29,005 nt of DNA from a virus, in IMG/VR virus record IMGVR_UViG_3300046163_000007, positions 1 to 29,005 of that record; one strand, given 5' to 3'. A model generated the notes under the pieces. It was not told the DNA's origin and made no database searches. It was given only the letters and a program-made list of their open reading frames with translations. The position numbers were made by a program, and so were the translations under genes. Below are positions 1-29,005 of the stretch, piece by piece (the first letter of the stretch is position 1; each line of letters starts with the position of its first letter).

Positions 1-1085
1 AAGTCTGTAAACTCTAGCGGTTGTAACGTCTTAAAATATAGTTTTAAGCTAATATTATTATAAGCTAATATACTATCAAAGGCATCTATTAAAAGTGTCT
101 GAAATGGTCTAATAACTGTGTTATCCATTAGTATAGAAGCGGTCTTTAATTCATCAGCATTATTACCTAGTCCTGAACTATCCTTAATACCTAATAGCAT
201 AGGGCTTACAACCCTATGACCTACCATTATTTTTTTGGTGCATTCTTCACTTACATATTGGTAGGTGTTATGTGCATCACTAATTTGTAATGTTTCTACT
301 GTCGCTGCATTTTCAGGATTATCATTAAATGCAAGAATAAATTTAGCACCATTAACCCCTGTAAATTTTTGTGCTATACGATTTTCTAACATTTGCCTTT
401 CTTCGGCATTAGGTGTACCATTATTAAACTGTATAAGGGTATTAGGGCTAAAGGAGTGTGCAGTATTGTTGAGATGGAATATTGATACCTGTTCTTCTGT
501 TTCACACCAACTTAAAACACCTTGATAATCAGGACTTGAATAGTATTTATATCCTGCTCTATAAGGTTTTACATACACTATCTCTATTGGCTCTTTAGAA
601 TATCCAAAAGCAGGTATTCTAGTACAGTCTTTTACGTTCTTAACTTTAGTCCAATCATCAGAGTAGTAATACGCTTCTATTTCTCCTTTATCGTTGCATT
701 TTTCTGCTCTTAAATTCTCAACAGGTATATGTTCTACACGTGCCACAGTCTTGCGGTCTTTTGAGTATATAACTTGCATTGAGCATTGACCCATTAATTT
801 AAGGTCGTAGCATAATTTACGCACACAATCCTTATGAAACAAAGACACCATTTTAGCGTATTGTTCAGGCTTTTTATTACTATTTAAAGCATCTAAACCT
901 TTGCCATATATCATCTCGCTAATACCATTGATAATAGCGTTGTTAGTTGGGCTTCCGTTGTAGCGGTCTATTAGATAACTAAAATAATTGTTATCAGCAC
1001 CATAACTTACCCACTCCTTATTGCTTTTTTCTACAATTTCAGGGCTTGTATAGGTACTTAAATTAACTACTCTTAAATCGTTCAT
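1..1085 (-). CDS. Phage portal protein, N-terminal 361 residues (runs off left end)
   Basis: The frame is open from the ATG at 1085-1083 to base 1 and has no stop in the window. The portal forms the dodecameric ring at the capsid vertex through which DNA is packaged and ejected. Recognisable features of the Bacteroidota portal type are the early segment around residues 28-60 (GADNNYFSYLIDRYNGSPTN), the central segment with the HIPVENLRAEK motif near 119-129, and the conserved SGLGNNADEL near 304-313. The start overlaps the stop of the upstream 116-residue gene in an ATGA. The missing C-terminus probably lies at the other end of the window (28319-29005). Joining the ends would need one extra base to stay in frame. 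Family assignment is from recognition of sequence features, not from a search. Confidence 0.85.
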   Translation of the reverse strand, partial: MNDLRVVNLSTYTSPEIVEKSNKEWVSYGADNNYFSYLIDRYNGSPTNNAIINGISEMIYGKGLDALNSNKKPEQYAKMVSLFHKDCVRKLCYDLKLMGQCSMQVIYSKDRKTVARVEHIPVENLRAEKCNDKGEIEAYYYSDDWTKVKNVKDCTRIPAFGYSKEPIEIVYVKPYRAGYKYYSSPDYQGVLSWCETEEQVSIFHLNNTAHSFSPNTLIQFNNGTPNAEERQMLENRIAQKFTGVNGAKFILAFNDNPENAATVETLQISDAHNTYQYVSEECTKKIMVGHRVVSPMLLGIKDSSGLGNNADELKTASILMDNTVIRPFQTLLIDAFDSILAYNNISLKLYFKTLQPLEFTD

Positions 1086-1432
1086 AATATAATATAATCG
1101 TTATCAAAACTATCTTCTTGTACGTACTCATCTTTATTAATAGAGTAGTAATCGTTGTTAGTTTGGTTTATTGTTTGGTCGGTGCAAAATACTTTGTCTT
1201 TGTATATTACACTAGTTCCGTTCTTAACTTCTAATATGTAAAAATCGCCCTCTGTTAATGTACCAAAAACCGCATCAAAACTCATATAGTTTTTATCAGT
1301 AGATGCAGTTGGTGTTACACTTACTAAAGTGCCTGTGCTTTCACTTGTTAAATTAACAGTAATTGCACCCTCAATATATTGTCTTGGTATTATCTTAAAG
1401 GTTTTATTACCACTTGTAGTTATTAGCTTCAT
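1082..1432 (-). CDS. Small phage structural protein upstream of portal, function unknown
   Basis: This 116-residue protein is predicted to be mostly beta-strand. It ends in an acidic, Tyr-rich tail (SINKDEYVQEDSFDNDYIIL) of a kind I recognise from small proteins next to head genes in Bacteroidota prophages. No enzymatic motif or membrane segment is visible. It sits between the tail-tube-like gene and the portal and is coupled to the portal by an ATGA overlap, so a virion or assembly role is likely. The ATG directly abuts the core of one of the five late-type motifs (1432-1465), and a terminator (1478-1507) separates it from the gene upstream, so it probably starts its own transcript. The exact role is unknown. 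Confidence 0.7.
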   Translation of the reverse strand: MKLITTSGNKTFKIIPRQYIEGAITVNLTSESTGTLVSVTPTASTDKNYMSFDAVFGTLTEGDFYILEVKNGTSVIYKDKVFCTDQTINQTNNDYYSINKDEYVQEDSFDNDYIIL

Positions 1433-1465
1433 ATTAATATATAAACAAAACTAATTTATTTTGTA
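1432..1465 (-). promoter_or_regulatory. Late-type bipartite motif, site E
   Basis: The minus strand reads TACAAAAT, then 11 bases, then GTTTATATATTAATA. It ends at the ATG of the gene starting at 1432. The same two boxes with the same 11-base spacing occur at four other places, all before structural or packaging genes. If it is a promoter the message would be nearly leaderless, so a role in translation initiation is not excluded. Confidence 0.55.
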
Positions 1466-1477
1466 TTGTATGGGTAT

Positions 1478-1507
1478 AAAAAAAGGGCTATCCGTTAAGA
1501 TAACCCT
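1478..1507 (-). terminator. Intrinsic terminator after the tail-tube-like gene
   Basis: On the minus strand AGGGTTATC pairs with GATAGCCCT (one G-T wobble) around the loop TTAACG and is followed by a run of seven T. It lies just past the stop of the gene at 1530-2060. Confidence 0.8.
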
Positions 1508-1529
1508 AAATTTAAAACCCTAATTATAA

Positions 1530-2060
1530 TTATGCAGTTGGGTCAATTTGTGGATTTCCTGCTGCATCAGCAGTAATAACTGCAGGTGTTACAAAATAAG
1601 GTGGTGCAGTTTCTTGTGCTACCGCTGTAATTGTATATCCTGTCAAATCTCCCATAGCTGCACCTGTAACAATAGTTCCACCATTTACATCTGCTCCGTG
1701 TTCTAGACCCATTAAAAAATAGTTTCCGTTGTAGTCCTCAATAGCAATATGTGGTCTTGCGTGTGCAATTAGTTTTAATTCTTCTTGTGTTGCTTTGTCT
1801 TGAAAAGTCAAAGTTAAATTTAGTGTACTTTCGTAAAAAGTAGTACCATTTTCACGTGAAGAATTTATAGCAGTTTCTAGTGATGAATTACCTTTTACAT
1901 CAAACTGAAACCATTCAGGTGTACCACTAAAAGCAGTAATTTCACCTGCAGCGATTTCGGCATCGCCTAAAGTACCAAAATCAGCAAAGTAAATAGTTTT
2001 TATACCACCTACTGCACTTTTGCAAGGTACTTTTCTTCCTGTTGTTAATGAACAAGCCAT
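1530..2060 (-). CDS. Probable major tail tube protein
   Basis: This 176-residue protein begins MACSLTTGRKVPCKSAVGGI and continues IKTIYFADFG. It contains ENGTTFYESTLNLTLTFQDK near residues 70-89 and GNYFLMGLEHGADVNGGT near 113-130. This pattern is familiar from tail-tube-like structural proteins of Bacteroidota siphophages: an N-terminal Cys pair, a beta-rich core, and a Gly-rich loop with the GYTIT strand after it. It is flanked by terminators on both sides (2082-2109 and 1478-1507) and follows the major capsid gene, which fits an abundant virion protein. Another beta-rich virion protein, such as a head decoration, is the main alternative. Confidence 0.6.
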   Translation of the reverse strand: MACSLTTGRKVPCKSAVGGIKTIYFADFGTLGDAEIAAGEITAFSGTPEWFQFDVKGNSSLETAINSSRENGTTFYESTLNLTLTFQDKATQEELKLIAHARPHIAIEDYNGNYFLMGLEHGADVNGGTIVTGAAMGDLTGYTITAVAQETAPPYFVTPAVITADAAGNPQIDPTA

Positions 2061-2081
2061 ATTTTTAAAGTGTTTTTAAAT

Positions 2082-2109
2082 AAAAAAGGGCAGGCAGTTT
2101 TGCCCACCC
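2082..2109 (-). terminator. Intrinsic terminator after the major capsid gene
   Basis: On the minus strand GGGTGGGCA pairs with TGCCTGCCC (two wobbles) around a four-base loop and is followed by six T. It lies in the gap between the capsid gene and the tail-tube-like gene. No motif like the other promoters is seen after it, so the next gene probably depends on read-through. Confidence 0.8.
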
Positions 2110-2134
2110 CTTTCTACGTTAGTTAGTTAATTTA

Positions 2135-3067
2135 TTATACTGTTCTGTAAACGATATCAGATACTTGTGCGTATTGTACGCCTGCAGTAAATCGCATAAC
2201 TACTCTTACGTTTTGGCTTCCATCAATTTCTTGCATATCTAAAACAGAAATATTGTTTAAGTCAGAAAGTAAAGAAGTTCCAAAGAATAGGTTTGATTTT
2301 TCAGCAGCGATAATTGTATCGTCAGCAGCACCTCTTGCAGGTACTACAGGGATACCATCAAAGAATAAGTTTCCTAATACTTGGTTATTACCTTTGTTTT
2401 CATATCCGTTTGCACCTGTTCCTGTTGCACCATACCCACCTAAAGCACGAGTATAAGCACGTATAACGTTTGAAGCAGCATAGATAATCAAATCTTCACT
2501 ACCATAAACAGCAGTAGGGATAGCATCTACAACATCGCCTAATTCAGAAACAACGTTTGCAGGTGTTACAGCAGTACCTACGATATCTTGACCTGCAGGC
2601 AAATCAGTATCAGCAGCTAACAATGTAGCAAACCCATCAAATTGCCCTGAAGTTGCAGTTGAGCCACTCCAAATGTTTTTCTCTGTGCGGTCAGCTACTT
2701 TTGCAGCAACGTGTGCCAATACAAAGTCAGAAAATGAAGCAGGCAAGTTGTCATTCAATCCAAAGCCCATTTCAGCAGCTTGCCACGAACTATGCAAGTC
2801 TTTTTTGCAAAGGTCTAGGTTTACTTGAAATTCCTCAGGTTGTAGTACTTTTTCTGTTAGTGTTAAAGTACCTTGTCCTGTTTGAAAATCACAAGAAGCA
2901 TCTTTTACGATGTCATCAGTAGATGCTTTTTGTAATACAGATTTAAATTTAACATTAGGCATAATAGTGATTAGCCCTTTGTCTAAAGTGTCAGCAGATA
3001 GTAAAGCAGCAGCAATATACTTGCCACTAAATTCACCTGCATAAGTTGTAGTAATTGATAAACTCAT
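2135..3067 (-). CDS. Major capsid protein (HK97-like fold expected)
   Basis: This is a 310-residue protein starting MSLSITTTYAGEFSGKYIAA. It shows features of Bacteroidota phage capsid proteins: an N-terminal segment replacing a delta domain; the motif LQPEEFQVNLDLCKKDLHSS at about residues 76-95; a Gly/Ala-rich middle; the FFDGIPVVPARG loop near 238-249; and a C-terminal strand VRVVMRFTAGVQYAQVSDIV. It is short for an HK97-type protein, consistent with a separate scaffold protein encoded immediately upstream. The order protease, Cys/His-rich protein, scaffold, capsid supports the call. A strong terminator follows, which fits a highly expressed gene. Confidence 0.85.
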   Translation of the reverse strand: MSLSITTTYAGEFSGKYIAAALLSADTLDKGLITIMPNVKFKSVLQKASTDDIVKDASCDFQTGQGTLTLTEKVLQPEEFQVNLDLCKKDLHSSWQAAEMGFGLNDNLPASFSDFVLAHVAAKVADRTEKNIWSGSTATSGQFDGFATLLAADTDLPAGQDIVGTAVTPANVVSELGDVVDAIPTAVYGSEDLIIYAASNVIRAYTRALGGYGATGTGANGYENKGNNQVLGNLFFDGIPVVPARGAADDTIIAAEKSNLFFGTSLLSDLNNISVLDMQEIDGSQNVRVVMRFTAGVQYAQVSDIVYRTV

Positions 3068-3088
3068 TTTATTTTAGTTTTTAGTTGT

Positions 3089-3703
3089 TTATTTATTTAG
3101 TTTTGAAAATACTCTATCTAGTGTGCTTAATCGTCTGTTAGGTGCGATATTGAATTTAGATAGGTTTTGTTTTGTTTCAGGGTTTGCCTTAATTGGCTCT
3201 GCAGCAGGCTCGTTAAGTTCTTCCTGTACTTCTTCAGGTACTTCGCTTAGTTCCACTTTTTCGTGTTTAGCTAGTTCTTCAGTAATAAGGTTGCCTAGTT
3301 CCTCTGCACTTAAATCCTCTTTAGGCTCTATCATTGCTTTGATTTCTTCAATCATTGATTTAACCTCTGCAAGTTCTTCTTTAGTAGCATAGCCCATTTC
3401 TTCTTTTTCTTCTTCTTTAGCTTCAACTTCTACTTCTTCAGTTTCTTCTCCAGCTTCTTCAGTTTTGATTTCAGAAATTAAACCCTCTTCGGCTACTACT
3501 AAAATACGTCCGTCCTCTAGTTGGTATTCTCCAACAGGTACAGCTACTTTTTCATCTTCAGTAACAATAAAAATTTCGTTACCTACTTCAAACGCTTCTG
3601 CTTCTAAAACAGTTCCGTTTTCTAACGCTTGTTGTTCTAGCTTAACTTCTTCGCTAAGGTTTAGAACGTCTTTGATTTTACTAATCATATCGTTTGTATT
3701 CAT
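3089..3703 (-). CDS. Probable capsid scaffold protein
   Basis: The 204-residue protein is extremely acidic in the middle (glutamate-rich runs at roughly residues 80-165). It is predicted to be helical and coiled-coil, and it ends in a basic tail (NLSKFNIAPNRRLSTLDRVFSKLNK region). That architecture, an acidic coiled coil with a basic C-terminus that can bind capsid subunits, is typical of phage scaffolds. The position between the head protease and the capsid gene agrees. The N-terminal 75 residues form a separate beta-rich segment (AFEVGNEIFIVTEDEKVAVP). The ATG lies directly at the core of late-type motif D. The function is inferred from composition and context, not from a specific domain. 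Confidence 0.7.
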   Translation of the reverse strand: MNTNDMISKIKDVLNLSEEVKLEQQALENGTVLEAEAFEVGNEIFIVTEDEKVAVPVGEYQLEDGRILVVAEEGLISEIKTEEAGEETEEVEVEAKEEEKEEMGYATKEELAEVKSMIEEIKAMIEPKEDLSAEELGNLITEELAKHEKVELSEVPEEVQEELNEPAAEPIKANPETKQNLSKFNIAPNRRLSTLDRVFSKLNK

Positions 3704-3736
3704 ATTAATATATAATGGTTAAAAATTAATTTTGCA
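3703..3736 (-). promoter_or_regulatory. Late-type bipartite motif, site D
   Basis: The minus strand reads TGCAAAAT, 11 bases, then CATTATATATTAATA, ending at the ATG of the scaffold gene. This is the weakest match in the first box but the spacing is identical to the other four sites. Confidence 0.5.
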
Positions 3737-3739
3737 TTT

Positions 3740-4126
3740 TTAATTTGCATCTTCACAAGTTGTACAATTATCATAAGCAATAGATGCTGTATTTATGTGT
3801 ATACCCTCTGCTTGACTTTCCTCTAAAATAGTATAACATTCATTATGATTATTTTCTAAAGTCAAATAATATGTCTTACCTACAACAAGTTCTGTGTCGT
3901 GTATATGAACGTGATGATTATGCCCATCTTCACAAGCCTGAACATAATACCCATAGCTTCCACTAGGTACAGGTGTTTGTAGTCCTGTAATTCTACCTAT
4001 GCCTTGTGCCCTTAAACTACCATCACAACACTTTATTGAATAAGTATTATCTTTGCATAAACAGGCTCTACGCCCACCCTTTGGGCTTGTTCTACTTGGT
4101 GTAAAAAACTTTTTAAATCTACGCAT
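3740..4126 (-). CDS. Small Cys/His-rich virion-associated protein, unknown function
   Basis: This 128-residue protein has an N-terminal basic stretch followed by CLCKDNTYSIKCCDGSLRAQ at about residues 23-42 and GIGRI just after it. The CCDG...QGIG signature recurs in small proteins of Bacteroidota phage structural regions. The middle holds a His cluster (HNHHVHIHD near 69-77) and the C-terminus a CTTC pair. These residues could bind a metal, but no known fold can be assigned. The start overlaps the end of the protease gene by 8 bases, so it belongs to the head operon. It could be a minor virion or decoration protein. Confidence 0.6.
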   Translation of the reverse strand: MRRFKKFFTPSRTSPKGGRRACLCKDNTYSIKCCDGSLRAQGIGRITGLQTPVPSGSYGYYVQACEDGHNHHVHIHDTELVVGKTYYLTLENNHNECYTILEESQAEGIHINTASIAYDNCTTCEDAN

Positions 4127-5060
4127 CTAGTTCTTTTAATTTACTATTAGCCCATCTCAACCCTGCTTTACCACCCCATAATAAATAAGATATAGTACCA
4201 CAAGCAGTCGTGTCGCTTTCATCGTAATACTCTTCTGCTCTAGACAAATAAGAATACATACGCTTAATAGTTTCTACGCTAATAGGTTTGCCTTGTGCTA
4301 ATTGTTGTGCTCTTACCTTACCTACTTGTGTAGCACATTTGTTGTTTACCTTTTCGTTAAGTTCTAAACCTCTTTTAGCATTGTTCTTTACTCCACTTGG
4401 ATAGTCTGAATAGCTTTCTAGTATCATCTTCTTACCACCCTTTACACGCTTATCGTTTTTTATAATGGCTCGTATCTCGCTTAATAAATACTCTGCTTCT
4501 TCTTCTTCAATCTTTGCTAGTTCGTCTTTTATGGTTTGGTCTTTTGGGCGTTCCATTTTATCAGCAAAATATCCCTCTATACTAAAGCCTTTTACTTTAC
4601 CTGTTTTTACAAACTCGTTCCATATCTGCTCGTTATTAACCTTAACACTTCCAACCCACGTTCCTAAAGGTAAGTCCATTCCATACTTTACGCTTTTATC
4701 GTGTACCTTATCTTCTACTATCCAACTTTCAACTAAACTAAGTCCGTTTATTTCGTATTGGTGTTCTAAGGTTGAGTTATTTTGTTTACCTTGCATCAGG
4801 TACATTTGACTAGCTTTTAAGACAGTATCTTTAGAAAAATATATATAATACTCATCTTCTCCGTTTCGTCTGTATATAGGCTTGTTTGGTATTAATAACG
4901 CACCCATTAGAATACGTTTTTCTTTGTCTACTTCAGCTAGTTTAAATTCTTGTGATTTTAAAGCTATAAAATCCTCTTCTATTGCAGGGTTTTCAACTAC
5001 GCTAATAGCTTCAATACCTATTTCTTGTTCTTCGTCTAAAATTAATTCTACTATACGCAT
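4119..5060 (-). CDS. Prohead protease (XkdF-like) with an extra C-terminal domain
   Basis: The 313-residue protein has two parts. Residues 1-170 look like a phage head-maturation protease. SVVENPAIEEDFIAL (20-34) is the typical start after the first strand, His100 in STLEHQYEING and Ser160 in GFSIEGYF are the plausible catalytic pair, and the core contains GLSLVESWIVED. Such proteases cleave scaffold and capsid during maturation. Residues about 216-312 form a separate domain beginning SYSDYPSGVKNNAKRGLELN, with two Cys (242, 287) and ending WGGKAGLRWANSKLKEL. I recognise this unit as common in phage head genes, but its role is unknown to me. The start codon lies at the core of late-type motif C. 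The scaffold and capsid genes follow closely. Confidence 0.8.
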   Translation of the reverse strand: MRIVELILDEEQEIGIEAISVVENPAIEEDFIALKSQEFKLAEVDKEKRILMGALLIPNKPIYRRNGEDEYYIYFSKDTVLKASQMYLMQGKQNNSTLEHQYEINGLSLVESWIVEDKVHDKSVKYGMDLPLGTWVGSVKVNNEQIWNEFVKTGKVKGFSIEGYFADKMERPKDQTIKDELAKIEEEEAEYLLSEIRAIIKNDKRVKGGKKMILESYSDYPSGVKNNAKRGLELNEKVNNKCATQVGKVRAQQLAQGKPISVETIKRMYSYLSRAEEYYDESDTTACGTISYLLWGGKAGLRWANSKLKELDA

Positions 5061-5093
5061 ATTATTATATAATGTTTTTTATTAATTTTTGTA
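5060..5093 (-). promoter_or_regulatory. Late-type bipartite motif, site C
   Basis: The minus strand reads TACAAAAA, 11 bases, then CATTATATAATAATA, ending at the ATG of the protease gene. It lies in the short gap after the tape measure gene. Confidence 0.5.
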
Positions 5094-5094
5094 T

Positions 5095-6975
5095 TTATAG
5101 TGTTGCACCCTCTACAATATTGTTTTCTAAACTTTGTGCAGTTGTAACATCATTAGCTACTACATACGCCTGTACAGGTTGCTGTGCTTGACCGCCTACT
5201 GCTTCTGCTAATTGGCTTGTTTCTGTTGCACCCACTACATTAAAACTAGGGGGTTGTGATGCTGCAGCAGGTGTACTAGCACCGCCACCACCACCGAAAG
5301 AACTAGCAACACTACTAGCAGAACTTGTAGCAGATTTTATAGCACCTATTATTCCTGCTGCTTGTGCAGCATATCCTATTAACATTGGTATATTTTGAGG
5401 GAAGCCAATTTTTGCAGTTTGTGCTGTACCCTCTGCAGATGCTACTGTACTTTTTGCTACTGCTAACTTGCTAAATGTTAAAGTCTTTTTAGCTTCCATT
5501 ATCATTTCTTTTAACGCTAAACCTTGTTTAACTATTAAAAGTGCTTTGCCTACACCTGTTTCTGCACCTGCTAAACTAATTGCATCGTCAAGGGCTTTTT
5601 GTTTTGCTGCAGTCTTTTGTTGTTCTAGAGCTATTTCAGCATCTGTTATTTTCTTATCTTCTTCTAATTTCTTTTGTTTCCTCTCTGCATCTTTTAAATC
5701 AAATTCTTCTTGTTTTAATTTTTTAGCTTCATCTCTAGCAGCTTCTAATTCATCAGTTTTGATATTATTTGCTTCAGCTTGTGCTATTAAATTATCGTAA
5801 TGTTCTTGTATTTTAATTAACTCTAAATCTCTTTTTTCTTGTTCAGATACTGCTTCTGCATCTCTTAATGTTTTCTTTAAATCTGCTAATTCTTTAGCAT
5901 CAGATTTTTCTTGTGCTGTAACCTCACGTCTTGAAGTTAGTAACTCTGTACTTAATCTTTTTTGTAGGTTAAGCCTTTGTGTTTCTTTTTGTATTACTTC
6001 TGCTTCTAAGCGTGCCTGTTCGTCTAAATCTTCTTTATTACTTTTTGTTAAAGCGTTTTCAGTACGTTTAGCTTCTAGTCTTAATTGACTTACTGCAATT
6101 TCTTTAGCTGCTAATTCATCACTTACCTTACCTGCTTCTTCTAAAAATTTAATACGTTCTTGTGCTGTAAACTTATCTTTATTAACTGCTTTTTCTCTTA
6201 ACTCTGCTATTTTCCTTTCAGCCTCAGCACGTTCTACTACTAAATTCCTTGCTAGTTTTTCAGCTTGCGCCCTTTGGTCTGCTATCTTTGCTGCTGCGCT
6301 TGCATCTGCAGCTATTTCTTTACCAAACTCTTTAACTGCATTGGTTGCCTTGTCTATACTATTTTCAACACCTGTAAAGCTATCTACAAAACTACTACCT
6401 GCCTTTTTTGCATCGTCTAAAGCTGCTTTAAATTCTCCACTAAATACATTTTTTATTGCACTACCTAAAAAACCTACAGTATCTAATATTGCCTTAAATC
6501 TATTTGTTATATTTTCAACTAACAGATTTTTAAAGTTTATTAAGGCTTGTTTAGGGTTTTCAAATACAGATATTATACCCTCACCTAAATCAGCTATTAG
6601 GTCTAATAAGTTTCCTGTAACACTTCCAATTACACCTAGTATTTTAGCAAATTTATTTTGTCCCTCTTCGCTTCGTGTAAAGGCTTGTGTTAAAGACGTA
6701 ATAGCTATTAAAAGCGCACCTATGCCTGTTCCTATAATAGCAATACGTAAACTTTTAAAACCCCCTATAACAGTTTTTAACGTGCCTTTTAATGCTTTAA
6801 ATTTACTAACTGCACCGCCTGTTGCTTTGTCTACTGTACTACTCATTTGTTGAGTAGATGCACTAGTATTTTTAACCTCTTTGTTTGTTTCTTTTAGGCT
6901 TTCTGTTAGTTTGTCAATACCACCTGCAGCCTTGACTGCATCAACATCAATTACTATCTTTTTTTCTATTGCCAT
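5095..6975 (-). CDS. Tape measure protein
   Basis: This is a 626-residue protein with the usual tape measure layout. Residues 1-75 are polar and helical. A hydrophobic segment at about 76-97 (IIGTGIGALLIAITSL) is followed by more amphipathic helices to about 210. A long Ala/Glu/Lys/Arg coiled coil covers roughly 215-480. A second hydrophobic, Gly/Ala-rich region lies near 540-600, and the C-terminus is low in complexity. It would set tail length. At about 1.5 angstrom per residue this suggests a tail near 90-95 nm, on the short side for siphoviruses (inference). It overlaps the 46-residue gene upstream by 10 bases. The tail assembly chaperone is not directly upstream, as it usually is, but about 5 kb away. 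Confidence 0.8.
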   Translation of the reverse strand: MAIEKKIVIDVDAVKAAGGIDKLTESLKETNKEVKNTSASTQQMSSTVDKATGGAVSKFKALKGTLKTVIGGFKSLRIAIIGTGIGALLIAITSLTQAFTRSEEGQNKFAKILGVIGSVTGNLLDLIADLGEGIISVFENPKQALINFKNLLVENITNRFKAILDTVGFLGSAIKNVFSGEFKAALDDAKKAGSSFVDSFTGVENSIDKATNAVKEFGKEIAADASAAAKIADQRAQAEKLARNLVVERAEAERKIAELREKAVNKDKFTAQERIKFLEEAGKVSDELAAKEIAVSQLRLEAKRTENALTKSNKEDLDEQARLEAEVIQKETQRLNLQKRLSTELLTSRREVTAQEKSDAKELADLKKTLRDAEAVSEQEKRDLELIKIQEHYDNLIAQAEANNIKTDELEAARDEAKKLKQEEFDLKDAERKQKKLEEDKKITDAEIALEQQKTAAKQKALDDAISLAGAETGVGKALLIVKQGLALKEMIMEAKKTLTFSKLAVAKSTVASAEGTAQTAKIGFPQNIPMLIGYAAQAAGIIGAIKSATSSASSVASSFGGGGGASTPAAASQPPSFNVVGATETSQLAEAVGGQAQQPVQAYVVANDVTTAQSLENNIVEGATL

Positions 6976-7106
6976 TTTATTTCTTGTTTAAGTGCTTTGT
7001 AACCCTCTTTTAATGTTGTAGGTAATTTATGTTTTCCTTTTGCTATACGTATATTTTCTGTTTCTCCGTTTGCGTATTTTAAGCTATCTAATATTAGTTT
7101 TATCAT
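6966..7106 (-). CDS. 46-residue protein between tail tip and tape measure genes
   Basis: The ATG at 7106-7104 opens a 46-codon frame beginning MIKLILDSLKYANGETENIR and ending IKWQ. It follows the stop of the 862-residue tail gene by one base and overlaps the tape measure start by 10 bases, which is typical of translationally coupled phage genes. It is Lys-rich with no membrane segment and has no recognised family. Confidence 0.55.
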   Translation of the reverse strand: MIKLILDSLKYANGETENIRIAKGKHKLPTTLKEGYKALKQEIKWQ

Positions 7107-7107
7107 T

Positions 7108-9696
7108 TTATGGTGGTGTTATATTGTTTGTTTTTACATTTAATCCTGTATCAAAAGAATATACATCGTTACCATCTACATCATATTTTACTCTTATTGA
7201 AGCGGTGTAATTTGTTTCTGCTTCTAGCCCTGTAGCTGTTAGACTTGTAGCACCAACCCCACCGCCTTGTGATGCGTTAAGTTGTCCATTTACATAAAGT
7301 TCATAACCATTTGCACCTGCTATACCATTAAAATTGACTGTAAATCTTGACTTAAATATATCGCTTACTGTAGGTTGTGCAACCCTACCTAACCACGCCA
7401 CTTGGTTGTTTAATATTTGACTATTATATTCTTCTTTGTTAAATAGTTCTAAGTCTGTTTTATTTGTTAGTAGATTTGTCTTTATGCTATTTATTCTATA
7501 CGATTTGTTTGCTATTACAAACCTATCATTTAGTTTATATCTTGTTATTATACTTAAAGGTAAATAAGCACTAACTTTTAGCATTCGTGCCTGTCTATCA
7601 AAAACTGTTTCTACATAATCAAAGTAACCTGCGCTAAATAAATTATCATATCCATCAGGAACTTCTAGTAAATACTCGTCCATTTCTAAACCGAAATTTA
7701 AAGCTAAACCATTGCCACTACCACCCCATAAATTTGAAGTTAATTGTGTAGGTCGCCAATAAGTTTCTCTAGTACTCCCATCTATTTCCCAATCGCCATT
7801 GCCATCTGTATAGTCCATACAAAATAATAAAGGCTCTCCTATTGTAGCTTCAAATTTTTTATCTAGCATTGCGCCCTGTCCTATATCAGATAAAGCACCT
7901 GTAGTTTCGTTGCTTAATCGTTCATACATCATTTTTTCAAATGGTACTTCTAATTTATATACACCGCCGTCCCATTCTTCACTACCATAATCTTCTTCTG
8001 CAAAAGGTACTCCGTTTATCTCATCAGCAAACTGCACTAAAAATGATTTTTTACTTTTAAATTTAAAGTCCATTTCTTTATACTGAAACAACCTTTCTAG
8101 TGTAGAACTTTCCATATCTACATACTTAGTAATATCATAAGCATTGCCTATATTCATATACCAACTAGCTAAAGCGGTGTATATATCATTATCTTGTTTA
8201 AATACTACTAAATTAAACATCTTAAACAACCCACCTAAAAAATCAATTACTTTCATTTCAGGCACTTGCTTAGCAGTATAAAAAGTGTTTTGTGTATCGG
8301 CATTTACTGCTGTATAGTTTGCAGTCCATTGAGTAGTACCTGCTCCCCAACTTACAGGTTTATATATTCTCTGTACTGATACATTTTGTGTCATTGAAAT
8401 AGTATTCTCTGACTGCACCTCTACAATTATATCTATTTCTCCATAACCATAAGCACCAACACCAAAACGTTTTATTTCTGTTAATAGATTAACTTGGTTG
8501 CCTGTTAATCCTGAAAACTCTTGTAATACTGTTTCGTTAGATGCTTTTAATACTCTTACCGTGTAGCTTTCTGTTGGGTCTGTTGGGTATATGCTTACAA
8601 AGAAATTATAATAATAAAAAATACTATCTGAAAAAACACCTCTTACATCGCCAACACTTGATGGTGTAGATGAATTAAAAGTATAGTCATCTATTCCTGC
8701 TTTCCACCTATTGCGTACTATTTGAGTACCTCCCCCCTCAACTGCGTTTGTTATATAACCCTCGTTTCTATGTAGCCATAAATAAACATCATAAATTTGT
8801 GTACTATCTAAAAACCCTGTTATATTAATTTGTGGGAACGTTCTATTTATAGCTTGTATTATTGCTCTTACTCGTATTGCAGGCTTCACATCAACCCACT
8901 CTAAACTAGTTCCTGTTGCATTATCTCTATACCCACTACTAGTAAATCTCATATTTTTACTATGGTGTATATTAGGCACTTTGATATCTGAACTATTTAA
9001 AACCCCACTAGCTTCTAGATATGTATCATCTCTAGTAATCATATCTAGTATATTAGCTTGACTGTATTCAAACTCTGACAAATCGCCATAATCTAAACTA
9101 GATAATTTACTATCTCCTAGTATTTCTTTTAAGTCTACTGTATCACTAAAAAATGTTACTTTATATGAATAGGCTTTATTGTTTTTAAGTTGTACGCTAT
9201 TAAATTGTATCTTACCTTTTTTGTAATCAATTCCGTTTAGCTTTATTATAGCATCGTGCCTATATCTAGCATCAAAACTATCTAAAATATCTGTATTCTC
9301 ATAGTGTCTAAATAGCTTGTTGTTTAGCTTAGACGCAGGCAGATTAAATTGCTTTGAAAATGGTGTAAATACTTTTGCTACATCTCTTACATTTAATAAG
9401 CTATCAGTAATTACAACGCTTTCATCTTTAAATAAATCAGCTCTGAAATAATCGCTTGTAATTCTATAAGGCTCTTGTGTGGTTGTAAATATATCGTCTG
9501 ATAATGTTAATTGTATATCACTATCAATAGCGGTTATACGTGCAGTTTCGTTTGTTTCTTGGTTTGTAACTAAATCGCCTATTTCTGCAGTTTCAGTAAA
9601 TTCAGCAGTACCATCTATAAGTTTATTAGTAGTAATTGAATTAACCGCACCATTTAAACGCTTGTACCCTTTTATGTAAAGTTCTATTATCTGCAT
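7108..9696 (-). CDS. Large tail structural protein with C-terminal fibronectin-type domain
   Basis: This 862-residue beta-rich protein is encoded between the 369-residue distal tail gene and the tape measure. The last ~90 residues (about 770-860) resemble a fibronectin type III domain: PTVSDIFKSRFTVNFNGIAG, then GYELYVNG, then LEAETNYTASIRVKY. Such domains are common on exposed phage tail proteins and can aid surface binding. The N-terminal region (residues 1-100) contains a small beta domain, TAEIGDLVTNQETNETARIT. The most likely role is a baseplate, tail tip or tail-spike-like component. No peptidase or glycosidase motif is evident. It overlaps the upstream gene by one base. Confidence 0.6.
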   Translation of the reverse strand: MQIIELYIKGYKRLNGAVNSITTNKLIDGTAEFTETAEIGDLVTNQETNETARITAIDSDIQLTLSDDIFTTTQEPYRITSDYFRADLFKDESVVITDSLLNVRDVAKVFTPFSKQFNLPASKLNNKLFRHYENTDILDSFDARYRHDAIIKLNGIDYKKGKIQFNSVQLKNNKAYSYKVTFFSDTVDLKEILGDSKLSSLDYGDLSEFEYSQANILDMITRDDTYLEASGVLNSSDIKVPNIHHSKNMRFTSSGYRDNATGTSLEWVDVKPAIRVRAIIQAINRTFPQINITGFLDSTQIYDVYLWLHRNEGYITNAVEGGGTQIVRNRWKAGIDDYTFNSSTPSSVGDVRGVFSDSIFYYYNFFVSIYPTDPTESYTVRVLKASNETVLQEFSGLTGNQVNLLTEIKRFGVGAYGYGEIDIIVEVQSENTISMTQNVSVQRIYKPVSWGAGTTQWTANYTAVNADTQNTFYTAKQVPEMKVIDFLGGLFKMFNLVVFKQDNDIYTALASWYMNIGNAYDITKYVDMESSTLERLFQYKEMDFKFKSKKSFLVQFADEINGVPFAEEDYGSEEWDGGVYKLEVPFEKMMYERLSNETTGALSDIGQGAMLDKKFEATIGEPLLFCMDYTDGNGDWEIDGSTRETYWRPTQLTSNLWGGSGNGLALNFGLEMDEYLLEVPDGYDNLFSAGYFDYVETVFDRQARMLKVSAYLPLSIITRYKLNDRFVIANKSYRINSIKTNLLTNKTDLELFNKEEYNSQILNNQVAWLGRVAQPTVSDIFKSRFTVNFNGIAGANGYELYVNGQLNASQGGGVGATSLTATGLEAETNYTASIRVKYDVDGNDVYSFDTGLNVKTNNITPP

Positions 9697-10805
9697 TAAC
9701 GTATGTTGTTTATCGTGTCAAAAGCAAAGTCTATTTCTATTGTGTAGTTTATTAGCTTGTCGTTTAAGTGTGTTTTGTAATTTAAACTAGAACTAGATAC
9801 ACTAATTGGAAGCGTTTTGTTTTCTATCTCTATCCAACAATCTTCGCTTAATTGCATCTCCTTAAATACCTCGTTATACTCTTCAGGATAAAACCCTGTA
9901 TTTAGTGTTAGTTTTTCAGTTCCGTTTTTAGTTAATATTTTTTGTTGGTGTCTACTTCTATCATAAGCACCATTTACAATTATATTACGCTTAAATTCTT
10001 CTTTTTTAGTTGTTAGTGTTTCATTGCTTCGCTTAAAAAACCATATATATTGTAATGCACCGAACTTATTTACAAATGTTACTTTATAAGGTTGGTATTT
10101 ACATTCTTCTATATTATCTACTGTTAGTTTTATAACACCATCAGTTGTATCTATATAAATAGTATCAAAGTCAAATAATGTAAAGTCATCTACAAACTCC
10201 TGTAAACAAGCACTATTTTCAAATGTACCACTATCTTGTATTACTCTATTCTCGTATTCATCAGCACCATTAACGCCATTAGTAACGTATTCTATTTGCT
10301 CATCACTTTCAGTACTACTAGTAACCGCCTTTGTGTATATTTGCTGTCCGTTTAGTTCGTATGTAACTTGCGTAGTCTTAGACGTGTCTACAGGTATTGT
10401 AGCAGGTGCATCATCTAGCTTAACTATCTTAGTGTTTGTTTGTAATAGTCCACTATCATTTTGGGGGTTTGCATCATCTTCATAAAATCCGTACCCATCA
10501 AAACCAATTAATTGAGTATAAGAAGTGTACCCTTGTTCAACACCTTGTATATAGCTATTCGTTCTATAATCAACCCAAACATTTGCACTTGAATAATCGC
10601 CATCAAAAGTTTGTAATATATAATCTCTTACTATTTCGCCTATCTCAAATGTAACATTTTCATTTACTGCAAAAGACTGTAAATTAAATATATTATCTCT
10701 ATCTGTTGTTTGCGTTCCTGTGTATACATATAGTTGCATATCTACCTGTGTTAAGTTAGTTGCAGATATGTTTATATAGTATGGACTTCTTGAATTTATT
10801 TTCAT
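9696..10805 (-). CDS. Distal tail structural protein
   Basis: This 369-residue, beta-rich protein has no enzymatic motif. A segment near residues 240-262 (PYKVTFVNKFGALQYIWFFK) is one I associate with tail proteins of Bacteroidota prophages, where it pairs with a larger tail protein like the one encoded immediately downstream. It overlaps the upstream gene by four bases and the downstream gene by one base, so the three are probably translated together. A distal tail or tail-hub role is inferred from order and fold composition. Confidence 0.5.
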   Translation of the reverse strand: MKINSRSPYYINISATNLTQVDMQLYVYTGTQTTDRDNIFNLQSFAVNENVTFEIGEIVRDYILQTFDGDYSSANVWVDYRTNSYIQGVEQGYTSYTQLIGFDGYGFYEDDANPQNDSGLLQTNTKIVKLDDAPATIPVDTSKTTQVTYELNGQQIYTKAVTSSTESDEQIEYVTNGVNGADEYENRVIQDSGTFENSACLQEFVDDFTLFDFDTIYIDTTDGVIKLTVDNIEECKYQPYKVTFVNKFGALQYIWFFKRSNETLTTKKEEFKRNIIVNGAYDRSRHQQKILTKNGTEKLTLNTGFYPEEYNEVFKEMQLSEDCWIEIENKTLPISVSSSSLNYKTHLNDKLINYTIEIDFAFDTINNIR

Positions 10806-11353
10806 TTCTCTTTAATGTTCAGTTGTATTTGTTTTTCTAGACCTATTGAATATGCTTGTACTAAGTCATCAGGCAAACGCTTAAAAGCTGCTTGAAATGG
10901 TTTAGTAAAAAACATACTTGGTTTAATTCCTTTATTATATATACTTCTAGATATTAAATAAGATGTACTTTCATAACTTAAAAATCTACCTGTTTTTTTA
11001 TCTCTAAATTGTATACCTTTTCTTTTAACATAGTCTTTCATTGATTTTCTTAGACCACCTTTTTTACCACTACCTGTACCAAATCTATATGGACTATTCG
11101 GAGCTTTAGCACTTGATGTTTTACCTTTTACACCTTTGTCTTTAAACATACCATAATCAGCCATTGTAAAACCAAAAGATGTAACCCCATTTTTAATTGT
11201 TGGGTCTGTATAACCTAAACTATTGTATAAGTTTTTTGTATCATTAAAAGTGCCATAAGGAGAAGCACCTTTAGTAAGGTTTGTTCTTGCTTGTTGTATA
11301 ACATATTTAGCAAACTTGTTTAGTTCATCTCTTAAATACTTATCTGCTAGCAT
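10802..11353 (-). CDS. HK97 gp10-like neck/tail completion protein
   Basis: The 183-residue basic protein starts MLADKYLRDELNKFAKYVIQ, continues QARTNLTKG, and contains DTKNLYNSLGY near residues 38-48 and YGMFKDKGVKGK near 67-78. The helix-then-strands layout with a YG-x-F-x-D-x-G motif is that of HK97 gp10-type proteins, which act at the head-tail joint. The preceding gene looks like a tail terminator, consistent with a neck module. In many phages these neck genes lie between capsid and tail tube genes, but here they lie before the tail tip genes. Confidence 0.6.
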   Translation of the reverse strand: MLADKYLRDELNKFAKYVIQQARTNLTKGASPYGTFNDTKNLYNSLGYTDPTIKNGVTSFGFTMADYGMFKDKGVKGKTSSAKAPNSPYRFGTGSGKKGGLRKSMKDYVKRKGIQFRDKKTGRFLSYESTSYLISRSIYNKGIKPSMFFTKPFQAAFKRLPDDLVQAYSIGLEKQIQLNIKEK

Positions 11354-11817
11354 ATATCTATATCGTTTTTAACAAACACATCAAACGTTGCACTCCACCC
11401 TGCTAAACGATTATCAAACCTTTCATAAAAAGGCTCTAGTGTAGCATCGCCATCTAATTGGTATTGGTCGTTATATAGTGTGCCTTTTCTAAGCACCATA
11501 ACAAGTTTATTAAGTACTGCTAGTTGTGTGTTTAGTATATCCTGTTCATTGTTATTACCTCTAAATATATCAGTTGTAGCTTCTTTGCTTTCATCTACTA
11601 TATCCATTGATAGTACACTAATATTAAACGTTAAGGTTTGTTCTTGTGTACTTACACTATTTATAATTATATGGCTCAATGGAAATATACTTTGCTTTGC
11701 TAGGTCTATATCATATATATCACCTGTAGTAACTGTGTTTACATTTACATCGCCTAGTAATTGGTCTTTTATAGTTTCTGTTAGTAGGTAAAATCCCCTT
11801 ATCCCTGTTTGGCTCAT
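11347..11817 (-). CDS. Probable tail terminator / tail completion protein
   Basis: The 156-residue alpha/beta protein has an early segment ETIKDQLLGDVNVNTVTTGD, a central hydrophobic strand LSHIIINSVSTQEQTLTFNI, and a helix ILNTQLAVLNKLVMVLRKG near residues 94-112. It ends with the strand pair AGWSATFDVFVKNDIDIC. This combination is familiar in Bacteroidota phages next to gp10-like genes and fits tail-terminator proteins, which cap the tail tube. It overlaps the gp10-like gene by seven bases. The assignment rests on pattern and context. Confidence 0.5.
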   Translation of the reverse strand: MSQTGIRGFYLLTETIKDQLLGDVNVNTVTTGDIYDIDLAKQSIFPLSHIIINSVSTQEQTLTFNISVLSMDIVDESKEATTDIFRGNNNEQDILNTQLAVLNKLVMVLRKGTLYNDQYQLDGDATLEPFYERFDNRLAGWSATFDVFVKNDIDIC

Positions 11818-11823
11818 TCTGTA

Positions 11824-11934
11824 TTATTTGAATTTACTTTTTATTTGTCTTGCTTCTAATTCGTTTTTTTCTTTTGTGTACGTTAAGTATGTTAAGCACT
11901 CGTGCACTCCTAGTTTAGTGATATGTTCAAATTT
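11824..11934 (-). CDS. -1 frameshift extension of the tail assembly chaperone (GT-like tail)
   Basis: A frame with no start codon of its own continues from the slippery heptamer A AAT TTG (11934-11928) to a TAA at 11826-11824. It adds 34 residues beginning EHITKLGVHECLTYLTYTKE. Tandem slippage by -1 in the gene at 11910-12554 enters exactly this frame and yields a product of about 243 residues instead of 214. Many long-tailed phages make such G and GT proteins, in which the GT extension recruits the tail tube subunit. The extension is Lys/Glu-rich, helical and well formed up to its stop, and a leading frame of this kind is expected to be under selection. Confidence 0.7.
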   Translation of the reverse strand, partial: KFEHITKLGVHECLTYLTYTKEKNELEARQIKSKFK

Positions 11935-12554
11935 TGTAATATCTCCGTTAGATAGTCCATAGATTGAATTGTACCACCCCCATTTGGTTGTGAAGTTAGA
12001 TACTCCGCTAAGGTCTGCTCGTTCTTCTTGTCCAAAGAGTTCAGCATAACTAGTGATAAGTCCTTGCCTAAATTGTAAAAAAAAACAACCGCACCTAAAA
12101 CCGCATCTAAAGGCATATCCTTTGCTATTTCGCTTGTATTAGGCTCATAGTCCTTTATAGTGTATCTATTGCCTTTGCGGTGTTCTATTGGTCTATATAG
12201 TACGTTTACTGCTCTGTGTAAATTATCATTATCGCCTATAAAAGTATCTAGGTCTACATATTCTCCAAAACTCATATCTTCAAGACTTGGTATAAACCCA
12301 TATTCAATACCATTCATTTTGAACATTGATATAAGTTGATGCTTAGTATCAAACATATTATTTATAATGCCACAAATCTCTACTATATCCGTTGCTTTCA
12401 TATTCCTTACTACTACCTCAGGAACATTGCAAAATATTTCAATAGTCTTTAGTTGTAGGTCTGTTTCGCTTAACTCCTGCAGCTTTGCGTATTCTTGATA
12501 CTGTCCTAAGGTTATCTCGTTTAGGGTTGTGGGTATTCTTATATTTACATTCAT
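11910..12554 (-). CDS. Tail assembly chaperone (lambda gpG-like), zero-frame product
   Basis: This 214-residue, mainly helical protein starts MNVNIRIPTTLNEITLGQYQ. It contains CNVPEVVVRNMKATDIVEIC near residues 47-66 and MSFGEYVDLDTFIGD near 98-112. Bacteroidota phages carry similar proteins before the tape measure region. The zero frame ends in a TAG at 11912-11910, but the canonical slippery sequence A AAT TTG at 11934-11928 leads into a 34-codon extension, the hallmark of G/GT chaperones that load tail tube subunits on the tape measure. The gene starts just after a terminator and late-type motif B. Unusually, four virion genes and one small gene separate it from the tape measure gene. Confidence 0.7.
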   Translation of the reverse strand: MNVNIRIPTTLNEITLGQYQEYAKLQELSETDLQLKTIEIFCNVPEVVVRNMKATDIVEICGIINNMFDTKHQLISMFKMNGIEYGFIPSLEDMSFGEYVDLDTFIGDNDNLHRAVNVLYRPIEHRKGNRYTIKDYEPNTSEIAKDMPLDAVLGAVVFFYNLGKDLSLVMLNSLDKKNEQTLAEYLTSQPNGGGTIQSMDYLTEILQNLNISLN

Positions 12555-12565
12555 ATACTTGTACT

Positions 12566-12599
12566 TATTAATATATAAACGTTTTTAAATATTTTTAGA
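12566..12599 (-). promoter_or_regulatory. Late-type bipartite motif, site B
   Basis: The minus strand reads TCTAAAAA, 11 bases, then GTTTATATATTAATA, located 12-45 bases before the ATG of the tail chaperone gene and just after the terminator at 12603-12633. It shares both boxes and AAGT after the core with site A at the terminase genes. Confidence 0.6.
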
Positions 12600-12602
12600 C
12601 AT

Positions 12603-12633
12603 AAAAAAACCCCCTGCACTATACAAGGGGTTT
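12603..12633 (-). terminator. Intrinsic terminator after the single-gene unit
   Basis: On the minus strand AAACCCC pairs with GGGGTTT around a loop of about 13 bases and is followed by seven T. It ends the transcript of the gene at 12657-12875 and probably also the terminase transcript. Confidence 0.8.
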
Positions 12634-12656
12634 AATATATTTTTCCCTATATTAAT

Positions 12657-12875
12657 TTATATCCAATTCATTTTTAAAAAATAGTGATAAGCAAGTACAT
12701 AACTTCTAAAATAAAAAAGACTATCTTCTTTATTAAAAGCAATGGTCATACCATTGTGACTATCTCCTTTTTCATTTATTGTATTTATATACAATCCTTT
12801 ACTAACAAAGATATTTTTTATATCCTCTTTTGTATAGGTTTCTTTTAATTCTCTAACTGTTTTTAAGTTGTCCAT
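12657..12875 (-). CDS. Moron-like 72-residue protein of unknown function
   Basis: The protein begins MDNLKTVRELKETYTKEDIK. It has a helical N-terminus, a beta-like middle (GLYINTINEKGDSHNGMTIA) and an aromatic C-terminus (YFRSYVLAYHYFLKMNWI). No family is recognised and no signal peptide is seen. It lies between the large terminase and the tail chaperone genes but has its own host-type promoter (12904-12936) and its own terminator (12603-12633). Independent expression of one small gene inside a late region is typical of a moron or an early host-interaction gene. That role is inference only. Confidence 0.6.
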   Translation of the reverse strand: MDNLKTVRELKETYTKEDIKNIFVSKGLYINTINEKGDSHNGMTIAFNKEDSLFYFRSYVLAYHYFLKMNWI

Positions 12876-12903
12876 AGCTTCTATTATTTGTTTTTGTTCT
12901 CTA

Positions 12904-12936
12904 CAAATATACTACATTATTTTAGTTATAAACAAA
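12904..12936 (-). promoter_or_regulatory. Host-type (Bacteroidota sigma-A) promoter of the single-gene unit
   Basis: The minus strand has TTTG (12936-12933), 21 bases, then TATATTTG (12911-12904), matching the Bacteroidota -33/-7 pattern TTTG and TANNTTTG. The plus-strand block AAACAAATTTTAAACAAA around the -33 box is identical to that at the early promoter near 23470. Confidence 0.7.
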
Positions 12937-12951
12937 TTTTAAACAAAAAAC

Positions 12952-12974
12952 TTACGAAAACTTTACGAAAACTT
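12952..12974. repeat. Two direct repeats with 11-base period upstream of promoter
   Basis: TTACGAAAACTT occurs at 12952-12963 and again at 12963-12974, one helical turn apart, about 16-38 bases upstream of the -33 box of the promoter at 12904-12936. The phasing suggests a binding site for a regulator. Confidence 0.5.
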
Positions 12975-12985
12975 TTTATAACAGG

Positions 12986-14194
12986 TTAGTGAACAATATA
13001 TCTACCTCTATTAGGGTTTTGTAATTGATAACCTACTGCATACCTAACCGCATCTATTAAGTGGTTGTATTTGTCTATTGGTGTGTTTGATTTGCGTTCT
13101 AACCAACGATAGTTATTTAGTTCTTTAATTAAATTAGTGCTATCAGGACTAACTACTAAATCATAGTCTTGTAATAGTGATATTCCATAAGTAACGCTAC
13201 CCTGCCCTTTAATTGATGGTAGTACATTGCACCCCTTTGCTTTTATTTCTGTTATTAGTCTAGGCTCTGCACTATCCCCTATTATTAAGCCATCTCTAGC
13301 GTGTTTTAAATTAAGTTCAGCTATTTGTGAAGTAGTTAATCTAGGTAGGTATACGCATTCTCTTAGATATATTGTTTTAGTGCTTGTATCTATGTTTGTT
13401 TCTATTAGTGTTGTTGGGTCTGCTGCAAATCCATAATCTTGTCCCCATACGGATACACCTTTACGCTTAAATTCTCCAATAGTCCAATTATCAAATATTA
13501 CACCCTCTGCTTTGTTTAACCACGCACCTAACATTTGTTGTTTATACTTTTCAGGTCTGCGTTCTCTCATTTGTGCTATTTGTTCTATGTAGCTTTTAGA
13601 TAGGTTATCTATGTTGTCTATGTATGTAGTGTGTATGTAGGTTGTATTGCCTTTGGTTGTATTGCTACCCTCTTGCACCCCTGCATCTTCAAAGAAACGT
13701 CTATATATAAAATGCTCTTTAGTAGTTGGGTTTAGTATTAGTATTACTCTATTATGTAAACCTTTTTCCCTTACAGATAAATCAATAGTATCAAACTTTT
13801 GTTCGTCTGTTAGTTCTTCAGCTTCATCTACTACCCACGTTGTAATACCTTGTAAAGATTTTAAGTTAGCGGTTTGGTCACCACTAGAAGTTTTAATACC
13901 TCTGAATATTATTTTGCTACCTGTCTTTTTGTTTAGTATTTCGTCTTTAGTAATATGAAAATGCTCTATTGACCCAAACTGTTCTAGCTTGTCTATAAAT
14001 TCAGGTATAATAGAAATGTATGCAGAAGTTAATGTATAGCGTGTAAATAGTATTGTATGCCCTGCTTGATATGTTAGCATAACTAGTAAAGCATTTATAG
14101 AAAATGACTTACCGCTACCACGACCACCACTAACTATAAAATACCTACTATCGCTTTCAACAATAGGCATATATTTCTTTTTTACCTCAATCAA
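12986..14194 (-). CDS. terL: Terminase large subunit
   Basis: This 402-residue protein is the packaging motor ATPase and headful/cohesive-end nuclease. The ATPase domain shows Walker A SGGRGSGKS (22-30) and Walker B TWVVDEAEE (119-127) with Asp123 and Glu124. The C-terminal RNase H-like nuclease has candidate metal ligands Asp253 (GQDYGFAADP), Asp307 (IIGDSAEPR) and Asp381 (HLIDAVRYAVGY). This is the PBSX/XtmB-like terminase_3 type of layout and the length is typical. It overlaps the small subunit gene by eight bases. The gene is intact. Confidence 0.95.
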   Translation of the reverse strand: MIEVKKKYMPIVESDSRYFIVSGGRGSGKSFSINALLVMLTYQAGHTILFTRYTLTSAYISIIPEFIDKLEQFGSIEHFHITKDEILNKKTGSKIIFRGIKTSSGDQTANLKSLQGITTWVVDEAEELTDEQKFDTIDLSVREKGLHNRVILILNPTTKEHFIYRRFFEDAGVQEGSNTTKGNTTYIHTTYIDNIDNLSKSYIEQIAQMRERRPEKYKQQMLGAWLNKAEGVIFDNWTIGEFKRKGVSVWGQDYGFAADPTTLIETNIDTSTKTIYLRECVYLPRLTTSQIAELNLKHARDGLIIGDSAEPRLITEIKAKGCNVLPSIKGQGSVTYGISLLQDYDLVVSPDSTNLIKELNNYRWLERKSNTPIDKYNHLIDAVRYAVGYQLQNPNRGRYIVH

Positions 14195-14459
14195 CGAACT
14201 TTAATAAATCTCTGAAATTAATATTTAAACCCTCACTAGAGTTGATATCTACGCTATCTTTTGGTTTACCATACCTGTACCCTAAATACAACTGTAATGC
14301 TCTCATATCGCCTTTAGCGACTAGTTCCCCTAGTTTACCTAGTGCTTCATCTTTGTCTATTATAGCATCTAAGCGTTCTATTAGTTTATGTTCTGCAGCT
14401 TTACTTGGTCTACCCCCTTTATTGCCTTTAGTACCTTTATTAAATTTTCTTTTATCCAT
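14187..14459 (-). CDS. terS: Terminase small subunit-like protein
   Basis: This 90-residue protein has a basic N-terminus (MDKRKFNKGTKGNKGGRPSK, an AT-hook-like GRP) followed by helices and KGDMRALQLYLGYRYGKPKD near residues 49-68. The last motif is common in short terminase small subunits of Bacteroidota phages. It would recognise the packaging site and load the large subunit, whose gene it overlaps. It is shorter than typical small subunits and lacks a clear long helix-turn-helix, so DNA recognition may rest on the basic N-terminus. Late-type motif A lies 28-62 bases upstream of the ATG. Confidence 0.75.
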   Translation of the reverse strand: MDKRKFNKGTKGNKGGRPSKAAEHKLIERLDAIIDKDEALGKLGELVAKGDMRALQLYLGYRYGKPKDSVDINSSEGLNINFRDLLKFVD

Positions 14460-14487
14460 AATCAGTTTTTAATTAGTTAACTGAACT

Positions 14488-14521
14488 TACTAATATATAA
14501 ACAGAATTATATTTTTTTAGA
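14488..14521 (-). promoter_or_regulatory. Late-type bipartite motif, site A
   Basis: The minus strand reads TCTAAAAA, 11 bases, then GTTTATATATTAGTA, spanning the end of the methyltransferase gene and the gap before the terminase genes. It has the same first box as site B and is one base different in the core. Confidence 0.6.
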
Positions 14522-15473
14522 ATAACTTGTATTCAGCTTCCTTTATTCTCTGCTTTGCTATCTCGAAATATTTATCGTCTAACTCTATACCTATAAAGTT
14601 TCTTTTGGTGTTTACACAAGCTACACCTGTACTTCCTGACCCCATTGTTAAATCAACTACTAAGTCATTTTCATTGCTAAAAGTTTTTATCAAATCCTCT
14701 AATAATAAAACGGGCTTCTGCGTTGGGTGGTGTCCTGTGTAATCCTTTTTGTATTTTAAAATATTGCTTTTGTATTTATTGCCCTCCCATAAGTTGAATG
14801 TGCTAGGGTATTGCTCGTTCATTTGCTTTAATAAATCTGTTCTATATTCGGTATCTATTTGCTTTAATTCTGCAAACTTTTTAAATCCGTTTACCTTATC
14901 AATTCCAAATACTTCAATCAATTCTAAATATGTCTTTTCGGTACATAAACCAAACTGTGTACTATCTATATAAAAACAATGTTCGGCTCTTCTGTGTCCT
15001 AATTTATCATTAATCTGTTTTAAGTTTAACCCTATAAAATCCATAACACTTTTAAAGTATATTCTTAACGGATGCATTCCCTCAAAATCGTGCTTTTGGT
15101 GGTTTTTACTAAAAACTAAAACATCTTCAGTAAAACTTACCATATTTTTTTTAACTCCCAAAGCGTTTGCAAAATTATCTTTTTCCCAAGTTGCTCTATA
15201 ATTAAATGGTATGTTAGGTATTGCTTCCGTTATTAATTTAGTTGTATATGGTTCTTGGCTAAATAAAACCATTTTACCATTCTTTCTTAAAATACGGTTT
15301 GCAATTTCATAAACCTTTTTTGGCTCTATTGCTAAATCCCAACCATTAATACCTAACTTTCTACCTCCATCAGTATTCATATTTCCATAAGGTAAATCAG
15401 TAAGTATTAAATCAACACTACCATTTTCTATTTTATCGCTTTCTATTAAGCAATCTCCTTTATATAGTTTCAT
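14517..15473 (-). CDS. DNA methyltransferase, beta-class amino-methyltransferase
   Basis: The 318-residue protein would methylate the exocyclic amino group of adenine or cytosine in DNA using S-adenosylmethionine. Motif IV is DLPYG at 26-30 (a D-P-P-Y variant with Leu at the second position). The S-adenosylmethionine-binding motif I is DLTMGSGSTG at 274-283 near the C-terminus. This IV-before-I order defines the beta class. Between them, about 125-235, is a likely target-recognition region with HH and FGI elements. No restriction endonuclease gene is next to it, so it probably protects phage DNA or alters gene expression. The C-terminus of a second methyltransferase lies immediately upstream (15475-15558). 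Confidence 0.9.
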   Translation of the reverse strand: MKLYKGDCLIESDKIENGSVDLILTDLPYGNMNTDGGRKLGINGWDLAIEPKKVYEIANRILRKNGKMVLFSQEPYTTKLITEAIPNIPFNYRATWEKDNFANALGVKKNMVSFTEDVLVFSKNHQKHDFEGMHPLRIYFKSVMDFIGLNLKQINDKLGHRRAEHCFYIDSTQFGLCTEKTYLELIEVFGIDKVNGFKKFAELKQIDTEYRTDLLKQMNEQYPSTFNLWEGNKYKSNILKYKKDYTGHHPTQKPVLLLEDLIKTFSNENDLVVDLTMGSGSTGVACVNTKRNFIGIELDDKYFEIAKQRIKEAEYKLF

Positions 15474-15474
15474 A

Positions 15475-15558
15475 TTAAAATAACCTTTGTTGTGCTTTGT
15501 GTTGCTCTATTCTTTTTATTGCTGCATCGTAATACTCTTTATCAAGTTCACACGTTTG
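15475..15558 (-). pseudogene. C-terminal remnant of a second DNA methyltransferase
   Basis: A 27-codon frame without a start codon encodes CELDKEYYDAAIKRIEQHKA followed by QQRLF and a stop. This is the typical C-terminal helix of DNA methyltransferases (E-x-D-x-x-Y-x-x-A-x-x-R-I). It ends one base before the ATG of the intact methyltransferase, whose own C-terminus (ELDDKYFEIAKQRIKEAEYKLF region) is similar but diverged. The frame has a stop directly upstream, and the rest of the gene is absent. The likeliest origin is replacement of one methyltransferase by another, leaving the last codons behind. Confidence 0.65.
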
Positions 15559-15561
15559 TTA

Positions 15562-16086
15562 TTAGCATAGTACAGGGTTTTTAACAGGTCTGTTTAATGT
15601 AGCACCTTTTACTTCTTCTACTTTCTTTTGTGGTTTAGTAGTTTCTATTAGTTTATTATAGGGTGTTAGTCTTGTGTGTATAAAGTTGTTTATTGTTTCA
15701 TCGTTCCACGCACCTATTGTATCTATTATATCGTTTAGTAATGCTTCTTTATATGTTTTAGGTTTTTTAGTTTTTATCGTATCAGGTTTAAACGTTGGTA
15801 TCTTTTTAGTTTTGCATACCTCTACATCTAAATTGTTTTGTAGTATTATTTTATTGTATATGTTTTTATCTCGTTCCCCTACTACTTTAAAATCTTTTGT
15901 ATGATATAGTGCAGCATCGTGTTTTAGTCCTATTTCTTTGCCTAGTGCTTGATATGTATAACCAATTTCTCTAGCAAGTTTACAATACACTTTTCTTGCG
16001 TATGCATACTCTCTATGTCTATTACGTTCTGCTATATCAAATTTATAGTGTTTGTTTAGTTCTTCTTTAAGTTGTTTTAGTGTCAT
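15562..16086 (-). CDS. DnaA domain IV-like DNA-binding protein (possible replication initiator)
   Basis: In the 174-residue protein, residues about 28-65 (AYARKVYCKLAREIGYTYQA, LGKEIGLKHDAALYHTK) resemble the C-terminal DNA-binding domain of DnaA. They show a helix with conserved small residues, then a turn, and a second helix with an H-D-x-A-x-x-Y-H pattern in place of the DnaA signature H-T-T-V-x-H. No AAA+ domain is present. The remaining 100 residues are basic and Thr/Lys-rich with no recognised fold. A role in origin recognition or in recruiting host replication proteins is inferred. It shares its start with the stop of the upstream gene. Confidence 0.55.
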   Translation of the reverse strand: MTLKQLKEELNKHYKFDIAERNRHREYAYARKVYCKLAREIGYTYQALGKEIGLKHDAALYHTKDFKVVGERDKNIYNKIILQNNLDVEVCKTKKIPTFKPDTIKTKKPKTYKEALLNDIIDTIGAWNDETINNFIHTRLTPYNKLIETTKPQKKVEEVKGATLNRPVKNPVLC

Positions 16087-16517
16087 TAGTCTATCTTTGT
16101 AAATTCAGCAGTTTGTGTTTCGTTTATCTCTTCTTTGTTGTTAAAATATTGGTCTACTAGTGCATCTATTATTACTAGTTCATCAATAGAAGCTACTTTT
16201 ATTTTGTGTATTAAGCTATCTATTTTATTTAGAACGTTTGTACACATTTCAGGGTTATTATAGTATATCGTATTAAAACCTTCTTGATACACTTGTTCTA
16301 GTAGTTTGTTAGTCTTACCTACTTGGTATTTTATATTTTGTTTAAAGGCTTGACTTCCTTTTAGTTCATCGTTTGCCTCTAGTAGAAGTTGTGCTATTAG
16401 TACACTCTTTAAATAGTTTAAGTGTCTAGGGTTTATCGTTTCTATTGCATCTTCTACACCTGCTCTTACTTCTTCGTTAGCTAGTTCTTGTTGTTCTATT
16501 TGTTCTTTTCTATCCAT
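16086..16517 (-). CDS. Helical early protein, unknown function
   Basis: The 143-residue protein is predicted to be almost entirely alpha-helical, with an acidic Glu/Gln-rich N-terminus and the central segment NPRHLNYLKSVLIAQLLLEA. No motif or membrane segment stands out. It overlaps the DUF3310 gene upstream by 22 bases and abuts the DnaA-like gene downstream, so it is part of the early operon. No function can be assigned. Confidence 0.6.
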   Translation of the reverse strand: MDRKEQIEQQELANEEVRAGVEDAIETINPRHLNYLKSVLIAQLLLEANDELKGSQAFKQNIKYQVGKTNKLLEQVYQEGFNTIYYNNPEMCTNVLNKIDSLIHKIKVASIDELVIIDALVDQYFNNKEEINETQTAEFTKID

Positions 16518-16723
16518 TTTTCTTGTTCGTTTCTTATGTGTTCTATTTCACGTCTTAAATAATCTGCAGCTTTTTCTAGGTCTTTTAACTCACTTTCTTT
16601 TTTACCTGCTCTACAAATATACTTAATAATATTACCTCTGTTAAAATTTAGGTTATAATCTTTTATAAAGTCTATAACATCATAGCCTTTGCCATTCTCG
16701 TAATGTAAATAAGTTGCTCTCAT
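16496..16723 (-). CDS. DUF3310 family protein
   Basis: This 75-residue protein contains YDVIDFIKDYNLNFNRGNII followed by KYICRAGKK, then ELKDLEKAADYLRREI. This is the compact helical signature of the DUF3310 (SaV-like) family, often annotated as nucleotide kinase-like in phages although no kinase motif is present. It starts in an ATGA overlap with the upstream 53-residue gene. Its position in the early region suggests a role in nucleotide or DNA metabolism, which remains unproven. Confidence 0.8.
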   Translation of the reverse strand: MRATYLHYENGKGYDVIDFIKDYNLNFNRGNIIKYICRAGKKESELKDLEKAADYLRREIEHIRNEQEKWIEKNK

Positions 16724-16881
16724 TTTTGTAAATTTCTATCTATGTAACTACTCTTTTTATTAGTTCTACTGTAGTAATTTGTTTGGCTCGTTTCATCACA
16801 AGCTATATACTTTACTTTGTCTGTTGGTGGTTTTAGTTTATACCACTTACCACTCTTTGTTTTTCTCCATAGTGACTTCAT
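16720..16881 (-). CDS. Small basic early protein (53 residues)
   Basis: The frame from the ATG at 16881-16879 encodes MKSLWRKTKSGKWYKLKPPT followed by DKVKYIACDETSQTNYYS and a basic end. It overlaps its upstream neighbour by four bases and the DUF3310 gene by ATGA, so it is translationally coupled on both sides. It has no known family. Its Lys-, Tyr- and Ser-rich content could suit nucleic-acid binding. Confidence 0.55.
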   Translation of the reverse strand: MKSLWRKTKSGKWYKLKPPTDKVKYIACDETSQTNYYSRTNKKSSYIDRNLQK

Positions 16882-17048
16882 ACTATTGCATTATCTAATT
16901 GTTGTATTAAGTGTCTTAACTCGCTACGTTCAAATTTACCTGTAACCTCTGCATTATAAGTCTTAAACGTTAAGTGGTACATATCTTTTTCAGCTTCGTG
17001 TTTGTTTTCTTTTTTTCCTAAGTACTCTATTTTTAAATCAAATTTCAT
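16878..17048 (-). CDS. Small early protein (56 residues)
   Basis: The frame from the ATG at 17048-17046 encodes MKFDLKIEYLGKKENKHEAE, then a beta-like stretch YHLTFKTYNAEVTGKFERSE and a helix LRHLIQQLDNAIV. The layout of two strands and a helix suggests a small folded domain, but I do not recognise the family. It ends in an ATGA overlap with the next gene. Confidence 0.55.
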   Translation of the reverse strand: MKFDLKIEYLGKKENKHEAEKDMYHLTFKTYNAEVTGKFERSELRHLIQQLDNAIV

Positions 17049-17055
17049 AGTTTAT

Positions 17056-17184
17056 TTATTGCAGGTTTTTATACCATTTAGTTATACGTTTTTTATTTGT
17101 TCTTTTTCTGTTTGCTCTAGCTATATCTTTTTTTAGCATATCTTCATCAGTACAGGGTATGAATTTTATTTTTTCTTTTTTCAT
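17056..17184 (-). CDS. Small, highly basic early protein (42 residues)
   Basis: The frame begins in an ATGA overlap with the exonuclease-like gene and encodes MKKEKIKFIPCTDEDMLKKD followed by an Arg/Lys/Asn-rich helix and a WYKNLQ end. It is strongly basic and could bind nucleic acid. No family is recognised. Confidence 0.5.
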   Translation of the reverse strand: MKKEKIKFIPCTDEDMLKKDIARANRKRTNKKRITKWYKNLQ

Positions 17185-17957
17185 AACTCCCCTGTTAAAC
17201 AATAGTTATCTAAATCTGCACCCTCTATAAAGAACTTGTTATATAGGTCTAGTGCTTTTTCTACTTTTTCTTCGCCTCTGTAGTAAAATTCTTCAGAACA
17301 GTTAAATATACCAATATCTAAACTCCCCTTGTCTAATACTAAGAAATGAAAGTCTTTAAACTCTTTTTTGAATAAGTTGCAATATAAATAGCATTGTACA
17401 TCGTATCCGTATTTATTAGCCGAATAACTAAAGCCTTTTATATCAGTTGTAGTTTTAAGGTCTACTATTCTATTAGTGCCTAGTACATCAGCTTTACCTC
17501 TAAAGGGCATACCTAGAACATTGTCTATTGCAGGTATTTCAAAGTCTGCCTTAGTAATTAGTTCTTTTGCGTGTTCGTTCCTGTAGAACGCATCTACAAG
17601 CCTTTCAGCTTCGCTACGTTCCTTTGCAGTAAACACTTTGCCAAACTCTTCTTTAGCTTCTTTAAACTTCTTTGTGTTTCTACTTTGTACCTCAACAAAC
17701 TTTTGTGCTGCAAATTTTTCAGGCTCTAGTATTGCCCAATGAAACAACGCACCTGCTCTAAGTGCTGCACTTTCTCCACTCCCATACTTCAAACTAAAGT
17801 TATACGTCTTAGGACTTGATAAGAGTTGTTTTAAGCTACTACTACTTAAAGCTAAGGTATTTAGTTCTCCATAGTAAAAAGTGTCATCTAACATACGCTT
17901 AAGCAGTTCTGCTCTATCGTAATATTTATTGTCTAGTAATTTTATTTTATTTTCCAT
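17181..17957 (-). CDS. PD-(D/E)XK exonuclease (RecE / exodeoxyribonuclease VIII-like, DUF3799 type)
   Basis: This 258-residue nuclease probably degrades one strand of double-stranded DNA ends for recombination. Visible features are the N-terminal SSSSLKQLLSSPKTYNF element (38-54), the conserved GALFHWAILEPE (69-80), FRGKADVLG with Asp157, and the catalytic DLK at 166-168 (IVDLKTTTD). The motif YGYDVQCYLY (183-192) places the Q-x-x-x-Y-type helix of this nuclease family. A putative single-strand annealing protein is encoded in the same region (22467-22877), so the two could form a recombination pair although they are not adjacent. The gene is intact. Confidence 0.85.
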   Translation of the reverse strand: MENKIKLLDNKYYDRAELLKRMLDDTFYYGELNTLALSSSSLKQLLSSPKTYNFSLKYGSGESAALRAGALFHWAILEPEKFAAQKFVEVQSRNTKKFKEAKEEFGKVFTAKERSEAERLVDAFYRNEHAKELITKADFEIPAIDNVLGMPFRGKADVLGTNRIVDLKTTTDIKGFSYSANKYGYDVQCYLYCNLFKKEFKDFHFLVLDKGSLDIGIFNCSEEFYYRGEEKVEKALDLYNKFFIEGADLDNYCLTGEL

Positions 17958-18337
17958 TATTCTAAATCATAGTTTTTACAGTTATCTGAACAGTATGTAT
18001 CGCCATCTGTTTCTTTGTCGCACATTCTACAAGTGCTTATTTCTTCGTTTTCGTCTATATAGTGCATTTGGTATTTGCTTAAATCGTCTTTTAATTGTGT
18101 TATTTCGTCTTGTTGTTTTTGTATAAGTTCGTTCTTTTGGTGTCTAATTAGTGTTACTCTTTTTATTAGCACTTCGTTTTCTGTACGCAAACCATTTACA
18201 AACATACCTATTTCATTCATTGCCTTTACGCAATTTCTAAGGTCTTTGTTTAGTGGCTTTGCATCTTTCCACTCCATTACTTTATCAGCTAGAAAATTAA
18301 ACCACAAATGATATGCTTGTTTTTGTAGTGCGTCCAT
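17957..18337 (-). CDS. Coiled-coil protein with C-terminal zinc-finger-like motif
   Basis: The 126-residue protein is helical with a coiled coil at about residues 50-92 (rich in Glu, Lys, Gln). It ends in a four-cysteine cluster, CRMCDKETDGDTYCSDNCKN, near residues 103-122, the spacing C-x2-C-x10-C-x4-C of a treble-clef-like zinc site. Such a combination suits a dimeric DNA- or protein-binding factor, but the target is unknown. It shares one base with the exonuclease-like gene downstream and one with the membrane protein gene upstream. Confidence 0.65.
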   Translation of the reverse strand: MDALQKQAYHLWFNFLADKVMEWKDAKPLNKDLRNCVKAMNEIGMFVNGLRTENEVLIKRVTLIRHQKNELIQKQQDEITQLKDDLSKYQMHYIDENEEISTCRMCDKETDGDTYCSDNCKNYDLE

Positions 18338-18522
18338 TATGCTTTACCTAATATAAAACCAATTAAAAACGTTAATGCAGCAAATGTAATAATAGCAGCA
18401 TTGATAATAAACTGTCTAGCTTGTTTACGCTCTTCTTCTTTTTGTTTTAGTTCAGCTTTAGTATAAACCTCAATCCTGTTTTTTCTTGTTTGGATATGTA
18501 ACCCTGTTTTTGTTTTCTTCAT
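18337..18522 (-). CDS. Small tail-anchored membrane protein
   Basis: The 61-residue protein has a basic, charged N-terminal 38 residues (MKKTKTGLHIQTRKNRIEVY and a Lys/Glu helix) and one C-terminal membrane segment, FIINAAIITFAALTFLIGFI, ending in LGKA. The arrangement is cytoplasmic N-terminus and membrane tail. Its early position speaks against a lysis role. Superinfection exclusion or membrane remodelling are possible but not shown. Confidence 0.6.
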   Translation of the reverse strand: MKKTKTGLHIQTRKNRIEVYTKAELKQKEEERKQARQFIINAAIITFAALTFLIGFILGKA

Positions 18523-18523
18523 T

Positions 18524-18679
18524 TTATCTAATATTAAATATTATACTTTTTATTTCTAGTTCTCTATTCTCTAAACGTTTCTTTATACGTTCTGTTAAAC
18601 TACCTTTTTTGTTTAAGTGTATAAGTGTAGCTTGTATCTGTGATAGTTCTTTTTTTAAATCTGTTAGTTGTGTTTTCAT
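18524..18679 (-). CDS. Small coiled-coil early protein (51 residues)
   Basis: The ATG at 18679-18677 opens a frame encoding MKTQLTDLKKELSQIQATLI followed by HLNKKGSLTERIKKRLENRE and an Ile-rich end. It is a short, basic amphipathic helix pair without a known family. It begins a few bases after the host-type promoter at 18683-18715, so its message would be nearly leaderless. It ends one base before the next ATG. Confidence 0.55.
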   Translation of the reverse strand: MKTQLTDLKKELSQIQATLIHLNKKGSLTERIKKRLENRELEIKSIIFNIR

Positions 18680-18682
18680 ACC

Positions 18683-18715
18683 GCAATATACAAAACTTTT
18701 TTAATTATAAACAAA
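18683..18715 (-). promoter_or_regulatory. Internal early promoter, host type with weak -7 box
   Basis: The minus strand has TTTG (18715-18712), 21 bases, then TATATTGC (18690-18683), six of eight positions of the pattern. The -33 region repeats the TTGTTTA-N-TTTGTTTAT block seen at the other two promoters with the same 21-base spacer. The -7 box ends only four bases before an ATG. Confidence 0.5.
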
Positions 18716-18725
18716 ATATAAACAA

Positions 18726-19139
18726 TTATTTTTTAAAATCGTTTAAATTAATTATTGATGCTTGTGCTTCATCTAGCAAATAACAGGGTTTTAATACTTT
18801 CTTTTTAGTCCATAATGTTGTATCAGGGCAGTACATATCTTTACTCTTTAAATCTTTTAAATCGTTTAGCCAATACATATAATTACCTTTAGGGTCATTA
18901 ACAAAGTATAATGCTATTTTACCTGTTTCTATTAGCTTATCGTACTTATAAACCTCTATTAGTTTTTCTTTGTAGTATTTGTTCCTGAACTTCATTTCTA
19001 TTACGACTTCAGTACCTTTTGGACTTGTACCTATTGCATCGTAATGCTCAAAGCCCTCGCCTGTATGTTTTAAGTTCCACCCATCTAAATTCAATAGTGT
19101 TATTACTGCTTGTTCCCACTTGTGTACATCTTTTATCAT
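18726..19139 (-). CDS. PD-(D/E)XK nuclease-like protein
   Basis: The 137-residue protein has the small-nuclease core layout: a helix with Glu9, then GEGFEHYDAIGTSPKGTEVV with Asp34 and a strand VVIEMKFRNKYY with Glu48 and Lys50. These give the Asp-(X)n-Glu-X-Lys active site of the PD-(D/E)XK superfamily. The rest of the protein is alpha/beta with GKIALYFVNDPKGNYMYWL near 73-91. It may act as an endonuclease or branched-DNA nuclease in phage recombination. It overlaps the start of its upstream neighbour by four bases. It could also have a non-nuclease role if metal binding is lost. Confidence 0.65.
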   Translation of the reverse strand: MIKDVHKWEQAVITLLNLDGWNLKHTGEGFEHYDAIGTSPKGTEVVIEMKFRNKYYKEKLIEVYKYDKLIETGKIALYFVNDPKGNYMYWLNDLKDLKSKDMYCPDTTLWTKKKVLKPCYLLDEAQASIINLNDFKK

Positions 19140-19330
19140 TTATTGTATAGTCTATCAATATCAGCTATCCATCGTTTTAACTCTTTGGGTCTGCAACTAC
19201 AAGGCTCATAATAAGTATGATTATAATACTTTGCGTGTAGCGTACATAATAGCTTGTATTGTGGTTTAGTTAGTTTTGTTGTAACCTCTGCTTTAAATTG
19301 TTCCCATTGTTCTTTGTGTTCTAGTTCCAT
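19136..19330 (-). CDS. Short early protein with CxC motif
   Basis: The 64-residue helical protein has a central YYEPCSCRPKELKRWIADID. The CSCR pair followed by a helix recurs in short genes of flavobacterial phages, but the function is unknown. It overlaps its upstream neighbour by 10 bases and its downstream neighbour by four. Confidence 0.6.
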   Translation of the reverse strand: MELEHKEQWEQFKAEVTTKLTKPQYKLLCTLHAKYYNHTYYEPCSCRPKELKRWIADIDRLYNK

Positions 19331-19470
19331 AAATCTAAATCTATATCATTCCACTCATCTCTACGCTTATCACAACCGCAATCTTTATTAAGTGATTTGC
19401 TAATCTTTTTTACAAGCCAATGAATACCTGTATAATAAGTAATGTAATATACTAAATCTCCTAGTTTCAT
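19321..19470 (-). CDS. Short conserved CGCDKR protein (49 residues)
   Basis: The frame from the ATG at 19470-19468 encodes MKLGDLVYYITYYTGIHWLV followed by KKISKSLNKDCGCDKRRDEW and a short acidic end. It has a hydrophobic N-terminal helix and a Cys-Gly-Cys-Asp-Lys-Arg cluster, a combination I associate with small Bacteroidota phage proteins. It starts inside the stop of the nuclease-like gene upstream (ATGA). The function is unknown. Metal or nucleic-acid binding is possible. Confidence 0.65.
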   Translation of the reverse strand: MKLGDLVYYITYYTGIHWLVKKISKSLNKDCGCDKRRDEWNDIDLDLWN

Positions 19471-19868
19471 AATAATTCATTTATTGGTAATATAATTCCT
19501 TTACTAGCCATATTATCGCCACCTTTTTTATCTCGGTTTGTGTTTATGTATTTCCTGCATTTATCTTTTAAGTCCTTTGTTTTGATAATATATAATTTAT
19601 CTAAATATACATAATATATATCTGCTTTAGTAGTTGCAATTCCACTAGGTTTGCCATAACAAGAATACTCTACATAAAAATTACCTGTTACTTTATATTG
19701 AGCATCACTCTTAACCTCAACACCTATTTCTAATTCAGGTATATATATATCATAATCTAAAAAATAACCATCAATAATATATGCTTTAGGGTACTTTTGT
19801 TGAATATGTTTTAATGCTTTTTGTTCATATTCTTTGCCATTTTTTAAATCTTGTTCAAATTTATTCAT
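19467..19868 (-). CDS. PD-(D/E)XK endonuclease-like protein
   Basis: The 133-residue protein shows Glu14 in the first helix, Asp40 in YFLDYDIYIPEL, and Glu51 with Lys53 in GVEVKSDAQYK, followed by the strand-helix VEYSCYGKPSGIATTKADIY. This is the order of catalytic residues in Holliday-junction-resolvase-like or VRR-type PD-(D/E)XK nucleases. It would cut DNA during recombination or packaging. It overlaps the sigma-like gene by four bases. It is a second small nuclease near 18726-19139, with different surrounding motifs. Confidence 0.75.
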   Translation of the reverse strand: MNKFEQDLKNGKEYEQKALKHIQQKYPKAYIIDGYFLDYDIYIPELEIGVEVKSDAQYKVTGNFYVEYSCYGKPSGIATTKADIYYVYLDKLYIIKTKDLKDKCRKYINTNRDKKGGDNMASKGIILPINELL

Positions 19869-20359
19869 AACTGTTCTTTAATATGTTTCTTTGCATTTAC
19901 ATAAGTGTTGTATAATGAATAATAACTTATGCCTGTATCTCTACTCAATCCTGCAACGCTTTTACCACTTGCACAAATCTCGAACACCTTTCTATCATAC
20001 CAATACATATCGTTCATTATATCGTCTATTTGATTTTTGCGTTTAGCGTATTCTATCTCATCTATACCTAGTTCTTCAGCTTGTTGAAGTTCGTTTATTT
20101 CTTCTATATATTCTTTTATTTGCCTAGCTTCTTTTTTGTGGGTGTTTAGGTATATACCTCTTAATACTTTCCAACAGTAGTAAATATTTACATCTTCATT
20201 GTGCCATAGGTCTAAACCTTTATCTACATCTTGAATTAATTGTATATACATTTCTTGTACAATATCTTCTGCTGTGCTTTTATTACACCCAAAAGCGTAA
20301 ACTATTCTTAGCCAATCTTGGTGTTTTAAATAAGCTACTTCTACAAGGCTTTTTTTCAT
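19865..20359 (-). CDS. ECF-like sigma factor (candidate late regulator)
   Basis: The 164-residue protein has a sigma region 2-like N-terminus, with CNKSTAEDIVQEMYIQLIQD near residues 25-44 (the A-E-D-I-V-Q-E motif is characteristic). Its C-terminal helix-turn-helix resembles region 4 (SVAGLSRDTGISYYSLYNTY near 134-153). A helical linker of about 60 residues joins them. It would direct host RNA polymerase to phage promoters. Its best candidate targets are the five bipartite motifs before late genes, but no direct evidence links them. The family match is moderate: a phage DNA-binding protein that is only sigma-like would look the same. Confidence 0.65.
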   Translation of the reverse strand: MKKSLVEVAYLKHQDWLRIVYAFGCNKSTAEDIVQEMYIQLIQDVDKGLDLWHNEDVNIYYCWKVLRGIYLNTHKKEARQIKEYIEEINELQQAEELGIDEIEYAKRKNQIDDIMNDMYWYDRKVFEICASGKSVAGLSRDTGISYYSLYNTYVNAKKHIKEQL

Positions 20360-20371
20360 TCTTAATTATAT

Positions 20372-21217
20372 TTATAGTCCACAATAACCGCTATCGCATT
20401 CATTAAAATCATCATCAAATAATTCTGTTTGTGTTTTCCATTTTATAACATCTTTGTACATTACATCGCTTCGCCACTTACTTTTTTCAGTTTCTTGGTC
20501 TGCAAACCACTTCATTTTTTCAGGGTGCTTATTAGACATTTTTTTTAAAAGCAAAGGACTTCTCCACCAACACCCTACGCAATTATTCATATATGCAAAT
20601 CTTACAGGTTTATTATACCAATATTCTTCTATATTATCTTTATATATATTGTCATCAATTAAAGGAAATTGTGGTTTACAATATTGATATTCTCCCCACT
20701 TATTACGCCCATCTTTTAATTTGTTAAAGGTTGCTTTCACAATAGTAAAACCATCTGCATCTGTTTTTTCCATCATTTTAATAGCCCTTTTTGTTTCGTT
20801 TGCACGATAACCAAAACGCATTATAACAGGGTTTTGTATTTCTTTATATATCCAATGAAATATAGGTGTAGTTTTTAATTCAGTTGTACAATACCTAGCC
20901 ATTTTGTTTGGTAAATACTTAGTACCTTTTTTTGTTTTTATTATTGCATCATCAAAAGTTTTACCTGTAACCCAATGAATTTTTTGACCTATATACTGTT
21001 CTAAATCTAACATAGTGTATATTATAGTATCATCTTCAAGAGTACCTATAAACTCTGCTCCTAGTCTATCGCTAACTTCTTGTCGTATTTTAGCATCAGG
21101 AAATATACATTTTTTATCGCTTGTTCTAACTAAAGAAAATACATTATAATCAGCAGGGTAATTAGCTGCTATATAACTTGAAGTCTTACCACCACTTAAA
21201 CTGTTTACTGTTTTCAT
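20372..21217 (-). CDS. PP-loop ATPase of the PAPS reductase / adenine nucleotide hydrolase group
   Basis: The 281-residue protein has the PP-loop SGGKTSS (8-14). It then shows ARYCTTELK near 97-105, which resembles the CysH-type Cys motif, and NCVGCWWRSPLLLKKMSNKH near residues 213-232. The protein ends CDSGYCGL. Enzymes of this type activate a substrate with ATP. In phages they are usually of unknown substrate, and relatives include the DndC component of DNA phosphorothioation. No other Dnd genes are present here. A role in nucleotide or DNA modification that evades host defence is plausible. It overlaps the RecA-like ATPase gene by four bases. Confidence 0.75.
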   Translation of the reverse strand: MKTVNSLSGGKTSSYIAANYPADYNVFSLVRTSDKKCIFPDAKIRQEVSDRLGAEFIGTLEDDTIIYTMLDLEQYIGQKIHWVTGKTFDDAIIKTKKGTKYLPNKMARYCTTELKTTPIFHWIYKEIQNPVIMRFGYRANETKRAIKMMEKTDADGFTIVKATFNKLKDGRNKWGEYQYCKPQFPLIDDNIYKDNIEEYWYNKPVRFAYMNNCVGCWWRSPLLLKKMSNKHPEKMKWFADQETEKSKWRSDVMYKDVIKWKTQTELFDDDFNECDSGYCGL

Positions 21218-22080
21218 TCTAATATATTATTTTTTGGTACTACAAAATATTCTAAAGGGTCGTATATCTCGCCAACTACAAAAGGCAGTCCGTATTGATT
21301 TATACTAAAGCTAAACGTTTCAAAAGCATAACCCCTAGACCTTTTACAACTAACTGTAATCCATTCTTTGTTTACTGTATTTGCTTCTAATTGTATTTGT
21401 GTTTCTGTTTTCTTTTCTAAAAAACTTCCTAAGTGTCCTGTAGGTTTATCACTTCCGTAATTGCTATGTATTACTGTAATGATATGGCAATTAAATTTAG
21501 CACTCCATTCCATTATTTTCTGTACACATAAATTACTTTCTTCTAAGTTGTTTACATCACTTACTAAGTCTGCTATACCATCAATTATTACTAGTCCGTT
21601 TTTGTCTTTATTTTCTTTTAGTATAAATTCTATAAATTCAAGTCTTTGTTTGTAGCTAATCGTTCTTAAAGCATAGGTTTGATAACAACCTACGTCTTTA
21701 ACGTTTGCCATATCTACAACTCTTTTAAATACTCGTTGAGAGTGCCAATGTCCTTGTTCTGTATCAAAGTGTATTAAGCACTTACCCTCTCTATGTCCTT
21801 TTATCTTACCACCAAAATTATTACCACCACTTAAATATACTGATGCTAATAGTGATACAAAAAATGTTTTCTTTGTTTTAGGTGGTGCTTGTACAAAGCT
21901 AAAGTTCCCATAAGTTCCTATTGGTATAGGGAACGTTAATTCTCCACTTTTTGTATCTATTGTTTTTTGTCCTAAACTCAATGCTGTAGGTGGATACTCC
22001 ATAACTTCAGTAGTGTTTATTGTACACTCCTCTTTTATGAGTTCCATTAACATATTTTGTGTAGTTTGTTCCTCTGTCAT
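21214..22080 (-). CDS. RecA-like (RepA / AAA_25 type) ATPase with altered P-loop
   Basis: The 288-residue protein has a RecA-fold layout: the nucleotide site APPKTKKT (65-72), the strand LIHFDTEQGH (102-111), Walker B LVIIDGIADL (163-172) with Asp167, and the sensor region VIHSNYGSDKPTGHLGS (203-219). This is the pattern of phage and plasmid RepA-type hexameric helicase ATPases and recombination mediators. The P-loop lacks the usual Gly-Lys before Thr, having Lys-Lys-Thr, a variant I have seen in Bacteroidota homologues. It is probably the replicative helicase or helicase loader. It starts shortly after a terminator. Confidence 0.8.
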   Translation of the reverse strand: MTEEQTTQNMLMELIKEECTINTTEVMEYPPTALSLGQKTIDTKSGELTFPIPIGTYGNFSFVQAPPKTKKTFFVSLLASVYLSGGNNFGGKIKGHREGKCLIHFDTEQGHWHSQRVFKRVVDMANVKDVGCYQTYALRTISYKQRLEFIEFILKENKDKNGLVIIDGIADLVSDVNNLEESNLCVQKIMEWSAKFNCHIITVIHSNYGSDKPTGHLGSFLEKKTETQIQLEANTVNKEWITVSCKRSRGYAFETFSFSINQYGLPFVVGEIYDPLEYFVVPKNNILE

Positions 22081-22114
22081 TTCTTTATTGTTGTTTTGTT
22101 TTCTTTAAAGGTAT

Positions 22115-22138
22115 AAAAAAAGGGGTTAAAAAACCCCC
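22115..22138 (-). terminator. Intrinsic terminator between SSB-like and ATPase genes
   Basis: On the minus strand GGGGTT pairs with AACCCC around a T4 loop and is followed by seven T. It lies 35-58 bases before the ATG of the ATPase gene. Only a weak match to the host -7 pattern (TACCTTTA) follows it, so partial read-through may supply the downstream genes. Confidence 0.75.
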
Positions 22139-22154
22139 TCTTTTACAAAAAAAA

Positions 22155-22460
22155 TTAAAATGGTAAATCTGCAGCTTCTTCTTTTGGGTGTTCTTGTACT
22201 GCTTCCTGAACTTCTTTTTCAGCGTTTACAATAGTTCCGTTATTCCAAACTACTTTTCCATTACCTAAATAAGAACGTTGTTTTTTCGCTTCGCGTTCTT
22301 CTTGTGTTTGACTAACATAGATACTTGTGTTGTTTCCATATCGTGTTTCATCATTCACACTCATTGTTAGGTTTATGTAAACCTTACCATTAGGGTGTAC
22401 TTGAAATTTTTCTTTTGGTAACGATTTAACGTCTAAACTAAAATTAATTAATGCACTCAT
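22155..22460 (-). CDS. Single-stranded DNA-binding protein-like
   Basis: The 101-residue protein begins with strands INFSLDVKSLPKEKFQVHPN and GKVYINLTMSVND. It ends in an acidic tail with the terminal motif ADLPF. An SSB of the OB-fold type usually ends in a D-x-P-F tail that binds partner proteins. This protein is shorter than a normal SSB but has the tail. It follows the putative annealing protein and precedes the RecA-like ATPase, a context typical of phage recombination and replication genes. The OB fold is inferred. Confidence 0.65.
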   Translation of the reverse strand: MSALINFSLDVKSLPKEKFQVHPNGKVYINLTMSVNDETRYGNNTSIYVSQTQEEREAKKQRSYLGNGKVVWNNGTIVNAEKEVQEAVQEHPKEEAADLPF

Positions 22461-22466
22461 ATTTAT

Positions 22467-22877
22467 TTATTTAAGGGTTTTATATTCTGTTTTTTGTTTT
22501 TTAAAACTTTCACTTTCATCTTCTCCAAATACTCCTAATTCATAGAAGCCTGTTAGCTTTAAGACTGCTCTACTCATTGCACGTTTTTCTGCCATTTCAG
22601 CTACGTACCACGTATTACAGTTGGAACTTTTGTAGTCATTGCCTTTTAAGGCACTACCAAAGGTTTCTATGCGCTTACCATCTTTTTCTGCAAGTGCTTT
22701 AAATACTGCATAGTTAGGCTCACATCTTATTACCTCATAATTAACACTTATTTGCTCTAGTGCCTGTATCTTATCAATACCCTGTCTAGTAATGATAGTG
22801 TAGTGTTGATGCTTAAAAAAGTCATCTTTTGTTAGGTTATACTTTTTGTATAACTCTGTTAGTTTTTCTTTGTTCAT
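22467..22877 (-). CDS. Putative single-strand annealing / recombination protein
   Basis: The 136-residue protein starts MNKEKLTELYKKYNLTKDDF. It has HQHYTIITRQGIDKIQALEQ near residues 24-43, the beta segment NYAVFKALAEKDGKRIETFG, and then NTWYVAEMAEKRAMSRAVLK, continuing LTGFYELGVFGEDES. The A-E-K-R-A-x-x-R-A-x-L-x-L-x-G pattern followed by an acidic end is familiar from Rad52/ERF-like annealing proteins in phages, where a helix near the end of the core binds single strands. It lies directly upstream of an SSB-like gene. The family call is tentative. Confidence 0.5.
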   Translation of the reverse strand: MNKEKLTELYKKYNLTKDDFFKHQHYTIITRQGIDKIQALEQISVNYEVIRCEPNYAVFKALAEKDGKRIETFGSALKGNDYKSSNCNTWYVAEMAEKRAMSRAVLKLTGFYELGVFGEDESESFKKQKTEYKTLK

Positions 22878-22883
22878 TGTTCT

Positions 22884-23069
22884 TTATTTATTTTTTTTTA
22901 ACCAATTAGAATACATTTCTATCTTGTCATTATGATACCAATGTAACTCTTTATCATTATAATTATCTTCATTATATTTAAATTCTTTTTTATGATAATC
23001 AAGTAATTGTTTTATTTCACTAATTTTTAAATTTGTTTTTACCTGTAATTTTTCTATTTCGCTTAACAT
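22884..23069 (-). CDS. Short helical early protein
   Basis: The 61-residue protein is helical throughout (MLSEIEKLQVKTNLKISEIK, then KQLLDYHKKEFKYN and a Trp/Tyr-rich end). No family is recognised. It begins with a one-base overlap with the 46-residue gene upstream. Confidence 0.55.
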   Translation of the reverse strand: MLSEIEKLQVKTNLKISEIKQLLDYHKKEFKYNEDNYNDKELHWYHNDKIEMYSNWLKKNK

Positions 23070-23209
23070 TATTGTTCTTTATTTAAATATTCTACTTCTA
23101 GTATTGCTTCTAAGTATTCTACTCTACTTTCTAATGCTTTTATTCTAGCATTTAAAAAGTCTACTGTCGTTGGGGTTGCTGCTCGTTTTACATCTTCAAA
23201 GTGTGTCAT
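23069..23209 (-). CDS. Short coiled-coil early protein (46 residues)
   Basis: The ATG at 23209-23207 opens a frame encoding MTHFEDVKRAATPTTVDFLN followed by ARIKALESRVEYLEAILEVE. The second half is a clear heptad-type helix with Leu and Val spacing, so it may dimerise. It has a one-base overlap with the next gene. No family is recognised. Confidence 0.55.
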   Translation of the reverse strand: MTHFEDVKRAATPTTVDFLNARIKALESRVEYLEAILEVEYLNKEQ

Positions 23210-23211
23210 AG

Positions 23212-23412
23212 CTATTCTGTAAAGTAATCAAAAGGACTAGATAATATACCACAAAAAGTATTTAAGTCTAATATACTACCATACCTTAGTTCAGTAACAA
23301 ATTGTGTTGTTTCTAGTTCATCAGTTAGTTTTGCTATTAAGTGTGGGTACTCTAAATTCGCTACACTTAATTTGTCTTTGTACACAGGGTGTAATCGTTC
23401 TAATAAATTCAT
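23212..23412 (-). CDS. First gene of the early operon, unknown function
   Basis: The 66-residue protein starts MNLLERLHPVYKDKLSVANL and has an acidic middle and a hydrophobic end (LDLNTFCGILSSPFDYF). It is the first gene after the strong host-type promoter (23440-23472), which suggests expression immediately on infection. No family is recognised. Confidence 0.6.
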   Translation of the reverse strand: MNLLERLHPVYKDKLSVANLEYPHLIAKLTDELETTQFVTELRYGSILDLNTFCGILSSPFDYFTE

Positions 23413-23439
23413 ATTGTTTTTGTTTTAATTAATGATAAG

Positions 23440-23472
23440 CAAATATAACAAAATATATTTTTAATAAACAAA
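23440..23472 (-). promoter_or_regulatory. Main early promoter, host (Bacteroidota sigma-A) type
   Basis: The minus strand has TTTG (23472-23469), 21 bases, then TATATTTG (23447-23440), the consensus -33/-7 pair. The ATG lies about 28 bases downstream. The plus-strand block AAACAAATTTTAAACAAA around the -33 box is identical to that at 12929-12946. Confidence 0.8.
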
Positions 23473-23498
23473 TTTTAAACAAACTTTTTTCTGAACAC

Positions 23499-23526
23499 AA
23501 AAAAACCACCCTTTTATAGGTGGCTT
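23499..23526 (-). terminator. Intrinsic terminator before the early operon
   Basis: On the minus strand CCACC pairs with GGTGG, extended by A-T and G-T pairs, around a loop of eight bases and is followed by seven T. It separates the NinG-side transcript from the early promoter. Confidence 0.75.
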
Positions 23527-23591
23527 AATCGTCTGTTAAAAACAGCATTAAAGAAAACAATAACAAAAAATCAGTTGGTTAAACAAATATA
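23499..23591 (-). ncRNA. Candidate small non-coding RNA
   Basis: No gene fits between 23499 and 23637. On the minus strand a consensus TATATTTG -7 box (23591-23584) is followed by a short hairpin, CTGTT-TTT-AACAG (23545-23533), and the terminator at 23526-23499. This would give an RNA of about 80 bases. The -33 position lacks a TTTG, so the promoter may be weak. Confidence 0.35.
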
Positions 23592-23637
23592 ATATTTATT
23601 AGCGTATTAAGTAGGTAATGTTTTTAGGACTTATTAA

Positions 23638-24039
23638 CTAAAAATTTTGTATGTCTTTTAGTTCTTGTAGTTTAGTCTTATAAGTTTCAAATATTTCTAG
23701 CCATTCAGGGTCTGTTAGTTTTAGTACACCTCTAGATTTTTGTAATAGTTCCTCTGCTAGTTCTAAACCAATATTTAAAGAATATTCTAGCTGCCTACCA
23801 TATTCAAAGCGGTTACATTTTCTACATTGAGCGTGTACGTTCCTTTCATCGTATCTAGTTATTAAGTGTTGTCTACCTATTAGGTGTCCTGCATCACTTT
23901 CTGTAAAATGTATAGACTTGCCACAAGATATACAATTACAATAACCTGTATTATTATCCGCATCTCTACGTCTTATATACTCGTGAAATGGTTTATCTAT
24001 TTTATTCTTCCAATATTTTAAAGTTTTCTTTTTTGCCAT
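23638..24039 (-). CDS. ninG: NinG-like recombination protein
   Basis: This 133-residue protein is a NinG (Rap)-type nuclease-like factor. It has a basic N-terminus and a Cys cluster NTGYCNCISCGKS (30-42), with Cys34, Cys36 and Cys39. DAGHLIGRQHLITRYDERNV follows (49-68, with the His-x-x-x-x-x-His element). QCRKCNRFEYG (71-81) supplies two more Cys, forming zinc sites. NinG proteins modulate recombination on branched DNA in lambdoid phages. The gene lies between the holin-like gene and the terminator before the early operon. The family call is well supported. Confidence 0.85.
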   Translation of the reverse strand: MAKKKTLKYWKNKIDKPFHEYIRRRDADNNTGYCNCISCGKSIHFTESDAGHLIGRQHLITRYDERNVHAQCRKCNRFEYGRQLEYSLNIGLELAEELLQKSRGVLKLTDPEWLEIFETYKTKLQELKDIQNF

Positions 24040-24082
24040 TTGAATACACTACAGATATCTTATATTTATTTATAACTTTATT

Positions 24083-24182
24083 TTTATTTATCTATTTATT
24101 TAGAAATATATTTATATCTATATATTTAGAAAACACTTTTTTATAATAAATGGTACAAAGTTATATATTTATTTTTAGAAAA
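24083..24182. repeat. AT-rich repeat region, possible replication origin
   Basis: The gap 24040-24194 holds no gene and is almost pure A/T. On the minus strand, TTTCTAAA-type units occur three times with related A/T tails: near 24182-24161 (TTTCTAAAAATAAATATATA region), near 24133-24107 (TTTCTAAATATATAGATATA) and near 24105-24083 (TTTCTAAATAAATAGATAAA). The second and third are close direct repeats. Confidence 0.4.
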
Positions 24183-24194
24183 AAAAGAAAAAAA

Positions 24195-24677
24195 TTACTT
24201 TTTCCAATGTTTAGTAATCTTTTCAGCAGAACGCATACCGAAATAACCACCATAAACCAATAATAAAAGTGAAGATAAAAGGTCTATCCAATTACTATCT
24301 ATTTTAAAGCCCTCTAAAGAACTATCTAATATAATATATATAAATAGTGTAGCGGTTAAAAAAGCAAGCGTTAAAGGTCTTATATTGCGTGTTAAATAGC
24401 TTTCTGTTTGGTTATCACTTACCCAACGCTTTGTAGTTTCTTGCATTTCTAACATATCGTGTCTAAGTTCTTCTAATAGAATTTCTTTATCCGCTTCTGT
24501 TAGTTGTGTGCTACCCTCTATTTGTTTGCTTAATTCCTTTAGGCTTTCAATACCTGTTATGCTACCTGCAGCATCTAAAATACTAGGTGCAATGTTTTTA
24601 CCTTGTTTTACAAGCCATCTAAGTGCATCGCCTACCCTTGTTGTACCATTTCGTTCTTTGTAGCTTTTTTTTGGCAT
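24195..24677 (-). CDS. Holin-like membrane protein (3TM holin type)
   Basis: The 160-residue protein has a soluble N-terminal part with helices (ALRWLVKQGKNIAPSILDAA, then ITGIESLKELSKQI). WVSDNQTESYLTRNIRPLTL follows near residues 85-104, running into two hydrophobic segments: FLTATLFIYIIL and LLSSLLLLVYGGYFG. The end is GMRSAEKI. The W-x-S-D-x-x-x-x-S-x-L-T-R-x-I-R-P sequence is the signature of the GTA/phage 3TM holin family, which forms holes for the endolysin. It follows the M15 endolysin gene by three bases. Confidence 0.75.
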   Translation of the reverse strand: MPKKSYKERNGTTRVGDALRWLVKQGKNIAPSILDAAGSITGIESLKELSKQIEGSTQLTEADKEILLEELRHDMLEMQETTKRWVSDNQTESYLTRNIRPLTLAFLTATLFIYIILDSSLEGFKIDSNWIDLLSSLLLLVYGGYFGMRSAEKITKHWKK

Positions 24678-24680
24678 AAT

Positions 24681-25061
24681 TTATTTATTTGAATAGTCCC
24701 ACCTAGCTCTAGTCTTGCGTATATCGTAATGTACAAACGTATCATAAAGACCTAAACCGCCTTGAAGCATTACACCAAAATCAATTAAATCTTCTATAAT
24801 AGCATAAACCTCAATAGGTTTTAAACTCTGTATTGTAATATCTGATGCTTTGCCTAATAAGTGTTGTGAAGTTTTTGAGCCCCCTACCTTTGCATTGTGT
24901 TCAGGGCATCTATAAGCACTATTTATTTTTATAGGTCTACCTGTATAATCTCTAAGTGTTTGTAATTGCCCTGCTAATTTTATAACATTTTCATAAACCT
25001 CTAAAGGCATTTCACAACCACATTTACAATCAAATTCACGTATTTTAAAATTTTTTGTCAT
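24681..25061 (-). CDS. Peptidase M15 family endolysin
   Basis: This 126-residue protein cleaves peptide cross-links in the cell wall. It carries the LAS-type metallopeptidase residues His67 (SQHLLGKASDI), Asp74, and His111 with Asp113 in FVHYDIRKT. The N-terminus FDCKCGCEMP (10-19) resembles a small cysteine site found in many phage M15_3 proteins. There is no signal peptide, so it depends on a holin. The gene lies between two membrane-protein genes, a typical lysis cassette. Confidence 0.9.
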   Translation of the reverse strand: MTKNFKIREFDCKCGCEMPLEVYENVIKLAGQLQTLRDYTGRPIKINSAYRCPEHNAKVGGSKTSQHLLGKASDITIQSLKPIEVYAIIEDLIDFGVMLQGGLGLYDTFVHYDIRKTRARWDYSNK

Positions 25062-25218
25062 TAGACTTTTTTTTCTTATACGTTTCGTAAATCTTTTGAA
25101 ACGTGTATATTATAGAAGCTAATAGAAGAATAATCTTTAAACTATTTTCTACTGCAGTAAAACTAACCCCTAAACTTATGGCATTAAAAAAAGCTATCTT
25201 CAAATCTTGTACACTCAT
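25045..25218 (-). CDS. Small membrane protein, holin-like (57 residues)
   Basis: The frame from the ATG at 25218-25216 encodes MSVQDLKIAFFNAISLGVSF, then TAVENSLKIILLLASIIYTF and a basic end (QKIYETYKKKKSNDKKF). The central hydrophobic stretch is long enough for one membrane segment and is followed by a positively charged tail. Similar short proteins lie near lysis genes of Bacteroidota phages. It overlaps the endolysin start by 17 bases, so both are likely translated together. Confidence 0.65.
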   Translation of the reverse strand: MSVQDLKIAFFNAISLGVSFTAVENSLKIILLLASIIYTFQKIYETYKKKKSNDKKF

Positions 25219-25550
25219 TACATTTTATTTTCTAAATAATCTACACCATAAAAGTTGTGCAAAGGCTCGCCACTTGGCGTTACTGCATAGCTTTTCCAAC
25301 CGTATGGGTGTTCTTCTATACCATTCCATACTACATCAATTAAGTATTTTTCACTTAGTACAGTTTCTTTAATTACATTACCCTCTGCATCAGTTTCACC
25401 CTCTTCTATTACTTCGTGTCCTAGTTTTACTATTGCGTGGCTGTGTGTTGGGTATTCATTTCCGTTTTCGTCTTTGTCTACCCCTAAACCTTTTATTTTA
25501 GTTTCTGCTTGTTCCTCGCTATCAAATATATATTTGCCTACCTTTATCAT
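25218..25550 (-). CDS. Unknown protein between fibre and lysis genes
   Basis: The 110-residue protein starts MIKVGKYIFDSEEQAETKIK and is acidic with a middle DVVWNGIEEHPYGWKSYAVT near residues 72-91. I recognise the pattern as one found downstream of tail-fibre genes in Bacteroidota phages, but not its function. A fibre chaperone or minor virion protein is possible. It overlaps the end of the fibre gene by four bases and shares its last base with the membrane gene downstream. Confidence 0.6.
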   Translation of the reverse strand: MIKVGKYIFDSEEQAETKIKGLGVDKDENGNEYPTHSHAIVKLGHEVIEEGETDAEGNVIKETVLSEKYLIDVVWNGIEEHPYGWKSYAVTPSGEPLHNFYGVDYLENKM

Positions 25551-27175
25551 AGTGTTGTTAATTCTGTTAATTCTGCATCTGTTAGCGTATAGTCATATAC
25601 TCTAAATTCCTCAATACTGTTTCTTTGCCCTGTATCTGCTGAAATTCTAAATTGTCCTAAAATAATATCGTTATGGTCAAAAGGTATAGAACTTCCACTT
25701 GTTACATTTCCAATCTCTGTACCATTTATATAAAACTTATAAGAAGTATCATTTATAAAAGCTATTGCAATCCTAATAGTATCTCCAACAGAATAATTAA
25801 AGCTATAAAAATCACTATCATTATTTATAGCATCACGCCTTAAAACATAAATTTGATTTACACCTTGTAGCCATACTGATAAATATTTATTACTTGCACC
25901 TCCATAAATACTAAAAATAGTATTTCCTACTGCTTCAACTTTTGCCTTTGCATAAACTGTAAAAGGGTAATCTGTAAATAACGTTTGATTTAATAAGTGG
26001 CAGTCATCTTTTAATCTTGTTACTGCACTTGCTTCTGTTTTTATTAGACTTGTTGCGTAACTACCTGCTTCAACTTGAGCACCCCATATAGCAACCTTAT
26101 TTGTACTACCTGTAAAACTTGGTTGTAAATCAACAAATGTTTTTGTTCCTGTTGTTGTTATTGTTCTTGTTAATCTTACCCAATCACTACCTACATCACT
26201 AAAGGCAGGAGTAGGCGCACCACTACCCTCATCACCTATATCTACACTACCACCTGATAAATTACCATCTATATCTTTTATATAAAAAGAAACGGTATAA
26301 GTTCCTGCTGAAATACTTAAACCTGATAATCTAATTAATGAGCCTCCACTTTCTTTTAATTCAATTATTCTAACATTACGACCATCAGGCGCGGTTGTTG
26401 TATCAGTTAATAAATTCCACCTACTTAAAGGGTCTGTCCAATTTGCTCCTGACGGGTCATTAGATTGTAGTATACTATTTGTTCTTTGCGGTTCTAAAAG
26501 TAAACTAGGACAGTTGCTATTTAACCAATCTAATCTTGGTACATCTGTAAAGGTTTCTACTGTTTTAGTTTCTGAACTTCCCTCTGTTTTTATGTAATCA
26601 GATAAAGCACCCTCACTTAGCATAGCACCCCAAATCGCAACATCTCCATTAGTATTGCCAAAAAAAACTTGTCCGTTAGCAGGGTCTGTTGTTAGTGTTA
26701 CTCTTTGCCAATCACTATTTGGTGTTATGCTTTGACTAAACACTTGTCCGTTTCCTCCATTACGAATATAAATAGTAAAGTTTGTACTACCTAAACTTTT
26801 AACATAAATACTTAAAGTTGAAATACCGCTTATAACAACATTACGCCTTAATACTGTACCGCTTACACTTGTGCCTGTTGCACCACTTAATGTATCAGCA
26901 GTAAAAGTTCCGTTAGGTGCTAAAGTTGTATTACTTGTAACTGTACACCCACCTTGTTTACTCCAATAAGAATTGTTAAACTCCTCACTCCTTTGAAGTA
27001 TATTAGTAATACTGCCTTCTGTTTTAGCTTCCTCTATTAAACCATCTTTGCGTACTCTTGTACCTATTGACTGTCTTGTAAAGTCAAAATCTCCACTTGC
27101 ATCATTAGGCAATATAGAATATACTTTCCCACTTTTATATCCGCTTGGTATTAGTGCTAATTTAGGTTTACTCAT
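25547..27175 (-). CDS. Tail fibre / receptor-binding protein with lectin-like domains
   Basis: The 542-residue protein has an N-terminal cap-like region (residues 1-55, LALIPSGYKSGKVYSILPND and DFDFTRQSIGTRV). This is followed by two carbohydrate-binding-module-like beta domains at about 60-200 and 235-385. The first has SEEFNNSYWSKQGGCTVTSN and TADTL; the second has NWTDPLSRWNLLTDTTTAPD. The two contain repeated WGA elements (IWGAMLSEG, IWGAQVEAG). A C-terminal LamG/concanavalin-type sandwich covers about 395-540 (SVWLQGVNQIYVLRR, YKFYINGTEIGNV, EEFRVYDYTLTDAEL). The domain mix fits binding of cell-surface polysaccharide. It starts at the stop of the 155-residue gene. Confidence 0.8.
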   Translation of the reverse strand: MSKPKLALIPSGYKSGKVYSILPNDASGDFDFTRQSIGTRVRKDGLIEEAKTEGSITNILQRSEEFNNSYWSKQGGCTVTSNTTLAPNGTFTADTLSGATGTSVSGTVLRRNVVISGISTLSIYVKSLGSTNFTIYIRNGGNGQVFSQSITPNSDWQRVTLTTDPANGQVFFGNTNGDVAIWGAMLSEGALSDYIKTEGSSETKTVETFTDVPRLDWLNSNCPSLLLEPQRTNSILQSNDPSGANWTDPLSRWNLLTDTTTAPDGRNVRIIELKESGGSLIRLSGLSISAGTYTVSFYIKDIDGNLSGGSVDIGDEGSGAPTPAFSDVGSDWVRLTRTITTTGTKTFVDLQPSFTGSTNKVAIWGAQVEAGSYATSLIKTEASAVTRLKDDCHLLNQTLFTDYPFTVYAKAKVEAVGNTIFSIYGGASNKYLSVWLQGVNQIYVLRRDAINNDSDFYSFNYSVGDTIRIAIAFINDTSYKFYINGTEIGNVTSGSSIPFDHNDIILGQFRISADTGQRNSIEEFRVYDYTLTDAELTELTTL

Positions 27176-27642
27176 TATCTTTCTGTTAAAATTACTGTGC
27201 TATCTACATATCGCCATATACCATTAGACTGCCATCGTACCCATATTTTATCATCTGCATTTACAGAAATAGTTTCTGCAAAGTCAAAAGTTAAGCGCAT
27301 ATTTTCACTTGGTGTATAAGTTAAAGTACTAGTACCTATTTGTGTTAAGTGGTCGTTCTTGTAAATTCTTATTGTTGCACTCGTTCCTGTTGGTGTACCA
27401 TAACTGCTATATTTATTTGCAGTCATTGTAACACTTGTTACATAAGCATTAAAAGAAATAGGGATACTGCCATAAGCATAAGGAAAAGCTGTACTCGCAC
27501 CGCCTTGATACAAAGTATAATTACCTGTACCACTTAAATAATGTCTACGATTAAAAGCAACCTTATCTTTATGTACAGGGTTTGCAGACTTCTGTTTATC
27601 TAGCTTATTACTATGTTTAGCTTTTATTATCTTACTTAGCAT
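27175..27642 (-). CDS. Beta-rich fibre-associated protein
   Basis: This 155-residue protein has a basic N-terminus (MLSKIIKAKHSNKLDKQKSA) followed by a beta-rich body (YHLSGTGNYTLYQGGASTAF-like repeats of Tyr, Gly and Thr). It contains ATIRIYKNDHLTQIGTSTLT near residues 88-107 and NADDKIWVRWQSNGIWRYVD near 127-146. It looks like a small virion surface or fibre adaptor protein. No family is certain. It shares one base with the fibre gene, so the two are coupled. Confidence 0.6.
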   Translation of the reverse strand: MLSKIIKAKHSNKLDKQKSANPVHKDKVAFNRRHYLSGTGNYTLYQGGASTAFPYAYGSIPISFNAYVTSVTMTANKYSSYGTPTGTSATIRIYKNDHLTQIGTSTLTYTPSENMRLTFDFAETISVNADDKIWVRWQSNGIWRYVDSTVILTER

Positions 27643-27766
27643 CTCTATATTGTTTGTAACAAATCGCTACTGCTTGTTCTTTGTTATACTCCTTGCTTAT
27701 TTCTGCTACACACCTCACTATAAAATCTCTTTGCTTCTCGTTCGCTTTTGGTTTTGGTATCGGCAT
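27632..27766 (-). CDS. Short conserved MPIPKP protein (44 residues)
   Basis: The ATG at 27766-27764 opens a frame that encodes MPIPKPKANEKQRDFIVRCV, then AEISKEYNKEQAVAICYKQY and RDAK. The pattern MP-x-P-x-P, then D-F-I-x-R-C, then Q-A-x-A-I-C-Y-x-Q-Y is one I recognise as a recurrent short unit in phage head regions. The two Cys are conserved positions in that unit. It overlaps the next start by 11 bases. It may be a minor structural protein. Confidence 0.65.
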   Translation of the reverse strand: MPIPKPKANEKQRDFIVRCVAEISKEYNKEQAVAICYKQYRDAK

Positions 27767-27818
27767 CAATATAGTTTTTTAGTTTGTTTAAGTTTGTTTG
27801 TTTTACTTTATATCTCAT
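27684..27818 (-). CDS. Possible overlapping short gene (44 residues)
   Basis: An ATG at 27818-27816, in an ATGA overlap with the connector stop, opens a 44-codon frame beginning MRYKVKQTNLNKLKNYIDAD. It overlaps most of the MPIPKP gene in another frame. Coupling by ATGA argues for translation, but the overlap with a recognised conserved frame argues that only the first codons may matter, for example as a leader for re-initiation. Confidence 0.25.
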   Translation of the reverse strand: MRYKVKQTNLNKLKNYIDADTKTKSEREAKRFYSEVCSRNKQGV

Positions 27819-28315
27819 AAAACCCACCCATTAAAAGTTGTATCTGTATCAGGGCTAATATCTTCGTTTGTATTACTATTGTATTCAGGAAACAAATTAT
27901 TGTTAAAACATAAATAGTCTACTAGTCTAGTACTATAATAGTTTGCGTATTCTCTAGCCTTTGATACTAAATAGTCTACTTCGTTTTTGTCTACGTTTTG
28001 AGCAGTTTCTGAACTATGTTTAAGTACAGATTTGTTTGTAATTGTATATGCTGCAAATGGTATATAATTCATTTGACTAAACCATATTAAACAAGGTTGC
28101 ACATAAGTATTAACCAACGTTAAATAATCGCCTGTTAAATTATCTGCAATTATATCTTCGCTAATTTTGTTGTATAAATCTGTACCTAACAAATTTTGTA
28201 TATCTATTTGTTGTGCTACCTTTACAAATTGTAGCATCTTATCTATATCAACGTTGCCATCAATAATAGAATTTTTTTTAAGGTCTTGTGTACTTATAAA
28301 TAATGCTGTTGCCAT
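27815..28315 (-). CDS. Head-tail connector protein (DUF6712-like)
   Basis: The 166-residue protein starts MATALFISTQDLKKNSIIDG and has VDIDKMLQFVKVAQQIDIQN near residues 22-41. It continues LLGTDLYNKISEDI, then LTLVNTYVQPCLIWFSQMNY and KSVLKHSSETAQNVDKNEVD near 114-133. This all-helical layout is that of the DUF6712 family of Bacteroidota phage connector (head completion) proteins, which dock under the portal. Its position just after the portal C-terminal region supports this. It is separated from the upstream gene by three bases. Confidence 0.8.
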   Translation of the reverse strand: MATALFISTQDLKKNSIIDGNVDIDKMLQFVKVAQQIDIQNLLGTDLYNKISEDIIADNLTGDYLTLVNTYVQPCLIWFSQMNYIPFAAYTITNKSVLKHSSETAQNVDKNEVDYLVSKAREYANYYSTRLVDYLCFNNNLFPEYNSNTNEDISPDTDTTFNGWVL

Positions 28316-28318
28316 TTT

Positions 28319-29005
28319 CTAATTTTTATAATTTGGGTGGTGTCCATTATTTGCCATATCTTTTGGTGCTTTTTTTGCATCTTTCCACCCTCTTGGTTTT
28401 CCTTTATAAGATTTTGGTATATCATCAACCTCAACATAATCTTTAATTTTGTCTGATTTTTCTATATACTTTCCATTTGTTTTTTTCTTTAATCTATAAA
28501 GTTGTTCAGACCAATAATGACCACAGTTTACACCGCCTTTAAATCGAAACAAATCGTACTTTTTACCCTTATGACCAAAACTCTCATTTACACCTTTATC
28601 AGAAGCTGCATCTATATCCTCAATCCTATAAACCATATTACGAGCCATAAGTGCTTTACAAAAAGTTCTTGTATTAGTACTGCTATATTTTTCTGCATAT
28701 CTATATCTTACTTTATAATAGCTTTTATCTAATACTGAAAAATCGCCTTTGCCTTTTTTAAGGTTTGGTATACTTTCAGCAAACTTTTGTAACAAACTTT
28801 TCTTTGGCTCTATTAATTTATTTGCCCAAGTTTCTATATCTGTATTATCTTCTGAGTATTCTCTTTCATCTACTAACTCCCATTCTTCATCTACTTCTTC
28901 GCCTTTTAGATTTTCTAAAATATAATCAGCTTCATTATCTGCTAATTCTTGACTTAATTTAACACCTGTTTCTTCTTCACGTGTTTCTTCGTCTACTACG
29001 TTTTC
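28319..29005 (-). CDS. Portal protein C-terminal region (enters from right end)
   Basis: The frame is open from base 29005 to a stop at 28319 (228 codons); no ATG is present, so the start lies outside. The first 60 residues are very acidic (DEETREEETGVKLSQELADN, then EEWELVDEREYSED). A basic domain follows (SLLQKFAESIPNLKKGKGDF; SYYKVRYRYAEKYSSTNTRT; FRFKGGVNCGHYWSEQLYRL; KAPKDMANNGHHPNYKN). I associate this F-x-x-G-G-x-N-C-x-H-x-W domain with C-termini of large Bacteroidota portal or head proteins. Together with the left-end portal it would make a protein of about 590 residues, with one base missing at the join. Alternatively it is a separate head protein. Confidence 0.6.
   Translation of the reverse strand, partial: ENVVDEETREEETGVKLSQELADNEADYILENLKGEEVDEEWELVDEREYSEDNTDIETWANKLIEPKKSLLQKFAESIPNLKKGKGDFSVLDKSYYKVRYRYAEKYSSTNTRTFCKALMARNMVYRIEDIDAASDKGVNESFGHKGKKYDLFRFKGGVNCGHYWSEQLYRLKKKTNGKYIEKSDKIKDYVEVDDIPKSYKGKPRGWKDAKKAPKDMANNGHHPNYKN

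Follow-up and report, generated by a model that had tools for sequence, protein, structure and literature searches.

A minus-strand gene of the virus record IMGVR_UViG_3300046163_000007 contains a family-wide, dual-coding recoding site with a fixed run length: a run of nine Ts (T9) at 12085-12077, some 165 nt upstream of where the zero frame stops. The window analyzed here is that whole record, 29,005 bases. A programmed change to the -1 frame at the run, giving two isoforms with different C-terminal ends, is strongly supported by sequence comparison, since 389 homologues keep both frames open and carry a slippage-prone run. Taken together, the site, the presence of two jointly selected frames, and the constancy of the run length can be regarded as nearly certain on comparative grounds. 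The relatives, as recognized by their sequences, are hundreds of marine phages that keep nine or ten Ts.

RNA polymerase, rather than the ribosome, is modestly favored as the slipping machine by the conservation of run length. The complete account, in which phages probably infecting Flavobacteria make tail chaperone isoforms through polymerase slippage at 9-10 Ts, together with about 55 dual-coding codons in which both ends are selected, stands at roughly even confidence. An earlier note on this DNA had proposed a -1 shift in a tail assembly chaperone gene at a heptamer near the end of the zero frame; that interpretation is right in kind and wrong in place.

Locus, Reading Frames, and Predicted Products

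The 214-aa minus-strand ORF (12554..11910) is present as the earlier note described it, and its diverse homologues match PHROG 32199 in 60 of 60 cases. The -1 frame does run to a stop at 11824 on the minus strand, as that note had stated, but it is open already from 12138 and not only from 11934. Read from the T9 run, it encodes FFLQFRQGLITSYAELFGQEERADLSGVSNFTTKWGWYNSIYGLSNGDITKFEHITKLGVHECLTYLTYTKEKNELEARQIKSKFK, a stretch that is conserved in its entirety in viral contigs, and protein homology of the -1 frame begins at the run. The -1 extension on which the earlier proposal depended is likewise kept among homologues, both frames being open in 389.

The short form is 214 aa and zero frame throughout, while the long form consists of zero-frame residues 1-159 followed by 84 residues from the -1 frame, or 243 aa. 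These are the sizes predicted in the earlier note, but the sequence of the long product departs from that prediction at about 50 residues. The agreement in size is coincidental: wherever in the shared open stretch a -1 shift took place, the total would be the same.

Table 1. Coordinates of the recoded gene, its sequence elements, and the probable tape measure gene in the window.
Feature	Position	Strand	Remarks
Zero-frame ORF, 214 aa, candidate tail assembly chaperone (short form)	11910..12554	-	phrog_32199 match 1e-18
-1 frame extension, 84 codons + stop	11824..12078	-	LQFRQGL...KWGWYNSI...KSKFK; homologous extensions match phrog_38404
Candidate T9 slippage run (A9 on + strand), codons GTT TTT TTT TAC	12077..12085	-	9 or 10 Ts in 389 homologues
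Heptamer T TTT TTT, in register, inside the run; site if the shift is ribosomal	12078..12084	-	read directly
Dual-coding stretch, ~55 codons in zero and -1 frames	11913..12076	-	synonymous variation lowered in both
+1-frame TAG	12068..12070	-	read directly; end point for transcripts minus one U
Heptamer A AAT TTG of the earlier note, not the shift site	11928..11934	-	AAATTTG in 55/158 indel-free relatives
Probable tape measure protein, 626 aa	5095..6975	-	composition only; phrog_32985, unknown function

PHROG 38404 is matched by the extensions of 21 of 59 members, with a best value of 3.4e-25; the match of the window's own extension to this family falls below the cut-off. PHROG 32199 matches the zero-frame part and PHROG 38404 the -1 extensions, and the two are kept as unrelated families of unknown function. 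The sequence evidence says that they are two parts of one recoded gene.

AlphaFold (AF2) models of the shared domain have pLDDT mostly above 80 up to residue 160. The zero-frame tail is not well modelled (pLDDT 50 or below), and the -1 extension is predicted as a five-helix domain with pLDDT 87.5 (76 in the other model). In the +1 frame, a stop lies at most four codons from the run in 94% of homologues and may simply follow from the other two frames.

A T Run of Constant Length

Among 389 distinct homologous genes, the run is nine Ts long in 354 and ten in 35; runs of 7, 8, or 11 occur in none of them, with a search pattern that allowed 7-11. The run is found in all three registers. What is conserved is thus an A/T homopolymer of at least about nine, as a run and independent of register, which is the pattern expected of a transcriptional slippage site.

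In the 80 loci found with the -1 segment, T9 is invariant and AAATTTG is often absent. Counted from the first -1 phenylalanine codon, the zero frame in these loci always runs 57 more codons and the -1 frame 85-87. Because a segment-based search could be biased by the run, relatives were resampled by features well downstream of it. The protein pattern F[SG]xKWGWY recovered T9 or T10 in 72 of 72 distinct loci with the region present, one further locus that starts inside the extension being left out of the count, and a DNA pattern for the same motif recovered T9 or T10 in 80 of 80. A scan for T8 counterparts with the most frequent codon context (VT8AYNNTTTAGG) gave 120 loci, and HMM comparison placed none of them in the family.

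Homopolymer runs are error-prone and can vary through replication slippage, and the site could on that basis be a sequencing error, a pseudogene, or a case of phase variation. Such an origin has next to no probability. The run is constant at 9-10 over 389 sequences, cultured phages included, and phase variation would give a spread of lengths; purifying selection on both frames also counts against it. Assembly error and phase variation are rejected on the constant run length.

Changes on the two sides of the run compensate for each other. All five loci without a T before the core T TTT TTT (AGT, GCT, GGT) have two or three extra Ts downstream, and in a single locus the fourth codon begins with C, with two Ts standing before the core (TTT TTT TTT CTG). 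The five upstream cases fall in about four lineages of a tree built without the run, and T loss on one side with extra Ts on the other occurs in about five lineages overall. Locus L254 reads GGT TTT TTT TTT CAT and its close relative L251 reads GTT TTT TTT TAT CAT, so two mutually offsetting changes separate them. If both sides varied independently, about 5.6 runs shorter than nine would be expected; none was seen, an outcome reached in 0 of 20,000 shuffles by a test that ignores phylogeny. The evidence for compensation comprises six loci in total. Protein constraint explains part of the run, as V/L/I codons carry the middle T and Leu/Phe in the -1 frame forces a T after the core.

The gene, again with T9, also occurs on a Winogradskyella MAG contig (L324) from a flavobacterial genome bin, which suggests flavobacterial hosts. 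Another nine-base run is present in the window at 22891-22899, in the minus-strand gene 23069..22884, where it reads A9 on the coding strand. It closely precedes the stop of a 61-aa ORF, and slippage there would alter only a few residues.

Selection on Both Frames

In 38 representatives, zero-frame pS is 0.635 upstream of the run and 0.213 in the overlap, and -1-frame pS is 0.258 in the overlap and 0.594 after it. Upstream of the run, 48% of comparisons show a difference at zero-frame third positions, and after it 20% do; in the same representatives, -1 third positions differ in 19% within the overlap and in 37% past the zero-frame stop. Synonymous variation is down two- to threefold in each frame, which indicates that both are under purifying selection. 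When the -1 frame was synonymously recoded, the zero frame was open for a median of 5 codons, against 56 observed, and when the zero frame was recoded, the -1 frame stayed open in 1.1% of trials. These trials and the drop in pS together indicate that both frames are maintained. The zero-frame tail is shorter, at 15-24 codons, in a clade resembling phage P12024, so of the two parts the -1 domain varies less.

The heptamer favored in the earlier note, AAATTTG at 11934-11928, is real and lies in the register X XXY YYZ, its first A being codon position 3. A -1 ribosomal frameshift at A AAT TTG is nevertheless very improbable. A check of its conservation, which that note had called for, finds the position slippery in 56 of 158 indel-free homologues and not slippery in 102; the latter read AGATTTG, AAGTTTG, CGATTTG, and the like. 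Conservation of the -1 protein (FFLxFR...YxELF...KWGWY) starts at the T9 run, 150 nt upstream of the heptamer, and a shift at the heptamer would leave the intervening part untranslated. The -1 peptide QGLITSYAELFGQEER, encoded in the window near the run, could not be made by such a shift, and synonymous variation is lowered in both frames already upstream of the heptamer. The window contains 78 in-register XXXYYYZ heptamers in 7,789 codons, so an occurrence close to an ORF end is nothing out of the ordinary. As a shift site, A AAT TTG is rejected on its poor conservation and on -1 homology that starts upstream of it.

The -1 ORF could instead be a separate gene expressed by internal initiation, as the two halves are annotated in Nonlabens phages P12024S and P12024L and as their division into two PHROGs families would imply. 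This is again very improbable. Between the run and the KWGW motif, a Met is present in 11 of 389 extensions and any ATG, GTG, or TTG codon in 40 of 389, and conservation of the -1 sequence sets in at the run itself. An internal start in the -1 ORF is rejected on this scarcity of start codons.

The Slipping Machine

In the proposed mechanism, normal expression would yield the 214-aa protein. RNA polymerase would sometimes insert one extra U at the T9 run, because the whole 9-10 bp RNA-DNA hybrid would be homopolymeric and could realign. Normal translation of the U-added mRNA would then give the 243-aa protein, in which the first 159 residues are shared and are followed by a new end, an 84-residue, mostly helical domain from the -1 frame. 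A transcript that lost one U would give a third product, truncated about two residues past the run. Both isoforms would probably cooperate as tail assembly chaperones, like gpG and gpGT of lambda.

RNA polymerase maintains an RNA-DNA hybrid of 9-10 bp and slips efficiently on nine A or T (PMC5009743); in many bacterial genomes, nine is also where avoidance of such runs sets in (PMC1088944). The constant run of 9-10 matches this hybrid, which favors transcriptional slippage over a ribosomal shift. The same preference is supported by the compensating changes and by the lack of an SD-like motif or structure. By simple folding, RNA structure up- or downstream of the run is not above shuffles (mean z -0.18 to 0.18), no nascent hairpin lies upstream of the run, and an SD-like motif precedes it in only 4% of homologues. 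Frameshift stimulators are common and not obligatory.

The competing explanation is -1 programmed ribosomal frameshifting at the T9 run, in which tandem tRNA-Phe slippage on T TTT TTT would produce the same two proteins. It is possible but less likely than polymerase slippage. Lambda G/GT is documented to use -1 ribosomal frameshifting, a mechanism conserved widely across other long-tailed phages (PMC5009743), and T TTT TTT stands in register, in the form X XXY YYZ, in all 389 homologues. Any nine-base T run contains this heptamer, so a ribosomal shift is possible at every one of them. The heptamer requires seven Ts, yet seven and eight never occur, and T losses on one side are offset by extra Ts on the other. 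The site is without an SD-like or structural stimulator by simple folding, and it lies about 165 nt from the zero-frame stop, a distance that averages 26-36 nt for annotated frameshifts in tail chaperones (PMC10885494). For transcriptional slippage, a literature search that was not exhaustive returned no report of a tail-chaperone-type gene expressed in this way, and one on flavophage frameshifting returned nothing specific.

Probable Chaperone Role and Genome Context

The gene is probably a tail assembly chaperone, judging by its two-isoform architecture and its context. As in recoding of the lambda G/GT type, two overlapping frames, predicted to be joined by -1 recoding, are both conserved. 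Alongside genes for the terminase, portal, and protease, the window encodes a probable tape measure protein, so the phage is likely long-tailed and should have a tail chaperone. The probable tape measure protein contains no Cys or Trp, is 53% A/E/K/L/Q/R, has one hydrophobic segment near residue 85, and has no Pfam or NCBIfam match. Four genes separate its gene from the recoded gene. The recoded gene comes after the terminase region and not directly before the tape measure gene, which counts against a chaperone role.

Similarity in sequence or fold to named tail-chaperone families is limited to weak matches. The recoded gene has no match in Pfam or NCBIfam, and 10 of 60 members match phrog_166, "tail protein", weakly (E 0.002-0.006). 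Neither a PDB fold search with both products nor a PDB sequence search with both profiles gave a match. Among the predicted viral structures of BFVD, the shared domain matches many unnamed phage proteins, and the best named match is one "tail assembly chaperone", a weak hit with E 0.06. The gene order of the window is unusual: the terminase large subunit (12986-14194, minus strand) comes first, followed by tail-type genes and then the protease, with the portal last (3-1085, minus strand).

Relation to Known Systems

The lambda G/GT gene resembles the present one in that a single gene, here too probably of a long-tailed phage, has two products with a common N-terminal domain, the longer of which adds a C-terminal domain read in the -1 frame. 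In lambda the shift occurs on a heptamer close to the end of G (PMC5009743), whereas here the T9/T10 run precedes the zero-frame stop by about 165 nt, and the short form ends in a conserved C-terminus of its own, encoded in the overlap. The likeness to lambda drawn in the earlier note holds for the outcome; the mechanism is probably different, and membership of a tail-chaperone family, though plausible from context, is confirmed by no family model.

Shigella mxiE and spa13 and Thermus thermophilus dnaX likewise contain an A/T homopolymer in coding sequence; the dnaX run is nine, and in mxiE an extra mRNA nucleotide joins two overlapping frames (PMC1088944, PMC5009743). Those are cellular or plasmid genes, whereas the present case is a large, divergent phage family with a long dual-coding overlap, in which slippage is deduced from sequence.

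The cultured Nonlabens phages P12024S (genes 38/39) and P12024L (genes 40/41) have a homologue just after the terminase, with both frames and with T9 at the same place (CTT TTT TTT TAT). They differ in that the halves are annotated as two hypothetical genes and the zero-frame tail extends 24 codons past the run rather than about 55. At 6001-6695 in both phages (loci L162 and L163), genes 38/39 and 40/41 look like halves of one recoded gene.

Implications

The recoded gene unites two PHROG families whose functions are unknown and corrects the annotation of hundreds of environmental phages. It is an uncommon case of two alternative protein C-termini encoded by the same DNA in different frames, and the family provides a naturally replicated data set on the homopolymer length needed for slippage. 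If polymerase slippage is the true mechanism, phages would set the ratio of their two chaperones by different machines, either the ribosome or RNA polymerase, and the machine that slips would be readable from the conservation of run length.
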